Of a DNA stretch of 64,000 bases, positions 1 to 64,000 are shown piece by piece. The translations under genes and the position numbers were made by a program. The number at the start of each line of letters is the position of its first letter. The stretch's first letter is position 1. Below the pieces are notes generated by a model. That model did not search any database. It was given only the letters and a program-made list of their open reading frames with translations, and was not told the origin of the DNA. Origin of the DNA: an uncultured Ruminococcus sp. (lineage in GTDB: Bacteria; Bacillota; Clostridia; Lachnospirales; Lachnospiraceae); contig CAKRLG010000002.1 of the NCBI GenBank assembly GCA_934359255.1, forward strand, positions 1-64,000, read 5' to 3'.

Positions 1-228
1 CCAATCAGCAAGCCGGATGATCTCTGCTGTGCCGTTTTTTTACTTTCTTAATTGTATCATGCTAATGTAAAGAAATCCATATTCTCTGAAAAGTTGTCCT
101 GTTTTTTGAAAAATCCGGCATAACCATAGTAGAAAGAGTCAAACTCCCGCGCACCTGCGGCAGAAACATGACAGATTCCATAGAAGACTGTGTGAAAAGG
201 GAAAAAGCCTTTTGTCGGGTCTGTATAA

Positions 229-381
229 GATGGGGATGATATTATTCAGATTTACCTGGATAATGTCGGAGAGTATAAGAAAATACCGGAAAAAGAAATC
301 TTTATCAAATGTTATAAGTGTGTATTTGCCGGATCGATCATGGAATCAAACAAACCGGAAGAATCATTAAATGGGGTCTGA
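229..381 (+). pseudogene. Possible 3' fragment of a decayed gene
   Basis: An open frame of 50 codons without a start codon or ribosome site ends at TGA 379-381. Its composition (many Lys, Glu, Ile, a Tyr-Lys-Cys segment, acidic tail) looks protein-like, and the frame is closed by TAA directly upstream. I do not recognise the family. It could be chance; a decayed gene tail is the best guess. Confidence 0.2.
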
Positions 382-404
382 AAAAACAGACTCCATTTTG
401 CATT
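366..404 (+). terminator. Terminator-like hairpin
   Basis: Inverted arms AAATGGGGTCTG and CAGACTCCATTT (one G-T pair) flank a six-A loop and are followed by a short T-containing tract. It directly follows the gene fragment at 229-381 and precedes the SulP promoter. Confidence 0.5.
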
Positions 405-430
405 TGTTTACTGGTGAAAAGAAAAAAGTA

Positions 431-439
431 TGTTATAAT
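431..439 (+). promoter_or_regulatory. Extended -10 promoter for the SulP gene
   Basis: TG-T-TATAAT forms a perfect extended -10 element about 48 bases before the SulP start codon. The -35 region (CTGGTG, 17-base spacing) is poor, as expected for an extended -10 promoter. Sequence match only. Confidence 0.5.
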
Positions 440-486
440 GATACAGATACTGTTAAAAACGAAATGCAATAAGGAGATGGAAATCC

Positions 487-2637
487 ATGAAAGTATCTAT
501 GTGTAAAACCATACGAACTTATGAGTGGAAAAATCTGTCGAAAGATCTTCTGGCGGGGCTGGTGATCATGGCGGTGTCGATTCCGATATCCATGGGATAT
601 GCACAAATCGCGGGGCTTCCGGCAGTGTATGGACTGTACGGCTCAGTTTTTCCGATAGTACTGTTTGCCTTATTTTCTACTTCCCCGCAGTTTGTTTTCG
701 GTGTAGATGCTGCTCCGGCGGCGCTGGTAGGATCGGCACTGGTAAGTCTGGGGATTGAAGGTGGATCGAAGGAAGCACTTGCGGCAGTTCCGGTGCTTAC
801 ATTTTTTGTCGCCATCTGGCTGTTGGTCTTTTATCTGTGTCGGGCGGGAAAACTGGTCAATTATATTTCAGCACCGGTGATGGGAGGATTTATCAGCGGA
901 ATCTGTACCACGATCATTCTGATGCAGGCGCCTAAATTATTCGGTGGTAAAGCAGGGGTCGGGGAACTTCCGGAACTGGTGCAGCATATCTGGGAGAGTC
1001 GGACGAGCTTTCATCTGCCATCCTTGCTTTTAGGTGTTGGTACACTGGTGATTCTTCTGGTGTCAAAAAAGCTGATTCCGAAATTTCCGATGGCGGTGTG
1101 TCTGATGGCAGTGGGTGCGATCGGTACGGCGTTTTTTCATCTGGAAGATATTGGTATTCAGACGCTTGCAGCAGTGGAACCGGGGCTTCCGGCATGGACG
1201 GTTCCGGATTTTGGAGCGGTTCCGTTAAAAGAGGCGGTGACCATCAGTCTTTCCGTGTCAGTTGTCATTATGGCAGAGACATTACTTGCGGAGAACAGTT
1301 TCGCACAGAAAAATCGTTACCGGATCGATGACAATCAGGAAATTCTTGCGTTTGCCATGGGAAATCTGGTTGCCTCCGTTACCGGTTGCTGTCCGGTCAA
1401 TGGATCCGTATCGAGAACGGCTATGGGAGAACAGTACCAGGCGAAAACTCAGCTGACCGGTATCGTAGCCGGACTGTCTATGATTGTATTATTGCTTTGC
1501 GGAACCGGATTTATCGGGTATCTTCCGATTCCGGTGCTGACAGCGATTGTGATTTCAGCATTACTGGGCGCAACAGAATTTGATCTGGCGGTGCGGCTGT
1601 GGAAGGTGAGCCGCACGGAATATCTGATCTTTGCCGGAGCATTTTTCGGTGTGCTGATGCTTGGAACCATCAACGGAGTATTAATTGGAATTATTCTTTC
1701 TTTTTCAGAGATGATTATCCGAACATCCAAGCCGTCCAGAGGTTTTCTTGGGATTCAGCCGGGACACCGGCATTTCCGGGATCTGAAAGAAGGCGATCAG
1801 ATCCATGCCATCGAAGGGGTGTTGATCTACCGGTTCAGCAGCAATCTGTTTTTTGCCAATATTCAGGTACTGCAAAGTGACATTGAGGATAATCTGCAGG
1901 AAGATACCAAAGCAGTGATTTTGGATGCCAGTGGAATCGGAAGTATGGATATTACAGCGGCAGATCGGTTAAAACTTTTATATGAGTCACTGAAAGAGAA
2001 AAATATTCGTTTTTATATCACAGAACACATCGCAGGCTTGAACGAGCAGATGCGTCAGCTGGGACTTGGATGTTTGATTCAGGAAGGCTGTGCACGAAGA
2101 ACGATACATATTGCATTGAAGGATATGGGGATTACCCGTCCGTACCCGTTAGAGGGCGGTGTGGATAACGAACAGCGAAGTGCGTCCAGAAAACGTGCCG
2201 ACAACCGGGTGCAGGAATTTGTCTGGGCGTTTGGCAGTCAGGCAGAAGAGGAGATCGAACGACAGATCGGGTGTCAGATTGAACAGTTGAAGAAAACCGG
2301 TGATGTGGAATATCTGCTTCACGGCCGCTGGTCTCATATGGAGGATCTGGATCAGGATGAGTGGCTGGAACATCTGGAAGAGCATCTCAAAGAAATTGTC
2401 AATATTTCCGGAAAAGATGAAAATACTCTGGCAATTCGACTGGAAAAACACCGTCAGGAAGTGCATGACCGTATTGCCAGAGAACATCCGGAACTTGCGG
2501 AGCGTTTCAGGGAGAGGCGCCATCTGCTGGATGAACATCTGAAGGAAAAGAGACCGGAAGTTTATGAACTTGTAATTGAGCTGCGCAAAAAGATCCGGGA
2601 TGAGCAGAAGGAAAAAGAGGAACAGCAGTTACATTAG
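487..2637 (+). CDS. SulP family anion transporter with STAS domain and long C-terminal extension
   Basis: A 716-residue inner-membrane SulP (SLC26-like) transporter, probably moving sulfate or another anion such as bicarbonate; the substrate cannot be read from sequence. Residues about 15-425 are hydrophobic with the family N-terminal signature (IPISMGYAQIAGLPAVYGLY). A cytoplasmic STAS domain follows at about 440-550 (ILDASGIGSMDITA). Unusually, about 150 further residues (560-716) are highly charged and predicted helical, ending in Lys/Glu-rich coils; most bacterial SulP proteins stop after STAS. Start fixed by AAGGAGATGG eight bases upstream. The next gene begins 13 bases after the stop, so they are probably co-transcribed. 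Confidence 0.9.
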   Translation: MKVSMCKTIRTYEWKNLSKDLLAGLVIMAVSIPISMGYAQIAGLPAVYGLYGSVFPIVLFALFSTSPQFVFGVDAAPAALVGSALVSLGIEGGSKEALAAVPVLTFFVAIWLLVFYLCRAGKLVNYISAPVMGGFISGICTTIILMQAPKLFGGKAGVGELPELVQHIWESRTSFHLPSLLLGVGTLVILLVSKKLIPKFPMAVCLMAVGAIGTAFFHLEDIGIQTLAAVEPGLPAWTVPDFGAVPLKEAVTISLSVSVVIMAETLLAENSFAQKNRYRIDDNQEILAFAMGNLVASVTGCCPVNGSVSRTAMGEQYQAKTQLTGIVAGLSMIVLLLCGTGFIGYLPIPVLTAIVISALLGATEFDLAVRLWKVSRTEYLIFAGAFFGVLMLGTINGVLIGIILSFSEMIIRTSKPSRGFLGIQPGHRHFRDLKEGDQIHAIEGVLIYRFSSNLFFANIQVLQSDIEDNLQEDTKAVILDASGIGSMDITAADRLKLLYESLKEKNIRFYITEHIAGLNEQMRQLGLGCLIQEGCARRTIHIALKDMGITRPYPLEGGVDNEQRSASRKRADNRVQEFVWAFGSQAEEEIERQIGCQIEQLKKTGDVEYLLHGRWSHMEDLDQDEWLEHLEEHLKEIVNISGKDENTLAIRLEKHRQEVHDRIAREHPELAERFRERRHLLDEHLKEKRPEVYELVIELRKKIRDEQKEKEEQQLH

Positions 2638-2650
2638 AGGGCAGTAAAAG

Positions 2651-4708
2651 ATGACAGAGCAAAAGATAACCATGACGATGGAGCAGGTGGAACAGGAGAT
2701 GGAAGAGTATCGCAGGATTTTTGATGTGGTGCGGCTCATCGAAGAAGAAACGATTCAAATGATGGAAGATGGCAGGGAGGAAGAAATTGATCCTGACAAA
2801 GTGGCCTGCTATTCATTCTGGAAGAAAAGCAGGCAATGTAAGAACTGTATATCTGCAAGAGTACTCAGGGAAAAGAACCAGAGAACCAAACTGGAGTTTG
2901 TGGAAGAGGCTATTTATCAGGTAACTGCCTGTTATATGGAAATAGATGGAAAAGTATATGTAATGGAACTGGTGAAGAAACTGAATGAAGAATTCCTTCT
3001 GGACGCAGAGGGTTGTGAAAAACTGGTTCGAAAACTGGACGGATATAACCAGGATCTTTACATTGACGCACTGACAGGCTCTTATAATCGAAGATATTAT
3101 GAGGAACGACTGAAAGAAAAAGAAACTTCTGCCGGTGTGGCAGTTATAGATCTGGATGATTTTAAATTGTGGAATGATACATATGGACATGGAGCAGGAG
3201 ATGTGGCACTACAGACAGTGGTGAAAGCGATCCGTCAGTCCATACGGAAAACAGACAGTCTGGTACGCTATGGAGGGGATGAATTTCTTTTGGTTATGCC
3301 GGATGTTTCCGAAGAAGTGTTTCTGAAGAAACTGGAATATATTCAGAAGCAGATCAGGGATGCGGATATTCCCGGATTTTCCAGAATGCGTCTTTCCGTC
3401 AGCATCGGAGGTGTGACAGTACGGCAAGTAGTTATGGAAGAGGCAGTACGAAAAGCAGACCGGCTGATGTACCAGGCGAAAATCCAGAAAAATATGGTGG
3501 TGACGGAACGAAAATCAATTGATGCGGATGGAAAGATTTATCTGGAAGAAGAAACAAAGCGGACAAAACAGCTGATCATGATCGTAGATGATTCTGAGAT
3601 GAACCGTGAGATCCTTGCGTCGATTCTGGAAGAAGATTATCAGATCATCGAAGCGGAAAACGGGGAAGCCTGTCTGCATCTGCTGCAAAAGCATGGAACT
3701 GAGATATCACTGATTCTTCTGGATATTGTAATGCCCGGCATGAACGGATTTCAGGTCTTACATGATATGAACAAAAATCACTGGATCGAGGATGTTCCGG
3801 TTATCATGATTTCCAGTGAAGACTCGGAAAAGAGTATACGACGGGCTTACGAAATGGGAGTATCAGATTATATCAGCCGTCCATTTGATGCAAAGGTTGT
3901 TTATCAGAGGGTATTCAATACGATCAAACTGTATGCAAAACAAAGAAGACTGATCACACTGGTAACGGATCAGGTTTATGAGAAGGAAAAAAACAACCGG
4001 ATCATGGTAAGCATTCTGAGCCAGATCGTAGAGTTTCGAAATGGAGAAAGTGGACTGCATGTGGAAAATATCAACAAGCTGTCCGGTATGCTCCTGGAAC
4101 GTCTGGTACAAAAAACCGACAAGTATCATCTGACCTGGACGGATCAGTATCTGATCACAGTAGCATCTGCTCTTCATGATATTGGAAAAATCGGGATCGA
4201 TGAGAAAATCCTGAATAAGCCGGGGAAACTGACGCCGGAAGAATTTGAATTGATGAAAATGCATACGATGATAGGGGCATCTATGCTGGAACGGCTGGAA
4301 ATATATAAAGAAGAACGGCTGGTGCAGATTGCCTGTGAGATCTGTCGCTGGCACCATGAACGGTATGACGGAAGCGGATACCCGGACGGACTGAAGGGTG
4401 AAGAGATTCCGATTGCAGCTCAGGTGGTTTCTATTGTAGATGTCTACGATGCATTGACGAGTCAGAGAGTCTATAAACAAGCATACTCTCATGAGAAAGC
4501 GATGCAGATGATTCTGTCAGGAGAATGCGGTGCATTTCAGCCTTTGCTTCTGGATTGTTTTTGTGATATTCAGGAGGAAGTGCGGAAGATGACACAGGAA
4601 AAAAGAGAAAAAGAAGGAAAAATATCTGGATTTGAACTGACAGATCTGGAAGAAACCTTAAAAAACAGTCACCTGATCGGTGATTTAAAACCGGAAAAGA
4701 ATCACTGA
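2651..4708 (+). CDS. GGDEF-REC-HD-GYP cyclic-di-GMP signalling protein
   Basis: A 685-residue soluble protein that may both make and break cyclic di-GMP. After an N-terminal region with two cysteines (1-130) comes a GGDEF domain (about 135-290) with intact GGDEF and a canonical inhibitory RxxD site (RKTD) five residues before it. A receiver domain follows (about 305-425) with phospho-acceptor Asp in LLDIVMPG. An HD-GYP phosphodiesterase (about 445-640) has HDIGK and HHERYDGSGYP intact. Opposed activities with a receiver between them suggest phosphorylation-dependent switching (inference). No histidine kinase is adjacent. It sits 13 bases after the SulP gene in the same direction. Confidence 0.9.
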   Translation: MTEQKITMTMEQVEQEMEEYRRIFDVVRLIEEETIQMMEDGREEEIDPDKVACYSFWKKSRQCKNCISARVLREKNQRTKLEFVEEAIYQVTACYMEIDGKVYVMELVKKLNEEFLLDAEGCEKLVRKLDGYNQDLYIDALTGSYNRRYYEERLKEKETSAGVAVIDLDDFKLWNDTYGHGAGDVALQTVVKAIRQSIRKTDSLVRYGGDEFLLVMPDVSEEVFLKKLEYIQKQIRDADIPGFSRMRLSVSIGGVTVRQVVMEEAVRKADRLMYQAKIQKNMVVTERKSIDADGKIYLEEETKRTKQLIMIVDDSEMNREILASILEEDYQIIEAENGEACLHLLQKHGTEISLILLDIVMPGMNGFQVLHDMNKNHWIEDVPVIMISSEDSEKSIRRAYEMGVSDYISRPFDAKVVYQRVFNTIKLYAKQRRLITLVTDQVYEKEKNNRIMVSILSQIVEFRNGESGLHVENINKLSGMLLERLVQKTDKYHLTWTDQYLITVASALHDIGKIGIDEKILNKPGKLTPEEFELMKMHTMIGASMLERLEIYKEERLVQIACEICRWHHERYDGSGYPDGLKGEEIPIAAQVVSIVDVYDALTSQRVYKQAYSHEKAMQMILSGECGAFQPLLLDCFCDIQEEVRKMTQEKREKEGKISGFELTDLEETLKNSHLIGDLKPEKNH

Positions 4709-4789
4709 CAGGGTAGAAAAACCGGTAATTATGTGATAAGATAAATACAACGTGTTAAAGTGGAAAAGTGTTAGAGGAGGAATAGTGTT

Positions 4790-5395
4790 ATGTATATTAC
4801 ATGTCTGGATGTGGAAGGTGTGCTGGTTCCGGAGATTTGGGTGGCGTTTGCCGAGGAGAGTGGAATCCCGGAACTGAAGAAAACAACCAGAGACGAACCG
4901 GATTATGATAAGCTGATGAAATGGAGACTGGGTGTCCTGAAGGAGCACAGGCTTGGGTTGAAAGAGATCCAGGAAACCATCGAAAAGATCCAGCCACTTC
5001 CAGGTGCAAAAGAATTCTTAGATGAATTAAGAAGTTTCAGCCAGGTTATCCTGATCAGTGATACCTTTGCAGAATTTGCCAGTCCGTTGATGGAAAAACT
5101 GGGACGTCCCACATTATTCTGCAACAGTCTGGAGGTTTCTGAGGACGGAGAAATCACAGGATATAAGATGCGTGTGGAACAGACAAAGCTGACCACTGTA
5201 AAAGCACTGCAGTCTATCGGATTTGAGACCATTGCCAGTGGAGATTCCTATAACGATCTGGGGATGATCCAGGCAAGCAAGGCAGGCTTCTTGTTCCGAA
5301 GCACGGATAAGATCAAAGCAGAGTATCCCCATATCCCGGCTTATGAGACCTATGACGAACTGCTTGGTGCTGTCAAAAAAGCAATGGAAGAGTAA
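4790..5395 (+). CDS. thrH: ThrH-like phosphoserine phosphatase / homoserine phosphotransferase
   Basis: A 201-residue HAD-superfamily enzyme of the ThrH type, which dephosphorylates phosphoserine and can pass the phosphate to homoserine. The nucleophile motif is the ThrH form (CLDVEGVLVPEIW) rather than DxDGT, with motif II Ser in LISDT and motif III/IV GDSYNDLGMI near residue 145-155. Length matches characterised ThrH (about 205). A GAGGAGG ribosome site precedes ATG 4790. It lies 81 bases after the signalling gene, with no clear promoter or terminator between. Confidence 0.85.
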   Translation: MYITCLDVEGVLVPEIWVAFAEESGIPELKKTTRDEPDYDKLMKWRLGVLKEHRLGLKEIQETIEKIQPLPGAKEFLDELRSFSQVILISDTFAEFASPLMEKLGRPTLFCNSLEVSEDGEITGYKMRVEQTKLTTVKALQSIGFETIASGDSYNDLGMIQASKAGFLFRSTDKIKAEYPHIPAYETYDELLGAVKKAMEE

Positions 5396-5467
5396 ATAAA
5401 AATGCTTTTACCAAAGGGAAATATGAAAATCACAAGATAGAAGCATGGGTTTGTAAGAAAAAACATA

Positions 5468-5496
5468 TTGACATAGTATGTAATTAATAATATGAT
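5468..5496 (+). promoter_or_regulatory. Near-consensus promoter for tcdA
   Basis: TTGACA (5468-5473), a 17-base spacer and TATGAT (5491-5496). Transcription would begin near 5503, giving a leader of about 155 bases before tcdA. Confidence 0.75.
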
Positions 5497-5502
5497 AGCA
5501 AT

Positions 5503-5657
5503 ATCCGGTTCAGTTGCAGAAGAGACTGAGAAAAGAGACAACAGCCAGCTGGGCAGGATATAATTGTGACCGGGAGTAGTACTGCCCGGTTATAATTATA
5601 TTTACACAGGAATCGGTCCGGCGAACCGGTTCTGAGGATGAGAACAGGGAGAATGAT
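5503..5657 (+). promoter_or_regulatory. Structured 5' leader of tcdA
   Basis: The leader holds a 17-bp stem (5558-5574 with 5585-5601, two G-T pairs, 10-base loop). Two smaller hairpins follow: CCGG-CGAA-CCGG near 5618-5629, and GTTCT/AGAAC close to the ribosome site. No U-tract follows the main stem, so it is not a terminator. I do not recognise it as a known riboswitch or protein-binding leader. Confidence 0.4.
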
Positions 5658-6425
5658 ATGTTAAATCAGTTTTCAAGAACACAGCTGCTGCTGGGTGAAG
5701 AGGCGATGGAAAAGCTGAAGAATTCACGAGTGGCTGTTTTTGGTATCGGCGGTGTCGGCGGATATGTCTGTGAGGCACTGGTGCGAAGCGGTGTGGGAGC
5801 CTTTGATCTGATCGATGATGATAAGGTGTGCCTGACCAATCTGAACCGTCAGATTATCGCTACGAGAAAAACCGTAGGAAAATATAAAACGGATGTGATG
5901 AAAGAACGGATGCTGGAGATCAATCCGAATGTGGATGTGCATATCCATAAGTGCTTTTTCCTTCCGGAAAATGCGGATGAATTTCCATTTGAAGAGTATG
6001 ATTATGTGGTAGATGCAGTAGATACCGTGACTGCCAAAATCGAACTGGTAATGAAATGCCAGGAGAAAGGCGTGCCGATCATGAGCAGCATGGGTGCCGG
6101 CAATAAGCTGGATGCCAGCCAGTTCAAGGTTGCCGACATTTATAAAACAAAGGTATGTCCCTTGGCCAAGGTTATGCGCCGGGAACTGAAAAAGAGAAGA
6201 GTGAAAAAATTAAAGGTGGTTTATTCGGAAGAACTGCCGAAACGTCCGATTGAAGATATGTCCATCAGTTGCAGAACAAACTGCATCTGTCCACCGGGCG
6301 CTGCACACAAATGTACGGAACGACGAGATATTCCGGGCAGTGTGGCATATGTGCCGTCGGTAGCGGGACTGATCATTGCAGGAGAAGTTGTAAAAGATCT
6401 GATAACGGTAAAAAAACAGAAATAA
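5658..6425 (+). CDS. tcdA: tRNA threonylcarbamoyladenosine dehydratase (TcdA/CsdL)
   Basis: A 255-residue E1-like (ThiF/MoeB fold) enzyme that uses ATP to cyclise t6A37 of tRNA to ct6A. The nucleotide loop GIGGVGGYVCEAL lies at about 28-40, followed by the adenylate-binding region DLIDDDKVCLTNLNRQ. The C-terminal segment SVAYVPSVAGLIIAG is typical of the TcdA branch rather than of ThiF or MoeB. Length is usual for the family. The ribosome site GGGAG precedes ATG 5658. larE follows after 21 bases, so the two are likely one transcript. Confidence 0.88.
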   Translation: MLNQFSRTQLLLGEEAMEKLKNSRVAVFGIGGVGGYVCEALVRSGVGAFDLIDDDKVCLTNLNRQIIATRKTVGKYKTDVMKERMLEINPNVDVHIHKCFFLPENADEFPFEEYDYVVDAVDTVTAKIELVMKCQEKGVPIMSSMGAGNKLDASQFKVADIYKTKVCPLAKVMRRELKKRRVKKLKVVYSEELPKRPIEDMSISCRTNCICPPGAAHKCTERRDIPGSVAYVPSVAGLIIAGEVVKDLITVKKQK

Positions 6426-6446
6426 AGCAGAAAGGAAAGACAGCAT

Positions 6447-7268
6447 ATGGAAGAAATGATTACAAGAGAACAGATGGAAAAACTGAAAAAACTGCAGGAT
6501 TATCTGAAAAGTCTGGAATCTGTTGCAGTAGCTTTTTCCAGTGGTGTGGATTCCACATTTTTATTAAAGGTAGCAAAAGACACACTTGGTGATAAGGTGA
6601 TGGCTGTAACAGCCCAGTCCTGTTCGTTTCCGAAAAGAGAGTTAAACGAAGCGATTGCTTTTTGTGAAAAAGAAGGCATCAAACACGTGATCTGCGAATC
6701 TGAGGAATTGAGTATCGAAGGATTTGCACAGAATCCGAAGAACCGCTGCTATTTGTGTAAGAAAGAGCTGTTTGAAAAGATTCAGAAGATTGCAGCAGAC
6801 AACGGTATGAAAGCCATCGTGGAAGGATCCAATCTGGATGATAACGGAGATTACCGTCCGGGACTGCAGGCAGTTGCCGAGCTTGGAATCAAAAGTCCGT
6901 TACGTCACTGTGATCTGACCAAAGCAGACATTCGTGCACTGTCCCATTACCTGCATCTGCCGACTTGGGAAAAACAGTCTTTCGCCTGCCTGTCTTCTCG
7001 CTTTGTATACGGAGAGACGATCACAGAAGAAAAACTTGGCATGGTAGATAAGGCAGAACAGCTGCTTCTGGATATGGGATTTCATCAGGTACGTGTCCGC
7101 ATCCACGGTATGATGGCGCGAATCGAGGTTGATCCTTCCGAGTTTGGTAAACTGATGGAAGAGGAGAACCGGGAAAAAATTGCGAAAACACTGAAAGAGT
7201 ACGGATTTACTTATGTAACGCTGGATCTGATGGGGTATCGCACAGGAAGTATGAATGAAACACTATAA
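6447..7268 (+). CDS. larE: LarE-like ATP-dependent sacrificial sulfur transferase
   Basis: A 273-residue PP-loop protein of the LarE family, which adenylates and thiolates pyridinium dicarboxylate for the nickel-pincer cofactor of lactate racemase-type enzymes. The PP-loop is FSSGVDST (about residues 30-37). The conserved CLSSRF segment near 176 supplies the sacrificial cysteine position. An additional CYLC pair lies near residue 97. No larA, larB or larC occurs in this window, so the cofactor-using enzyme is elsewhere or the protein serves another target. AAAGGAAAG precedes ATG 6447. Confidence 0.85.
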   Translation: MEEMITREQMEKLKKLQDYLKSLESVAVAFSSGVDSTFLLKVAKDTLGDKVMAVTAQSCSFPKRELNEAIAFCEKEGIKHVICESEELSIEGFAQNPKNRCYLCKKELFEKIQKIAADNGMKAIVEGSNLDDNGDYRPGLQAVAELGIKSPLRHCDLTKADIRALSHYLHLPTWEKQSFACLSSRFVYGETITEEKLGMVDKAEQLLLDMGFHQVRVRIHGMMARIEVDPSEFGKLMEEENREKIAKTLKEYGFTYVTLDLMGYRTGSMNETL

Positions 7269-7310
7269 GCAGATAGTACGCATATTAATATAGAAGAAAT
7301 TAGAAAAATA

Positions 7311-7356
7311 AAAAGCCCCGACAATGGAGAAAATTTTCCAGTGTCGGGGCTTCGTT
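7311..7356 (-). terminator. Bidirectional terminator between larE and the MATE gene
   Basis: An 11-bp stem AAGCCCCGACA / TGTCGGGGCTT (7313-7323 with 7342-7352) has a strong T-tract on the minus strand, terminating the MATE transcript. It probably also ends larE transcription. Confidence 0.85.
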
Positions 7357-7411
7357 AAATCTTTATTATGACAGAACTGACCGTGTGCAGGTGAATCAGA
7401 TTTTATGATCG

Positions 7412-8737
7412 TCAGATACTGGATTTCCGGTAAATCGTATAGGAAATTCCGGCAGTAATTGCCTCACAGATCCAGAAGGCATGCCACACACCGGACGGAC
7501 CAATCAGGCGACTCAGAAGAAATGCCAGTGGCAGAATCAGGATCGTATAGCGGCAGAGGGATATCATCAGCGACGGTATGCCTTTTCCAAGACCTTCGAG
7601 TGCTCCACTGGAAGTGATGGACACGGAAGATACGATAAATCCAAGACTGATGATTCGAAGTGCTGTACTTCCGGCTGTGATCGTCTGTGGGTTAGTAGTA
7701 AAGAGTCCGAGTAAAGTACCCGGAATAAACATGCAGAGCAGTGTGCCTGTAAGCATGATTCCGGCAGAGAGATATAACGTATAGGAATACAGTTTGTGTA
7801 CCCGCTTTTGTTCGCCGGCACCGTAGTTGTATCCAATCAGCGGGCGCATTCCCTGGATAATCCCGTTTGCCGGAAGATACAGGAAGGTTTGGAGCTTGTA
7901 ATAGACACCAAGGATCATCACATACATCTGTCCGTAAACTGCGAGGATCGCATTCAGGGAAGAAATCAGCAGGGAAGACAGTGCCATATTTAAGGTTGCC
8001 GGAATTCCCACAGCATAGATCTTTTTTAACAGTATGAGATCATATTTCAGAGATTTCAGAGAAATCCTTACCGGCAGCGGACGGATCCATGCGAAAAACA
8101 GATACGCCGCCAGCGTAAGCAGCTGTCCAAGTCCCGTCGCCCATGCGGCACCCCGGATTCCCATCCGGGGAACCGGTCCGAGTCCGAATATCATGATCGG
8201 ATCCAGAATAATGTTTAGAATACATCCACTCATCATACAGAACATTGTGGTCTTCATCCGTCCGACGGACTGGAAAATCTTTTCATAAGCAACCCCCAGA
8301 GATATAATAACAGAAAAACCAAACGTGATCCGGGAGTAGGTGATTCCCATGGAGAGAATTTCCTGTTCTTTCGTGAACATGGAAAGAAACGCCGGCATGA
8401 TGGTAATCGTTCCAATGGTTAAAATTACACCGTGAAGAAACGAACAGGCAATGCCAAGCGTGGCGCTGGTATCCGCTTTTTCCTGTTTCTGTGCACCCAG
8501 AAAATAGGCAATCGTCGCGTTGATGCCGATGCCGAAACCGACACCTACGGCAGTGATCAGATTTTGAACCGGGAAGACCAGAGAGAGCGCGGTCATCGCA
8601 TTTTCATTGATCTTTGCCACAAAATAACTGTCGATAATGTTGTACAGTGAATTGACCATCATTGACAATACCATCGGAAGTGCCATGGATAAAAGCAATG
8701 GCAGGATAGGTTTCTCTTTCATGTAAGTTTGTTCCAT
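7412..8737 (-). CDS. MATE family multidrug/toxin efflux transporter
   Basis: A 441-residue inner-membrane exporter with about 12 hydrophobic segments in two homologous halves. The typical MATE N-terminus is LPLLLSMALPMVLSMMVNSLYN followed by DSYFV, with GFGIGINATIAYFLGA and the mid-protein GLGQ segment. The substrate is not predictable. An upstream in-frame ATG exists, but AAGGAGG seven bases before 8737 fixes this start. Its mRNA leader carries a hairpin terminator and a possible leader peptide (listed separately), pointing to conditional expression. Confidence 0.9.
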   Translation of the reverse strand: MEQTYMKEKPILPLLLSMALPMVLSMMVNSLYNIIDSYFVAKINENAMTALSLVFPVQNLITAVGVGFGIGINATIAYFLGAQKQEKADTSATLGIACSFLHGVILTIGTITIMPAFLSMFTKEQEILSMGITYSRITFGFSVIISLGVAYEKIFQSVGRMKTTMFCMMSGCILNIILDPIMIFGLGPVPRMGIRGAAWATGLGQLLTLAAYLFFAWIRPLPVRISLKSLKYDLILLKKIYAVGIPATLNMALSSLLISSLNAILAVYGQMYVMILGVYYKLQTFLYLPANGIIQGMRPLIGYNYGAGEQKRVHKLYSYTLYLSAGIMLTGTLLCMFIPGTLLGLFTTNPQTITAGSTALRIISLGFIVSSVSITSSGALEGLGKGIPSLMISLCRYTILILPLAFLLSRLIGPSGVWHAFWICEAITAGISYTIYRKSSI

Positions 8738-8794
8738 AAAATATCCTCCTTGAAAATATCGATACCGGATGGTACCTTTTACCTCTGGTATCAT

Positions 8795-8847
8795 GAAAAT
8801 AAAAAAGCCACATAACCGCATCTGCCGGAACAGAAGGGTTATGTGGC
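8795..8847 (-). terminator. Intrinsic terminator in the MATE leader (candidate attenuator)
   Basis: Reading leftwards, GCCACATAACC (8837-8847) pairs perfectly with GGTTATGTGGC (8807-8817) and is followed by six T. It lies between the MATE promoter and its start codon, so full-length mRNA needs read-through. An ATGTGG segment just upstream in the leader could pair with CCACAT of the first arm as an antiterminator. Confidence 0.75.
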
Positions 8848-8913
8848 GAAAAATAGATATATCCTTTCAGACAGGATACATCCAGAAAAATCCACATGGG
8901 TTTTGGATGTCAT
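8839..8913 (-). CDS. Possible 24-residue leader peptide of the MATE transcript
   Basis: ATG 8913 opens a 24-codon frame (begins MTSKTHVDF, ends FFAT) whose stop codon lies inside the first arm of the attenuator stem. Ribosome stalling here could block terminator formation, as in inducible resistance leaders. Against this, the start is only about 7 bases from the predicted transcription start and has no ribosome-binding site, so it would have to be translated nearly leaderless. Confidence 0.3.
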   Translation of the reverse strand: MTSKTHVDFSGCILSERIYLFFAT

Positions 8914-8926
8914 GTAAGACAGTCGT

Positions 8927-8955
8927 ATTCTATTGGAAAACGAAAGGTTTGTCAA
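8927..8955 (-). promoter_or_regulatory. Promoter for the MATE gene
   Basis: On the minus strand TTGACA (8955-8950), 17-base spacer and TAGAAT (8932-8927). Its -35 overlaps the -35 of the rightward promoter at 8949-8977. Confidence 0.7.
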
Positions 8956-8977
8956 TAGAGTTTAAAAAATTTATAAA
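8949..8977 (+). promoter_or_regulatory. Divergent promoter for the CmpB-like gene
   Basis: TTGTCA (8949-8954), 17-base spacer and TATAAA (8972-8977). The -35 element shares five bases with that of the leftward MATE promoter, so both cannot be occupied by polymerase together. Confidence 0.55.
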
Positions 8978-9071
8978 ATCTTTCAGAAAAAGGTAGGCAG
9001 ATGAAGAGAAAACAGATATAGTTATTATTTATCAAAGAAAGAAAAAAATCAGAGAAGTTAAAGGAGAAGCG

Positions 9072-10385
9072 ATGGAACATTTGGCGTGGTATGAATTGTT
9101 ACTGCTGTTTTTTTCCGCATCTTTTCTTGGATGGGTGCTGGAGACTGCAGCGGCAGATATCAAACAGAAAAAATTCGTAAATCGTGGTCTGGTGACCGGT
9201 CCGTTCTGCGTGATGTATGGTATCACGACGGTACTTTTGACGGTGGGGCTGGGAGAACTGCGTGGTATCTGGTTGTTTTTATTTTCTGCAATTTATGCAA
9301 CGGTGGTGGAATGGATCGGGGGTCACCTGATCGAACGGTTATTTCATCAGCGATGGTGGGATTATTCCGGGAAAAAGGGAAACCTGGACGGTTATATCTG
9401 CCTGGGTGCTTCTGTGTTCTGGGGTGTTCTGGGATTTGTGATGGTGACCTGGGGAAATGATCTGCTGTTCCGGTTGATGGCGCTGCTGCCGTTGCTGCTG
9501 GTAAAAATTTTACTTCTGGTACTGGCTGGCCTTCTGGTGGTAGACATTCTGGCTTCCTATATTCTGCTTCGCGGTTACGGAAACAATATCCGCCAGTGGG
9601 AGGAGGCAGATAATCGGATCCGCAAAGTCACGTTACGATTGCAAAACTGGATCGGAACGGTCATTGCACGACGAATCCGAAAGGCATACCCGAAAGCAGC
9701 GGAGACAAAAATCGAAGAGAAAGAGGCAGCGAAAGTAACCTCCACGGTATTTGCCGCCGGATGCAGTTTTTATAAAATTGTTCTTTTATTTTTCTGCGGA
9801 GCCTTTCTGGGTGATCTGACAGAAACCGTTTTCTGCCGGATCACCGCCGGTGTCTGGATGAGCCGCAGCAGCGTGGTCTGGGGACCGTTCAGTATCGTCT
9901 GGGGACTGGCGATCGCACTGGTCACTGCCCTGTTATACAAATACAAAGATCGTTCCGATACCTTTCTCTTCGTTATGGGAACCTTTCTCGGTGGCGCTTA
10001 TGAGTATCTGTGCAGTGTTTTTACGGAACTGGTATTCGGTAAAGTATTCTGGGATTACAGTGAGATCCCGTTCAACCTGGGCGGCAGGATCAACCTGTTA
10101 TACTGCTTTTTCTGGGGCATCGCTGCGGTGGTCTGGTTCAAACTCCTGTATCCGCGATTGTCCGACTGGATCGAAAAGATTCCGATGAAACCGGGAAAAA
10201 TCATCACCTGGGCACTGATCCTCTTCATGTGCTGCAACATCGTGATGTCCTGTATGGCACTGATCCGGTACGACGCAAGGGAAAAAGGCGTGTCCGCAGA
10301 AAATACACTGGAAGAATGGCTCGACGAACATTACGACGATGCCCGGATGCAGCGGATCTATCCGAATGCGATCACCGCATCCTGA
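9072..10385 (+). CDS. CmpB-like (ABC-transporter type IV) integral membrane protein
   Basis: A 437-residue membrane protein of the family named 'putative ABC-transporter type IV' (CmpB, PF06541 type), whose function is unknown; no ATPase partner is adjacent. Two related halves are visible. Each begins with a Phe-Leu-Gly segment followed by ETAA/ETVF (FLGWVLETAA near residue 18; FLGDLTETVF near 247) and a GPF motif (VTGPFCVMYG; VWGPFSIVWG). Each half also contains WDYS followed by Gly and Asn/Ile (IGGHL...WWDYSG; KVFWDYSEIPFNLGG), suggesting internal duplication. Ribosome site AAAGGAG precedes ATG 9072. The C-terminus (about 400-437) is soluble and charged. Confidence 0.75.
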   Translation: MEHLAWYELLLLFFSASFLGWVLETAAADIKQKKFVNRGLVTGPFCVMYGITTVLLTVGLGELRGIWLFLFSAIYATVVEWIGGHLIERLFHQRWWDYSGKKGNLDGYICLGASVFWGVLGFVMVTWGNDLLFRLMALLPLLLVKILLLVLAGLLVVDILASYILLRGYGNNIRQWEEADNRIRKVTLRLQNWIGTVIARRIRKAYPKAAETKIEEKEAAKVTSTVFAAGCSFYKIVLLFFCGAFLGDLTETVFCRITAGVWMSRSSVVWGPFSIVWGLAIALVTALLYKYKDRSDTFLFVMGTFLGGAYEYLCSVFTELVFGKVFWDYSEIPFNLGGRINLLYCFFWGIAAVVWFKLLYPRLSDWIEKIPMKPGKIITWALILFMCCNIVMSCMALIRYDAREKGVSAENTLEEWLDEHYDDARMQRIYPNAITAS

Positions 10386-10498
10386 GCAGTGATCGGAGAT
10401 GAATGTGCATATTGAATAAAAAACATACAGGAAAATCATCACAATCGTCTATAAAAGAAAACGCATTCTCATGCTAAGATAATAGAAGTGCGGAAATA

Positions 10499-11200
10499 AT
10501 GCACGAGAAAGAAAGAGGAGAAAAGCAGCCGGGAAAGCGTGCTGCAAAAGAAAAAGGAATGATAACAACATACATAAAAAACACAAACTGGTACCGTGTA
10601 CTTCTGATGTTTGCCGGTAATGTATTTCTGTCAATGGGAGTGGCAATCTTTAAACTTTCCAGTCTCGGAAATGACCCCTTCAACGGAATGGTTATGGGCT
10701 TATCCGACTGCTTTGGAATAGCATATGCCAATTTTCTGGTGATCATCAACCTTCTGATCTTTGCCGTGGAGATCATCTTCGGTCGTCACCTGATCGGCTG
10801 GGGAACCGTTGTAAATGCCTTTATCAACGGCTACATGGCGACCTTCTTTTACAACGCCTTCAGCGCCGCCATTCCTGCAACCCAGATGTGGCAGAGAGTC
10901 CTGTGTGTTCTGATCGGTGTCGTGGTCTGCAGCTTCGGTCTCTCCATGTACCAGGGCTCGGACGTAGGTGTAGCCCCTTATGATGCCCTGTCCCTGATCA
11001 TGAACAAACGCCTGCACATCCCCTACTTCTGGTGCCGGATGTCCAACGACGTAGTCTGTGCCCTGATCTGCTTCTTCAGCGGCGGAATCATCGGCCTGGG
11101 AACTATAGTCTGCGCCTTCGGTCTCGGCCCGGTCATCCACTTCTTCGACGACCACTTTACAAACAAAATATTACAAAAACCAATCTTCGCAAAGAAGTGA
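10499..11200 (+). CDS. YczE/YitT-like integral membrane protein
   Basis: A protein of up to 233 residues with about five hydrophobic helices, resembling YczE/YyaS-type membrane proteins of unknown function. The conserved Gly-rich features are LSMGVAIF and SLGNDPFNGM near the N-terminus, and YQGSDVGVAPYDALS around residue 155. Neither ATG 10499 nor ATG 10559 (starting MITTYIKNTNW) has a strong ribosome site. The second gives the usual family N-terminus and may be the true start, as the first 20 residues are only Lys/Glu/Arg-rich. It follows the CmpB-like gene by 113 bases. Confidence 0.7.
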   Translation: MHEKERGEKQPGKRAAKEKGMITTYIKNTNWYRVLLMFAGNVFLSMGVAIFKLSSLGNDPFNGMVMGLSDCFGIAYANFLVIINLLIFAVEIIFGRHLIGWGTVVNAFINGYMATFFYNAFSAAIPATQMWQRVLCVLIGVVVCSFGLSMYQGSDVGVAPYDALSLIMNKRLHIPYFWCRMSNDVVCALICFFSGGIIGLGTIVCAFGLGPVIHFFDDHFTNKILQKPIFAKK

Positions 11201-11210
11201 TTTAAATCAA

Positions 11211-11262
11211 AAGCCGGAAAGCTCCAACCACAAAAGTGTGCAGAACTTCCCGGCTTGCTTTA
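11211..11262 (+). terminator. Terminator after the YczE-like gene
   Basis: AAGCCGGAAAG / CTTCCCGGCTT arms (11211-11221 with 11246-11256, one mismatch) close a 24-base loop and are followed by a T-rich tail. Confidence 0.65.
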
Positions 11263-11349
11263 TATTAAGATATAATAAAACAACAAGAGCCAAAAAACTC
11301 CGTCCCCAATGGCATCATCCCCAGGAAAATTCATAATACATCCTACCTC

Positions 11350-11566
11350 CAGCCAACAGCCGAGAAACCGGGCAGGGACAGCGGGATCAGAAAGGGGGAC
11401 ACTTTGTGGGCGGTTAGGGCAAGCTTTGAGATCCGGCACCTACGTAGACTTTCGCGAGGGTCAGCTGACCCTCGTGAATCTAGTCGAAGTTGGTGACTAG
11501 CTCAAAGTTGCCCTGCCCACGTCCCCCGTCTGATCCCGCTGTCCCTGCCCGGTTTCCCGGCGTCCG
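11350..11566. repeat. Structured repeat R1, copy A
   Basis: A 217-base element that folds almost completely on itself. From outside in: a perfect 26-bp helix (11364-11389 with 11531-11556); an internal loop; GGGGGAC/GTCCCCC; a five-base ACTTT bulge; GTGGGC/GCCCAC; a GGTT bulge; AGGGC/GCCCT; and AGCTTTGAG/CTCAAAGTT. The apex holds CTACGTAG, a 20-base perfect palindrome (11455-11474) and a CTAGTC/GACTAG hairpin. Conserved end motifs are CAGCCAAC (11350-11357) and GCGTCCG (11560-11566). Copy B at 57162-57363 shares ends and core but not the outer helix. Not recognised as a known RNA or mobile element; transcription strand unknown. It lies between the YczE-like terminator and the AraC stop. Confidence 0.85.
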
Positions 11567-11585
11567 CGTAGTCAAAAAAAGAATA

Positions 11586-12515
11586 TTAAGAATTTTCCCC
11601 CTTCAACGCCTGCGTAATCCCCTTCACCGAAGAAGCATACTCCATCGGAGCCATCCCCGTAGCCTTCTTAAATTGCTTCGAAAAATAAGGCAGCGAACTA
11701 TAAGACAAAAACCCTGCAATCTCCGTCAGATTTTTCCGTCCGTCCCGGATCATATCCTTTGCCCGCTGAATCTTCATCCGGTTAAAAAATTCCATCGGAC
11801 CACATCCCTTCTCCTTCTGAAACAGCTTCTGAATCGAAGAACGGCTCAGCGAAAAATGCTCACACAGCTGATCCAGCGAAAGCTGTTCGCAGATATGGAA
11901 CTCCATAAACTCCGTAATTTCCTGCAACCGCTTCTCCCGTGTTCTCGAAAGCTCCACCGGACTCACGAACGTCCCCGTGATGCGCCGGCGCGGAAAAACA
12001 TCCGGCTTTGCATCGTTTTGAAGCACAGTGATAAGAAAAAGCTCCAGATACAGCAGGATCATCTGCTGGGAACCGATCGGTGCATCCGCCCGAAGTTTGA
12101 CCTGTTCCACCGAAGGAATATTCATCGGTGTGGATAACACTTCCCGGGCGGCGTTGAGAATGTGGGAAACCAACGTCCGTTCTTCCATATTTAACGTCAT
12201 CTTTTTCCCGCGGAATTCAACCATTGCCGGAGAATGACTGACAAAGGAGACAGCAACAAGATTCGGTGAGGAATTTCCGACTGAGCGGATCGCATGGAAC
12301 TCATTTGGTTCATGAAAAATAATATCTCCGGCGTGAAGCGTAAATTGATGTTCCCCGCCCTGAACGATCACACTGCCTTTATCAACATACATAAATTCCC
12401 AGAAATCATGGGATTCCCCACGGAATACAAAATCCCGCATATATTCAAAATAATGAATCGTGATGATCGAATCAATCACGATCTCGCGTTTCAGCTTTGT
12501 TTCAATATAAGTCAT
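11586..12515 (-). CDS. AraC family transcriptional regulator (cupin sensor)
   Basis: A 309-residue regulator. The N-terminal cupin (about 30-120) contains the HDFWEFMYVDKG and HEPNEFHAI segments typical of sugar-sensing AraC proteins, and two helix-turn-helix motifs occupy about 205-300 (LSLDQLCEHFSLSRSSIQKLF; LTEIAGFLSYSSLPYFSKQFK). A longer in-frame ORF exists upstream, but GGAGGG about ten bases before 12515 supports this start. It is divergent from the glycoside-hydrolase-like gene at 12773 and the sugar ABC genes behind it, which it probably activates. Confidence 0.88.
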   Translation of the reverse strand: MTYIETKLKREIVIDSIITIHYFEYMRDFVFRGESHDFWEFMYVDKGSVIVQGGEHQFTLHAGDIIFHEPNEFHAIRSVGNSSPNLVAVSFVSHSPAMVEFRGKKMTLNMEERTLVSHILNAAREVLSTPMNIPSVEQVKLRADAPIGSQQMILLYLELFLITVLQNDAKPDVFPRRRITGTFVSPVELSRTREKRLQEITEFMEFHICEQLSLDQLCEHFSLSRSSIQKLFQKEKGCGPMEFFNRMKIQRAKDMIRDGRKNLTEIAGFLSYSSLPYFSKQFKKATGMAPMEYASSVKGITQALKGENS

Positions 12516-12772
12516 AAGTGAATACCCTCCGAATACCCCTATTTTACCAGAGAACAGGGTAATCCACAACAAAAGGATCGGCCTGATTTCGTGCAAAATA
12601 AGCGCTTTACTATGGTAAAACACTAAAAACTATACGTAATCAGACAATAAGAGTACATAATAAGACAACTCAAAAACGAAAAAACTGGTTATAATGAATA
12701 AAACAAAAAACAACTGTCTGAGAGACAAAGACGAACAGTTGACAAAGGAAAAGAATAAAGAGGCAAACACCT
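12516..12772. promoter_or_regulatory. Divergent control region between the AraC and glycosidase-like genes
   Basis: A rightward TATAAT lies in the segment CTGGTTATAATG (about 12692) with no recognisable -35, as expected for an activator-dependent promoter. Direct repeats AATAAGA (12646-12652 and 12659-12665), 13 bases apart, are candidate AraC half-sites. Further right, CAACTGT and ACAGTTG form a hairpin in the predicted leader. All are pattern matches without support beyond position. Confidence 0.4.
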
Positions 12773-14665
12773 ATGATGACAATTGAAAGAGGAAATACGA
12801 AAGTCTGTCTCTGTCAGGAGACTCTGGCGGTGACTGTAGAAAAGGGTCAGACCTGCTGGGAATGGACGGATGGCTTTCAGCCGAAATTGATCTGTAAAGA
12901 AGGAAACTTTTCTTTTCTGGATGCAGTAACTATCACCCATGAAACCTATACTACGGGTGTCGGCATCGGAATCCGAAGCTGTTTTGAAGGATTTGAAAAA
13001 GACGGCGTGACTTATCCGTATGCTTTTGAGACACTGATCTGGATGGAAAATACCACAGAACAGGTATATTTCGAATGGGTTCCGTTAAAAGAAGAAGGAC
13101 TTCAGGTTGAAAAAGTACTCTGGCCGGGTCAGATGGCTTTTGAAGAACAGAAAGACAGCTGGTATACGCTGCTGACACATCAGCAGGGTATTTTGATTCC
13201 GAATGACTGGGAGATACCGTTGTCTGCGATTCCGTTTGCAGGATTCTTTGAAACAGCAGGCGGATACATGCCCTGGTTCGGTCAGGTAAAAGACAGACAG
13301 GGTTATATCGCGATCTGCACCACACCGTGGAATGCAGGATACTATGCCGAGCATCCGGCAGGCGGTCCATACACCCACGTCGGTGTATACTTTGAACCGA
13401 GTCTTGGAAAGATGGATTATCGCAGAGTGATGCGTTATACCTTCCTGGATGACTGTGATTACAATGATCTGTGTAAAGAATATCGGTCCTATGTAAACGA
13501 ACAGGGAAGATTAAGAACGCTGGAAGAAAAAGCGGCAAGAAATCCTTCCGTCAACGATCTGATCGGATGTGCCTTCGTTCACAAGGGAATCAAAACCCAG
13601 GTGCAGCACAACTCCGATTTCTTTGATCCGGCAAATCCGGAAAAGAACAATCATCTGACAACTTTTGCACAACGTACAAAAGAAATCAGAGAACTTCATG
13701 AGCAGGGAGTGGAAAAGCTGTATCTCCATCTGGATGGCTGGGCACAGCCGGGATATGACAACCAGCATCCTGATTACCTGCCGGCATGTAAAGAAGCCGG
13801 TGGCTGGGAAGATATGAAAGAACTGGCAGATACCATGCACGAATGTGGGTATATGTTCGGAATCCATGATCAATACAGAGATTTCTATAAAGCTGCTCCA
13901 AGTTTTGATGAAAATTATGCCTGCAGATTACCGGATGGAAGTATTCCGGAACATCAGAGATGGGCGGGAGGTCCACAGTCGTATCTGTGTGCAACGCAGG
14001 CACCGTATTATGTGAAGCGCAATTTTACCGAGATCAAAAAACACGGAATCCGGCTGGATGGTGCTTATCTGGATGTATTCACCTGTAACGAAGGGGATGA
14101 ATGTGACAATCCGGAACATCGCATGACACGTAGAGAATGTTATGAATTCAGAGGAAGATGCTTTGAGTATCTGCTCTCCCAGGGTATCCTGCCAAGTTCG
14201 GAAGAAGTAAGTGACTGGGCAGTCCCGAGTCTGGTTTTCTGTCATTACGCACCGTATGATTTTATGATGAAAAAACCGGGAACACCGAAAGAAGGAGTTC
14301 CGGTACCGTTATACAATCTGGTATATCATGACTGTGTGATTCAGCCATGGATGATGGATAAAGTAAGTGAAGCGGAAGATTACATGCTGTACGCTCTGTT
14401 AAATGGCGGCGCACCCTATCTGATCCGTGACGCGGCTTATCCGAATATCGACGGAGCTTTTGACGATAACGTAACACTGAGTCGAAAAGAAGAAATCGAA
14501 CGTAGCAAGGCAGTGACAGAATTACATAAACAGGTGGCAAAATGCGAGATGCTGCATCATGAGATGGTAAATGGAGATTATATGGTACAGGAGACAACGT
14601 TCTCCGACGGAACCAGCGTACGGGTGGATTTCAGAAAACAAACGTACCAGATCTTCCATAAATAA
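12773..14665 (+). CDS. Putative glycoside hydrolase, DUF5696-like TIM barrel
   Basis: A 630-residue cytoplasmic protein (no signal peptide) with an N-terminal beta-rich region (1-260) and a barrel-like middle with carbohydrate-enzyme features: LYLHLDGWAQPGYDNQHPDY, MFGIHDQYRDFY and IRLDGAYLDVFTCNEGDECDNPEH, the last resembling strands that carry acidic catalytic residues. My best family match is the uncharacterised DUF5696 group; the substrate is unknown. Context supports sugar breakdown: a divergent AraC regulator and a downstream ABC sugar importer. A GAGG ribosome site precedes ATG 12773; ATG 12776 is an equal alternative. Confidence 0.65.
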   Translation: MMTIERGNTKVCLCQETLAVTVEKGQTCWEWTDGFQPKLICKEGNFSFLDAVTITHETYTTGVGIGIRSCFEGFEKDGVTYPYAFETLIWMENTTEQVYFEWVPLKEEGLQVEKVLWPGQMAFEEQKDSWYTLLTHQQGILIPNDWEIPLSAIPFAGFFETAGGYMPWFGQVKDRQGYIAICTTPWNAGYYAEHPAGGPYTHVGVYFEPSLGKMDYRRVMRYTFLDDCDYNDLCKEYRSYVNEQGRLRTLEEKAARNPSVNDLIGCAFVHKGIKTQVQHNSDFFDPANPEKNNHLTTFAQRTKEIRELHEQGVEKLYLHLDGWAQPGYDNQHPDYLPACKEAGGWEDMKELADTMHECGYMFGIHDQYRDFYKAAPSFDENYACRLPDGSIPEHQRWAGGPQSYLCATQAPYYVKRNFTEIKKHGIRLDGAYLDVFTCNEGDECDNPEHRMTRRECYEFRGRCFEYLLSQGILPSSEEVSDWAVPSLVFCHYAPYDFMMKKPGTPKEGVPVPLYNLVYHDCVIQPWMMDKVSEAEDYMLYALLNGGAPYLIRDAAYPNIDGAFDDNVTLSRKEEIERSKAVTELHKQVAKCEMLHHEMVNGDYMVQETTFSDGTSVRVDFRKQTYQIFHK

Positions 14666-14700
14666 AACGATTCAATACGAAAAGACAACGAGAGGGAGCC

Positions 14701-14744
14701 AAAGCGGGCATATGTACAGGAAGACTGTGCATACCCGCTTTTCC
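14701..14744 (+). terminator. Imperfect terminator after the glycosidase-like gene
   Basis: AAAGCGGGCATATG and TGCATACCCGCTTT arms (two mismatches) are followed by only a short T-run, so termination may be partial. The ABC genes have their own promoter just downstream. Confidence 0.5.
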
Positions 14745-14764
14745 CGTATCAGGCTGAAAAAATT

Positions 14765-14793
14765 ATGGCATTTTCAAAAAAAGATGTTATAAT
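14765..14793 (+). promoter_or_regulatory. Promoter for the first sugar ABC operon
   Basis: ATGGCA (14765-14770), 17-base spacer and perfect TATAAT (14788-14793), giving a leader of about 140 bases before the binding-protein gene. Confidence 0.55.
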
Positions 14794-14841
14794 GATGCAG
14801 AATAAATAGTTAAAAAAAATACGTATGTAAGTGGGTAACCC

Positions 14842-14905
14842 TTTTGGCTCGTTACGGTGCAAGTACGGAACAGTTACTCATTTTCATAATAGAGTAACCC
14901 GACAA
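14842..14905. repeat. Partial R2 repeat in the ABC operon leader
   Basis: Positions 14842-14878 match the right end of the R2 element at 35852-35993 (shared TTTTGGCTCGT, GTAC-GAACAGTTAC). The tail AGTTACTC pairs with GAGTAACC to form a hairpin in the leader. Only one arm of the full element is present. Confidence 0.5.
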
Positions 14906-14942
14906 CGAATATTCCAACAAAGATAAAAAGGAGAGAAAAGTC

Positions 14943-16241
14943 ATGAAAAACATGAAAAAAATTGCAGCACTGGGTATGTCAGCTGTCATGGTAGCAGGAA
15001 TGATGGCCGGATGCGGAAGCAGCAGTGATTCTTCCAGCAGCGACAGCAAAGGAAGTTCCAAATCCGGTGACAAAGTAGAACTGACACTGGGTATCTGGGA
15101 TGAAAATCAGAGAGATGCCATGCAGAAAATGATCGATGCATATGAAGCAGAAAATGATAACGTATCCATCAGCATCCAGCTAACACCATATAAAGGTGGA
15201 GAATACTGGACAAAACTGGAAGCATCTGCAGGTGGCGGAACAGCTCCTGACGTATTCTGGCTGAACGTTCTGCATCTGGATTCTTACGTGGAAGGTGGTA
15301 TCCTGGATGACATGACCGATGCAATCGCTTCTTCTGACATCAAAGATAACTTCTCTGATACTCTGGTAAACAACTATGTGCGTGACGGTAAAAACTACGC
15401 AGTACCGAAAGACTTCGATACCAACGCTCTGTGGTACAATAAAGACCTGTTTGATCAGGCTGGTGTGGAATATCCGACCGATGATATGACCTACGATGAT
15501 CTGGTTGCTCTGGCTACAGAACTGAAAGACAAACTGCCGGATGGTGTATATCCGTTCGCTTGCCCGGTTGACTTCCAGACCTGGTATTATCAGACTGTAT
15601 ACGCAAACGGCGGCTGGATCCTGAATGATGATGCTACCGAAACAGGATACGGCGATGCAAAAACACAGGAAGGTATCCAGTGCTGGATCGATATGATCGA
15701 TGCCGGTCTGTCACCAAGTGCTTCTACTCTGTCTGAGACTGGTTCTGATGCCATGTTCGAAGGCGAGCAGATCGCTATGACACTGGCTGGTTCTTACATG
15801 GTTCCGGAATACGCTTCCAACGATACTATCAAAGACAAAATCGACTGTGTAGAAGTTCCTACATTTAACGGTGTGGAAGATAACTGTATCAACGGTCTGG
15901 GATTCGCAGTATACGAAGGATCCAAACAGAAAGAAGAAGCTGAAAAATTCGCAATCTGGATGGGAAGCGAAGAAGCTCAGAAGATCCAGGGCGAAACCGG
16001 TGTAGTAATCTCTGCAAGAGAAGACGCACAGCAGTATTTTGCAAAAGCAAATGAGCAGTACAACCTGGCAGCATATACAAACCACTCCGCTGAAGCTTAT
16101 CCACTGCCGGTATGCAGCAAAGCAGCAGAACTGTATGATATGGAATCTACCTGGTTAACAAAAGCTTATACGGGCGAAATGTCACTGGCAGACGCCTGCT
16201 CCGGCCTGAAAGAAGAAGCAGATGCTCTGTTAGCAAAGTAA
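14943..16241 (+). CDS. Sugar ABC transporter substrate-binding lipoprotein (family 1)
   Basis: A 432-residue extracytoplasmic lipoprotein that captures a sugar or oligosaccharide for the permeases at 16258 and 17199. It has a lipoprotein signal peptide (MAGCGSS, lipidated Cys at residue 24) followed by a Ser/Asp/Lys-rich linker. The mature part has the binding-protein family 1 layout (LGIWDENQRDAMQKMIDAYE; TAPDVFWLNV; AVPKDFDTNALWYNKDLFD; GEQIAMTLAGSYMVPEY). GGAGAG precedes ATG 14943. The ligand is unknown; the neighbouring glycosidase-like enzyme and AraC regulator suggest a plant or host glycan fragment. Confidence 0.9.
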   Translation: MKNMKKIAALGMSAVMVAGMMAGCGSSSDSSSSDSKGSSKSGDKVELTLGIWDENQRDAMQKMIDAYEAENDNVSISIQLTPYKGGEYWTKLEASAGGGTAPDVFWLNVLHLDSYVEGGILDDMTDAIASSDIKDNFSDTLVNNYVRDGKNYAVPKDFDTNALWYNKDLFDQAGVEYPTDDMTYDDLVALATELKDKLPDGVYPFACPVDFQTWYYQTVYANGGWILNDDATETGYGDAKTQEGIQCWIDMIDAGLSPSASTLSETGSDAMFEGEQIAMTLAGSYMVPEYASNDTIKDKIDCVEVPTFNGVEDNCINGLGFAVYEGSKQKEEAEKFAIWMGSEEAQKIQGETGVVISAREDAQQYFAKANEQYNLAAYTNHSAEAYPLPVCSKAAELYDMESTWLTKAYTGEMSLADACSGLKEEADALLAK

Positions 16242-16257
16242 TAAAGTAGGTGAAAGA

Positions 16258-17184
16258 ATGGCTGAAGTGAAAGCAAAAGTAAAGGCGCCGAAGAAAAAAG
16301 CGTCGAAAAGAGAGAAAAAAGACTGGATTGCCGCATATATCCTGATCGCACCCGTTACTCTGGGTCTGCTGGTATTTTATATTTGGCCGTTTATCCAGAA
16401 TGTCTGGTTCAGTTTTAATGATGTAAATAAATTTAATATGTCTACTTTTGTAGGTCTTGCGAACTACAAAGAAATGATCGGTGACAAAGAAGTATGGAGA
16501 ACCTTCGGCAATACCCTGAAATACGTTATCGTAACCGTACCGGTAGGGCTGGCGTTATCCACTTTCCTTGCGGCTTTACTGAATGCAAAGATCAAAGGAA
16601 AATCCATTTACCGTACCCTGTATTTCCTTCCCTCTGTTACCATGTCTGCAGCTGTGGCCATGGTCTGGAAATGGATCTACAATGAACAGATGGGTATCCT
16701 GAACAGTGCTATCAAAGCCATGGGAGGAACCGGTCACAACTGGCTGACTGATTCCAAGACAGCATTGTTTATGATTATGATCGTAGGCCTCTGGATGACT
16801 GTTGGTTATAATATGATTATCTTACTGGCAGGTATGCAGGGAATCAACAGTGTGTATTACGAAGCAGCCGCTATCGACGGTGCAAGCGAAATTACTCAGT
16901 TTTTCAAAATCACAGTACCGATGCTGACACCGACAGTCTTCTTCGTTATGATTACATCCATCATCAGTGGTTTCCAGGTATTTGATACCGTCTACATGAT
17001 GATCGGCAAAGCAAGTCCGGCATTCGAGGCAACACAGACCGTTGTGGCACTGTTTTACCGGACGGCATTTGACTATGGTTATAAAGGATATGCAGCAGCT
17101 ATTTCTATTCTGATCTTTGCAGCGATCATGATCGTGACCGTGATCCAGATGATCGGACAGAAGAAATGGGTCAACTACGACTAA
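16258..17184 (+). CDS. Sugar ABC transporter permease (MalF/UgpA-like)
   Basis: A 308-residue inner-membrane permease with six predicted helices after a Lys/Ala-rich cytoplasmic N-terminus. The ATPase-coupling EAA loop is clear near residue 200 (YYEAAAIDGASEITQFFKITVPML). It begins 16 bases after the binding-protein stop and pairs with the MalG-like gene at 17199. No MalK/MsmK-type ATPase is encoded nearby, so a shared ATPase encoded elsewhere is likely used. Confidence 0.92.
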   Translation: MAEVKAKVKAPKKKASKREKKDWIAAYILIAPVTLGLLVFYIWPFIQNVWFSFNDVNKFNMSTFVGLANYKEMIGDKEVWRTFGNTLKYVIVTVPVGLALSTFLAALLNAKIKGKSIYRTLYFLPSVTMSAAVAMVWKWIYNEQMGILNSAIKAMGGTGHNWLTDSKTALFMIMIVGLWMTVGYNMIILLAGMQGINSVYYEAAAIDGASEITQFFKITVPMLTPTVFFVMITSIISGFQVFDTVYMMIGKASPAFEATQTVVALFYRTAFDYGYKGYAAAISILIFAAIMIVTVIQMIGQKKWVNYD

Positions 17185-17198
17185 GGAGGAGTGAGCAC

Positions 17199-18029
17199 AT
17201 GAAAGGTAAATTTAAGCTAAATCACCTGATCGTCCATCTGATCCTCCTGGTCGGAGTGATCGTGGTTGTTTTTCCATTTGCATGGATGATCCTGACATCA
17301 TTTAAAACATCCGGTGAGGCGATGAAGATTCCGCCGACAATTTTCCCGGAAAAATTCGTTACAACGGCATACCATACCATTGTAACTTCTGCAATACCTT
17401 TTGCAACTGTTTATATGAATACGATCATCAACACCGTGGTTACCACACTGGTACAGATTGTATTCTGTTCCATGGCAGGTTATGCTTTCGGTCGTATCGA
17501 ATTCCCGTTCAAGAATGCGATCTTCATTCTTGTATTATCTGTACTGATGGTACCGGGACAGATTTTCCTTCTGCCACAGTATCAGATTGTTCAGAAACTG
17601 GGACTGCTGGATACGATCCCGGCACTGTTTCTGCCCAACCTGTTCAGTGCGTTCGGTACTTTCCTGCTGAGACAGTTCTTCATGTCTCTGCCGAAAGAAC
17701 TGGAAGAAGCAGCCATCGTGGACGGATGCGGACGTTTCCGTATCTTCGCGCAGATCATGCTGCCGCTGATCAAACCGGGTATCGTGGCGATGTCCATCTT
17801 TACCATCAAGTTTGCATGGAATGACTTCATGTGGCCTCTGATCGTCAACACTTCTATGAATAAGATGACACTGGGACCGGCACTGTCTACTTTACAGGGA
17901 CAGTACACCACAGAGTATCCGATGCAGATGGCAGGTGCGGTTCTCGCCGTACTGCCGCTGGTAGTGATGTTCTTCATTTTCCAGAAACAGTTCATCGAAG
18001 GTGTTGCCCAGTCCGGTATCAAGGGCTGA
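17199..18029 (+). CDS. Sugar ABC transporter permease (MalG/UgpE-like)
   Basis: A 276-residue second permease with six helices and an EAA loop (ELEEAAIVDGCGRFRIFAQIMLPL) near residue 170. The start at 17199 is set by AAGGAGG ten bases upstream; the in-frame extension to 17166 overlaps the previous gene and lacks a ribosome site. The C-terminus (FIFQKQFIEGVAQSGIKG) is the standard ending of the family. Last gene of this operon. Confidence 0.92.
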   Translation: MKGKFKLNHLIVHLILLVGVIVVVFPFAWMILTSFKTSGEAMKIPPTIFPEKFVTTAYHTIVTSAIPFATVYMNTIINTVVTTLVQIVFCSMAGYAFGRIEFPFKNAIFILVLSVLMVPGQIFLLPQYQIVQKLGLLDTIPALFLPNLFSAFGTFLLRQFFMSLPKELEEAAIVDGCGRFRIFAQIMLPLIKPGIVAMSIFTIKFAWNDFMWPLIVNTSMNKMTLGPALSTLQGQYTTEYPMQMAGAVLAVLPLVVMFFIFQKQFIEGVAQSGIKG

Positions 18030-18040
18030 TGCTCAACCTA

Positions 18041-18070
18041 TTGACAATGTAGGAAACCACATGCTACTAT
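18041..18070 (+). promoter_or_regulatory. Possible promoter ahead of the rhodanese-TtcA gene
   Basis: TTGACA (18041-18046), 18-base spacer and TACTAT (18065-18070); an overlapping TATAAT at 18068 has 21-base spacing. It lies upstream of the terminator at 18103, so its transcript would be attenuated unless read-through occurs. Confidence 0.4.
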
Positions 18071-18102
18071 AATCCACAGAATTGTGGGTTTCAAATGAGA
18101 TA

Positions 18103-18146
18103 AAAAAGATTTCGGGACTTTCAGTTCCCGGAATCTTTTTCTTTAT
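18103..18146 (+). terminator. Terminator / attenuator before the rhodanese-TtcA gene
   Basis: AAAAAGATTTCGGGA pairs with TCCCGGAATCTTTTT around a short loop, with a following T-rich run. It ends the sugar ABC operon and may attenuate transcription from the candidate promoter at 18041. Confidence 0.75.
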
Positions 18147-18183
18147 ATAAGGAAGTCATGAAAAGGACAGGGAGAGAAAAAGA

Positions 18184-19362
18184 ATGGAAATGACAATACA
18201 GGAAGTAAAACAACTGGACAAAGACAGCTATCAGATCATCGATATCCGGGATGAAAATGAGATTGCTCACGGTGCGATTCCGGGAGCGGTAGCGTTGAAA
18301 GTGGAAGAGATTGCGGAGAGTCCGCTGGTGGATAAAAGCAAAAAACTGGTAATCTGCTGCAGCAGAGGAAAATACAGCCAGGAAGTGGTGCCGGAACTGG
18401 TGAAAAAAGGGTTTGACGCTGTCAGCTTAAAGGGTGGTTATATTGCCTGGCTGATGGATCTGATGCGGGAAGATCAGGAAAAAGATATCAGTGCCGATGT
18501 GGAAAAAAGCATCCGTAAAAAGTTCCGCAAATCCATCTGGTGCAAATTTACGAAGGCCATCAATCAGTATGAACTGGTTAAAGAAGGAGACTGCATTGCA
18601 GTCTGCATCTCCGGTGGAAAAGATTCGATGCTGATGGCAAAACTGTTTCAGGAATTAAAACTGCATAACAAATTCTCTTTTGATGTAAAATTTCTGGTGA
18701 TGGATCCGGGATACAGCCCGGAAAACCGCAAGGTGATCGAGGAGAATGCAAGAAAACTGAATGTTCCGATCACAATTTACGAATCGGATATTTTTGAGGC
18801 AGTTTTCCATGTAGATCAGTCCCCGTGCTATCTGTGCGCGAGAATGCGAAGAGGGCATCTCTATCATTATGCACAGGAACTGGGCTGTAACAAGATTGCT
18901 CTCGGTCATCACTATGACGATGTGATCGAGACCATCCTGATGGGTATGCTGTATGGCGCGCAGGTACAGACCATGATGCCAAAGCTGCACAGCACCAATT
19001 TCGGGGGGATGGAACTGATCCGTCCGATGTATCTGATCCGAGAGGACAGCATCAAGGCGTGGAGAGATTATAACGATCTGCATTTCATTCAGTGCGCATG
19101 TAAATTTACTGACACCTGCACCACCTGTAATAATGAAGAGACAAAATCCAAACGTATGGAGATCAAACAGCTGATCCAGACATTGAAAAAGACGAATCCA
19201 TTCATCGAGAGCAATATCTTCAAGAGTGTGGAAAATGTCAATCTGGATACGGTGGTTGGCTATAAGCAGTATGGAGAACGCCATTATTTCCTGGAAAATT
19301 ATGATAAGATGGGCGAGTTAAAGAGAGAGGAACTGGCGAAAAAAGAAGCAGCACAGGAATAA
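18184..19362 (+). CDS. Rhodanese fused to a TtcA-like tRNA thiolation PP-loop ATPase
   Basis: A 392-residue two-domain protein. Residues about 1-95 form a rhodanese (sulfurtransferase) domain with the active-site loop CCSRGKYS. Residues about 115-390 are a TtcA/TilS-type PP-loop domain with ISGGKDSM, a CYLC pair and further cysteines (CACKFTDTC..C) that could hold an iron-sulfur cluster. TtcA converts cytidine 32 of tRNA to 2-thiocytidine; the fused rhodanese could deliver persulfide sulfur directly (inference). GGGAG precedes ATG 18184. The PucR regulator gene begins 13 bases after its stop. Confidence 0.82.
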   Translation: MEMTIQEVKQLDKDSYQIIDIRDENEIAHGAIPGAVALKVEEIAESPLVDKSKKLVICCSRGKYSQEVVPELVKKGFDAVSLKGGYIAWLMDLMREDQEKDISADVEKSIRKKFRKSIWCKFTKAINQYELVKEGDCIAVCISGGKDSMLMAKLFQELKLHNKFSFDVKFLVMDPGYSPENRKVIEENARKLNVPITIYESDIFEAVFHVDQSPCYLCARMRRGHLYHYAQELGCNKIALGHHYDDVIETILMGMLYGAQVQTMMPKLHSTNFGGMELIRPMYLIREDSIKAWRDYNDLHFIQCACKFTDTCTTCNNEETKSKRMEIKQLIQTLKKTNPFIESNIFKSVENVNLDTVVGYKQYGERHYFLENYDKMGELKREELAKKEAAQE

Positions 19363-19375
19363 CTGAGGTGAGTAT

Positions 19376-20548
19376 ATGGCAGCAACACTGGAAAAAATCT
19401 ATGAGGTAGCGCTTCATCACTATCATATGAAACTGGTCGCAGGCCGGGGAGGACTCTCGAACCTTGTGGACTGGGTCCATGTGGTGGAAGAAGTGGATTA
19501 TGTGCATTTCTTAAAAGGACGGGAACTGATCGTAACCACCGGGATCAAGGAACCGGACGATGCACAGCTGCTGGAATTTACCCGGCGGGTGTATGCAACG
19601 GGAGCCAGTGGACTGGTGTTCAATGTCGGAAGGTATATCAAACATGTGCCAAAAGAAGTCCAGGAATTTGGCGAGGCGCAGGATTTTCCGATTTTTATTC
19701 TGCCGTGGGAAGTGCATCTGGTGGACTTTAACCGGGAACTGTGCAATCTCATCTACCGGTCAGAACAGGAGCAGGACGATCTGGAGAGTGCCGTTCGAAA
19801 AGCGGTATTTTCTCCGGAAAAGAAAGAAACATATCTTCCGGTGCTGGCAAGAGAGGGGATTCATGGAGATACCGGTCTTACGATGGTGCAGTGTTATGTT
19901 CCGGCTTCCGGAAAGACCGATATTACCAGCTTTTATTACCACTTTTTAAGGCAGTGCCAGCAGATTCTTACAAAACAGAATCTGACACATGTAGTCTTTC
20001 ATCACGACAGGTATCTGACACTGGTGATGGTGGAATACAGAAAAGAGATTGTGGAGCAGGTGCTGGATGCGATGAAACGGTGTGCCCTAAACTCAGCAGA
20101 GGGAACAGCGATGTATCTGGCTGTCAGTGAGGGAGAAACGTTGATTGGTAATCTCAGGGAAAAGTATCAGACGCTTTCTTATCTGTGTCGCTGGGCTGCC
20201 GATAAAAAGCAGACCCTTTGCCGGGAGAGCGAAATTGGTGTGACAAAACTTCTGCTGGCAGTTTCGGATCGGAGAAAACTATGGGAATATGAGACACAGA
20301 CCCTGGGAGAACTGGAGAGGATCGACCAGGAGACAGGAAGTGAATATCTGAAGATTCTGAAAATTTATCTCGAAGAAAACGGTAATATTCAGGAAGTGGC
20401 AGCAAAATGCTTCCTTCACCGGAATACGGTGGCATATCATCTGAAAAAGATCAGCGAGATCACCGGGAAAAATCTCGGGGAGACGAGAAACCGGACCCAG
20501 TGGGAACTTGCCTATCTGATCCGGAATCTGCGGAGGCTGCTGGAATAA
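19376..20548 (+). CDS. PucR family transcriptional regulator
   Basis: A 390-residue regulator with the PucR N-terminal domain (about 1-130, including GRELIVTTGI and PIFILPWEVHLVDFNREL), a central region and a C-terminal PucR-type helix-turn-helix (about 320-390; GNIQEVAAKCFLHRNTVAYHLKKI). PucR proteins commonly control purine, amino acid or GABA-type catabolic genes. Here it lies directly upstream of the aminotransferase/permease-dehydrogenase genes, which are its likely targets. GAGGTGAG precedes ATG 19376. Confidence 0.85.
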   Translation: MAATLEKIYEVALHHYHMKLVAGRGGLSNLVDWVHVVEEVDYVHFLKGRELIVTTGIKEPDDAQLLEFTRRVYATGASGLVFNVGRYIKHVPKEVQEFGEAQDFPIFILPWEVHLVDFNRELCNLIYRSEQEQDDLESAVRKAVFSPEKKETYLPVLAREGIHGDTGLTMVQCYVPASGKTDITSFYYHFLRQCQQILTKQNLTHVVFHHDRYLTLVMVEYRKEIVEQVLDAMKRCALNSAEGTAMYLAVSEGETLIGNLREKYQTLSYLCRWAADKKQTLCRESEIGVTKLLLAVSDRRKLWEYETQTLGELERIDQETGSEYLKILKIYLEENGNIQEVAAKCFLHRNTVAYHLKKISEITGKNLGETRNRTQWELAYLIRNLRRLLE

Positions 20549-20582
20549 ATGAGACGGAGTGAACAGATAACAATGTGAACGA

Positions 20583-20601
20583 TGCACAAAAACCATGTGC
20601 A
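20583..20601. promoter_or_regulatory. Candidate operator upstream of the aminotransferase gene
   Basis: Inverted repeat TGCAC-N9-GTGCA centred about 20 bases upstream of the -35 at 20611. Its position suits an activator such as the adjacent PucR protein. A single short match, so tentative. Confidence 0.3.
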
Positions 20602-20610
20602 CGGTGACAA

Positions 20611-20638
20611 TGGACAGAACAGGAAAGTGTGATAATAT
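20611..20638 (+). promoter_or_regulatory. Candidate promoter for the first aminotransferase gene
   Basis: TGGACA (20611-20616), 16-base spacer and TAATAT (20633-20638). Transcription would start near 20645, immediately before the hairpin at 20650. Confidence 0.4.
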
Positions 20639-20649
20639 AGGATACAAGC

Positions 20650-20696
20650 AAAGGCGCGATACAGTTGAAAAGCTGTGATCGTGCCTTTTTGTTTTT
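20650..20696 (+). terminator. Terminator between pucR and the first aminotransferase
   Basis: AAAGGCGCGATACAG pairs with CTGTGATCGTGCCTTT (minor mismatches) and is followed by TTGTTTTT. It ends the pucR transcript; if the promoter at 20611 is real it also acts as an attenuator for the aminotransferase gene. Confidence 0.7.
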
Positions 20697-20741
20697 CAGA
20701 TTAGAATTCCACAGGAATGAGGCATAAAGGAGGAGACAGAA

Positions 20742-22097
20742 ATGTTAAGAGAAGCATTACCTGAGATTGTAACAGGAAGTGTACCGGGACCGAAAGCTGC
20801 GGAAATTTTAAAACGACGTGATGCAGCGATTCCGAAAGCCATGTGCGGAACTACTTATCCGATCTGTATGGGAAGAGGAGAGGGAGCCATGCTGGAAGAC
20901 GTGGATGGCAACCGTTTCCTTGACTGGATCGGTGGTGTCGGTGTTCTGAATATCGGATACAGCAACCCGGAAGTCGTTGAGGCAGTGAAAGCCCAGGCGG
21001 ACAAATATTTCCACGGCATCTTTAATGTCTATGTACATGAAGGATATGTAAAACTGGCAGAAATGTTTGATGAGACAATGCCATGCCGCGGTGACAAGAT
21101 GAAAACATATTTTGCAAACTCCGGAGCCGAGGCAGACGAAAATGCGATCAAGATTGCAAAAGCCTATACGGGAAGAAATAATATCATCTGTTTCTCCGGT
21201 GCATTCCATGGAAGAACCAACCTGACCATGGCACTGACTGCAAAGAAAGCCTACGCCCTTGGCATGGGACCTTTCCCGGCAGGCATCTACCGTGCGGAAT
21301 TTCCTTATCTGTACCGTGCACCGAAAGGATACACCGAAGAGGAAGCCATTGACTATTATATCGAAAAATTCCTGAAACTTTTCGATGAAGCTACACCGGC
21401 AAGTGATGTGGCAGCTGTCATCCTTGAGCCGTTACAGGGCGAAGGTGGATTTATCCCGGCACCGATCGAATTTGTGAAGAAACTGAGAAAGATCTGTGAT
21501 GATAACGGCATCATGCTGATCGCCGATGAAGTACAGTGTGGTAACTGCAGAACCGGAAAATACTTCGCATCGGAATACTGGAAAGAAGCCGGTGCAGCAC
21601 CGGATATCATCGCCACAGCAAAATCCATGGGAGCCGGAGTTCCGATCAGTGCCATCACAGCAAGAGCAGAAGTCATGGATGCAGCACCGGCGGGAACCAT
21701 CGGCGGAACCTACTGTGGTAACCCGTTAGCCTGTGCAGCAGCCATCAAAACAATGGAAATCATGAAAGCCGAAGATTACTGTGGAAAGTCGATGCACATC
21801 GGAAAAGTGGTTACAGAAGCTTTCGAAAAGATGAAAGAAAAATATTCTGTGATCGGAGATGTCCGGGGACTTGGAGGCATGATCGGTGTGGAATTTGTCA
21901 AAGACAAAGAAAGCAAAGAGCCGAATCCGGAATTTGTAAAGAAACTGATTCAGTCAGCTCTGCAAAAAGGCCTGCTTTTGGAAAATGCAGGATCAGCCGG
22001 AAATGTCATCCGTTTCCTGGCTCCATTATGTATGACCGATGAACAGATGAAAACAGGACTGAAGATTTTCGAAGATGCTATCGTAGAAAATCTGTAA
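20742..22097 (+). CDS. Class III (omega/GABA-type) PLP aminotransferase
   Basis: A 451-residue cytoplasmic PLP enzyme. Class III features include ANSGAEADENAIKIAKAYTGR (phosphate-binding region), FSGAFHGRT, EPLQGEGGF, the cofactor Asp in LIADEVQCGNCRTG and the Schiff-base Lys in ATAKSMGAGVP. The overall pattern resembles 4-aminobutyrate and related omega-amino acid transaminases, which would yield a semialdehyde such as succinate semialdehyde. The exact donor is not predictable. AAGGAGGAG precedes ATG 20742. A terminator follows, so the second aminotransferase gene is at least partly uncoupled. Confidence 0.82.
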   Translation: MLREALPEIVTGSVPGPKAAEILKRRDAAIPKAMCGTTYPICMGRGEGAMLEDVDGNRFLDWIGGVGVLNIGYSNPEVVEAVKAQADKYFHGIFNVYVHEGYVKLAEMFDETMPCRGDKMKTYFANSGAEADENAIKIAKAYTGRNNIICFSGAFHGRTNLTMALTAKKAYALGMGPFPAGIYRAEFPYLYRAPKGYTEEEAIDYYIEKFLKLFDEATPASDVAAVILEPLQGEGGFIPAPIEFVKKLRKICDDNGIMLIADEVQCGNCRTGKYFASEYWKEAGAAPDIIATAKSMGAGVPISAITARAEVMDAAPAGTIGGTYCGNPLACAAAIKTMEIMKAEDYCGKSMHIGKVVTEAFEKMKEKYSVIGDVRGLGGMIGVEFVKDKESKEPNPEFVKKLIQSALQKGLLLENAGSAGNVIRFLAPLCMTDEQMKTGLKIFEDAIVENL

Positions 22098-22146
22098 AAT
22101 ATTCATGAAAATCGCTATAGAATAAAAAATAGAAAATATAAAATAT

Positions 22147-22198
22147 AAAAAGACGGCAAAGGCGCTGAATAAACAGTTTCCTGCCGTCTTTTTGTTTT
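22147..22198 (+). terminator. Terminator between the two aminotransferase genes
   Basis: Perfect 12-bp stem AAAAAGACGGCA / TGCCGTCTTTTT (22147-22158 with 22182-22193) followed by GTTTTG. Confidence 0.85.
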
Positions 22199-22200
22199 GA

Positions 22201-22222
22201 TTTACGCGAGCAACAAGCCATA
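22201..22222. repeat. R2 end-motif fragment after a terminator
   Basis: TTTACGCGAGCAACAAGCCA is the inverted-orientation counterpart of the R2 end motif TTTTGGCTCGTTAC. It starts eight bases after a terminator stem, like the fragments at 26846 and 60981. Confidence 0.35.
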
Positions 22223-22254
22223 TTTCATAAACAAAAATCAGGGAGGACAACACT

Positions 22255-23472
22255 ATGAAATTAAAAGACACAGGACTCACATTCCAGGACATCAAAGACA
22301 AAGTAGACAAATACATGATCGAGACATACGAGAGATTCGATTTTCTGGCTGAGACAGCAAAAGATCAGTATATGTATGACGAAAACGGAACCCCTTATCT
22401 GGATTTTTATGCAGGAATCGCTGTAAACTCCGCCGGAAACTGTAATGAAAAAGTGGTAGCAGCAGTGAAGGATCAGGTAGAAGATATCATGCATACCTTT
22501 AACTATCCTTATACCATTCCGCAGGCTCTGCTGGCAGAAAAAATCTGCACGACCATCGGTATGGACAAGATCTTTTATCAGAACTCCGGTACAGAAGCTA
22601 ACGAAGCGATGATAAAGATGGCAAGAAAATATGGTGTGGAAAAATACGGACCGAAGAGATACAACATCGTAACTGCATCCATGGGCTTCCACGGAAGAAC
22701 CTTTGGTGCCATGTCTGCAACCGGGCAGCCGGATAACGGATGTCAGATCGGATTCGGACCGATGACCGATGGATTTACCTATGCAGAGTACAATAACCTG
22801 CAGGCATTCAAAGATGCGTGTACCGAAGATACCATTGCGATCATGGTAGAGCCGGTACAGGGTGAAGGCGGTGTGCATCCGGCAACCATGGAATTTATGC
22901 AGGGACTGAGAGAGTTCTGTGATGAACATGAGATGCTCCTTCTGATCGATGAAGTACAGACCGGCTGGTGCAGAACAGGTAAAGTAATGTCCTTTATGAA
23001 TTATGGAATCAAACCGGATATTGTATCTATGGCAAAAGCTCTGGGTGGCGGAATGCCCATCGGTGCCATCTGTGCAACCGCAGAGGTAGCCAAAGCATTC
23101 ACCCCGGGATCTCATGGTACGACTTTTGGCGGACATCCGGTATGCTGTGCGGCAGCTCTGGCAGAGGTCAATGAACTTCTGGATCGGGATCTTGCAGGAA
23201 ATGCCGCAAAGATAGGTGCATATTTTATGGAACAGTTAAAGACACTTCCACATGTAAAAGAAGTCAGAGGACAGGGACTCCTGGTCGGTGTGGAATTTGA
23301 CGATACCATCTCCGGTGTGGATGTGAAACATGAGTGTCTCCACAGACATCTGCTGATCACAGCCATCGGAGCACATATTATCCGTATGATTCCACCGCTT
23401 ATCATCACCGAAGAAGATTGCGACAAAGCGGTGGCAATCATCAGAGAAGCCGTAGAAGCACTGGAAAAATAA
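22255..23472 (+). CDS. Class III aminotransferase, acetylornithine/GABA-type
   Basis: A 405-residue PLP transaminase, about 50 residues shorter than its neighbour and closer to the ArgD/ornithine branch. Landmarks are YQNSGTEANEAMIKMARKY, MGFHGRTFGAMSATG, EPVQGEGGVHP, LLIDEVQTGWCRTG and the PLP Lys in SMAKALGGGMPIG. The two enzymes share the fold but are clearly different paralogues, so they may act on different omega-amino acids or in opposite directions. GGGAGG precedes ATG 22255. The kinase-like gene follows after 13 bases. Confidence 0.85.
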   Translation: MKLKDTGLTFQDIKDKVDKYMIETYERFDFLAETAKDQYMYDENGTPYLDFYAGIAVNSAGNCNEKVVAAVKDQVEDIMHTFNYPYTIPQALLAEKICTTIGMDKIFYQNSGTEANEAMIKMARKYGVEKYGPKRYNIVTASMGFHGRTFGAMSATGQPDNGCQIGFGPMTDGFTYAEYNNLQAFKDACTEDTIAIMVEPVQGEGGVHPATMEFMQGLREFCDEHEMLLLIDEVQTGWCRTGKVMSFMNYGIKPDIVSMAKALGGGMPIGAICATAEVAKAFTPGSHGTTFGGHPVCCAAALAEVNELLDRDLAGNAAKIGAYFMEQLKTLPHVKEVRGQGLLVGVEFDDTISGVDVKHECLHRHLLITAIGAHIIRMIPPLIITEEDCDKAVAIIREAVEALEK

Positions 23473-23485
23473 TGGAGGATGACCT

Positions 23486-24079
23486 ATGAAACATAAAGTA
23501 ATCACCATCGGATGTGAATACGGTGCAGGCGGTCCGGAGATCGGAAAACGGATCGCCCAGGCACTGGGAATCGAATTTTACGACCGTGATCTCGTGGATA
23601 AAGTTGTGGAACAGATCGGTGTTGACCGTGATCTGGTAAAAAAGGCAGATGCCGGAAGCAATGTTTTATACAGCTTTGAGACACAGTATGGTCCACGGTA
23701 TGCAAATCTGACAAACCGTGTGATTTATAACCAGTTTGAGGTTATTCAGAAATTTGCAGAGAAATCTTCCTGTGTCATCATCGGACGATGCAGCAACTAT
23801 ATCCTGAAAGACCGGAAAGACACCCTGAACTTTTTCGTCTATGCCCCGGAAGAAGTCCGGATCCAGGCAACGATGGAAAAGAAAAACATTGGCCGGAAAG
23901 AAGCGGCAGAACTGGTGAAATATCATGATGAGATGCTTCATTCCCGTTACAAATATATGACCGGTTCTTACCGGGGGGACCGGAAAGGTCGTCATATGAT
24001 GATCGACAGCAGTGTACTTGGCTGGGAGAAAACAGCACAGTATATGCTGCAGATGATCGATCTTCGATTTGAAGACTGA
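23486..24079 (+). CDS. Cytidylate kinase-like family protein
   Basis: A 197-residue P-loop protein of the cytidylate-kinase-like (AAA_26) family. A modified phosphate-binding loop appears at about 7-17 (GCEYGAGGPEIGKRIA), followed by EFYDRDLVDKV and CVIIGRCSNYIL. It is not the housekeeping Cmk, and the family role is unknown; members often accompany amino-acid permease genes, as here. GGAGG precedes ATG 23486. It lies between an aminotransferase and the permease fusion in a tightly spaced gene string. Confidence 0.8.
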   Translation: MKHKVITIGCEYGAGGPEIGKRIAQALGIEFYDRDLVDKVVEQIGVDRDLVKKADAGSNVLYSFETQYGPRYANLTNRVIYNQFEVIQKFAEKSSCVIIGRCSNYILKDRKDTLNFFVYAPEEVRIQATMEKKNIGRKEAAELVKYHDEMLHSRYKYMTGSYRGDRKGRHMMIDSSVLGWEKTAQYMLQMIDLRFED

Positions 24080-24109
24080 GGAGAGAATGAGAAAAGGAAG
24101 TGAGTGTTT

Positions 24110-26761
24110 ATGGATAAGAAAAAATCAGAATTTGATAAAGTATTCAGTGCCTGGGACATTCTGGTCATAGCATTTGGAGCCATGATCGGCTGGGGCTGGG
24201 TTGTATCCTCCGGTGACTGGATCCAGAGAGGCGGCGTGCTGGGAGCCATGATCGGTTTTGCTCTCGGTGGCGTGATGATCTTTTTCGTTGGTCTGACGTA
24301 TGCGGAATTGACCGCTGCCATGCCCCAGTGTGGTGGGGAACATGTCTTCAGCTACAAGGCAATGGGACCGATTGGATCCTTTATCTGTACCTGGGCAATT
24401 GTCCTCGGATATGTCAGTGTAGTTTGTTTTGAAGCCTGTGCCCTCCCAACGATCATTACCTATATTTATCCGGGATTCCTTAAGGGATACCTGTATACGG
24501 TGGCAGGATTCGACATTTATGCTTCCTGGCTTGCAGTGGCGATCCTGGTAGCCATCTTCATGACTATAATCAATATTCTGGGAGCCAAGACGGCAGCCGT
24601 GTTACAGACAGTGCTGACAGTGATCATCGGCGGTGTAGGTCTCCTTCTGATCGCATCTTCTGTGGTCACCGGTGATGTGGCGAATCTGGAGACACAGCTT
24701 TTTGTAGGCGATTCCGCTTCCACAGTGATCAAAACCATCTTCAGTGTGGCAGTGGTAACTCCGTTCTTCTTTATCGGTTTTGATGTTATCCCTCAGGCAG
24801 CGGAAGAAATCAATGTACCATTAAAAAAGATCGGTAAGATTATGATTCTTTCCATTGTCCTGGCCGTTGTGTTCTATGCACTGATCATCTTCGGTGTTGG
24901 ATATGTGATGAGTCCGGCCGATATCGAAAGTTCTCTGTCCGGAAGCGGTCTGGTAACGGCAGATGCCATGGCGAAGGCCTTTAACAGCAGTGCGATGTCC
25001 AAGGTGCTGATCGTCGGTGGTATGTGTGGTATTATCACCAGCTGGAACTCATTCCTGATCGGTGGAAGCCGTGCCATGTATTCTATGGCAGAGTCTTATA
25101 TGATTCCACGGTTTTTTTCAAAATTACATAAAAAATACAAAACTCCGGTAAACGCTTTGCTTCTGATCGGTGGACTTTCTGTAGCAGCACCATTCTTAGG
25201 AAGAAAGATGCTTGTCTGGATCGTGGATGCAGGTAACTTCGGTTGCTGTCTGGCATACTGTATGGTGGCTGCTTCTTTCATCATCCTTCGTACGAAAGCA
25301 CCCGAGATGGCAAGACCATATAAAGTAAAACATTATAAAATAGTAGGTGCCATTGCTGTACTTATGTCCGGCTTCATGGTTGTTATGTACATGATTCCGG
25401 GTTCCGGTTCCACACTGGTGGCTCAGGAATGGGCTATGGTAGGCGGCTGGTCTCTGCTGGGTGTTGTCTTTTGTATAGGTTGTAAATTAAAATACAAAGA
25501 AAAATTCGCTTCTCATATCGACGTAGAGGTAGAGGAACTGAATACCGAGCCGGATGCTGTGACAACAACCCTGGAAAAGGCACTGGAAACTGTCCGTTCC
25601 GAAAAAGTGGAAAAAGAAGAGACACCGGCAATCGACTTTTCTTACTTCCTGCCGGCCAATATTGTATTTGGTTCCGGTAAGGTTAAAAAAGCAGGCGAAC
25701 TGACGAAACCATATGGTAAGAAAGCATTGATCGTCACAGGACGAAGCAGTGCGAAGAAATCCGGTATCTATGATAAAGTCAAAGACAGTCTGGAGGCAGC
25801 AGGACTTACTACAGTACTGTATGATAAAGTCAGCCAGAACCCGCTGACGACGACAGCAGAAGAGGGCGCAGCATTTGCAAAAGAAAATCACTGTGATGTA
25901 GTGGTTGCCATCGGTGGCGGAAGCATCATGGACTGTGCGAAAGCAATTGCATTCTTAAGTAAAAATAAGGGTGATATCAGCGATTATATTTACAATCGAT
26001 TAAGAAGTGATGAGGCACTGCCTCTGGTTCTGATTCCGACCACCTGTGGTACCGGATCGGAAGGAAACGGATTTGCCGTACTGACAAACCCGGAAAATGG
26101 CGATAAGAAATCTCTTCGCTGCAATGCGATCGTGGCAAAAGTATCCATCGTTGATCCGGAGTGCATGATGACGATGCCAAAGAAAGTGCTGGCTTCGGTT
26201 GCCTTCGATGCGCTGTGTCATAATATAGAAGCATACACATCCAGAATCGCACAGCCCTTTACCGATGCGCTGAGTTTATATGCGATTGATCTGATTGCTC
26301 ATAATCTGGTGGATGTCTATAACGGAACTGCCGGTAAAGAAGGATGGGAGAAGATCACCCTGGCCAGCACCATCGGCGGTATGGTGATCAACACAGCCGG
26401 TGTTACCCTGGCGCACGGGATGGAACATCCGGCCAGCGGCCTGAGAAATATTGTTCACGGTCAGGGACTTGCCGCACTGACTCCGGTGATCATCGAGGCA
26501 TCCTACAAAGGAAACCGTGAAAAATTCAGCAAGATCGCAAGGATCATGGGCGGCATGACCGCAGAAGACTGTGCAACCAAGATTCGTACCCTGTTAAAAA
26601 AACTGGATCTGAATTATACACTGTCTGATCTTGGCATCAAAGAAGAAGACATTCCGTGGATGGCAGAAAACTGCATGAAAGTCTCTGCCGCCGGTGTCAT
26701 GAATAACCCGGTTGTATTCTCAAAAGAAGAAATTGCGGAGATTTACAGAAAAGCACTGTAA
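24110..26761 (+). CDS. APC amino-acid permease fused to an iron-containing alcohol dehydrogenase
   Basis: An 883-residue fusion. Residues about 10-460 are an APC-superfamily permease with about 12 helices (AFGAMIGWGWVVSSGDW; GGEHVFSYKAMGPIGSF; FIGFDVIPQAAEEIN). After an acidic linker (about 465-505) a full group III alcohol dehydrogenase follows (about 508-883), with NAD-loop GGGSIMDCAKAIA, PTTCGTGSE and all four metal ligands: Asp and His in FDALCHN, and His in AHGMEH and IVHGQG. The reading frame is continuous across the junction. A GTG six bases upstream is too close to the ribosome site AAGGAAG, so ATG 24110 is preferred. Expected role (inference): import an omega-amino acid and reduce the semialdehyde made by the neighbouring transaminases. 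Confidence 0.88.
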   Translation: MDKKKSEFDKVFSAWDILVIAFGAMIGWGWVVSSGDWIQRGGVLGAMIGFALGGVMIFFVGLTYAELTAAMPQCGGEHVFSYKAMGPIGSFICTWAIVLGYVSVVCFEACALPTIITYIYPGFLKGYLYTVAGFDIYASWLAVAILVAIFMTIINILGAKTAAVLQTVLTVIIGGVGLLLIASSVVTGDVANLETQLFVGDSASTVIKTIFSVAVVTPFFFIGFDVIPQAAEEINVPLKKIGKIMILSIVLAVVFYALIIFGVGYVMSPADIESSLSGSGLVTADAMAKAFNSSAMSKVLIVGGMCGIITSWNSFLIGGSRAMYSMAESYMIPRFFSKLHKKYKTPVNALLLIGGLSVAAPFLGRKMLVWIVDAGNFGCCLAYCMVAASFIILRTKAPEMARPYKVKHYKIVGAIAVLMSGFMVVMYMIPGSGSTLVAQEWAMVGGWSLLGVVFCIGCKLKYKEKFASHIDVEVEELNTEPDAVTTTLEKALETVRSEKVEKEETPAIDFSYFLPANIVFGSGKVKKAGELTKPYGKKALIVTGRSSAKKSGIYDKVKDSLEAAGLTTVLYDKVSQNPLTTTAEEGAAFAKENHCDVVVAIGGGSIMDCAKAIAFLSKNKGDISDYIYNRLRSDEALPLVLIPTTCGTGSEGNGFAVLTNPENGDKKSLRCNAIVAKVSIVDPECMMTMPKKVLASVAFDALCHNIEAYTSRIAQPFTDALSLYAIDLIAHNLVDVYNGTAGKEGWEKITLASTIGGMVINTAGVTLAHGMEHPASGLRNIVHGQGLAALTPVIIEASYKGNREKFSKIARIMGGMTAEDCATKIRTLLKKLDLNYTLSDLGIKEEDIPWMAENCMKVSAAGVMNNPVVFSKEEIAEIYRKAL

Positions 26762-26791
26762 TATGCATATATTCTCTGAAAATGGAGAAAG

Positions 26792-26844
26792 AGAAAGATA
26801 CAGAAAATTCCTCAAAAAAGCAACTTTCTGTATCTTTCTTTTAA
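26792..26844. terminator. Bidirectional terminator
   Basis: Perfect 15-bp stem AGAAAGATACAGAAA / TTTCTGTATCTTTCT (26792-26806 with 26825-26839) between the convergent permease fusion and M42 peptidase genes, with T-rich run on the plus strand. Confidence 0.8.
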
Positions 26845-26845
26845 A

Positions 26846-26869
26846 TTACGTGAACAACGGGCAAAGGGT
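26846..26869. repeat. R2 end-motif fragment after a terminator
   Basis: TTACGTGAACAACGGGCAAA is a diverged inverted-orientation copy of the R2 end motif, starting seven bases after a terminator stem. Confidence 0.25.
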
Positions 26870-26878
26870 CATGTTGTA

Positions 26879-27898
26879 TTACTTTGTCACATAAGTTTTC
26901 AGCAGGTGAAATGTATTCTGTACGCCATCCATATGAGAACGTTCATAATTATGAGACGCATAGACACCGGGACCGATCAGGCCGTGGCGGATATCATAGC
27001 CGGCACGGAGAGTTGCCTCCACATCAGATCCGTAATGGGGATAGACATCAATGGCATAACCAAGGTGCTGTTCTTTTGCAATCGCAGAAAGGGCAGTTAC
27101 CAGATCATAATTGTAAGGTCCTCCGGAATCTTTGGCACAGATAGATACCATCCGTTCGGTACAGCCAAGGTCAGCACCGACACAACCCATATCAACGGAG
27201 ATCATTTCCTCGGTATCCTCTGATACAAAGCTTCCTCCGTGTCCCACTTCTTCATAAACTGTAAACAATAAGGAAACTTTCCGGTTCAGCTTCAGTCCGT
27301 CTTCTTTTACCGCGTGTGCCAGTCCGAGCAGTATTGCTGCGGAGAGCTTATCATCGAGGAACCGGCTTTTGATATAACCACTTTCTGTGATTACTGTGCG
27401 CGGATCCATGGCGATGATATCTCCGGTCTGGATCCCCAGAGCAAGGGTGCTTTCTCTGGAGTCTGTATGTTCATCCAGCAGGATCTCCATATGCTCTTCA
27501 ATCTGTTCCACTTTTTGATCAGCCACATGGGCAGAGGGCTCGGTGTTCAGGACAACGCCGGTATAGACCCTTCCGTCACGGGTGTGAATGGTACAATTTT
27601 CCCCATCTGCGGTGGACCACTGGTGACCGCCAAGGGTTGTCGGGCGAAGGCGTCCGTTATCCTTGATGGAGCGCACCATAGCACCCAGGGTGTCTACATG
27701 GGCAGCCAGTACAAGCGGAGAGCCGGATCCTCCCAGAGTGACAAAAACATTTCCTTTTCTGGAACGCTCCGGAGCGAATCCGAGGGCGGTCAGTTCAGAT
27801 AAAAGATAATCGGTCACTTTCTTTGTGAAGCCGGAAGGACTTGGAATACCGGTCAGCGCATACAGCTGTTCTTTGATAAAATTCATATGAGAATTCAT
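26879..27898 (-). CDS. M42 family metallopeptidase (glutamyl/deblocking aminopeptidase-like)
   Basis: A 339-residue cytoplasmic di-metal aminopeptidase. Metal and catalytic signatures are AAHVDTLG (His, Asp), SRFLDDKLSAA (bridging Asp), TVYEEVGHGG (catalytic Glu pair) and the late His in PHYGSDVEA. M42 enzymes trim N-terminal residues from short peptides. The gene is divergent from the oligopeptide permease operon, consistent with a peptide-use module. AGGAGG eight bases upstream fixes the start at 27898. Confidence 0.9.
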   Translation of the reverse strand: MNSHMNFIKEQLYALTGIPSPSGFTKKVTDYLLSELTALGFAPERSRKGNVFVTLGGSGSPLVLAAHVDTLGAMVRSIKDNGRLRPTTLGGHQWSTADGENCTIHTRDGRVYTGVVLNTEPSAHVADQKVEQIEEHMEILLDEHTDSRESTLALGIQTGDIIAMDPRTVITESGYIKSRFLDDKLSAAILLGLAHAVKEDGLKLNRKVSLLFTVYEEVGHGGSFVSEDTEEMISVDMGCVGADLGCTERMVSICAKDSGGPYNYDLVTALSAIAKEQHLGYAIDVYPHYGSDVEATLRAGYDIRHGLIGPGVYASHNYERSHMDGVQNTFHLLKTYVTK

Positions 27899-28133
27899 TT
27901 GATGTTCCTCCTGAAATAGAAAATAAGTAACTTCATTGTAAACAGCGAAGGAAAAAAGGTCAACAGGAAAATAAAGTTATAAAGAGAAAAGAACAGGCAT
28001 AAACTAGTAGTTATAAAATTGAAATGAAAAAAGAACAAAAAAAGAAAATCCCTCTTATGCCGACACTTTTTAAAGAGTGTCCGTATTACGCGCACATGTG
28101 TGCGAAAAATAAAAACAAATTCGCTCATTTTTC
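27899..28133. other. Divergent intergenic region, M42 peptidase / opp operon
   Basis: AT-rich, no gene. It contains a perfect 14-base palindrome CGCACATGTGTGCG (28091-28104) and a GACACT/AGTGTC hairpin (about 28056-28075), both candidate regulatory sites upstream of the opp promoter. Confidence 0.4.
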
Positions 28134-28182
28134 TTGACATTACCACGTTAAAGTGGCTATAATATCGTATATTGTCGACAAT
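28134..28182 (+). promoter_or_regulatory. opp operon promoter with embedded palindromes
   Basis: TTGACA (28134-28139), 18-base spacer and TATAAT (28158-28163). CCAC-N6-GTGG (28143-28156) fills the spacer, and the perfect palindrome ATTGTCGACAAT (28171-28182) overlaps the expected start site. Both positions suit repressor binding; the regulator is unknown. Confidence 0.7.
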
Positions 28183-28227
28183 CCACAATCGACAGGAGAG
28201 ATGAAAAAGAGAGGAAAGGTGTAGAAA

Positions 28228-29169
28228 ATGACAAAATACACAGTTCGAAGAGTCTGTATGGCATTTGTTACGCTGTTGCTTGTTGCCTGTATTACCTTCT
28301 TTCTGATGAATGCGATTCCCGGTAATCCATGGTTATCAGAAAAGACGCCATCTGAGGCAACCATCCAGGCACTGAATGCAAAATACGGACTGGATCAGCC
28401 AAAGTATATTCAGCTTGGCAAATATCTGAAAAACCTTGCACAGGGAGATTTTGGCACTTCCATTAAGATGCAGAAAAACCGTCCGGTTATCGAAATCATC
28501 AAAGAGATGTTTCCGGTTTCCGCAAAAGTCGGCAGCCTTGCTCTGCTGTGGGCAGTGATCGTAGGTGTTCCGCTGGGATGTCTCGCAGCTTTCAAGAGAG
28601 GAACCTGGGTGGACAGCTTTTTACGTGTGCTGTGTACCATCGGTATCTCCATGCCGGGATTTGTAGTGGCAACCTTACTGTTACATACACTTTGTGGCGG
28701 TGTCGAAGGGGTAAAAGTATTTCCGGCTCTGTTTGACGGAACACCGGCAAGTTATGTACTGCCCTGTGCTGCGTTAGGCTTCTATCCGATGTGTTATCTG
28801 TCCAGACAGACAAGAACAGCCATGTTGGATTCTATTAATCAGGAATACATCAAGACGGCCAGAGCAAAGGGTCTGAAAAACAACAAGATCATTTTCAAGC
28901 ATGCACTTCGTAATGCTTTGATTCCGGTTATTACTTACCTGGGACCGCAGATCGCATTTACACTGTGTGGTGGTCTTGTCGTAGAAACTGTATTTTCTAT
29001 TCCGGGACTGGGACGTTATTTTGTACAGGCGATCCAGAACCGAGATTATCCGCTGATCATGGGAACCACCATTTTCCTGGCAGCATTTATCATTGTTATG
29101 AACCTGGTGGTAGACCTGTGTTACAAACTGGTAGATCCGCGAATCAATCTGGTGAAGGGAGGAAATTAA
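28228..29169 (+). CDS. oppB: Oligopeptide ABC transporter permease OppB
   Basis: A 313-residue permease with six helices, the N-terminal helix of the DppB/OppB type (FFLMNAIPGNPW) and the coupling loop EYIKTARAKGLKNNKIIFKHALRNALIPVI near residues 205-230. First gene of a five-gene operon in the order B, C, D, F, A. GAAAGG precedes ATG 28228. Confidence 0.93.
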   Translation: MTKYTVRRVCMAFVTLLLVACITFFLMNAIPGNPWLSEKTPSEATIQALNAKYGLDQPKYIQLGKYLKNLAQGDFGTSIKMQKNRPVIEIIKEMFPVSAKVGSLALLWAVIVGVPLGCLAAFKRGTWVDSFLRVLCTIGISMPGFVVATLLLHTLCGGVEGVKVFPALFDGTPASYVLPCAALGFYPMCYLSRQTRTAMLDSINQEYIKTARAKGLKNNKIIFKHALRNALIPVITYLGPQIAFTLCGGLVVETVFSIPGLGRYFVQAIQNRDYPLIMGTTIFLAAFIIVMNLVVDLCYKLVDPRINLVKGGN

Positions 29170-29173
29170 GGTT

Positions 29174-30520
29174 ATGTCCGATAAAAAAAGATTTAACAAA
29201 CCGGGCTCACTTCAGCCAAATATCGAGGATATTCTGCAGTGGAACGATCTGCCGGCAGATGCATTTGATCCGGCAACATCAGAGGAAAAAGAAAACTTTA
29301 TTCAGGATCGCAGAAGCGTATCTTACTGGAAGGATGCTTGGAGACGTCTTCGTAAAAACACGGTTGCGATGGTGGCACTGGTGATCATCATCCTGCTTTC
29401 TGTTTTCGCTTTCGTAGGACCGTCCATCGTTCCTTATACTTATAAACAGCAGATCCGTGGTTCCGAGTCTTTACATCCATGGCATTACAGCCTGGAAGAC
29501 CAGGACAAGATCAATGCTTACATGGAAGAACATAACGGTGCAGGAAACCTGACACCGGATGAAGCGGTAGAACAGGCACGGCAGGAAGCAGAAGCAAAAG
29601 GTGAGACTTTAAGCCGTGTAGATGAAGCAAAGATCCGTGCGAAAGCAACCGTATCTCAGCAGTCTGCCGATCAGGAGGCAGTGACAGAAGAAGAAGCTGC
29701 CAAAGTACTGGGTGTCAAACACAGCATATTCGGATACTCCAACAAAGAGCTGGAGCGCAAGGCAGCAGGGGAAAAGGTATTCCCGCATGTGTTCGGTACA
29801 GATGATCAGGGCCGTGATATCATGGTTCGTGTTATGGTTGGTTCCCGTGTATCCATCATCGTAGGTATCTGTGCAGCGATTCTGGTACTGATCATCGGAG
29901 CACTGTACGGTTCTGTATCCGGTTACTGTGGCGGCATGGTGGACAACGTGATGCAGCGAATCGTAGAGATTATCTACTCCATCCCGGAGATGCTGATCAT
30001 CCTGCTGTTATCCGCAACCTTAAAACCGGCACTGGAACAGTTCCAGAACTCCGGTGACGGCGTGTTCCAGAAACTGGTAACACTCCTTGGACCGAACCTG
30101 ATCTCCATGTTCATAGCTTTTGGTCTTCTGTACTGGGTAACCATGAGCCGTATCATCCGTGGACAGATCCTGCAGTTAAAACAGCAGGAATATGTAACCG
30201 CAGCGAGAGCACTGGGTGCAAAGGGCGGGCGTATCATCAGTAAGCATCTGCTTCCGAACTGTATCGGACAGATTGTTACCACAACATTCCTGCAGATTCC
30301 GTCAGCGATCTTCCTGGAATCTTTCTTATCTTTCCTGGGTGTGGGTGTATCCGCACCGCTGACCAGTCTGGGATCCATGTGTTCCGAAGCACTGAGCGGA
30401 CTGAAAACCTATCCGTACCGACTGTTCATCCCGGCAGTGATCCTGAGTGTTATGATCCTGTCCCTGAATCTGTTTGGTGACGGTCTTCGTGATGCATTAG
30501 ATCCGAAGCTGAAAAAATAA
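29174..30520 (+). CDS. oppC: Oligopeptide ABC transporter permease OppC with enlarged outer loop
   Basis: A 448-residue permease, about 150 longer than typical OppC. The first membrane helix is at about 60-80. It is followed by an unusual insertion of about 110 residues (95-205) rich in Glu, Ala and Gln, predicted helical, before the normal permease segment starting at FGTDDQGRDIMVR. The coupling loop is EYVTAARALGAKGGRIISKHLLPN. The insert falls in the extracytoplasmic loop after helix 1, where it could contact the binding protein OppA (inference). GGAGG precedes ATG 29174, four bases after oppB. Confidence 0.92.
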   Translation: MSDKKRFNKPGSLQPNIEDILQWNDLPADAFDPATSEEKENFIQDRRSVSYWKDAWRRLRKNTVAMVALVIIILLSVFAFVGPSIVPYTYKQQIRGSESLHPWHYSLEDQDKINAYMEEHNGAGNLTPDEAVEQARQEAEAKGETLSRVDEAKIRAKATVSQQSADQEAVTEEEAAKVLGVKHSIFGYSNKELERKAAGEKVFPHVFGTDDQGRDIMVRVMVGSRVSIIVGICAAILVLIIGALYGSVSGYCGGMVDNVMQRIVEIIYSIPEMLIILLLSATLKPALEQFQNSGDGVFQKLVTLLGPNLISMFIAFGLLYWVTMSRIIRGQILQLKQQEYVTAARALGAKGGRIISKHLLPNCIGQIVTTTFLQIPSAIFLESFLSFLGVGVSAPLTSLGSMCSEALSGLKTYPYRLFIPAVILSVMILSLNLFGDGLRDALDPKLKK

Positions 30521-30536
30521 GAAAGGGAGAGACACA

Positions 30537-31592
30537 ATGGAACAGAATAAAAAAGCTGACAAGCTGTTGGAAGTCAGAGATCTCCAGGTCTCTTTCTTCA
30601 CTCCGGCAGGAGAAGTAAAAGCAGTAAACGGCATCAGTTATGATGTGAATTATAATGAAGTTATGGGTGTTGTAGGAGAGTCCGGATCCGGAAAGAGTGT
30701 GGAAGCATATTCGATCATCGGTCTGTTACAGAATCCCGGAAAAGTAATCGGTGGTTCTATTACCTTCGAGGGTCAGGATGTCCTGGCGAAGACACCGGCA
30801 GAGATGGTAAACTTCCGTGGAAATGAAGTAGCCATGATCTTCCAGAACCCGATGACCTGTCTGAATCCGGTATACACCATCGGTAATCAGCTGGTGGAGG
30901 CACTGAAAGCCCATGATAAAAATATCAGTAAAGAAGAAGCACAGAAACGTGCGATGGAGATGCTTGAGGAAGTAGGTATCAACAACGTGGAAAAACGTAT
31001 GAAACAGTATCCGCATGAGCTCTCCGGTGGTATGCGTCAGCGTGTCATGATCGCGATGGGACTGATCTGTCATCCGAAACTTCTGATCGCGGATGAGCCG
31101 ACAACTGCCCTTGACGTAACCATTCAGGCACAGATTCTGGAACTGATGAAGAAACTTCAGAAGACCAATCAGATGGGGATTATTTTCATCACACATAACC
31201 TGGGTGTTGTGGCTGAAATCTGTGACAAGGTATCGGTTATGTATGCAGGTAAGATGGTGGAGCAGGGTCCGGTAGATGATATCTTCTATGCACCGGGTCA
31301 CCCCTATACCAGAGGACTTCTTCGCTCCATGCCCCGTGTGGATGCGGAAAGTTACGAACGTCTGATCCCAATCGAAGGAACACCGGTTGATATGCTGAAT
31401 CCACCGGAGGGATGTCCGTTTGCACCGCGTTGTGAAAGTGCCATGAAGATCTGTCTACAGAAGATGCCGCCGTATGTGGAACTTGGGGATAATCACCGTG
31501 CCGCATGCTGGCTGTGTGTACAGGAACAGATGAAAGCACAGAAAGCAGCAGAGAAAAATAATGAAAAAACGGAGGCAGGCAGCCATGAGTGA
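30537..31592 (+). CDS. oppD: Oligopeptide ABC transporter ATPase OppD
   Basis: A 351-residue ABC ATPase: Walker A GESGSGKS (about 48-55), Q-loop IFQNPM, signature LSGGMRQR, Walker B LLIADEPTTALD and H-loop THN. The C-terminal OppD/OppF extension has clustered cysteines (CPFAPRCESAMKIC ... AACWLC) that in relatives bind a metal or iron-sulfur cluster. Its end overlaps the oppF start by eight bases, indicating translational coupling. Confidence 0.94.
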   Translation: MEQNKKADKLLEVRDLQVSFFTPAGEVKAVNGISYDVNYNEVMGVVGESGSGKSVEAYSIIGLLQNPGKVIGGSITFEGQDVLAKTPAEMVNFRGNEVAMIFQNPMTCLNPVYTIGNQLVEALKAHDKNISKEEAQKRAMEMLEEVGINNVEKRMKQYPHELSGGMRQRVMIAMGLICHPKLLIADEPTTALDVTIQAQILELMKKLQKTNQMGIIFITHNLGVVAEICDKVSVMYAGKMVEQGPVDDIFYAPGHPYTRGLLRSMPRVDAESYERLIPIEGTPVDMLNPPEGCPFAPRCESAMKICLQKMPPYVELGDNHRAACWLCVQEQMKAQKAAEKNNEKTEAGSHE

Positions 31593-32622
31593 GAAAAATG
31601 ATACCCTCGTTCAGGTTGAACACCTGAAAAAATATTTCCCGATCAAAGGTGTGAAGGGACCGGGTGTACAGGCTGTGGAAGATATCTCCATTGAGATTAA
31701 AAGAGGAGAAACCCTTGGTCTGGTAGGAGAGTCCGGTTGTGGTAAGACGACTTTCGGACGCACGGTATTACAGCTGTATAATCCGACTTCCGGAAAGATC
31801 ATCTATGACGGCAAAACTATTTTTGAAGGAAAAGACCCGTGGCAGAGAGACGAAAACGGTATTCTGCGCCAGGTGAAAGTTCCGAAAGCAAAACAGGTGA
31901 ATATGCTTCCTTACCGCCGGAAGATGCAGATCATCTTCCAGGATCCGTCCGCCAGCCTGGATCCACGTATGACCGTTGGCGAGATCATCGGTGAGGCGCT
32001 GGATATTCACAAATTATATAAGAGTAAACAGGACAGAACCGACCGGATCAAGGAACTGCTTGGTCATGTAGGACTGAACACCGAACATGCCAACCGGTAT
32101 CCGCATGAGTTCTCCGGTGGACAGCAGCAGCGTGTCGGTATCGCCCGTGCGCTGGCAGTCAATCCGGAATTCATCGTCTGTGACGAGCCGATCTCCGCAC
32201 TGGATGTTTCTATCCAGTCACAGGTAGTCAACATGCTCGAAGACATGCAGCATGAGATGGGACTGACCTATCTGTTCATCGCACATGATCTGTCCGTCGT
32301 AAGACATATTTCCCACCGTATCGGTGTGATGTATCTTGGAACTATGGTGGAACTTGCGGAAAGTTATGAACTGAACCGCCATCCACTGCATCCATATACC
32401 AAGACGCTGCTTTCCGCTGTTCCGGTTCCGGATCCGCAGGTAAGCAGAAGCAGACAGCGAATCGTGCTCGAAGGAGACATTCCGTCTCCGATGAATCCGC
32501 CAAGCGGATGCCGGTTCCATACCCGCTGCCCGTATGCGACAGAAAAATGTAAACAGATCGTACCGACATTCAAAGAGTATGAAAAAGGCCACTGGGTGGC
32601 ATGCCATCTGCTGGAACAGTAG
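31585..32622 (+). CDS. oppF: Oligopeptide ABC transporter ATPase OppF
   Basis: A 345-residue ABC ATPase partner of OppD: Walker [10 protein letters not shown]-loop IFQDPS, signature FSGGQQQR, Walker [13 protein letters not shown], and a C-terminal cysteine cluster ([14 protein letters not shown]). ATG 31585 is preferred over the in-frame 31561 because GGAGG lies nine bases before it and it gives the usual N-terminus. Confidence 0.94.
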
Positions 32623-32705
32623 ATGAGAAGACAACTGGATAATACAGGGGATTCGCTGGCAGAATCACCTTGTTTATCAATAAAAGGAAAAGGAGAGAGG
32701 ATAAT

Positions 32706-34481
32706 ATGAAGAAAAAAGTTTTATCCATCCTGTTAGCTGCAACATTTACCGTATCTATGTTTGCAGGTTGCGGAAACAGCAACACTACAGCAAAAGACGA
32801 CAGCGCAGCTAAAACAGAAGACACTGCCGATGACGCAGCAGAGGAAGAAACCAAAGATGACACTGCAACAGAGGACACAGCAAATGACGGTGACTTTAAT
32901 ATTACTGTAAACCTGGCTTCTGAACCAATGACTATGGACCCGGCGCTGAACAGCTCTGTAGACGGTGGTATCATGGCTCTGCATCTGTTTGAAGGTCTGA
33001 TGAAATGGGAAGACAGCGGTGAAGTTGCCAACGGTACCGATGGAACAGCTGACAGTGGAAAACTGGTTCCCGGACAGGCAGAAAGCTATGAAAAAACAGA
33101 AAATGAAGATGGTACTGTAACTTATACTTTCAAACTGCGTGACGGTATCAAATGGTCTGATGGAAAAGACGTAACAGCAGGTGACTTCGAGTACTCCTGG
33201 AAACGTCTGGTAAATCCGGAAACAGCAGCAGACTACAACTACATGCTGGATGGCGTGGTAAATGCCAATGAGATCATGGCAGGTGAAAAAGATCCTGATG
33301 AACTGGCTGCCAAAGCATTAGACGACAAAACATTTGAAGTAACTCTGGTAAACGACCTGAACTACTTTGAAGAACTGTGTGCATTCCCGGCTATGATGCC
33401 TGTACGTGAAGATATGATCGAAAAAGCAGGTGACCAGTGGACATTTGACACAGCAACTTATATCTCCAATGGTGCTTACAAACTGAAAGAGTGGACACAT
33501 AACTCTCAGATTGTAGTAGAGAAAAATGAAAACTACTATGATGTAGAAAACCTTGGACCGGAAACCATCACCTTCAAACTGATGGATGACCAGAACGCTA
33601 TGCTGTCCGGTTTCAATTCCGGTGAACTGGATTTCATTCAAGATGTACCGCAGGCAGAGATCGCTAACCTGATCGCTTCCGGAGATATGAAGATCGTAGA
33701 CTATATCGGAACTTACTATGTATGCTTCCAGACACAGAAAGCACCTTTCGATGATCCGAGAGTTCGTAAAGCATTCTCTCTGGCAATCGACCGTACTTAC
33801 ATCGTAAACCAGGTAACACAGTCCGGACAGGTAGAAGCCGGCGGATTCGTTCCGTCTGGTGTATATGATGCAGACGGTGCAAATGGCGACGATTTCCGTA
33901 CAGTAGGCGGAGATTACTATAAACCGACCGATGCGGATTATGAAGCAAACTGTGATGAAGCAAGACAGCTTCTGGCAGATGCGGGATATCCGAACGGCGA
34001 AGGATTCCCGGTTGTAGAATACCTGTACAACACCAGTGATGCTCACAAAGCTGTAGCAGAAGCCCTGCAGTTCATGTGGGAAGAAGAACTGGGCGTAAAA
34101 GTAACCCTGAACAACCAGGAGTGGGCAGCATTCCTGCAGACACGTAAAGACGGAGACTACTCCATCTCACGTAACGGCTGGATCGCAGACTACAACGACC
34201 CGATTTCTTTCCTGGACATGTGGATGACAGGTGGCGGAAACAACGATGCACAGTATGCAAACGATGAGTACGACGCTCTGATCAAACAGGCAAAGACAAC
34301 AACAGATAACGCAGAGCGTATGGATCTGCTGCACCAGGCAGAAGACAAACTGATCGGTGAAGACAGCGTACTGGCTCCACTGTACTTCTATACACAGAAA
34401 TATATGCTGGCTGACGGCATTGAAGGTATGTACTACTGCCCACTGGGATATTTCTTCTTCGGATATACCCATCAGGCATAA
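32706..34481 (+). CDS. oppA: Oligopeptide-binding lipoprotein OppA
   Basis: A 591-residue extracytoplasmic solute-binding protein (family 5). The lipoprotein signal peptide ends FAGCGNS (Cys near residue 19) and is followed by a 40-residue Asp/Glu/Thr-rich linker. Family landmarks: EPMTMDPALNSS, LRDGIKWSDGKDVTAGDFEYSW and DDPRVRKAFSLAIDRTYI. It captures peptides for OppBCDF. ATG 32706 follows AAAGGAGAGAGG; the earlier in-frame codon at 32670 lacks one. An in-frame signal peptide confirms the choice. Confidence 0.94.
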   Translation: MKKKVLSILLAATFTVSMFAGCGNSNTTAKDDSAAKTEDTADDAAEEETKDDTATEDTANDGDFNITVNLASEPMTMDPALNSSVDGGIMALHLFEGLMKWEDSGEVANGTDGTADSGKLVPGQAESYEKTENEDGTVTYTFKLRDGIKWSDGKDVTAGDFEYSWKRLVNPETAADYNYMLDGVVNANEIMAGEKDPDELAAKALDDKTFEVTLVNDLNYFEELCAFPAMMPVREDMIEKAGDQWTFDTATYISNGAYKLKEWTHNSQIVVEKNENYYDVENLGPETITFKLMDDQNAMLSGFNSGELDFIQDVPQAEIANLIASGDMKIVDYIGTYYVCFQTQKAPFDDPRVRKAFSLAIDRTYIVNQVTQSGQVEAGGFVPSGVYDADGANGDDFRTVGGDYYKPTDADYEANCDEARQLLADAGYPNGEGFPVVEYLYNTSDAHKAVAEALQFMWEEELGVKVTLNNQEWAAFLQTRKDGDYSISRNGWIADYNDPISFLDMWMTGGGNNDAQYANDEYDALIKQAKTTTDNAERMDLLHQAEDKLIGEDSVLAPLYFYTQKYMLADGIEGMYYCPLGYFFFGYTHQA

Positions 34482-34499
34482 ATAAATGCAATGCAACGA

Positions 34500-34534
34500 T
34501 ACAGCCCGGATAAGCAGTCCGGGCTGTATTTTTC
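34500..34534 (+). terminator. Terminator of the opp operon
   Basis: ACAGCCCGGA / TCCGGGCTGT perfect 10-bp stem with seven-base loop, then ATTTTT. Confidence 0.88.
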
Positions 34535-34569
34535 TAAAAGAAAAAGGGAAAACGCAGGGAGAAAAAAAG

Positions 34570-35781
34570 ATGAAAGCCTATGAACGCTTACTGAAATATG
34601 TTACCGTATGGACGACCAGCGACGAAGACAGCACAACGGTTCCAACTACAAAAAGACAGCTCGACCTGGGGAATCTTCTGGTAGAAGAGATGAAAGAGAT
34701 GGGACTTTCGGATGTGTCGATGGATGAATATGGATATGTTTACGGATATCTTCCGGCCACGGAGGGAATGGAAGATGTGACACCGCTTGGTCTGATCGCG
34801 CATCTGGATACCGCACCGGACTTTAACGGACAGAATGTGAAACCACAGATTATTCCGGATTATAACGGAGAAGACGTGGTGCTCGGAACTTCCGGCAGAG
34901 TTTTGGCAGTAAAAGATTTTCCGAGACTGAAAGGGTATAAGGGAAGAACGCTGATCACAACCGACGGAACTTCTCTTCTGGGGGCCGATGACAAGGCCGG
35001 GATTGCAGAGATCCTGACAACAGCAGAAGACCTGATGCGGGAAAAGATACCACACGGAAAAATCTGCATCGCATTTACCCCGGATGAAGAGGTGGGTGGC
35101 GGTGCACAGTATCTGAAAATCAAAGAATTTGGCGCAACGTACGGATATACGTTAGACGGAAGCCATGAAGGTGAGATCCAGTTTGAAAACTTTAACGCGG
35201 CAGGCGCGGAGGTCACTGTTCATGGTGTCAATGTGCATCCGGGGAGTGCAAAAGATATCATGAAAAATGCACAGACCATCGCGATGGAAATCCACGGACT
35301 TCTTCCAAAAGATGCGTGCCCGGAGAAGACGGAAGGGTATGAAGGATTCTATCACATGACCGAATTCAACGGCAATGTGGAACAGGCAGTGATGCGTTAC
35401 ATCATCCGTGACTTTGATCCGGTCACATTTGTGGAAAAACAGGAGAAACTCCGTCAGGCGGTTGCACAGATCAACGAAACCTACGGCGAGGGAACCGCGG
35501 AAGTAAAGATTGAAGAATCTTACCGCAACATGCGTGAGAAGATCGAGCCGTGCATGCAGCTGATCGATTACGCAAAAGAGGCGTGCAAAGAAGCAGGCGT
35601 GGAACCGGATATCGCCCCGATCCGCGGAGGCACAGATGGTGCACGGTTAAGCTTTGTCGGTCTGCCATGCCCGAACCTGGGTACCGGCGGAGACGGATTC
35701 CATGGTCCGTTTGAACACATCACGGTGGAAGGTATGGATCTGTCTGTGGAAATCATCAAAAACATTATTAAGAAAATGTGA
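34570..35781 (+). CDS. pepT: Peptidase T (tripeptide aminopeptidase)
   Basis: A 403-residue M20-family di-zinc peptidase that removes the N-terminal residue of tripeptides. Metal and catalytic residues are visible in LIAHLDTAPDF (His, Asp), LLGADDKAGIAE (bridging Asp), FTPDEEVGGGA (catalytic Glu pair) and the C-terminal GTGGDGFHGPFE (His). The TLDG motif follows at about 195. Start at 34570 follows CAGGGAG; the in-frame extension to 34486 crosses the opp terminator and is discarded. Placed after the oligopeptide importer, it would digest the imported peptides. Confidence 0.94.
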   Translation: MKAYERLLKYVTVWTTSDEDSTTVPTTKRQLDLGNLLVEEMKEMGLSDVSMDEYGYVYGYLPATEGMEDVTPLGLIAHLDTAPDFNGQNVKPQIIPDYNGEDVVLGTSGRVLAVKDFPRLKGYKGRTLITTDGTSLLGADDKAGIAEILTTAEDLMREKIPHGKICIAFTPDEEVGGGAQYLKIKEFGATYGYTLDGSHEGEIQFENFNAAGAEVTVHGVNVHPGSAKDIMKNAQTIAMEIHGLLPKDACPEKTEGYEGFYHMTEFNGNVEQAVMRYIIRDFDPVTFVEKQEKLRQAVAQINETYGEGTAEVKIEESYRNMREKIEPCMQLIDYAKEACKEAGVEPDIAPIRGGTDGARLSFVGLPCPNLGTGGDGFHGPFEHITVEGMDLSVEIIKNIIKKM

Positions 35782-35851
35782 TACCGAATGGTTTGGCGGA
35801 TTGCGCGAGTACGAAGTATGGAGCAATCTGGTGTTGTTAAATAGAAAAGAA

Positions 35852-35993
35852 GTAACTGTTCAGTAGCCACTGTACCGCGAGGTGTTTTGGCATGAATATG
35901 CCAAAATCCCGAGGCATACAAGCCAAAATGCCATCACCGAAGGTGATTTTAAATGCATTTTGGCTCGTAACTGTGAAGGTACTGAACAGTTAC
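35852..35993. repeat. Structured repeat R2, full-length copy
   Basis: A 142-base element closed by a perfect 14-bp terminal inverted repeat (GTAACTGTTCAGTA 35852-35865, TACTGAACAGTTAC 35980-35993). Inside are TTTTGGCAT-GAAT-ATGCCAAAA (35885-35906) and a 10-bp GCCAAAATGC/GCATTTTGGC stem (35922-35931 with 35955-35964) that encloses CACC-GAA-GGTG. It forms a three-way junction if single-stranded. A partial copy sits at 14842 and end-motif fragments at 22201, 26846 and 60981. It codes for nothing visible. It may be a MITE-like or REP-like element. Confidence 0.7.
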
Positions 35994-36072
35994 GAGAAGA
36001 AATACTTTACAGTGCCCGGAAATTCAGATAAAATATTTCGTGGTAAGATAATAAAGTAAGACAGGAAGATAC

Positions 36073-36762
36073 ATGAGCGAATTATTATACCAAACATTAA
36101 GAGAAAGTGTAGTGAATGCAATCCGGACCAAGATCATGAATCATCAGATACGCCCGGGGGAGCGGATCGTGGAAATGGAACTGGCACATGAATTCCAGAC
36201 CAGCCGGGGGCCGATCAGGGAAGCACTGCGCCAGCTGGAAAACGAAGGGATCGTAGAGTATACCAGAAACGTGGGATGTTCCGTGCGGACATTTTCTTTC
36301 TGGGATTCCTATGAAGTATATCTGCTTCGTACCAACTATGAGGCCGTCAGCGTGCGGTTTCTGAACGGGAAAATACCCGGGGAAACAATACAGAAAATGG
36401 AAGAGATTCTGGAACGGATGAAAAAAATTCCAACAGAAGAGTTCGAGAGTGTTTTTGAATACGACAACTGTTTTCATGAGCAGCTGGTGTTGATGTCCGG
36501 ACTTCCGAGACTTGCCAAAGCGTGGAAAGAACTGTACTATGGAAATCTGCTGGCAGGGTACGATCTGGTAAACGAAAAAGAAAAGATTCTGGCAAACCAG
36601 TACGACAATCATATTGCGATTCTGAAAGCCTGTAAGGAAGGCAATCCGGAAAAAATCTGCGATGAAGTGAAAAAACATTACTGGAAGACAATTTTCCGCA
36701 TGATGCAGGAACAAAAGATTAAAGATCCTGATCTGGAACAGGCATGGATGCTGGCAATCTAA
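36073..36762 (+). CDS. GntR family regulator, FadR/FCD type
   Basis: A 229-residue regulator. The winged helix N-terminus (about 8-75) has RPGERIVEMELAHEFQTSRGPIREALRQLENEGIVEYT. An all-helical FCD ligand domain (about 85-220) follows, with His residues (CFHEQLV; YDNHIAIL; KKHYW) that bind a metal and organic acid in relatives. The target is unclear; it may regulate the downstream genes or itself. AGGAAG precedes ATG 36073. The small gene at 36782 follows after 19 bases. Confidence 0.88.
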   Translation: MSELLYQTLRESVVNAIRTKIMNHQIRPGERIVEMELAHEFQTSRGPIREALRQLENEGIVEYTRNVGCSVRTFSFWDSYEVYLLRTNYEAVSVRFLNGKIPGETIQKMEEILERMKKIPTEEFESVFEYDNCFHEQLVLMSGLPRLAKAWKELYYGNLLAGYDLVNEKEKILANQYDNHIAILKACKEGNPEKICDEVKKHYWKTIFRMMQEQKIKDPDLEQAWMLAI

Positions 36763-36781
36763 TAGAGAATGGAGAAAAAGC

Positions 36782-37039
36782 ATGGAAGAGTTATATCGGG
36801 CAATCGAAGAAAAAATCAAAGCTTCAGGATATCCGAGAGAAATATCCGGGGAACGGGTCTATGATGATATTTGTGATCAGATCGAAGGAAAAGAAAACGG
36901 AACGTATCTGGTACTCTCCAAATTTGAGGAAGATGTGGTATTTGAGTATCATATCACTGTTTCTGATGATAACTTTAATCTGGGAATTCTGACGATGAAG
37001 ACACCGGAAGGAGTTTTTGAGACAGATTTTGATCGCTGA
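36782..37039 (+). CDS. Small hypothetical protein (85 residues)
   Basis: An 85-residue soluble, acidic protein with no motif I recognise. The N-terminal half is helical and Lys/Glu-rich; the C-terminal half is likely beta (GTYLVLSKFEEDVVFEYHI). Support for it being real: a GGAGAAAAAGC ribosome site before ATG 36782, tight spacing after the GntR gene, and a strong terminator 43 bases after its stop. Confidence 0.65.
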   Translation: MEELYRAIEEKIKASGYPREISGERVYDDICDQIEGKENGTYLVLSKFEEDVVFEYHITVSDDNFNLGILTMKTPEGVFETDFDR

Positions 37040-37082
37040 GCGTTGTGTCGTGAATGGGGAATACTAGTTACATATACGGATG

Positions 37083-37124
37083 AAAATCCCCTGAATCCAG
37101 AGATGTGATTCAGGGGATTTTTTC
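37083..37124 (+). terminator. Strong terminator just upstream of the diguanylate cyclase gene
   Basis: AAAATCCCCTGAATC pairs perfectly with GATTCAGGGGATTTT (37083-37097 with 37107-37121), then TTC. It ends the GntR operon but lies only about 17 bases before the next start codon, leaving no space for a promoter in between. Confidence 0.88.
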
Positions 37125-37140
37125 ATATGGAGAGGGAAAG

Positions 37141-38832
37141 ATGCAAAAATATATGCAAAAAAAGAGAATCTTTCCGGCATGTCTGTTTCTGATGGTTGTT
37201 CTGATGATTCTGGTAATTGGAAAAGGAACAGAGATGACCGGGAGAGGGGAAACTCAGGAAATCCAGAATCTGAGCGATGGATGGTATTATCTGAAAGACG
37301 GGGAAAGAACAGAAGTGACTTTTCCGACAACACTTCAGGCAGATCCGGGAACAGTACTGGAATTATATAACGATACAGTGACGGACGAGAACAGAGATAT
37401 GGTTCTTCTTACCTGGGGAGCACCATATCACCTGCAGATCCAGATGGATGGAAAAACAATTTATCAGTATCGCGAGTACGGATTTAAAAGAAACCTGCAG
37501 ATGGCGAGAAAACTGGAATGCCGTGTGACATTGCCGGCGTTACACAAAAGCAGTCAGCTGTGCTTTCTGTATACTGTGCCGGAAAGTGGAGTGTGTAAAT
37601 TGCCACCGGTATATCTGGGAAGCAGCGAAGCTATTTTCAGATTCCAGATCATGAATGCGGCTCCTGTACTTGTGATCGTTTTGGTCATGCTGGTACTGGG
37701 TATTTTTGCAATCGGAATCTATGCGTATCTTCGCGCACGGAAAATGACAGAACGACGGTTTGCCAGTGTGGGATTGTTTCTGCTCTTATGTGGAATCTGG
37801 TGTGTGACAGACTCTTCTCTGATGCAGTATCTGAGCCATTATTCACCGGCGGTCAATGAAATATCTTTTTATGCGTTTATGCTTATGAGTGTTCCGGTTA
37901 TCCGGTTTGTTCAGGAGACAGAAGGAATGCAGAAATATAAAAGCATATCGGTTTTAAGTGCGCTGTTTTATCTGAATGTGATTTTGCAAAGTATCTGTAC
38001 TTACTGGTTCCATATCCAGCTTATCAACATGCTGATGATTACCCATCTGCTTCTTGGGGGTGGATGTATCCTTCTGAGTGTTCTTTTATACAGGGAATAC
38101 AAGGCAGTGAAAAACAGGCAGATATATTCGATTCTCCTGGCATTCGGTGTGCTGGCCTTTGTCGGCGTGGGAACCCTGGTGTTATACTGGTTTTTCGGAA
38201 TTACCGGATACGATCTGATTTTCGAAGCGGGAATTGTCGTTTTTGTATCTGTTCTTCTGTGGGGCCTTGGCAGGACTATGGTGGAAAATATGCGTTTCCG
38301 GACGGAAGCAGAGGTATATAAAAAACTGGCACAGGAAGATCAGATGACCGGTATGAAAAACCGGTATGCCTATGAAAAAATTTTAGAGGATCTTGAAAGG
38401 GGTATCTGTAACTGGAAAAATGCAGTGCTGATATTTATGGATATGAATCATCTGAAACAGATAAATGATATTTATGGACACGGAGCCGGAGATGAACTTC
38501 TGATTGGAGCAGCACAGAGTATCCAGAAAGCGTATGGAAGTCTTGGATATTGTTTTCGGATAGGAGGAGACGAGTTTTGCGCGATTCTTCCGGAAATAAA
38601 AATATCCGAAGAAGAACTTTCCCATAGACTGGATGCAGCGGTAGAAGAATATAATCGTTCCAATGACCAGAAGCTGTCAGTAGCCCGGGGATTCAGCTGG
38701 TTACAGGACAGTCGGGGGATGAGAAAGAGTATCAGCGACTGGAAGTTCGAGGCAGATCAGAATATGTACAGCAATAAGGGCTGGTACAAAAGAGAAGAAG
38801 TACAGGAGGAAGGTACCCACTATGAGATATAA
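37141..38832 (+). CDS. Membrane-bound diguanylate cyclase (7TM-type sensor + GGDEF)
   Basis: A 563-residue protein: a signal-anchor helix, an extracytoplasmic beta-rich domain (about 45-170), seven or so membrane helices (about 185-385) and a C-terminal GGDEF domain (about 400-560), an arrangement like 7TMR-DISM sensors. The active site is intact (RIGGDEFCAI), and DQMTGMKNRYAYEKI marks the domain start. The inhibitory RxxD site is absent. GGAGAGGG before ATG 37141 sets the start. It overlaps the following EAL gene by 11 bases, so cyclase and phosphodiesterase are translationally coupled. Confidence 0.85.
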   Translation: MQKYMQKKRIFPACLFLMVVLMILVIGKGTEMTGRGETQEIQNLSDGWYYLKDGERTEVTFPTTLQADPGTVLELYNDTVTDENRDMVLLTWGAPYHLQIQMDGKTIYQYREYGFKRNLQMARKLECRVTLPALHKSSQLCFLYTVPESGVCKLPPVYLGSSEAIFRFQIMNAAPVLVIVLVMLVLGIFAIGIYAYLRARKMTERRFASVGLFLLLCGIWCVTDSSLMQYLSHYSPAVNEISFYAFMLMSVPVIRFVQETEGMQKYKSISVLSALFYLNVILQSICTYWFHIQLINMLMITHLLLGGGCILLSVLLYREYKAVKNRQIYSILLAFGVLAFVGVGTLVLYWFFGITGYDLIFEAGIVVFVSVLLWGLGRTMVENMRFRTEAEVYKKLAQEDQMTGMKNRYAYEKILEDLERGICNWKNAVLIFMDMNHLKQINDIYGHGAGDELLIGAAQSIQKAYGSLGYCFRIGGDEFCAILPEIKISEEELSHRLDAAVEEYNRSNDQKLSVARGFSWLQDSRGMRKSISDWKFEADQNMYSNKGWYKREEVQEEGTHYEI

Positions 38833-40738
38833 TATGGATTTTTTAGTGGCAGCACTGATCTTTCTGATTGTCTTATGGCATCATTTTATGAAACAACGAC
38901 AGTTTGCCGGTAATAAGACAGAAAAAACATTTCAGATTTTTATGATGCTTGGTATCGGAGATATTGTGCTGGATATGGTCAGTACAATTGTTATTGGTAA
39001 CAGTCGTCCGGAATTTTCCAGAATACTTTATGTGATTTTGTTACTGTTTTATCTGTACCAGCTGCTGATTCCACCGGTTCTTTATCTGTATACACTGGCA
39101 CTGGCAGGATGGTCAGTGGAAGAAAAATTACTGGGGATACGTTGTCTGCTGTTTTTGCCAACCGTGGTGCTTACGGTGCTGGTCATGGGTAATTTTCAGA
39201 CAGGTCTTTTGTTTTCAGTCACAGCGAACGGAGCGTATGTCAGAGGACCGCTGTATCTTATGATGTATATGCAGGCTATCTGGTATGGACTGGTGATCGG
39301 TGGGGAAAGCATCCGGAATTATCAGAAACTGGGGAAACGGAAATTTGGTGTAATCTGGGAAATTCTTTTTATTATGGTCAGCTGCGTGCTGTTGCAGGGA
39401 TTTTATCAGGAAATTCTGATGACCGGATTTGCCATAGCACTTTGTCTGATGGTTCTGCTGCTTGCTTTTCATAACCCGTATGTGTATACAGATAATCTGA
39501 CAGGACTTTTGGATATGCAATGTTTTCAGGAGTGGGCAGAAGAACAGTGCAGACGCAAACGGGATATTCATGTGGCAGTTGTTGATCTCCGGCAGCTGAA
39601 ACAGCTGAATACCATTTACGGGGTTCCATGGACAGATCGTTTTTTGAAAAAGATAGCAGGGCAGGTACGGGAGTTTACAGAAAGTCCCTATGTTTACAGA
39701 ATCAGTGGAAAAAGGATACTGATCGGAATGTACTCTTTTGAAGAATACGAAGTGGTATTGCAGAAGCTGCTGCGGTATTTTTCTCATCCGATTGCCATGG
39801 AAGGGGAAGAAATTCTGATTTCAGCAGCAATCTGCGGAATACCATACGGGAATCAGCTTGGCAGTGAAAATCTCCTGAATTATGTAGGATATCTGACGGC
39901 ATTAGTTCCGAGAACGCAGGAAACATTGCTGGTCCGGGGGGACGAATACGTGAAGCACGGATTTCTCCGGCAAAAAACAATTGAAGCATATCTTTACAGA
40001 GCGATAGAAGAAGATTTGTTTGAAGTATATTACCAGCCGGTTTATTCGATCAGGGAAAAGAGATTTGTTACGGCAGAAGCACTCAGCCGGCTGCATCACC
40101 CTGGTCTCGGACCGATATCTCCGGAAATATTTATACGGATTGCTGAGCAGAATGGACAAATCAATGAGATTGGTCTGCAGCAGTTCCGAAAAGTGTGCCG
40201 GATGGTCCAAAAATGTCCGGAAATCATGCAGCAGCTTAAAAATATCAAGTACAATCTTTCGCCGGCACAGCTTTTAAAGAAAGGATATGTGGGACAATTG
40301 CTGGAAATTATCCGGGAACATGGATTGGAGCCGTCGTTTTTTCAGTTTGAGATCACAGAGACTGTTGCGACAGAATACAAAGAAGAGGTGTATGAGGCGG
40401 TGGAAGTCTTTGTAAAAGATGGTATAGGCCTGTGCATGGATGATTTTGGTTCCGGATATGCCAACCTGAATGCTGTACTGAAATTGCCGTTCCAGTGTAT
40501 TAAGATGGATCGCTCCATGTTAAATGGTATCCGTCAGCATAAGGTAGCAGGAGAGTTTTATCGTAACATCGTAACGATTCTCCGGCAACAGGGATATGCC
40601 ATCGTGGCAGAAGGAGTAGAAGAGCAGGAAGAGGTGGAACTTCTGGAAGCGTGGGGTGTGGATATGATTCAGGGATATTATTTTTCCAGACCGCTCCCGG
40701 TGGAGGAATTTCTGAAAAAGATCCGGGAAGCCGGATAA
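38822..40738 (+). CDS. Membrane-bound cyclic-di-GMP phosphodiesterase (degenerate GGDEF + EAL)
   Basis: A 638-residue protein with about seven N-terminal membrane helices (5-215), a degenerate GGDEF domain (about 225-375; ISGKRIL replaces GGDEF, so no cyclase activity) and a complete EAL domain (about 385-635). EAL metal and catalytic residues are present: EALSRL, YNLSP, FEITET, MDDFGSGYANL, CIKMDRSM, AEGVEE and IQGYYFSRPL. It should hydrolyse cyclic di-GMP, possibly tuned by GTP binding to the inactive GGDEF (inference). GGAGGAAGG precedes ATG 38822. It overlaps the upstream cyclase gene. Confidence 0.88.
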   Translation: MRYNMDFLVAALIFLIVLWHHFMKQRQFAGNKTEKTFQIFMMLGIGDIVLDMVSTIVIGNSRPEFSRILYVILLLFYLYQLLIPPVLYLYTLALAGWSVEEKLLGIRCLLFLPTVVLTVLVMGNFQTGLLFSVTANGAYVRGPLYLMMYMQAIWYGLVIGGESIRNYQKLGKRKFGVIWEILFIMVSCVLLQGFYQEILMTGFAIALCLMVLLLAFHNPYVYTDNLTGLLDMQCFQEWAEEQCRRKRDIHVAVVDLRQLKQLNTIYGVPWTDRFLKKIAGQVREFTESPYVYRISGKRILIGMYSFEEYEVVLQKLLRYFSHPIAMEGEEILISAAICGIPYGNQLGSENLLNYVGYLTALVPRTQETLLVRGDEYVKHGFLRQKTIEAYLYRAIEEDLFEVYYQPVYSIREKRFVTAEALSRLHHPGLGPISPEIFIRIAEQNGQINEIGLQQFRKVCRMVQKCPEIMQQLKNIKYNLSPAQLLKKGYVGQLLEIIREHGLEPSFFQFEITETVATEYKEEVYEAVEVFVKDGIGLCMDDFGSGYANLNAVLKLPFQCIKMDRSMLNGIRQHKVAGEFYRNIVTILRQQGYAIVAEGVEEQEEVELLEAWGVDMIQGYYFSRPLPVEEFLKKIREAG

Positions 40739-40781
40739 ATAAAAAAGAGGAAGCTCATATCGGAGACTTCCTCTTTTTTGC
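40739..40781. terminator. Bidirectional terminator
   Basis: Perfect stem AAAAAAGAGGAAG / CTTCCTCTTTTTT serves both the EAL gene and the converging alcohol dehydrogenase gene. Confidence 0.88.
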
Positions 40782-40800
40782 AGAGTTTTATAAATGTTGC

Positions 40801-41949
40801 TTATTTCATGATCTTACGGAACAGGTCTTTCAGATCTTCCACACTGGCATCTTTCGGGTTACCCGGTGCGCAGGCATCTGCGTGGGCGGATTCTGCCAGG
40901 AACTGCAGATCTTCTTCTTTGACAGCTTCGAGAACAGACGGGATTCCCACATCAGCGGACAGTTTCTTGACAGCATCGATGGCTGCTTTTCTGTACTCTT
41001 CCTGTGTCATCTCATCGACACCTTTCACACCCATAGCACGTGCGATCTCACGATATTTCTCGCCGGTGCATTCCTGGTTGTATTCCATAACGATCGGCAG
41101 CATCATCGCGCAGGCAACACCGTGAGGGGTATCATAAACAGCACCCAGAGTATGAGCCATGGAATGGGCGATTCCAAGACCAACGTTGGAGAATCCCATA
41201 CCGGCAATATACTGACCAAGAGCCATGCCTTCGCGGCCTTCTTTTGTATTTTCCACAGCACCACGCAGGGATTTGGAGATGATTTCGATAGCTTTCAGAT
41301 GGAACATATCGGTCATTTCCCATGCAGCTTTGGTGGTGTAACCTTCGATAGCATGTGTCAGAGCATCCATACCGGTGGAAGCAGTCAGTCCTTTTGGCAT
41401 GGAAGACATCATTTCCGGATCAACAACAGCGATGATCGGCATATCGTGTGGGTCAACACATACGAATTTACGCTTTCTTTCCACATCGGTAACAACGTAG
41501 TTGATGGTTACTTCCGCAGCAGTTCCGGCTGTGGTAGGTACGGCGATGATCGGTACGCAAGGTTTTTTGGTCGGAGCCACACCCTCAAGGCTTCTCACAT
41601 CTTCAAATTCCGGATTGGCGATGATGATACCGATGGCTTTGGAAGTATCCATGGAAGAACCACCGCCGATGGCGATCAGATAATCCGCACCGGAATCCTT
41701 GAAGGACTGTACACCGTGCTGTACATTTTCGATGGTTGGATTTGGTTTGATGTCGCTGTAAAGTTCATAGTCCAGACCGTTTTCTTTTAACAGGTCGGTA
41801 ACTTTTGAAGTTACATTGAATTTTACCAGATCTGGGTCGGAGCATACGAACGCCTTTTTAAATCCATGTGCTTTTGCTTCATTAACGATCTCCTGAATAG
41901 CACCTGCTCCGTGATAAGAAGTCTGATTTAACATGATACGATTTGCCAT
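40801..41949 (-). CDS. Iron-containing alcohol dehydrogenase (FucO/lactaldehyde reductase-like)
   Basis: A 382-residue group III alcohol dehydrogenase most like lactaldehyde:propanediol oxidoreductase. NAD-binding GGGSSMDTSKAIG, PTTAGTAAE, and metal ligands Asp and His in GMDALTHAIEGY, His in AHSMAHTLGAVYDTPHG. It is a stand-alone enzyme, distinct from the dehydrogenase half of the fusion at 24110. AGGAGTG precedes the start at 41949. The TetR-type gene upstream on the same strand probably controls it. Confidence 0.9.
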   Translation of the reverse strand: MANRIMLNQTSYHGAGAIQEIVNEAKAHGFKKAFVCSDPDLVKFNVTSKVTDLLKENGLDYELYSDIKPNPTIENVQHGVQSFKDSGADYLIAIGGGSSMDTSKAIGIIIANPEFEDVRSLEGVAPTKKPCVPIIAVPTTAGTAAEVTINYVVTDVERKRKFVCVDPHDMPIIAVVDPEMMSSMPKGLTASTGMDALTHAIEGYTTKAAWEMTDMFHLKAIEIISKSLRGAVENTKEGREGMALGQYIAGMGFSNVGLGIAHSMAHTLGAVYDTPHGVACAMMLPIVMEYNQECTGEKYREIARAMGVKGVDEMTQEEYRKAAIDAVKKLSADVGIPSVLEAVKEEDLQFLAESAHADACAPGNPKDASVEDLKDLFRKIMK

Positions 41950-42009
41950 AATACAAACACTCCTTTTCTTCTGGGAATCATCGTTTTCCGGATGTTCCGT
42001 TCTTTTGTG

Positions 42010-42065
42010 ATTATATTAACAATGTTTTTGAAAAAAAGAAAGTTACAGAATTCGGTAAATGTAAC
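42010..42065 (-). promoter_or_regulatory. Promoter and candidate activator site of the FucO-like gene
   Basis: Leftward TATAAT at 42015-42010 has no good -35. The inverted repeat GTTACA-N12-TGTAAC (42042-42065) ends about three bases upstream of where the -35 should be, the position expected for an activator. Confidence 0.45.
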
Positions 42066-42087
42066 ATTTTGATGAGAATTTTTAGCT

Positions 42088-42678
42088 TTATTCCGTCAGA
42101 ACGCCGAAAGAAGCAAAAAGCTCTGCCAGTTTCGCGGGCATTGCTTCCACCATCAGGCGTGCCAGGTCTTCCGGGGAGTTTGCCATGCCGGAAAGTACCC
42201 ATTCGATGGTCATGGAGATTGATCCGTGGCAGTACATCTCAAGAAGAAACCGGATATCATCGGATGCCGGAGCACCGGTTTTTAACTGGATCAGATCCTG
42301 ATAAAAGCGGAAGATCAGCTGAAAATCATGTTCCCGCAGGGAGTTCTGCCGGTCATAACGGAAGGCGGCACGGAAAAATTCTTTCTCTTCCGCGATATAG
42401 GAAAATTTTAACTGCAACCCTTCCTGTACCGTTTTTCCCTGTCCCATGTATTCAAAGGATTTGATCAGCAATTTGTCAAAGTACCAGTTAATCAGATCAA
42501 ATTTGTCCATAAAATTTCGATAAAAGGTCTGTCTGGTCAGACCGCAGTTTTCTGTGATCTGACGGACGGTGATGGCATCTACCGGGGTGTGACACATACA
42601 CTCCTTCATGGATTCTGCCAGTCTGTATTTTGTTTTCTCACCCCGTGTGAGGGAAGAAGATTCGTTTGGTAAGGTCAT
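42088..42678 (-). CDS. TetR/AcrR family regulator (DhaS-like)
   Basis: A 196-residue one-component regulator. The N-terminal helix-turn-helix is VDAITVRQITENCGLTRQTFYRNFMDK (about 33-60), followed by an all-helical ligand domain with the TetR_C pattern seen in DhaS-like proteins, some of which activate rather than repress. It is 138 bases upstream of, and co-directional with, the FucO-like dehydrogenase. Ribosome site is weak (AGTGAG). The AEC transporter gene is divergent and shares the intergenic region. Confidence 0.82.
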   Translation of the reverse strand: MTLPNESSSLTRGEKTKYRLAESMKECMCHTPVDAITVRQITENCGLTRQTFYRNFMDKFDLINWYFDKLLIKSFEYMGQGKTVQEGLQLKFSYIAEEKEFFRAAFRYDRQNSLREHDFQLIFRFYQDLIQLKTGAPASDDIRFLLEMYCHGSISMTIEWVLSGMANSPEDLARLMVEAMPAKLAELFASFGVLTE

Positions 42679-42853
42679 AAAGAAATCTCACTTTCTGTTT
42701 GTTATGCATTGCATGGGAATGATGAACAGTAAACATTTATAATCATAAGCATCATAGCACACAAAGGAAGAATTTGACAGAAAAAAGACAGGGATGGTAA
42801 AAAATATATTGTAGGAAGTAGTCAGGGGATTTATAATAAGCACAGGAAAGAAA

Positions 42854-43792
42854 ATGGGGGATGAAAAATTGATTGCATTATTGCTGATGCAGCAGATTGC
42901 TGTATTGTTTTTGATTATGGGACTTGGCTTTCTGATCGTTAAACTTGGAATCGTGAAGACAAAGGATAGCCGGGTACTTTCCATGGTGACGATTTATCTG
43001 GTTTTGCCCTGCGTGACGATCCATGCTTTTCAGATTGAATATTCCACAAAAATAAGAAATGGCTTTCTGCTTGCCGTTGTTGTGGCGATTCTGATCCATG
43101 TGGTGCTGTTTATGGTCTGTGGAATTCTGAGAAAACTGCTGAAAATGGATGAAGTGGAGACGGCGTCTCTGATTTATTCCAATGCAGGTAATCTGATCCT
43201 GCCGCTGGTCACTTCCATCCTGGGGGAGGAATGGGTAATCTATGCCAGTGGTTTTATGTGCGTACAGACGATCATTGTATGGACCCACGGACAGTCTCTG
43301 ATGCAGGGACAGCGCCAGGTGAACTGGAAGAAAATCGTGCAGAATATCAATCTGATCGCGATTCTGGCGGGACTGGTATTTTTCCTGTGTAATATTCATT
43401 TGCCGAAGATTCTCGATTCTATGACTTCATCCCTTGCGGGTATGATCGGTCCGATCAGTATGGTGATGATCGGTATGCTTCTGGCGGGAGTTGACTGGAA
43501 GCTGGTCTTTGGAAAACGGAGAATCTATGGTATCGTATTTTTGAAAATGATCGTAGTGCCGGGAATCATTACCCTGTGCCTGAAACTGGCGGCACCGTTG
43601 ATCCCGATGGAGAATGCAAAAACGATCCTGCTCATCAGCCTGCTGGCAGTGATTGCGCCGACGGCGGTAACGATCACACAGATGGCTCAGCTTTACAAGA
43701 GAGATGCGGCGTATGCAAGCTCGATCAATGTATTCACTACGCTGGTATGCATAGTGACGATGCCACTGATGGTGATGTTATATATGCTATAA
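42854..43792 (+). CDS. AEC family (auxin efflux carrier-like) transporter
   Basis: A 312-residue membrane protein with about ten helices in two five-helix halves. It has the AEC pattern FLIMGLGFLIVKLGIVKTKDSRVLS at the N-terminus, SNAGNLILPL mid-protein and LLAVIAPTAVTITQMAQLY near the C-terminus. Bacterial members move organic acids such as malate or malonate. Start choice is uncertain: ATG 42854 has AGGAAAG close before it, while TTG at 42869 follows GGGGGATG. The DUF4317 gene starts 21 bases downstream. Confidence 0.85.
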   Translation: MGDEKLIALLLMQQIAVLFLIMGLGFLIVKLGIVKTKDSRVLSMVTIYLVLPCVTIHAFQIEYSTKIRNGFLLAVVVAILIHVVLFMVCGILRKLLKMDEVETASLIYSNAGNLILPLVTSILGEEWVIYASGFMCVQTIIVWTHGQSLMQGQRQVNWKKIVQNINLIAILAGLVFFLCNIHLPKILDSMTSSLAGMIGPISMVMIGMLLAGVDWKLVFGKRRIYGIVFLKMIVVPGIITLCLKLAAPLIPMENAKTILLISLLAVIAPTAVTITQMAQLYKRDAAYASSINVFTTLVCIVTMPLMVMLYML

Positions 43793-43813
43793 GAAGCAGA
43801 CGGAGAGAAAATT

Positions 43814-44437
43814 ATGCGGATTAACAGAGAAGATATGCTGGAACTGACCCGGCGGATGACAGTAAAACGATCCTCGATGACACGGATCGCGGGAGCTTAC
43901 ATGGATCGGGAAGGGTATGTGGACGGAACCTTTAATACCAACTTCCTGAAATTGTCTCCGACAGATAAGGAGAAAAATCTGGCACTGGCAAAAGCAGTTC
44001 CGTTTTCGGAAACAAATGTCAATCTGAAACGGTACCGGTTTCCGAAAGAACAGATGACAGCGGGAACCATGTGGCAGCTGTTAAACGGGATCAAGAACAG
44101 CGGACTGAAAAATGATGCACTGATGGATACCTTTTATGAGATTGCAGGGGAAGAGTACCGTTCCTGCGGAGATTATGCCGTGTATATGTTCCATGATCGC
44201 TACGATATTCCGGTGAAAGCGGCAGATCATGAGCGGGTGGGAGAGTCAGAAGAAGTCTACGAATATCTGATCTGCATCTTCGCCCCGGTCAGCGGCGACT
44301 ACGAGCCGGGACAGCCGGAGTGCGGGTTCCTCTATCCGGCATTCTGTGACAGAAGCAGTGACTGGAACTATGTGGATATTTATCAGAGAAATGCGGAGCG
44401 GCCGCATAATGAACTGCGTAAGATTCTCGGGGTATAA
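43814..44437 (+). CDS. DUF4317 family protein
   Basis: A 207-residue cytoplasmic protein that resembles the N-terminal and central part of DUF4317 proteins of Firmicutes (MTRIAGAYMDREG near the start; GDYAVYMFHDRYDIPVK near 130; EYLICIFAPV near 155). From memory many members are longer (over 350 residues), so this may be a short subtype or C-terminally truncated form; no remnant is visible beyond the stop. Function unknown. CGGAGAG precedes ATG 43814, and it probably shares a transcript with the AEC transporter. Confidence 0.7.
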   Translation: MRINREDMLELTRRMTVKRSSMTRIAGAYMDREGYVDGTFNTNFLKLSPTDKEKNLALAKAVPFSETNVNLKRYRFPKEQMTAGTMWQLLNGIKNSGLKNDALMDTFYEIAGEEYRSCGDYAVYMFHDRYDIPVKAADHERVGESEEVYEYLICIFAPVSGDYEPGQPECGFLYPAFCDRSSDWNYVDIYQRNAERPHNELRKILGV

Positions 44438-44467
44438 AAGGAAGAATATATGCAGCTGTCTGAAAGT

Positions 44468-44514
44468 AAAAAGTGACACAGGGCATGAGGAGATGCTGCT
44501 GTGTCACTTTTTTG
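44468..44514 (+). terminator. Terminator after the DUF4317 gene
   Basis: AAAAAGTGACACAG / CTGTGTCACTTTTT stem followed by TT. It lies between convergent genes (DUF4317 and yesL) and can serve both strands. Confidence 0.85.
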
Positions 44515-44556
44515 CTTTACAGAAAATTACATATCAGTAATGGGTGGTCAAGGTAA

Positions 44557-45222
44557 TTATTGTGGATGTTCCTCTTCCCTTACGGTCTTTTCTTCTTCAT
44601 CCGTCTCGAGATATGGCTTGAACATCCGATAGAAGAAAAAGGAATTGATATAAGCCGTCAGTCCAAATCCGAAGAAAAACCAGCAGCATGCATACAACGG
44701 AAGCAGTTTCAGATCCTGATAGGTCATATACATCGGCAGAATGGAGATTACTGCGATGGCAAGTGTGGAAGGAAAATGCATGAAGGCAAATATGAAAGCA
44801 TTCTTTAACAGATTTTTCAGTGTATTTGAAAAAGCTGCGATCACAGGAAAGACGTAGAGCGCCAGGATTACGACAAGTGCCAGTACGATTCCGGAAAGAT
44901 AATAAAAAAGTTTACCTGTCTCTGAGCCGGTCTGCAAAAGAAAACGGGTGTCGAGAAATAATAGCAGCCCGACAACCACAAGACCGAGCCAGACAATCAG
45001 AGACTGTCGGAATGACTGACGAAATGCCCGGAAAAAAGTCTTTACAGTCCCGTTGTTGTTCCCCTTGACCGTACGCAGCATACAGTGATAGAGTGCTGTC
45101 AGTGAAGGACCGATGGTAACCAGCGGGATGCTGCAGAGGATAAACAGCAGGTTGGCCAGCACGATATCGCCGATCTTATTCAGTGCCACAAAAACGATGT
45201 TGTCTTCATTTAAAAAATTCAT
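44557..45222 (-). CDS. YesL family (DUF624) membrane protein
   Basis: A 221-residue membrane protein with about five helices. It has the DUF624 pattern: an N-terminal aromatic/Asn segment, then CSIPLVTIGPSLTALYHCMLR near residue 32-52. YesL proteins are found with carbohydrate ABC operons and may assist them, but their role is unproven. The gene is divergent from the alpha-galactoside importer. Start 45222 follows GGAAGGAG; the in-frame extension to 45270 has no ribosome site. Confidence 0.85.
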   Translation of the reverse strand: MNFLNEDNIVFVALNKIGDIVLANLLFILCSIPLVTIGPSLTALYHCMLRTVKGNNNGTVKTFFRAFRQSFRQSLIVWLGLVVVGLLLFLDTRFLLQTGSETGKLFYYLSGIVLALVVILALYVFPVIAAFSNTLKNLLKNAFIFAFMHFPSTLAIAVISILPMYMTYQDLKLLPLYACCWFFFGFGLTAYINSFFFYRMFKPYLETDEEEKTVREEEHPQ

Positions 45223-45702
45223 ATCGAAACTCCTTCCGTTTGTAAAATCAAAGTACAGGTAAAACTCCACGATAACTCATTCTAGACCAGATATGGCGAA
45301 ATGCCAAGTGGTTTTGGAATATAAAATCAAATCTTGTGTAATATATACATGTGCAAATGTGTAAAATTGTAAAAAACAGAGAAACACCATATAAAATATG
45401 GAAAAATGTTGCGTATAAATGTAAAAATAAAGATAGGCGTGTAGAAAAAAGCAGAATGATATATGTAAAAATAACAATAAAAAACAGAATAATAAATAAA
45501 ATGACATAAAAAACACCTAATGAAGTAAGAAAAACGAACGAAAAATATAGAAAGTACACAATAATACAACATTAATCCATATTTTAAAAACATACATCTA
45601 TTTATTATTTTGACATATATTCGTATAATGATGTCATCAGTCAGGGGGAGCGAAACGAAGGAACGCTTACCTGAGAATGTCCAATATAAGGAGGAAAAAC
45701 AT
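45223..45702. other. AT-rich divergent control region of the alpha-galactoside cluster
   Basis: 480 bases without a gene and very A/T-rich. A rightward TATAAT at about 45624 with TTATTA 16 bases upstream is the best promoter candidate for the binding-protein gene; a weak leftward TTTACA/TATTAC pair may serve yesL. The region is the obvious place for binding by the AraC regulator encoded at 51243, but I see no convincing repeated site. Confidence 0.45.
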
Positions 45703-47031
45703 ATGAAATTAAGAAAAGCAATGGCACTTTTACTGGCAAGTACAATGGCATTGTCCATGGCAGCATGTGGCGGAAGCTCCAGCAGCTCATCCGATAACTC
45801 ATCATCGGATGCAAAAACAACGGATACCGCAGACGGCTCCGACAGCTCATCCAGCGATGTTACACTGTCCGTAACCATCTGGGATTCCAACCAGGAACCG
45901 GGTCTGACACAGATTATGAATGATTTTACCGAGAAGACCGGTATCAAAACAAAAGTATCTGTTGTTAAATGGGACGAGTACTGGACACTGCTGGAATCCG
46001 GTGCACAGGGCGGATCTTTACCGGATGTATTCTGGATGCATTCCAATGAAAGTGAAAGATACATGTCCAATGATATGCTGTTGGATCTGACAGATAAAAT
46101 CGCAGACAGCAGTGAGATCGATCCGGCAAATTATCCGGAAGATATCTGGGGACTGTATACATACGATGATAAATACTATGCAGTGCCGAAAGATGTAGAT
46201 ACCATCGCACTGTGGTACAACAAAACACTGTTTGATGAAGCCGGACTGGAGTATCCTACCGCAGACTGGACCTGGGATGATGTAACAGAAGCAGCAAAGA
46301 AACTGACAAAAGATGACGGAAGTCAGTATGGTCTTGCGATGGGAAATGGAAGCAACCAGGATGGTTATTATAACATGGTTTACGATAACGGCGGATACAT
46401 CATCAATGATGACAAGACACAGTCCGGATGGGACGATCCGAAAACCATTGAAGCAATGCAGACCATGGAAGGATGGATCAATGACGGTGTAATGCCTTCT
46501 CTGGAAACCATGTCTGAGAACGGTAACGACGTTCTGTTCGAATCCGGTAAAGTTGCCATGATCACACAGGGTTCCTGGATGCTGGCTGCATACCGTGACA
46601 ACGAATACACAGCCGCAAACTGTGACTGCGTAGAACTTCCGAAGAGCGCAACAACAGGAAGAAGAGCATCTATCTATAACGGACTTGGTTGGGCGGCATC
46701 TGCAACAACCGAACATCCGGATGAAGCTTGGCAGCTGATCGAATACCTGGGATCCAAAGAAGCTCAGGAAAAACAGGCAGAACTTGGAGTAACAATGTCC
46801 GCATATACAGGAACATCTGATGCATGGGCAAAATCCGCAGACTTCAACCTGCAGGCTTATCTGAACATGATGGATGACATGGTAATCAGACCATACTCCA
46901 GAACTACAGTAACATGGGAAAATGAAGACAGTGAAATCATGAAAGACGTATTCAGTGGTGACAAAACCATGGAAGAAGCTTGTAAAGCAATGGCAGATCA
47001 GATGAACGAATGCCTGGCAGACGAGCAGTAA
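45703..47031 (+). CDS. Alpha-galactoside ABC transporter substrate-binding lipoprotein
   Basis: A 442-residue family 1 sugar-binding lipoprotein: signal peptide ending MAACGGS (Cys at residue 22), Ser/Asp-rich linker, then TIWDSNQEPGLTQIMNDF, SLPDVFWMHSNE and AVPKDVDTIALWYNKTLFDEAGLEYP. It is similar in layout to the binding protein at 14943. With the two GH36-type enzymes downstream, raffinose-family or melibiose-like sugars are the likely ligands. AAGGAGG before ATG 45703 sets the start, and the in-frame extension to 45610 is rejected. Confidence 0.9.
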   Translation: MKLRKAMALLLASTMALSMAACGGSSSSSSDNSSSDAKTTDTADGSDSSSSDVTLSVTIWDSNQEPGLTQIMNDFTEKTGIKTKVSVVKWDEYWTLLESGAQGGSLPDVFWMHSNESERYMSNDMLLDLTDKIADSSEIDPANYPEDIWGLYTYDDKYYAVPKDVDTIALWYNKTLFDEAGLEYPTADWTWDDVTEAAKKLTKDDGSQYGLAMGNGSNQDGYYNMVYDNGGYIINDDKTQSGWDDPKTIEAMQTMEGWINDGVMPSLETMSENGNDVLFESGKVAMITQGSWMLAAYRDNEYTAANCDCVELPKSATTGRRASIYNGLGWAASATTEHPDEAWQLIEYLGSKEAQEKQAELGVTMSAYTGTSDAWAKSADFNLQAYLNMMDDMVIRPYSRTTVTWENEDSEIMKDVFSGDKTMEEACKAMADQMNECLADEQ

Positions 47032-47070
47032 TTCGACAGTAACTGGAAAAATTAAGCAGTAACCAAAGAG

Positions 47071-47099
47071 CAGGCAGGTTCGAAAGAATCTGCCTGTGT
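47071..47099 (+). terminator. Intercistronic hairpin
   Basis: CAGGCAG (47071-47077) pairs with CTGCCTG (47090-47096), followed by a weak T/G tail. Such hairpins between binding-protein and permease genes often cause partial termination or protect the upstream mRNA, giving excess binding protein. Confidence 0.5.
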
Positions 47100-47119
47100 T
47101 TGAAAAAGGAGTGAGTAGT

Positions 47120-48019
47120 TTGGCAGGTAAAGCGAAAGTGAAAACAACCGGAAGACAGCGAAGCGAATTTTTATGGGGCTGGCTGTTTATCCTTCCAACT
47201 GTGATCGGTCTGGTTGTATTAAATATTATCCCGATTTTCCAGACAATTTATCAGAGCTTTTTTAAGACCGGTGATTTCGGTAAAGGAAATATCTTCATCG
47301 GTTTTGAAAACTACCAGAAAGTATTCGGAAGCCAGGAAATCTGGCAGGCACTGATCAACACATTTAAATATGCGATTGTAGAAGTACCTTTCTCCATCTG
47401 TATCGCCCTGGTTCTGGCAGTTCTGCTGAACAGAAAGATGAGAGGAAGAAGCGCCTATCGTACTATTATCTTCCTTCCTATGGTTGCAGCTCCGGCAGCG
47501 GTAGCTATGGTATGGAGATGGCTCTTTAACTCGGATTTTGGTCTGATCAACAATCTGTTCCACGTAAATGTAAAATGGATCTCTAATCCGAAGATTGCTG
47601 TATTCTCTATCGCAGTCATCGGTATCTGGTCTATTATAGGTTATAACATGGTACTGTTTATCGCCGGTCTTCAGGAAATCCCTCATGATTACTACGAGGC
47701 AGCAGAAATTGACGGTGCTACCGGGATCAAATGTTTCTTTAACATTACTATCCCACTGTTATCCCCGACCATCTTCTTTGTTATGATCACACGTATCATC
47801 GGATCCCTGCAGGTATTCGATCTGATCTACATGGTAATGGAAAAATCCAATCCGGCACTGGAAAAAACCCAGTCTCTGGTATTCCTGTTCTATAAGTACA
47901 GTTTTACCAATAAGAACGTAGGATATGGTTCCACAATTGTTATCCTGCTGCTGATCATTACCCTGATCATTACAGCAATCCAGATGGTAGCTCAGAAAAA
48001 ATGGGTATTCTACAATTAG
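47120..48019 (+). CDS. Sugar ABC transporter permease (MalF-like), probable TTG start
   Basis: A 299-residue permease with six helices and EAA loop YYEAAEIDGATGIKCFFNITIPL near residue 195. No ATG is available: TTG 47120 lies eight bases after AAAGGAG and is preferred, while GTG 47096 would place the ribosome site inside the gene. Pairs with the permease at 48035. No ATPase gene nearby. Confidence 0.88.
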   Translation: MAGKAKVKTTGRQRSEFLWGWLFILPTVIGLVVLNIIPIFQTIYQSFFKTGDFGKGNIFIGFENYQKVFGSQEIWQALINTFKYAIVEVPFSICIALVLAVLLNRKMRGRSAYRTIIFLPMVAAPAAVAMVWRWLFNSDFGLINNLFHVNVKWISNPKIAVFSIAVIGIWSIIGYNMVLFIAGLQEIPHDYYEAAEIDGATGIKCFFNITIPLLSPTIFFVMITRIIGSLQVFDLIYMVMEKSNPALEKTQSLVFLFYKYSFTNKNVGYGSTIVILLLIITLIITAIQMVAQKKWVFYN

Positions 48020-48034
48020 GAGGGAGGAAGCAGT

Positions 48035-48874
48035 ATGGACAGCATGAAAACAAAACAGACAGCGATCAATGTCCTGATTCAGGTCATCATGATCCTTGTA
48101 TCGATTACGATGTTAGTTCCGTTTTTATGGATGATTTTAACAGCGTTTAAGACAGTAACAGAGGCAACCAGCGTGAATCCGTTCGTTATCTTTCCGAGAG
48201 AGTGGAGAACGGATGCGTTTAAAGAGGTTATCAGCAATATGAACTTCTTATTACTGTATAAAAACACACTGCTGATGATTTTCTTCCGTGTACTCTGTGC
48301 GGTTCTGACAGCAACTATGGCAGGCTATGCTTTCGGACGACTGCATTTTAAAGGAAGAGATTTCTGCTTTTCACTGGTACTGCTGCAGATGATGGTTCCT
48401 GGACAGATCTTCATCACACCGCAGTATCTGATGGTAAGCAAGATGGGGATGTTGAACACCATTTTTGCTCTGGTATTCCCTGGTATGGTAACGGCGTTCG
48501 GTACTTTCCTGCTCAGACAGGGGTATATGGGACTGCCGAATGATCTGGAAGAAGCAGCCCGTCTGGATGGCTGTAATATCGGACAGACCTTCCTGTATAT
48601 CATGGCTCCGCTGACCAGATCCAGTATGGTTGCACTGGGTATCTTTACCGCAGTGTTCGCATTTAAAGATCTGATGTGGCCGATGATCGTAAATACAGAT
48701 AAAGATATGCTGGTTCTTTCTTCCGCACTGGCGAAGATGCAGGGTCAGTACAGTTCCAAATTCCCGGAATTGATGGCGGCATCTCTGATCGCATGTATCC
48801 CGATGATCATTTTATATATGATTTTCCAGAAACAGTTTATCGAGGGTATCGCAACCAGCGGTGGTAAGTTATAA
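48035..48874 (+). CDS. Sugar ABC transporter permease (MalG-like)
   Basis: A 279-residue permease with six helices and EAA loop DLEEAARLDGCNIGQTFLYIMAPL near residue 172, ending FIFQKQ-type FQKQFIEGIATSGGKL. GGAGGGAGG precedes ATG 48035. It completes the membrane part of the alpha-galactoside importer. Confidence 0.92.
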   Translation: MDSMKTKQTAINVLIQVIMILVSITMLVPFLWMILTAFKTVTEATSVNPFVIFPREWRTDAFKEVISNMNFLLLYKNTLLMIFFRVLCAVLTATMAGYAFGRLHFKGRDFCFSLVLLQMMVPGQIFITPQYLMVSKMGMLNTIFALVFPGMVTAFGTFLLRQGYMGLPNDLEEAARLDGCNIGQTFLYIMAPLTRSSMVALGIFTAVFAFKDLMWPMIVNTDKDMLVLSSALAKMQGQYSSKFPELMAASLIACIPMIILYMIFQKQFIEGIATSGGKL

Positions 48875-48947
48875 TAAATATAAATCGAGACAAAGCCGGC
48901 GTGACAGGTATGTGCGTCGGCTTATTTTGAAAGGAGACGAGAAGAAA

Positions 48948-51236
48948 ATGGCAATTGTATTCCACAAAGAGAGCAGATGTTTTCATCTGTATAACGACGA
49001 AGTAAGTTATATCATCCGTATCATGGAAAATGAGCAGTTAGAGCAGTTATATTATGGAAAGAAAATTCATGACAGAGAAGATTTTACGTATCTTCATGAG
49101 GAGTGCATGCGCTCCCAGATGTCCATCTGTGTTCCGGAACCGGGCATCCTTTCCATGCAGTATACCAAACAGGAATTCCCAACCTATGGAACCGGCGATT
49201 ACAGAAGCCCGGCACTGACGATCGTACAGGAGAACGGAAGCCGGATCGTGAACTTTACCTATGCATCCCATGAAATTTATAACGGAAAGAAAGACATTCT
49301 TCCGCTGCCAGCCACTTATGTGGAAAACGAAGATGAGGCACAGACCCTGGAAGTCACTCTTCACGATGCAGTGATGGATACCGACCTGATCCTTTCTTAT
49401 ACAATCTACGAAGAGTATCCGGTGATCACAAGAAATGCAAAGATCTGCCACAAAGGAAGTGAAAAGATCGTTCTGGATAAAATCATGAGTGCCAGTGTGG
49501 AATTCAATGACATGGATTATGAGATGGTACATCTGTCCGGCGGCTGGGCGAGAGAGCGTTATGTGAAAAACAGAAAACTGGAGATGGGTATCCAGAGCAT
49601 CCAGAGCTTAAACGGTACCTGCAGCAGCGCGGAACAGAATCCGTTCCTGGCACTGAAACGTCCGTATACCACAGAAAATCAGGGCGAGGTATATGGATTC
49701 AGCCTGGTATACAGCGGCAATCATTTGGGACAGGTAGAGGTTTCCACCTTTGACATGACCCGTGTGATGATGGGTATCAACCCGGAAAACTTCAGCTGGG
49801 AACTGACACAGGGCGAATCCTTCCAGACACCGGAAGTAGTTATGGTCTACAGCGATCAGGGACTGAATAAGATGAGCCAGGCTTATCACAGAATCTACCG
49901 GAAACGTCTGATGCACGGAACCTGGAGAGATCAGGCACGCCCGATCCTGTTAAATAACTGGGAAGCAACCTATTTTGACTTCAATGAAGAAAAAATCCTG
50001 AATATTGCGAAAAAAGCAAAAGAAGCAGGTGTGGAACTCTTTGTTCTGGATGACGGCTGGTTCGGTGCAAGAGATGATGATTACCGTGGACTGGGTGACT
50101 GGTATGTCAATCTGAAAAAACTGCCCTCCGGCATCAGTGGTCTTTCCAGAAAAGTAGAAGAACTGGGACTGAAATTTGGTCTGTGGGTAGAATTGGAGAT
50201 GGTCAACAAAGACAGTGATCTTTACCGTGCACATCCGGACTGGATCATCAGTGCGCCGGAGCGTTTTGAGTCTCATGCAAGACATCAGTTTGTTCTGGAT
50301 TTCTCGAAAAAAGAAGTGGTTGACTATATCTACGAGATGGTTGCAAAAGTGATTCGTGAATCTTCTATTTCATATATTAAATGGGATATGAACCGTTATA
50401 TGTCCGAACCTTACAGCAAAGGAACTGATCCGTCCCAGCAGGGAAAAGTGATGCACAAATATATTTTAGGTGTATATGATCTGTACACCAGGCTGACCAC
50501 GGAATTCCCGGAGATCCTGTTTGAGTCCTGTGCAAGCGGCGGAGCGAGATTTGATCCTGCCATGCTGTATTTTGCACCACAGACATGGACCAGTGACGAT
50601 ACCGATGCCAGTGAGAGAACAAAGATCCAGTATGGTACTTCCTATGTCTATCCGATCGTCAGCATGGGATCCCATGTATCTGCAGTACCGAACCACCAGT
50701 TATACCGGACGACACCGATCGAGACGAGAGCAAATGTCGCTTACTTTGGAACCTTCGGTTATGAACTGGATCTGAATCTGCTCAGCGATGCGGAGATGGA
50801 AAGTGTCAAAAAACAGATTGCATTTATGAAAGAATACCGGGAACTGATCCAGGTGGACGGAGATTTCTACCGTCTGTTGAATCCGTTTGAAGGAAATGAG
50901 ACGGCATGGATGGTTGTTTCTCAGGATAAGGCACAGGCAGTGGCAGCACTGTACCAGAGACTGAACAAAGTCAATGCATCCTGGCTGCGACTGAAACTGG
51001 AAGGTCTGGATCCGGATGCGAAGTATCAGGTAAGCTGTGACCTGACACCGTCCTCCTCTTTCGACACTGAACTGGCAAAACACTATGGTTACGATACGGA
51101 AGGAAATCAGATAAAAACATATGAAGCATACGGGGATGAACTGATGCGTGCAGGTATCCCGGTTGACAGACAGGATCTGAATAAAAAAGGTGGAGATTTT
51201 GCTTCCTTACTGTATACAATTAAGAAAGTGGATTGA
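48948..51236 (+). CDS. Alpha-galactosidase, GH36
   Basis: A 762-residue cytoplasmic enzyme (no signal peptide) hydrolysing terminal alpha-galactose from raffinose-family sugars or melibiose. It has an N-terminal beta-sandwich (about 1-320), a TIM barrel (about 325-650) and a C-terminal beta domain. Active-site segments: LFVLDDGWFGARDDD, KFGLWVELEMVN, YIKWDMNRYM (nucleophile Asp) and TWTSDDTDASERTKIQYG (acid/base Asp), with ESCASGGARFD between. Length is usual for bacterial GH36. AAAGGAGACGAG sets ATG 48948; the upstream in-frame extension to 48861 overlaps the permease and is rejected. Confidence 0.94.
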   Translation: MAIVFHKESRCFHLYNDEVSYIIRIMENEQLEQLYYGKKIHDREDFTYLHEECMRSQMSICVPEPGILSMQYTKQEFPTYGTGDYRSPALTIVQENGSRIVNFTYASHEIYNGKKDILPLPATYVENEDEAQTLEVTLHDAVMDTDLILSYTIYEEYPVITRNAKICHKGSEKIVLDKIMSASVEFNDMDYEMVHLSGGWARERYVKNRKLEMGIQSIQSLNGTCSSAEQNPFLALKRPYTTENQGEVYGFSLVYSGNHLGQVEVSTFDMTRVMMGINPENFSWELTQGESFQTPEVVMVYSDQGLNKMSQAYHRIYRKRLMHGTWRDQARPILLNNWEATYFDFNEEKILNIAKKAKEAGVELFVLDDGWFGARDDDYRGLGDWYVNLKKLPSGISGLSRKVEELGLKFGLWVELEMVNKDSDLYRAHPDWIISAPERFESHARHQFVLDFSKKEVVDYIYEMVAKVIRESSISYIKWDMNRYMSEPYSKGTDPSQQGKVMHKYILGVYDLYTRLTTEFPEILFESCASGGARFDPAMLYFAPQTWTSDDTDASERTKIQYGTSYVYPIVSMGSHVSAVPNHQLYRTTPIETRANVAYFGTFGYELDLNLLSDAEMESVKKQIAFMKEYRELIQVDGDFYRLLNPFEGNETAWMVVSQDKAQAVAALYQRLNKVNASWLRLKLEGLDPDAKYQVSCDLTPSSSFDTELAKHYGYDTEGNQIKTYEAYGDELMRAGIPVDRQDLNKKGGDFASLLYTIKKVD

Positions 51237-51242
51237 TAAGAA

Positions 51243-52157
51243 ATGAAACATGTATCAGGTTATACCAATTCTGCAAGATACCGTGCTCTGGAAGACTTGC
51301 AAAAGGATTCGGCAGACCTGTGTCTGAGCTACTGTGGCTGGGAATATTGTGATCCCGGTCACAGATATGGTCCGAATATGCGTACCACGTATGTATTGCA
51401 TATTATCAGGAGCGGCAGGGGAACACTGGAGATTAACAATCAGAAATATGTACTGACTGCCGGTGATGCATTTCTGCTCAGCCCGAATATGGAAGCCTGG
51501 TATGAGGCAGACAGGGAGGATCCCTGGTCTTATATGTGGGTTGGAATTACCGGGTATCGTGCGAAGGAATATGTGGAACATGCAGGATTTACCAAAAGAG
51601 CACCGATCCGCAGGGTGAACTGCGAGAAAGAACTGAATACTTATATTGATGGTATTCTGGAAGCACATCAGCTTTCCTACACAGATGAACTGAAACGAAA
51701 TGGCTATCTGATGCTTTTTTTTGCAACACTGATGGAGGACTACAAAAAGATGGTTCCGGGTATGGCCAATCAACATTCCTACCCTGGGGGGGTTTATGTG
51801 AAGCATGCAATGGATTATATTGCATATCACTATCGGGAAAAAATCAAGATCAATGAACTGGCAGATTATATCGGCGTTAACCGAAGCTATCTTACCAGCA
51901 GTTTTAAGAAGGCAATCGGCTGTTCGCCACAGGAATATCTGGTGAATCTCCGGATGGAAAAAGCAAGAGAGATGCTGCGAAATACCGGTATGCAGATCAA
52001 TGCCATCGCTGCAGCGGTAGGATATCAGGATCAGCTGGCATTTTCCAAGATTTTCAAACAACATTTCGGTGCCAGCCCAAAAGCTTACCGGGAGATGGGA
52101 GAAGAACTTCAGCTTGTAAGTAAGAAAGGGGATTATTCGTCGGTAGAGCGTTTATAG
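51243..52157 (+). CDS. AraC family regulator of the alpha-galactoside cluster
   Basis: A 304-residue regulator with an N-terminal cupin ligand domain (about 20-140; MRTTYVLHIIRSGRGTLEINN, FLLSPNMEAWYEAD) and paired C-terminal helix-turn-helix motifs (about 190-290; IKINELADYIGVNRSYLTSSFKKAIG and INAIAAAVGYQDQLAFSKIFKQHFG). Its resemblance to MsmR/RafR-type activators and position inside the operon point to control of alpha-galactoside use. It starts six bases after the GH36 stop with a weak ribosome site, suggesting coupled translation. Confidence 0.9.
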   Translation: MKHVSGYTNSARYRALEDLQKDSADLCLSYCGWEYCDPGHRYGPNMRTTYVLHIIRSGRGTLEINNQKYVLTAGDAFLLSPNMEAWYEADREDPWSYMWVGITGYRAKEYVEHAGFTKRAPIRRVNCEKELNTYIDGILEAHQLSYTDELKRNGYLMLFFATLMEDYKKMVPGMANQHSYPGGVYVKHAMDYIAYHYREKIKINELADYIGVNRSYLTSSFKKAIGCSPQEYLVNLRMEKAREMLRNTGMQINAIAAAVGYQDQLAFSKIFKQHFGASPKAYREMGEELQLVSKKGDYSSVERL

Positions 52158-52175
52158 AGACAAAGGGAGAAAAAT

Positions 52176-53804
52176 ATGGAAGAACGAAAAAAAATTTACA
52201 TGGGTGTTCCTTCTTTTATCACAGTAGAAACAGAAGATGGTAGCTGGATAGGAGAGAAGGATGCGCAGAAAACGGAAAAAGATGACGTTAAGGTAACATA
52301 CGAAACCACGCCGGAGACAGAAGAAATCTGGCTGACCGCGGATCAGACAAAAGTGAAAACAATCAAACTCCGCTGGAATACACCGGTAAACAAAAAATCA
52401 CGGATCCTCGGAGGATCCTGGGAGAGAACGTACGGGGATGTGGACTGGAAAGGTATCAGCGGCAGTCGTTTTATGCCTTGGTATTTTCTGGCAGCAGCCG
52501 GAGAAACTGTGACAGGGTATGGAGTAAAGGTAAGACCTTCCGCCATGTGTTTCTGGCAGACAGATACCCGTGGAATTACACTGGTGATGGATGTGCGCTG
52601 TGGCGGTACCGGTGTGCAGCTTTCCGGTAGAAAACTTCGGGCTGCTCAGATCGTAGCGATGCAAACTAAAGGAATGGGGACTTTCGAAAGTGCCAGAGAG
52701 TTTTGCAAAGTCATGTGTACCGATCCGATCTTACCGGACTATCCGGTTTATGGAAGTAATAACTGGTATTATGCTTATGGAGACAGTTCAGAAGAAGAGA
52801 TCCTGCAGGATACCGACTATATCGTGGAACTGACCAAAGGTGTGGACAATCCGCCGTATATGGTGATCGATGACTGCTGGCAGGAACATCACCGCCTGAA
52901 TGAGTACAATGGTGGTCCATGGAAAAAGGGAAATAAAAAATTCCCTGATATGAGTGCACTGGCAAAAAAACTGGAAGAAAAAGGCGTACGTCCTGGCATC
53001 TGGGTTCGATTCTTATTGAATGAAGAAGAGACGATTCCCAAGGAGTGGAGATTATCCCATAACGATTGTCTGGATCCTTCCCATCCGGGAGTCCTTTCCT
53101 ATATTCAGGAGGATGTGGAAAGGATCTGTAACTGGGGTTATACACTGATCAAACATGATTTTACCACTTTTGATATCTTCGGAAGGTGGGGTGTGGAGAT
53201 GAACCCGTTCCCGACAGAGGACGGATGGCACTTTTACGATACCGCAAAGACCAGTGCGGAGATTGTAATCGGACTGTACCAGGCAATTTATGAGGCTGCG
53301 AAAAAGCACCATACTCTGATCATGGGCTGTAATACCATCGGCCATCTGGGGGCAGGTCTGATGCAGCTGCAGCGAACCGGAGACGATACCAGCGGTATCA
53401 CCTGGGAGAGAACAAAGAAAATGGGAGTCAACACTCTGGCATTCTGTCTGCCACAGCATGGAACATTTTTTGATGTGGATGCGGACTGCGTAGGTATTAC
53501 GGGTTCCATCCCGTGGAGCCTGAACCGTCAGTGGGCGGATGTTGTTGCAGAGTCCGGAACCTCTCTGTTTGTCTCAGCAAAACCGGGAGTGCTGACAGCA
53601 GAAGAAAACGAAGAACTGCACCAGATTATGATAAAAGCATCCCGGCAGGATCATCACAAAATCCCGTTAGACTGGGAAGAAACCGACTGCCCGGAAGTAT
53701 GGGGAGACGAAGAGGAAGAGGTAGAATATAACTGGTACGAAGAAGCCGGCCCGGTAGCAAAAGGAAATAATCATCTGTATTATGCGTATATTCCGCTGTC
53801 ATAA
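52176..53804 (+). CDS. GH36-like (clan GH-D) glycoside hydrolase
   Basis: A 542-residue melibiase-family enzyme, about 200 residues shorter than the GH36 upstream and clearly different. The barrel begins near residue 190 (YPVYGSNNWYYAYGDSS). Active-site segments: MVIDDCWQEHH, GIWVRFLL, LIKHDFTTFDIFGRW (likely nucleophile Asp) and RTGDDTSG (likely acid/base). No signal peptide. Specificity is unknown: an alpha-galactosidase or a related alpha-retaining activity on another galactoside. AAGGGAG precedes ATG 52176. Last gene of the operon. Confidence 0.82.
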   Translation: MEERKKIYMGVPSFITVETEDGSWIGEKDAQKTEKDDVKVTYETTPETEEIWLTADQTKVKTIKLRWNTPVNKKSRILGGSWERTYGDVDWKGISGSRFMPWYFLAAAGETVTGYGVKVRPSAMCFWQTDTRGITLVMDVRCGGTGVQLSGRKLRAAQIVAMQTKGMGTFESAREFCKVMCTDPILPDYPVYGSNNWYYAYGDSSEEEILQDTDYIVELTKGVDNPPYMVIDDCWQEHHRLNEYNGGPWKKGNKKFPDMSALAKKLEEKGVRPGIWVRFLLNEEETIPKEWRLSHNDCLDPSHPGVLSYIQEDVERICNWGYTLIKHDFTTFDIFGRWGVEMNPFPTEDGWHFYDTAKTSAEIVIGLYQAIYEAAKKHHTLIMGCNTIGHLGAGLMQLQRTGDDTSGITWERTKKMGVNTLAFCLPQHGTFFDVDADCVGITGSIPWSLNRQWADVVAESGTSLFVSAKPGVLTAEENEELHQIMIKASRQDHHKIPLDWEETDCPEVWGDEEEEVEYNWYEEAGPVAKGNNHLYYAYIPLS

Positions 53805-53822
53805 AAGAAACAGGACGATTGT

Positions 53823-53861
53823 AAAAGGAGAAAAGTTATTCAGAGACTTTTCTCCTTTTTG
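53823..53861 (+). terminator. Terminator of the alpha-galactoside operon
   Basis: AAAAGGAGAAAAGT pairs perfectly with ACTTTTCTCCTTTT, followed by TG; short loop. Confidence 0.85.
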
Positions 53862-53889
53862 CTATCTAAAGTTATATTGGTAATAAAAA

Positions 53890-53936
53890 CAATTAAAATA
53901 ATGGATTTTAAATAGAAAAAACAATTAAAATAATTG
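53890..53936. promoter_or_regulatory. Duplicated operator upstream of the HTH/HipA-like pair
   Basis: CAATTA-AAA-TAATTG at 53922-53936 is a perfect inverted repeat. A near-identical copy with two changes in the right half lies at 53890-53904. Their 32-base spacing is about three helical turns, and both sit directly upstream of the promoter, typical of antitoxin autoregulation. Confidence 0.6.
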
Positions 53937-53943
53937 TTCTTTA

Positions 53944-53972
53944 TTTACAAAGATAACTTTTCGTGATTTAAT
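53944..53972 (+). promoter_or_regulatory. Promoter of the HTH/HipA-like pair
   Basis: TTTACA (53944-53949), 17-base spacer and TTTAAT (53967-53972), each one mismatch from consensus. Transcription would start near 53979, which favours translation from ATG 54012 over ATG 53988. Confidence 0.6.
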
Positions 53973-54011
53973 AAAGAAAAACAGGGTATGATTAAGCTGG
54001 AAGGTGAGTTC

Positions 54012-54560
54012 ATGAAAGAAAAATTATTTATTACACCGGAATATACAACAGCGGAGGAAATCAGGCAGGTTCGAAAAGGATTGCATCTGACACAGAAAGA
54101 GTTTGCAGAATTTGTCAATTGCTCCAAACCGACGGTAGAGCGTTGGGAAAGGAGCGAAGAGGTAATCCGGGGACCAATTGTTTCGTTGTTAAAAATGTTG
54201 CAGAAATATCCGGAATATGAGCAGACGGTGAAGGTGCCGAAAAAAACGTGGACACTCAGGATCTGGTACATGTATCAGCAGGATGTATGTACGTTAATTG
54301 ATGTGAATGAGCAGGAGAAAAAAGTGAAAATAAAAAACTACGCAGATAATGTTATGTTCTGTGCATTTGGCGTGGTTGAAAAACCGGATTATCATCAATA
54401 CTTGGAATTTCTTGAGTCGAGATGTTTTCCGAAAAGCAGAGATAAGATGAAATTGATACTGAAAGACATGGGACTTCCATTTTACGATCCGATTCTGATC
54501 ATAGAGAAGACGGAAGGGCGGATGGCGGAAGATGATTTCTGGATGCGAATAGAGAGGTAA
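54012..54560 (+). CDS. HTH antitoxin-like regulator with C-terminal extra domain
   Basis: A 182-residue protein. An XRE-type helix-turn-helix (about 15-70; RKGLHLTQKEFAEFVNCSKPTVERWERSE) is followed by a separate domain of about 110 residues (TWTLRIWYMYQQDVC; CFPKSRDKMKLILKDMGLPFYDP). This is much longer than a plain HipB. The C-terminal part may be the kinase N-subdomain that is a separate protein (HipS) in HipBST systems; that is inference. GGAAGGTGAG precedes ATG 54012. The kinase gene starts four bases after its stop, so the two form a unit. Confidence 0.75.
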   Translation: MKEKLFITPEYTTAEEIRQVRKGLHLTQKEFAEFVNCSKPTVERWERSEEVIRGPIVSLLKMLQKYPEYEQTVKVPKKTWTLRIWYMYQQDVCTLIDVNEQEKKVKIKNYADNVMFCAFGVVEKPDYHQYLEFLESRCFPKSRDKMKLILKDMGLPFYDPILIIEKTEGRMAEDDFWMRIER

Positions 54561-54564
54561 GTTC

Positions 54565-55380
54565 ATGATAGAATTATTTGAGCAGAATATTCGAACCTGT
54601 GCCCGACAGTCCTCAAAAGGAAACCAGTTAAAATGGGAAAATGCAGGGATATGGTACAAAGCAGATTATACAGGGTATGAGGGACTGGCAGAATACATGA
54701 TTTCTCATCTTCTGAGAAAATCGACATTAGAAGAAAATGAATTTGTATGTTATGAACTGGAACAGATAAAATACGGAACTGTGATTTATAATGGAGCGAA
54801 GAGTAAAAACTTTCTGAACGAAGACTGGCAGATCATTACTCTGGAACGGCTGTTTGGAAATTTTTTCGGAGAAAGTCTGTATAAAGCATTGTATAGGATA
54901 CCGGAACATGAAGAAAGGTTACAGTTTTTAGTACAGCAGGTAGAACGCATGACGGGACTTCAGAACTTTGGTATTTATATGAATAAATTGCTGACGATAG
55001 ATGCCCTTTTTTTAAACGAAGACCGCCACACACATAATATTGCTGTCCTGATGAACGGAAAAGGAGGGTATACATACTGTCCGATTTTTGATAATGGAGC
55101 GGGATTGCTGGCAGATACAACGATGGATTATCCGCTGACTGGGGATATGTATTCCATGATAGATAAGGTTCAGTCAAAAACAATATGCAGTGAATTTAGC
55201 GAACAATTAGATATTTCTGAAACTTTATACAAAATGAATCTGAAGTTTCGGTTCACAAAGAAAGATGTGAAAGAATTGCTTGCAAATGCAGAAATATATC
55301 CGGAAGAGATACGAAGTAGAGTAGAAACAATTATTTTTGAACAGATGAGAAAATATAAGTATTTGTTTACAACAGAGTAG
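54565..55380 (+). CDS. HipA-like serine/threonine kinase (putative toxin)
   Basis: A 271-residue protein with the HipA kinase core and without the usual N-terminal extension (E. coli HipA is 440). Visible parts: likely ATP-binding Lys in IWYKADY and Glu in GLAEYMISHLL (N-lobe), the catalytic loop FLNEDRHTHNIAV (Asp and Asn) near 155 and the metal-binding Asp of PIFDNGAGLL near 180. It is therefore probably catalytically competent and shaped like HipT/short HipA proteins. Targets in relatives include tRNA synthetases. AGAGAGG precedes ATG 54565; the upstream HTH protein is the likely antitoxin. Confidence 0.78.
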   Translation: MIELFEQNIRTCARQSSKGNQLKWENAGIWYKADYTGYEGLAEYMISHLLRKSTLEENEFVCYELEQIKYGTVIYNGAKSKNFLNEDWQIITLERLFGNFFGESLYKALYRIPEHEERLQFLVQQVERMTGLQNFGIYMNKLLTIDALFLNEDRHTHNIAVLMNGKGGYTYCPIFDNGAGLLADTTMDYPLTGDMYSMIDKVQSKTICSEFSEQLDISETLYKMNLKFRFTKKDVKELLANAEIYPEEIRSRVETIIFEQMRKYKYLFTTE

Positions 55381-55690
55381 AAAAAATGGAAAAAGCGCAA
55401 TGGAGATAAAAATTTTACGGAAAAGATCCGGAACTTGCTTATGCGGGTTATATCAGTGGGAAACGGGAGCATCTGGAAGTATCGAAGGATTACTGATAAA
55501 GCTAATGTTGAAAGGTAATATCCCGCGAAGCATTTTGCTGGCACAGAATAGACAGTAACTGGTTTCAAGATTTTCTATGGTATATAGAAGAAAACAGGTG
55601 TATAATGCAGGGCAGAGACCGTGAGAAACGCGGGTGCACCTGGGAAATCCATAAGAAAATACCGGGTGCGGAAAGAAAGGACGAGGAAAG
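55381..55690. other. Intergenic region before the M24 peptidase gene
   Basis: Contains a possible gene fragment (55410-55496) and a rightward promoter candidate, TATAAT at 55601-55606 with a weak TGGTAT 17 bases upstream. Nothing else recognisable. Confidence 0.4.
55410..55496 (+). pseudogene. Possible fragment of a decayed gene
   Basis: A 28-codon frame without start or ribosome site reads like protein (FYGKDPELAYAGYISGKREH) and ends in TGA; another frame continues protein-like for some 20 codons. It suggests a frameshifted remnant downstream of the HipA-like gene. No family assigned. Confidence 0.25.
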
Positions 55691-56773
55691 ATGGACATGA
55701 CGAGAATAGAAAAAGTAATCGAAGGCATGCGCCAGATGAATCTGGAACAGTTTCTTGTGACAGATCCGATGGCCGTGTATTATCTGACCGGACAGTACTA
55801 TGCATGTGGAGAACGCATGATGGTTCTCCGACTGGATGTGGAAAAGGATCCGGTATTGGTGATCGGAAAGCTGTTTCCCCAGGATGAAGAAAAACTGGGA
55901 ATCAAAGTCGTATACTTTGATGATACCGATGACTGTGTGGAAGTTCTGGCTTCCCATATGAGAAAAGGCGGAACCATCGGTATCGACAAAACCTGGTCGG
56001 CGCGGTTCCTGCTTCGCCTGATGGAACTTCAGGTAGGAGATGCTTATATCAATGCATCCACGATCATCGACCATATCCGTCAGATAAAAACAGCAGAAGA
56101 GCAGGAAAAAATGCGTGTGGCTTCCCGCTGTAACGATACCAGCATCGAAGAACTGATTCCACTGGTAACCAAAGGAATGACAGAAGCGGAGCTGGGAGAA
56201 GAACTCCTGAAAATCTATCTGAAAAACGGTGCCCAGGGTCACTCCTTCGAGCCGATCATCGCATACGGTGCTCATGCCGCAGACCCACACCATGAGACAG
56301 ACGATTCCAAGGGAAGTTACGGCGATGCGGTAGTTCTGGATGTGGGATGCCTGGTCAACGGATACTGTGCCGACATGACAAGAACTGTCTTTATCGGAAA
56401 AGCCAGCGAAGAAGCAAAGAAAATCTATGCGATCGTCAAAGAAGCCAACCGCCGCGGTATTGAAGCTGCAAAACCGGGCGCAAGATTCTGCGACGTAGAC
56501 CGCGCAGCCAGAGATTACATCGAAGAACAGGGCTACGGTCAGTACTTCACCCACCGTACCGGTCACAACATCGGCCTGGAAGTCCATGAGTTTGGCGATG
56601 TCTCCTTCACCAACGAAGAAGTCCTGAAACCAGGCATGTGCTTCTCCGTAGAACCGGGCATCTATGTCCCGGGCGGCGTCGGCGTAAGAATCGAAGACCT
56701 GGTCCTGATTACCGAAGACGGCTGCGAAGTTCTGAACCACTTTACAAAAGATCTGATTGAAGTGGAAGCATAG
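55691..56773 (+). CDS. M24 family Xaa-Pro aminopeptidase
   Basis: A 360-residue cytoplasmic peptidase that removes N-terminal residues preceding proline. A creatinase-like N-domain (1-125) precedes the pita-bread catalytic domain. The five metal ligands are visible: Asp in VVLDVGCLVNG, Asp in CADMTRTVF, His in HRTGHNIGLEVHE, Glu in CFSVEPGIYVPGG and Glu in VRIEDLVLI. It could complement PepT and the M42 enzyme in peptide digestion, although it lies 20 kb away. GAGGAAAG precedes ATG 55691. Confidence 0.92.
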   Translation: MDMTRIEKVIEGMRQMNLEQFLVTDPMAVYYLTGQYYACGERMMVLRLDVEKDPVLVIGKLFPQDEEKLGIKVVYFDDTDDCVEVLASHMRKGGTIGIDKTWSARFLLRLMELQVGDAYINASTIIDHIRQIKTAEEQEKMRVASRCNDTSIEELIPLVTKGMTEAELGEELLKIYLKNGAQGHSFEPIIAYGAHAADPHHETDDSKGSYGDAVVLDVGCLVNGYCADMTRTVFIGKASEEAKKIYAIVKEANRRGIEAAKPGARFCDVDRAARDYIEEQGYGQYFTHRTGHNIGLEVHEFGDVSFTNEEVLKPGMCFSVEPGIYVPGGVGVRIEDLVLITEDGCEVLNHFTKDLIEVEA

Positions 56774-57161
56774 AAAGTAAACAATGTGTTACCTGAAAGA
56801 CGGTACACTAGGAAATTATCTACATAGAAAAGTAAGCGTATGAGAACACGACTTGCTTTATGCAATATTATAATGTTAAAAAGAAATAGCAATCACTTTG
56901 GCGTGTGGGATGCTATTTCTTTTTATTTATAGAATTATCTATATAAGATAGAACTAAGAACCCACTAACAATAAAGTGGGAACTTCCATTGGGTTTAGAG
57001 GGCATCAAATAGTCAGAACAACACATACTCCTTTTCGTTCAGTTATCCATTTTTATTTTCTATTACAATAAAAATAGAATACATGTTTGAAAGTATTTGC
57101 AATTATAATACATTATTCTGATTTCATAATATACTCTATAGAATTTTCACTTTTGCAATTT
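56774..57161. other. Long AT-rich intergenic region
   Basis: No gene. Apart from the terminator at 56878 it holds a CCCAC/GTGGG hairpin (about 56967-56986) and A/T-rich DNA up to the R1 repeat copy B. Confidence 0.5.
56878..56927 (+). terminator. Terminator after the M24 peptidase gene
   Basis: Perfect 14-bp stem AAAAAGAAATAGCA / TGCTATTTCTTTTT (56878-56891 with 56911-56924) followed by more T. Confidence 0.85.
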
Positions 57162-57363
57162 CAGCCAACGAACAGCATCATGCAGTGGTTTGGTCTGCAG
57201 GCAGCACTTTATGGGCGGTTAGGGGAAGCTTTGAGATCCGGCACCTACGTAGACTTTTCGCGAGGGTCAGCTGACCCTCGTGAATTGTAGTCGGAGTTGG
57301 TGACTAGCTCAAAGTTCCCCTGCCCATGCTGCCAGCAGACCAAACCACTGCATGATGCGTCCG
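57162..57363. repeat. Structured repeat R1, copy B
   Basis: A 202-base element sharing end motifs (CAGCCAAC 57162-57169; GCGTCCG 57357-57363) and inner core with copy A at 11350-11566. The outer helix, a perfect 24 bp between 57175-57198 and 57335-57358 apart from a small loop further in, has unrelated sequence. Inner pairs change together: copy A GTGGGC/GCCCAC is ATGGGC/GCCCAT here, and AGGGC/GCCCT is AGGGG/CCCCT. Bulges ACTTT and GGTT and the apical palindrome are unchanged. It ends about 40 bases upstream of the GntR-icd-citrate synthase promoter. Confidence 0.85.
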
Positions 57364-57404
57364 TCTTGAAAAACCTCCCCAAACAAATTTTTCTATATTC
57401 CCTG

Positions 57405-57438
57405 TTGACATATCTCGTATAATTGTATACAATTATAC
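57405..57438 (+). promoter_or_regulatory. Promoter and GntR operator of the gntR-icd-citrate synthase genes
   Basis: TTGACA (57405-57410), 17-base spacer and TACAAT (57428-57433). A perfect 22-base palindrome (57417-57438, centre TTGTATACAA) covers the -10. The core resembles operators of FCD-type GntR proteins, so the next gene probably represses its own operon here. Confidence 0.75.
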
Positions 57439-57511
57439 GAAGATACAGAAATACAAGCATGCAATACCAAAAAATAAAGAACAAAAGCACAGAATCAATC
57501 TGGAGGCAACT

Positions 57512-58150
57512 ATGGAATATCAGGAACAATCCCTGGGTGGCCAGATCTTCAACCGGATCCGGGACGACATCTTATCCGGAAACTATGCACCCGGCGAAGA
57601 ACTGAAAGAAGCAACCCTGGGAAAACAGCTGGGAGTCAGCCGGACACCGGTGCGGGAGGCTCTTCGGCAGCTGGATCTGGAAGGTCTGGTGGAAATCGCA
57701 CCCAACCGCGGTGCAAAAGTGATCGGCATCTCCCGGAAAGATGTGGAAGACATCTATCATATGCGGGCAAGATTGGAAGGTCTGGCGGCGAGAAAAGCGG
57801 CAGAACAAATCAAAGAAGAAGAACTGGCAGAACTGGAAGAAGTAATCCTTCTATCTGAATTTCATGTAAAAAAGCCGGAGAGCAAGCAGATGGTCCGGCT
57901 GGATGGAAGATTTCATGAGATCATGTACCGGGCATCGGGAAGCCGGATGCTGGAACACGTGCTGACCGATTTCCTTCATTATGTGAAAATGGCACGCTCC
58001 CATTCCGTAAAAACAGAACACCGTGCGCAGGAATCCGTGAAAGAACATAAAAGGATCCTGGAAGCAATCAGACAACGAGATGGAGATCTGGCGGAACAGC
58101 TGGCAAACGAACATATTCAACATGTAATCGAAAACCTGGATCTGCACTGA
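57512..58150 (+). CDS. GntR family regulator (FCD type) of the citrate synthase operon
   Basis: A 212-residue regulator with a winged-helix N-terminus (about 8-75; GNYAPGEELKEATLGKQLGVSRTPVREALRQLDLEGLVEI) and a helical FCD domain (about 90-205) with metal-site residues in RLDGRFHEIMY, KEHKRIL and ANEHIQHV. Because it precedes icd and citrate synthase genes and has a palindrome on its own promoter, it probably senses an organic acid of the oxidative TCA branch (inference). TGGAGG precedes ATG 57512. Confidence 0.88.
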   Translation: MEYQEQSLGGQIFNRIRDDILSGNYAPGEELKEATLGKQLGVSRTPVREALRQLDLEGLVEIAPNRGAKVIGISRKDVEDIYHMRARLEGLAARKAAEQIKEEELAELEEVILLSEFHVKKPESKQMVRLDGRFHEIMYRASGSRMLEHVLTDFLHYVKMARSHSVKTEHRAQESVKEHKRILEAIRQRDGDLAEQLANEHIQHVIENLDLH

Positions 58151-58254
58151 AAGATACCAATAAGATCTATAAAAGAGAAAAACCAGAAACCTCAAACGGT
58201 TCGAAAGACAAAAAAGCAGAATAAGATAAGAGAATAAACAGGAGGAGATAAGAA

Positions 58255-59451
58255 ATGAGTAAAATTCAGATGACAACACCACTGGTAGAGATGGACGGAG
58301 ACGAGATGACAAGAATTCTGTGGAAGATGATCAAAGATGATCTGCTGCTTCCATACATCGACCTGAAAACCGAATACTATGATCTGGGTCTGGAACACAG
58401 AAACGAAACCGACGATCAGGTAACCATCGATGCAGCTATGGCAACCAAAAAATACGGTGTTGCTGTAAAATGTGCAACCATCACTCCAAACGCCGCACGT
58501 ATGACCGAATATGATCTGAAAGAAATGTGGAAAAGCCCGAACGGAACCATCCGTGCGATCCTCGACGGAACCGTATTCCGTGCTCCGATTGTTGTAAAAG
58601 GCATCGAACCGTGCGTAAAGAACTGGAAAAAACCAATCACCATCGCAAGACATGCATACGGTGATGTATATAAAAATACCGAGATGAAAGTTCCGGGACC
58701 TGGAAAAGTGGAACTGGTTTATACCGCAGAAGACGGAACCCAGACAAAAGAACTGGTATTTGATTTCAAGGGACCTGGTGTTGCACAGGGTATGCACAAC
58801 CTGGATAACTCCATCGAAAGCTTTGCAAGAAGCTGCTTTAACTACGCGCTGGATACGAAACAGGATCTGTGGTTTGCAACCAAAGATACCATTTCCAAAA
58901 AATACGATCATACCTTCAAGGACATTTTCCAGGAAATCTTTGATGCGGATTATAAAGAAAAATTCGAAGAAGCAGGAATTACATATTTCTATACTCTGAT
59001 CGATGATGCCGTAGCCCGGGTGATGAAATCAGAGGGCGGTTACATCTGGGCATGTAAAAACTATGACGGAGATGTAATGAGTGATATGGTATCCTCCGCG
59101 TTCGGTTCTCTGGCCATGATGACCTCTGTGCTGGTATCTCCGGACGGATACTACGAATACGAAGCTGCACACGGAACCGTGCAGCGCCATTATTACAAAC
59201 ACCTGAAAGGGGAAGAAACATCCACCAACTCCGTAGCAACGATCTTTGCATGGAGCGGTGCTCTGAGAAAACGTGGAGAACTGGACGGTAACAAAGAACT
59301 GATGGATTTTGCAGATCGTCTGGAAGAAGCAACCATCCGCACCATCGAAGAAGGAAAGATGACAAAAGATCTGGCTCTGATCACAACCATGGAAAATCCA
59401 ACTGTATTAAACAGTGAAGGATTTATCAAGGCAATCGCTGAGAATCTGTAA
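58255..59451 (+). CDS. icd: NADP-dependent isocitrate dehydrogenase, eukaryote-like subfamily
   Basis: A 398-residue enzyme converting isocitrate to 2-oxoglutarate and CO2 with reduction of NADP. It belongs to the homodimeric subfamily shared with eukaryotes: [15 protein letters not shown] at the start, the substrate-binding SPNGTIR loop near residue 95, and late [12 protein letters not shown] and [14 protein letters not shown] segments that contact the cofactor. Metal Asp residues lie in [15 protein letters not shown]. Together with citrate synthase it supplies 2-oxoglutarate for glutamate synthesis; aconitase is not in the window. AGGAGGAG precedes ATG 58255. Confidence 0.93.
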
Positions 59452-59487
59452 GAGCAGAAATAATAGAAAAAAACAGGAGGAAGACCC

Positions 59488-60927
59488 ATGGGAGCAGAAG
59501 AATTTCTGAATATAGAAGAAGAACATAAACAGGAGTTTAGCGAACTGTTACAGTACTGTCTGGCATCCGGCCGGATCGATCAGAACCTGTATCAGGAATA
59601 TGATGTAAAAAGAGGATTGCGTGATTCCAGCGGAAAAGGTGTACTGACCGGTCTGACAGAGATCTCGGACGTTGTCGGTTATACGTATGAAGACGGAAGA
59701 AAGATCCCGGCAGACGGACAGTTATTTTTCCAGGGATATAACGTAGCGGATATGGTGGCGAGCCTGGAGAAAAGAAAAAAAGGCTTCGAGGAAGTCATCT
59801 ATACACTGCTGTTCGGACGTATCCCGAACGCAAGACAGTCAGCGATGTTTAACGATCTGCTGTCGGAGATGATGAATCTGAACAACCGTTTCATCCGTGA
59901 TGTTGTCATGAAAGCATCCAACGAAAATATCATGAATGCCATGCAGCGATGTGTGCTGACTCTGTACACCTACGATGATAATCCGGATAACACCAGCGTG
60001 GAAAATGCCCTGCGCCAGTCCATGCAGCTGATCGCAAAAATGCCGCTGATCGCTGTATATTCTTATCATTCCTACCGGCATTTCCGTCAGGATGAAAACC
60101 TGTTGATCAAAAACCCGAAGAAAGAGTACAGCTTTTCCGAGAATATCCTGTATATGCTTCGGGAAGACGGTCAGTTTACCGAACTGGAAGCAAAAGTTCT
60201 GGACATTGCATTGGTTCTTCACGCAGAGCATGGTGGTGGTAACAACTCTACGTTCACGAACCATGTGGTAACCTCTTCCGGAACGGATACCTATTCCGCA
60301 GTTGCAGCCTCCATCGGTTCCCTGAAAGGACCGAAACATGGTGGTGCCAATCTGAAAGTTCAGGATATGTTTGAAAACATCATGGAAAACTGCCCGGACT
60401 GGGAAAATGAAGCATCTCTGAGAGATTATCTGAATGATATTCTGGATAAGAAGGTCTTTGACCATGCAGGTCTGATCTATGGTATGGGGCATGCGGTATA
60501 TACACTGAGTGACCCGCGTGAAGTGATCCTGAAACGTTATGCAAAATTCCTGGCAGAAGAAAAAGGAAAGACCAGAGAATTTGCCCTGTATGAGAAAGTG
60601 GAAGCGATTGCAGGTGAGCTGATCATGCACAAGAGAAAACTGTTCAAACCGGTATGTGCAAATGTCGATTTTTACAGTGGATTCGTTTACACGATGCTTG
60701 GCATCCCGAGAGAGCTGTTCACCCCGATCTTTGCGATCTCCCGTATGGCAGGATGGTCCGCACACCGTCTGGAGGAACTGGTCAACGCCGGTAAGATCAT
60801 CCGTCCGGCATACCGTTATGTGGGACACCACAGACCATATCTGGAAGTGGAAGACCGCGAGGAGCAGAACCCGTTCACCGAGGAATATCAGAGAAAATAC
60901 AAGATTAAGAGCATTAAAAATGCATAA
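59488..60927 (+). CDS. Citrate synthase
   Basis: A 479-residue citrate synthase condensing oxaloacetate and acetyl-CoA. Active-site segments: HAEHGGGNNSTF (first His), GPKHGGANLKVQDM, YGMGHAVYTLSDPREVILK (second His) and CANVDFYSGFVY (catalytic Asp). It is about 50-100 residues longer than Gram-negative type enzymes, with an extra N-terminal region (1-80), common in clostridial forms. AGGAGGAAG precedes ATG 59488. Last gene of the gntR-icd operon, 36 bases after icd. Confidence 0.92.
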   Translation: MGAEEFLNIEEEHKQEFSELLQYCLASGRIDQNLYQEYDVKRGLRDSSGKGVLTGLTEISDVVGYTYEDGRKIPADGQLFFQGYNVADMVASLEKRKKGFEEVIYTLLFGRIPNARQSAMFNDLLSEMMNLNNRFIRDVVMKASNENIMNAMQRCVLTLYTYDDNPDNTSVENALRQSMQLIAKMPLIAVYSYHSYRHFRQDENLLIKNPKKEYSFSENILYMLREDGQFTELEAKVLDIALVLHAEHGGGNNSTFTNHVVTSSGTDTYSAVAASIGSLKGPKHGGANLKVQDMFENIMENCPDWENEASLRDYLNDILDKKVFDHAGLIYGMGHAVYTLSDPREVILKRYAKFLAEEKGKTREFALYEKVEAIAGELIMHKRKLFKPVCANVDFYSGFVYTMLGIPRELFTPIFAISRMAGWSAHRLEELVNAGKIIRPAYRYVGHHRPYLEVEDREEQNPFTEEYQRKYKIKSIKNA

Positions 60928-60934
60928 ATAAAAA

Positions 60935-60982
60935 ACAAACATCCGCCTGACAGCGTAGTCTGCAAGGCGGATGTTTGTATAT
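60935..60982. terminator. Bidirectional terminator
   Basis: Perfect 14-bp stem ACAAACATCCGCCT / AGGCGGATGTTTGT (60935-60948 with 60965-60978). A long T-run on the minus strand serves the convergent Cof gene; it also ends the citrate synthase transcript. Confidence 0.85.
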
Positions 60983-61007
60983 ACGTGAGTAACGAGTCAA
61001 ATTTTGT
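60981..61007. repeat. R2 end-motif fragment after a terminator
   Basis: TACGTGAGTAACGAGTCAAA is the inverted-orientation version of the R2 end motif (TTTTGGCTCGTTAC), again immediately after a terminator stem. Confidence 0.4.
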
Positions 61008-61058
61008 GCTTCTACAAGAACCTGACGACTTTCGTGATGACAATAAGATTTCTTATAA

Positions 61059-61859
61059 TCATCCGATCAGTCCATAGTGAGCCATCGCTTTCATCAGTCC
61101 GTCATTTTCCACCGTATCTGTGACAAACTCCGTATATGGATCAAGTACCGGATCATGATGCCCCAGAGCCACGGTGTGCTTTCCGTAAGTAAACATGGCA
61201 AGGTCATTGCTGCTGTCACCGAAGATATAAGCGTCATCCAGTTCCAGTCCGAAGTGTTTCAGGATAAAATCAATGGCGGTTCCCTTGGAATAGCCTTTCG
61301 GAACAACCTCATAGACCCCGCCCAGCCGGTCGATCAGATCCATATCTTTTGCCAGTGCAGGGAACAGGGTGTCGGTATCGGTCTGCTCATCGGTGTAGAT
61401 GACGAATTTATCAAAGTCGCAAAGTCCGCTCTCAATATAGTGTTCTCTGGTCAGTCCCAGTGTGGCGAGATAACGGCAGGTTCCCTCCAGCTTTGCAAAC
61501 CGGGTAATATGGGAGGAACGGTAGCAGTCCTCTTTTCCCTCGAGAAGCAGTCCTGCATTTGCCGCTTTTACCTGACGGATGATCTCCGCCTGACGCTTTT
61601 TCGGAATCTGCGTGGAAGTGAGCACTTCATCGTTGTATACAATATAGCTTCCACAGCCACAAAGATATCCGCTGAACGGCAGCTGGCAGATCATCGGTGG
61701 CAGACAGCAGATGGTCCGTCCGGTGTTGATAAACAAAAGATGTCCCAGATCGTGGGCTTTTTGCAGGGCAGCAGAGGCTGATTCGGGGATCTTACCGGTG
61801 ACCTCACTTAAGATGGTTCCGTCGATATCAAAAAATAATGCTTTCTTATTTGTACTCAT
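61059..61859 (-). CDS. Cof-type HAD family phosphatase
   Basis: A 266-residue HAD subclass IIB hydrolase. Motif I FFDIDGTIL (nucleophile and acid/base Asp) is at the N-terminus, motif II FINTGR near 39, a cap domain lies at about 85-190, and motifs III/IV are KGTAIDFI and IFGDSSNDLAMF near 215. These enzymes dephosphorylate small sugar phosphates or cofactors; the substrate is unknown. Start at 61859 as the frame gives the standard N-terminus. Confidence 0.88.
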   Translation of the reverse strand: MSTNKKALFFDIDGTILSEVTGKIPESASAALQKAHDLGHLLFINTGRTICCLPPMICQLPFSGYLCGCGSYIVYNDEVLTSTQIPKKRQAEIIRQVKAANAGLLLEGKEDCYRSSHITRFAKLEGTCRYLATLGLTREHYIESGLCDFDKFVIYTDEQTDTDTLFPALAKDMDLIDRLGGVYEVVPKGYSKGTAIDFILKHFGLELDDAYIFGDSSNDLAMFTYGKHTVALGHHDPVLDPYTEFVTDTVENDGLMKAMAHYGLIG

Positions 61860-62211
61860 GTTGATTCTCCATAGAAATGTTTTCTGTAACTGTTTGGCAA
61901 TCCGATTTTTATTACAAACGCAGTTTATTATACTGCCTGAGAGTCCGAAATGTAAAGAGATAAGATGAACAAAAGCAATGAGAAGGATGGTAGAGGAAAA
62001 CGCATTTTGACAATTAAAAAGAAAGTTGAGAAGAAAAAATAGAATCTGGGGATTTCAGAGGGGGCAAAGTATGTTAAAATAGAACTATTCAGCGGGAAAA
62101 TAGGAAGAAATCCGCAGAAAAATGATTAAAACAGGTGTAACTGTATGGTGAGTGGAAAAGAGTGAAGCTATGAAGCAGTTACAAAAAGATAAATTTTCAG
62201 GAGGGAGAAAG
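61860..62211. other. Divergent region between the Cof and nth genes
   Basis: No gene. An extended -10 element TG-T-TAAAAT (about 62071-62080) may drive nth. The nth leader contains TGTAACTG (62136-62143) complementary to CAGTTACA (62176-62183), forming a long-range hairpin just before the ribosome site. Confidence 0.4.
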
Positions 62212-62850
62212 ATGACCAAAAAACAGAGAACCCTGGAGATTATAGAGCGGTTGAAGAAGGAATATCCCGATGCGGCCTGCACCCTGGATTATGACCAGGC
62301 ATGGAAACTGCTGGTGAGCGTGCGGCTGGCGGCTCAGTGCACCGATGCCAGAGTCAATGTAGTCGTGGAGGGACTGTTTGAAAAATATCCCAGTGTGGAA
62401 GCACTGGCGGCAGCAGATGTGGAAGATATCGAAGCGATTGTCCGTCCCTGCGGACTGGGAAAAAGCAAGGCGCGGGATATCAGTGCCTGTATGAAGATGC
62501 TGCAGGATGAATATGACGGGAAAGTACCGGATGATTTCAATGCGCTGTTAAAACTTCCGGGTGTGGGAAGAAAGAGTGCGAACCTCATTATGGGGGATGT
62601 TTTTGGAAAACCGGCGATCGTGACCGACACCCACTGCATCCGCCTGACCAACAGGATGGGCCTGGTGGACGGAATCAAGGAACCGAAGAAAGTAGAGATG
62701 GAACTGTGGAAGCTGGTTCCACCGGAAGAGGGAAGCGATTTCTGTCACCGGCTGGTGATACATGGAAGAGAGATCTGCACGGCAAGAACCAAACCGTACT
62801 GTGACCGCTGTTGCCTGAACGATATCTGCAAAAAGATGGGTGTAGAGTAG
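62212..62850 (+). CDS. nth: Endonuclease III
   Basis: A 212-residue base-excision repair glycosylase/AP lyase for oxidised pyrimidines. The helix-hairpin-helix is LPGVGRKSANLIM, with catalytic Lys in GRKSA and catalytic Asp in VTDTHCIRL. The C-terminal iron-sulfur cysteines are spaced C-x7-C-x2-C-x5-C, one residue longer in the first gap than in E. coli Nth. AGGAGGGAG before ATG 62212 sets the start; the in-frame extension to 62152 is rejected. Confidence 0.94.
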   Translation: MTKKQRTLEIIERLKKEYPDAACTLDYDQAWKLLVSVRLAAQCTDARVNVVVEGLFEKYPSVEALAAADVEDIEAIVRPCGLGKSKARDISACMKMLQDEYDGKVPDDFNALLKLPGVGRKSANLIMGDVFGKPAIVTDTHCIRLTNRMGLVDGIKEPKKVEMELWKLVPPEEGSDFCHRLVIHGREICTARTKPYCDRCCLNDICKKMGVE

Positions 62851-62929
62851 AAAATCGATATGCTTGATAGTATTTGTTAAAGATCAATAAGGAAATTTTC
62901 AGTGGTATAGGAGACAGGAGGATGGAAGA

Positions 62930-63457
62930 ATGAAAATCGGGATCATATCGGACACTCATGGAAAATTACATCCACCGGTTCTGGAGCTGATCGCTTCCTG
63001 CGATGTGGTCCTGCATGCCGGAGATGTGGATAACAGTCAGACACTGGACCAGCTCTGGATGCATCTGAAACCAAATGCCCCTTTCTATCTGGTGCGTGGG
63101 AATAACGACCGGAGGTGGGCGGAACGCATCGCGAAAACACAACGGTTTTGCCAGGCGGGTGTTTCCTTTTTCATGGTGCACGATAGAAAAGATGTTTCCT
63201 GGGATCTGAATGACGTACAGGTAGTTGTCTTCGGTCACAGTCACAAGTTTACCGTGGAAGAAATCGACGGAAGACTATGGCTGAATCCGGGAAGCTGTGG
63301 CAGACCGCGGTTCGGTGCTCCTTTGACGATGGCAGTGCTTACGATAGAAGACGGAGTGGAAAACCAGGAGTGGACGGTGGGAAAAATCACGATTTCCAGC
63401 CGGAATGTGGAAAACAGGAGTATAGTATGGAAAAAAATACAACCAAAACAGAAGTAA
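62930..63457 (+). CDS. YfcE family metallophosphoesterase
   Basis: A 175-residue calcineurin-like phosphoesterase: ISDTHGK (Asp, His), LHAGDVDNS (Asp), VRGNNDRRW (Asn, Asp), FMVHDRKD (His) and VVFGHSHKF (His pair), the full set of metal ligands. YfcE-type proteins hydrolyse phosphodiesters; the physiological substrate is unknown. ACAGGAGG precedes ATG 62930. Its 3' end overlaps the start of the next gene by 31 bases. Confidence 0.9.
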   Translation: MKIGIISDTHGKLHPPVLELIASCDVVLHAGDVDNSQTLDQLWMHLKPNAPFYLVRGNNDRRWAERIAKTQRFCQAGVSFFMVHDRKDVSWDLNDVQVVVFGHSHKFTVEEIDGRLWLNPGSCGRPRFGAPLTMAVLTIEDGVENQEWTVGKITISSRNVENRSIVWKKIQPKQK

Positions 63458-64000
63458 GAGAGAAAATACAGGAACTTTTAAAAACGTTAAAGGCAGAGCA
63501 GGAGAAAAAGCCGTTGCGTCTGGTGGAACAGCTGGGGTATCTGATGTATGTCCGCCTGTTTATTGAGTCGCAGAAGAGAACGACTCTGCAGGAGAGTTTT
63601 CCGTTTGCCGGATTTCCGATGGAGTGGACACCGGGGGACGAGGAAGTGGAGGATGGTCAGCGGATCTGGCAGCTACAGTATCAGGTGCAGTACTGTTCTT
63701 CCATGGTGGAGCCGGGGCATTTTATGGAGACCGCGAAGCTGGAGGAGAACGGCCTGTGGATGAGAGAATTATGTAAACTTATTGACTGGACCGTAGATCA
63801 CTGTGACTGGGAAGAAGGGATGCCACATCTGTTTGGAGCGATGCTTGAGGAAACGCTTCGCCAGATGTATGCCTGGGGAACGACCGGATTGTTTCTGATG
63901 CCGGAGAATCTTACGGAAGCACTGATCCGGCTGGCAGATGGCCGTAATATCGAAAAAGTCTGGAATCCGGCAACGAGAACCGGCGGTTTTCTTGCAGCAG
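63427..64000 (+). CDS. N-6 DNA methylase-like protein, 3' end beyond window
   Basis: The visible 191 residues run off the window edge. ATG 63427 follows CAGGAG and overlaps the YfcE gene by 31 bases. An N-terminal helical region (1-60, Lys/Glu-rich then LVEQLGYLMYVRLF) leads to a segment like the N-terminal part of type I methylases, and VWNPATRTGGFLAA matches methylase motif I (usual form DPACGTGGFL) with changes: Asn replaces Asp and Ala-Thr-Arg-Thr replaces Ala-Cys-Gly-Thr. It may belong to a restriction-modification or related defence locus continuing to the right. The catalytic NPPY motif would lie outside the window. Confidence 0.65.
   Translation, partial: MEKNTTKTEVREKIQELLKTLKAEQEKKPLRLVEQLGYLMYVRLFIESQKRTTLQESFPFAGFPMEWTPGDEEVEDGQRIWQLQYQVQYCSSMVEPGHFMETAKLEENGLWMRELCKLIDWTVDHCDWEEGMPHLFGAMLEETLRQMYAWGTTGLFLMPENLTEALIRLADGRNIEKVWNPATRTGGFLAA

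Follow-up and report, generated by a model that had tools for sequence, protein, structure and literature searches.

R1, dispersed DNA hairpins of gut Lachnospiraceae with conserved loops and a variable, paired outer helix

Two R1 hairpins in the window

The window, i.e. the whole 64,000-nucleotide stretch of DNA that was analysed, carries two copies, A and B, of a hairpin repeat that we refer to as R1. Their features are as follows (the basis for each assignment is given in brackets):

11349..11566, + strand: copy A, whole hairpin with both feet (fold, covariance model match)
11349-11358, + strand: copy A, 5' foot CCAGCCAACA (sequence)
11365..11390, + strand: copy A, P1 5' arm (variable outer helix; 26 perfect pairs) (fold)
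11401..11520, + strand: copy A, conserved core with ACTTT, P2, GGTT, P3, ATCC loop, P4, CGNAG/CGNAG loop, P5, the apical palindrome and their partners (alignment of copies)
11401-11405, + strand: copy A, bulge ACTTT (sequence)
11412-11415, + strand: copy A, bulge GGTT (sequence)
11455..11474, + strand: copy A, 20-base apical palindrome (sequence)
11530..11555, + strand: copy A, P1 3' arm (variable outer helix) (fold)
11562..11566, + strand: copy A, 3' foot GTCCG, conserved and unpaired (sequence)
57161..57363, + strand: copy B, whole hairpin with both feet (fold, covariance model match)
57175..57198, + strand: copy B, P1 5' arm (variable outer helix; 24 perfect pairs) (fold)
57206..57327, + strand: copy B, conserved core, running from the ACTTT bulge as far as the P2 3' strand (alignment of copies)
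57261-57280, + strand: copy B, palindrome (sequence)
57335..57358, + strand: copy B, P1 3' arm (variable outer helix) (fold)
57359-57363, + strand: copy B, 3' foot GTCCG (sequence)

The predicted RNA folds of copies A and B have energies of -157.4 kcal/mol (z -17.04) and -131.4 kcal/mol (z -13.78), respectively, and in both cases none of 200 shuffles equalled the value; in copy A an imperfect stretch extends the helix outward beyond the 26 bp. A covariance model built from 36 copies from outside the window returned exactly A and B in the window, both on the + strand (E = 3.6e-32 and 1.1e-28), and no Rfam family matched in the window at the gathering score, the weak matches to miRNA precursors falling below it. 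A preliminary description had taken A and B to be hairpins with shared end motifs, two bulges and a 20-base palindrome, which the coordinates and z-scores bear out, and its observation that the outer helices of A (26 bp) and B (24 bp) are perfect yet unrelated in sequence also holds. Its view of R1 as a pair of copies stands only insofar as both are real; they are better seen as members of a many-copy family.

The window also has a second repeat of approximately 150 bases at 35845-36000, copies of which are present in L105 (1183-1327 and 2059-2214) and are 89-91% alike. In the window this repeat consists of the outer arms GTAACTGTTCAGTA and TACTGAACAGTTAC plus two inner hairpins, and in L231, as judged by eye, its inner stems look different yet palindromic between conserved stretches, a habit reminiscent of R1.

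Fixed loops and a free outer helix

From the outside inward, R1 is built of P0 (in some copies; weak or absent elsewhere), a foot loop formed by CA/G and C/GTCC, and the variable helix P1, inside which follow the 5-nt bulge ACTTT, P2, the 4-nt bulge GGTT, P3, the ATCC internal loop and P4; after P4 come a symmetric CGNAG/CGNAG loop, P5 and the apical hairpin. The inner unpaired parts are common to genera with differing outer helices, and the feet CA/G and C/GTCC are conserved around the variable helix (116 copies scored of 133 unique ones). With respect to length, 50 of 66 de-duplicated ungapped P1 helices are 30-35 bp long, in a count that admitted only helices of 22-37 bp, and several other genera show a small extra internal loop in P1. 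Twelve of the 133 unique copies are without a good outer helix.

That P1 covers approximately three turns, with a fixed length and a free sequence, suggests a spacer. We infer that P1 is a spacer of about three helical turns, the sequence of which is immaterial, and that the unpaired motifs, the feet and the length of the outer helix are kept by selection, presumably because they are read by a protein.

In an alignment of 28 copies, 17 of the 48 pairs show changes on both sides. For the 36 copies from outside the window, 86.5% of the cells are paired (66.7% in shuffles), both-sided changes are seen for 45 of 48 pairs and the covariation score is 0.472 (0.161 in shuffles), with the reservation that this alignment was fitted to the model of the first 28 copies, towards which its counts lean. 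The covariation of the inner stems that had been noted between A and B is thus present in both sets. Outer helices that are constant between copies had been named beforehand as an outcome contrary to the idea of a variable helix, and such helices occur in part: they are much alike between copies in G003 and G408, but they are still paired, and those of G003 still change on both arms.

Distribution and copy number

The R1 family is carried by 19 of 397 Lachnospiraceae genomes (16 of 334 genera). In an order-wide draw, two of 295 genomes carry R1, both Lachnospiraceae, and in a phylum-wide draw one of 398 does, namely G001 itself; both draws applied stricter filters together with an Oliverpabstia-centred model, which distant members may escape. 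G001, which is taken as Oliverpabstia intestinalis, is the nearest genome compared and shares 24% of the window's sampled words. The O. intestinalis loci comprise 34 distinct R1 places, and the whole-genome search of G004 gave 59 matches, which reduce to 40 distinct places, some of them partial, after second-strand hits are dropped. R1 is, in short, a dispersed hairpin family in the DNA of gut Lachnospiraceae.

Copy A has no match in the phages or plasmids searched and the core pattern has none in the viral contigs searched, and on these grounds we rejected a phage or plasmid element. Pattern matches in L065 and L067 (contigs from Planctomycetales and Faecalitalea) were dropped as chance since the covariance model finds nothing there. 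A literature search outside the supplementary tables of structured-RNA screens yielded no description of the R1 family, although one may exist.

Genomic setting, doublets and terminal repeats

To the count of gene settings (window, G001 and G004) 64 elements were submitted, of which 10 that overlap an ORF, including copy B over a probably spurious frame, and two with one flank were dropped. Among the remaining 52 copies with clear flanks, 29 sit between convergent genes, and the p-value for the gene setting, 0.0012, is not independent as G001 and G004 orthologues were counted separately. The right-hand gene points at R1 in 38 of the 52, the GTCC foot being a median of 28 nt from the gene end; the left-hand gene likewise points at R1 in 38 of the 52, with the CA foot a median of 230 nt off.

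Many R1 copies are single and others form divergent doublets (a minus hairpin followed by a plus hairpin), which were seen in G004, G003, G031 and L034. Between its two feet the G003 doublet spans 471-482 bp at six of seven measured loci, and 396 bp at one, and is flanked by inverted repeats of the GTATACTTTTTTGT type (GTATAC-type). This terminal-repeat pattern has 21 occurrences in G003 at ≤1 mismatch vs one for the reversed control, and two copies in G258 have in common a 574-bp unit that bears a related end repeat; a search of G001, G031 and G259 with the G003 pattern gave no terminal repeats. One solo hairpin, L226, has both terminal repeats, and its arms come from the two hairpins of a doublet and are unpaired on the outside. 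Single hairpins may be the remains of doublets, which would also account for why R1 lies closer to the gene on one side than on the other.

A third repeat, of approximately 147 bases and with 86-98% identity, lies next to several of the R1 copies of G001 and G004 and was not found in the window. Its copies are:

L141 1-147, L147 286-432, L117 2315-2461, L078 4524-4669, L050 1227-1373 and L109 966-1112: third repeat

Moreover, L091 (G004; neighbourhood of 1501-1637) is approximately 160 bases longer between matched flanks than L076 1011-1147 (G001), and in an alignment that wrongly set the two loci in opposite orientations, and on which no claim is based, the additional stretch seems to lie in the apex of a hairpin, as a repeat inside a repeat.

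Mobility and loss

Similar R1 units occur at different loci and R1 is a mobile family, in keeping with what had been suggested from copies A and B. The same P1 is present in six G003 loci on different contigs, which indicates that new copies inherit their arms. In G004 the hairpin is absent from site A (spacing 13 vs 312 bases) and from site B (50 vs 618 bases), and G001 retains a remnant at site A. At two further sites G001 has lost R1; GGG or GGGG repeats mark the joint, and one of these sites keeps a 10-base piece of an arm. Palindromes are well known to be lost between short repeats. No target site duplication was readable at two empty sites.

The IS200/RAYT-type transposase domain PF01797 is present in 13 of 19 carriers and 13 of 20 non-carriers and was not found in six R1 carrier genomes; given this lack of association with R1 carriage, mobilisation by RAYT/IS200 was rejected. 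A Pfam scan of ten ORFs beside the G003 terminal repeats gave no transposase, nine of the ten being assigned to other families or to none, and the genes at these places are ordinary host genes or without a family.

Changes on both arms of P1

Nine orthologous loci, matched by both flanks (identities of approximately 79 to 100%) and ungapped, were compared, having been picked from all cross-genome pairs with similar arms, the majority of which are not orthologues; the gapped orthologue pairs L064-L099, L069-L090, L075-L104, L076-L091 and L086-L101 were left out. Among the 281 P1 pairs there are 15 both-arm Watson-Crick changes vs 13 one-arm changes, and copy B differs from its O. intestinalis orthologue by four both-arm changes and a single one-arm change. 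By our own arithmetic, if 10% of sites had changed in each arm, chance would give about one complementary double change. In G003, which has 25 distinct hairpins, 23 were scored, two being skipped as their arms come from two different hairpins and are unpaired on the outside, and the motif filter left out L145. Only two of 621 cells are not Watson-Crick, and 17 of 27 columns carry at least two Watson-Crick types, with 23 of the 31 further types being transversion-like; part of this variety in pair types goes back to old divergence of the doublet's two kinds of hairpin. The orthologue and G003 counts agree with the earlier claim that drift alone cannot keep the arms paired and that something renews them.

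Three loci are informative with respect to how this might come about. Specifically, in L145 one arm has changed and the other has not, between two paired alleles, and there is one C.U pair; in L141 the reverse complement of the 3' half has taken the place of the 5' half, such that the loops are erased and the copy is now a palindrome; and L127 (G031, 1374-1770) has an arm of approximately 130 bp that matches its partner to 97% and is otherwise unmatched in its genome. These events are what template switching is described to do, as far as the account in PMC8794818 goes. The L141 palindrome and the L127 arm are DNA copying events, and we hold that the outer helix, at least, is maintained as DNA. 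For rRNA, figures given in PMC8794818 are that 78.5% of two-step changes hit G-U or U-G pairs and that 61% of instantaneous changes are of the transition type, the R1 counts being of another kind and only loosely comparable.

As a separate observation, the outer helix of L127, which is fourfold longer, still ends in CA/G and C/GTCC, i.e. the grammar of the ends survived.

Interpretation

Our data suggest, with somewhat better than even confidence, that R1 is the long hairpin of non-autonomous dispersed repeats laid out like REPINs or MITEs, in which the loops are kept by selection and the arms are renewed by DNA template switching. The unit would be one hairpin or two divergent ones with the GTCC feet outward, and the youngest-looking families would be those bounded by GTATAC-type terminal inverted repeats. 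A mutation would arise in one arm, and replication template switching (quasipalindrome correction), which is the presumed agent, would copy one arm from the other, whereby the change would either spread to both arms or be erased. Complementarity of the arms would then be upheld mainly at the DNA level, with selection keeping the loops, the feet and the helix length, presumably for being read by a protein. Against a mobile repeat of this kind is that neither a transposase nor a target duplication turned up in the ORFs and empty sites inspected. Against template switching is that the orthologues show one-arm and both-arm changes in about equal numbers, a pattern that strong selection for pairing also allows, and against renewal everywhere are the unrestored arms in two of the 25 G003 hairpins and in L226 as well as the 12 of 133 copies without a good outer helix.

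A possible but clearly less probable reading is that R1 is a structured RNA, either a 3'-UTR element or a small RNA, where selection on the transcript keeps the pairing and the internal loops bind a protein or an RNase. The strong covariation in the 28 and 36 copies, the position of R1 copies at gene ends and the restriction of covariance model matches to the + strand within the window are all in line with this. The core also has more G.U than A.C (71 vs 35, besides 119 at two constant G.U pairs; + strand), in an alignment likewise fitted to the structure of the model. However, the outer helices have no wobble strand preference: in 79 of the 133 unique copies, taken as ungapped and 22-37 bp long, there are 33 G.U vs 24 A.C among 2464 pairs (p = 0.29), in addition to 27 other mismatches. 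A terminator-like control gave 15 G.U vs 3 A.C (28 stems), and 18 vs 10 under a wider rule (48 stems) where it is no different from P1 (Fisher p 0.48-0.64), so the wobble test is weak and its control depends on the rule. Other points that speak against an RNA are the prevalence of transversion-type double changes in G003, the copying events in L127 and L141, the lack of a visible conserved upstream promoter in the 60-odd bases of flank, and the fact that where R1 abuts a gene end the transcript of that gene would bear the strand opposite to the modelled one. Given the infirm wobble control and the excess of G.U in the core, an RNA stays a serious rival, above all for the core. An intrinsic terminator was rejected, as neither strand has a regular T-run following the hairpin in the flank lists, inspected by eye.

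It is unlikely, in our view, that R1 is a hairpin mobile element that is read via its loops and feet, has the sequence-free helix of fixed length as a ruler, and has arm-to-arm copying built into its own, single-stranded or rolling-hairpin, life cycle; if this were true, such copying would give a stem able to take any sequence and always nearly perfect. Still less probable is a single-stranded or rolling-hairpin element taken simply as one where each round of mobilisation copies one strand into both arms. Conserved unpaired bases and feet on a hairpin, doublets with their feet outward and copies with inherited arms would fit, but both-arm change occurs in orthologous copies that have not moved, and Y1 HUH transposases (PF01797, the one HUH group searched) are not associated with R1.

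Finally, the suggestion in the preliminary description that the helix is a guide-like sequence, i.e. that R1 is a guide, RNA or DNA, which matches its targets through the variable helix, fits the variation of the arms from copy to copy around a constant core but is very improbable and was, together with the idea of captured targets, rejected after arm searches in G031, phages and plasmids: the 132-base arm of L127, the only arm among the other copies to be searched genome-wide, has besides its partner a best G031 match of 16 bases (E = 0.44), no match in phages and one 39-base plasmid match at E = 0.1, the arm stretches of A and B (26 and 24 bases) share no 15-mer with other DNA compared, the window's own genome excluded, and arms are inherited and then drift in new copies.

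Compensatory change normally counts as proof that an RNA is functional. R1 offers dozens of loci per genome in which a helix changes on both arms, often by transversion and with few intermediates, and thereby makes the share of DNA template switching in compensatory change directly testable. The family adds a class of large extragenic hairpins to Lachnospiraceae, members of which structured-RNA screens could mistake for RNA genes, and its conserved loops and fixed-length spacer predict a binding protein.

Comparison with known systems

The GTAG- and CGTC-tagged REPs and REPINs, as far as they are set out in PMC3733652, resemble R1 in being dispersed extragenic palindromes with an unpaired foot tag (in R1 C/GTCC, with CA on the other side), in forming inverted dimers and in preferring gene ends and convergent pairs; the CGTC class is there without a dedicated transposase. 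The differences are that REPs are 20-40 bp long, with stems of 8-9 bp in the CGTC class, whereas R1 is approximately 200 nt long, contains several internal loops that are conserved and has an outer helix of free sequence, and that Clostridia are not among the hosts given for CGTC REPs in that account (PMC3733652). The GTCC feet of R1 doublets point outward, unlike in REPs. With the GTAG class R1 shares inverted dimers, but it is not a GTAG-tagged palindrome of 20-40 bp, its feet being CA/G and C/GTCC, and it shows no association with the Y1 transposase domain PF01797. Of the CGTC class it has only the tag-like GTCC/CA feet and neither the 8-9 bp stem, the 4-5 base loop, the CGTC tag nor the CCA tail; in place of the short stem it has one of more than 60 pairs with internal loops. 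Because size, internal loops and free stem sequence differ, we do not file R1 with the REPs or REPINs.

As in MITEs, R1 is short, multicopy, intergenic and without an ORF of its own, with terminal inverted repeats in G003 and G258; it differs from these in G001, G031 and G259, where the G003 pattern finds no terminal repeats. In the two genomes with terminal repeats R1 may work like a MITE, though no target duplication was readable at the two empty sites and the ten ORFs scanned in G003 gave no partner transposase.

Integron attC sites act as a folded single-stranded structure with conserved unpaired bases and a variable stem sequence. They resemble R1 in the fixed unpaired bases and the free stem and differ in size, motifs and context.

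Quasipalindrome template switching, as presented in PMC8794818 and, in so far as they treat it, PMC7202029 and PMC8604942, is close to what we propose for the arms: imperfect inverted-repeat arms become complementary when one is copied from the other, in place. In the account of PMC8794818 it is a mutational process acting mostly on short stems, whereas R1 is a mobile family with conserved unpaired motifs and helices of 30 to 130 bp.
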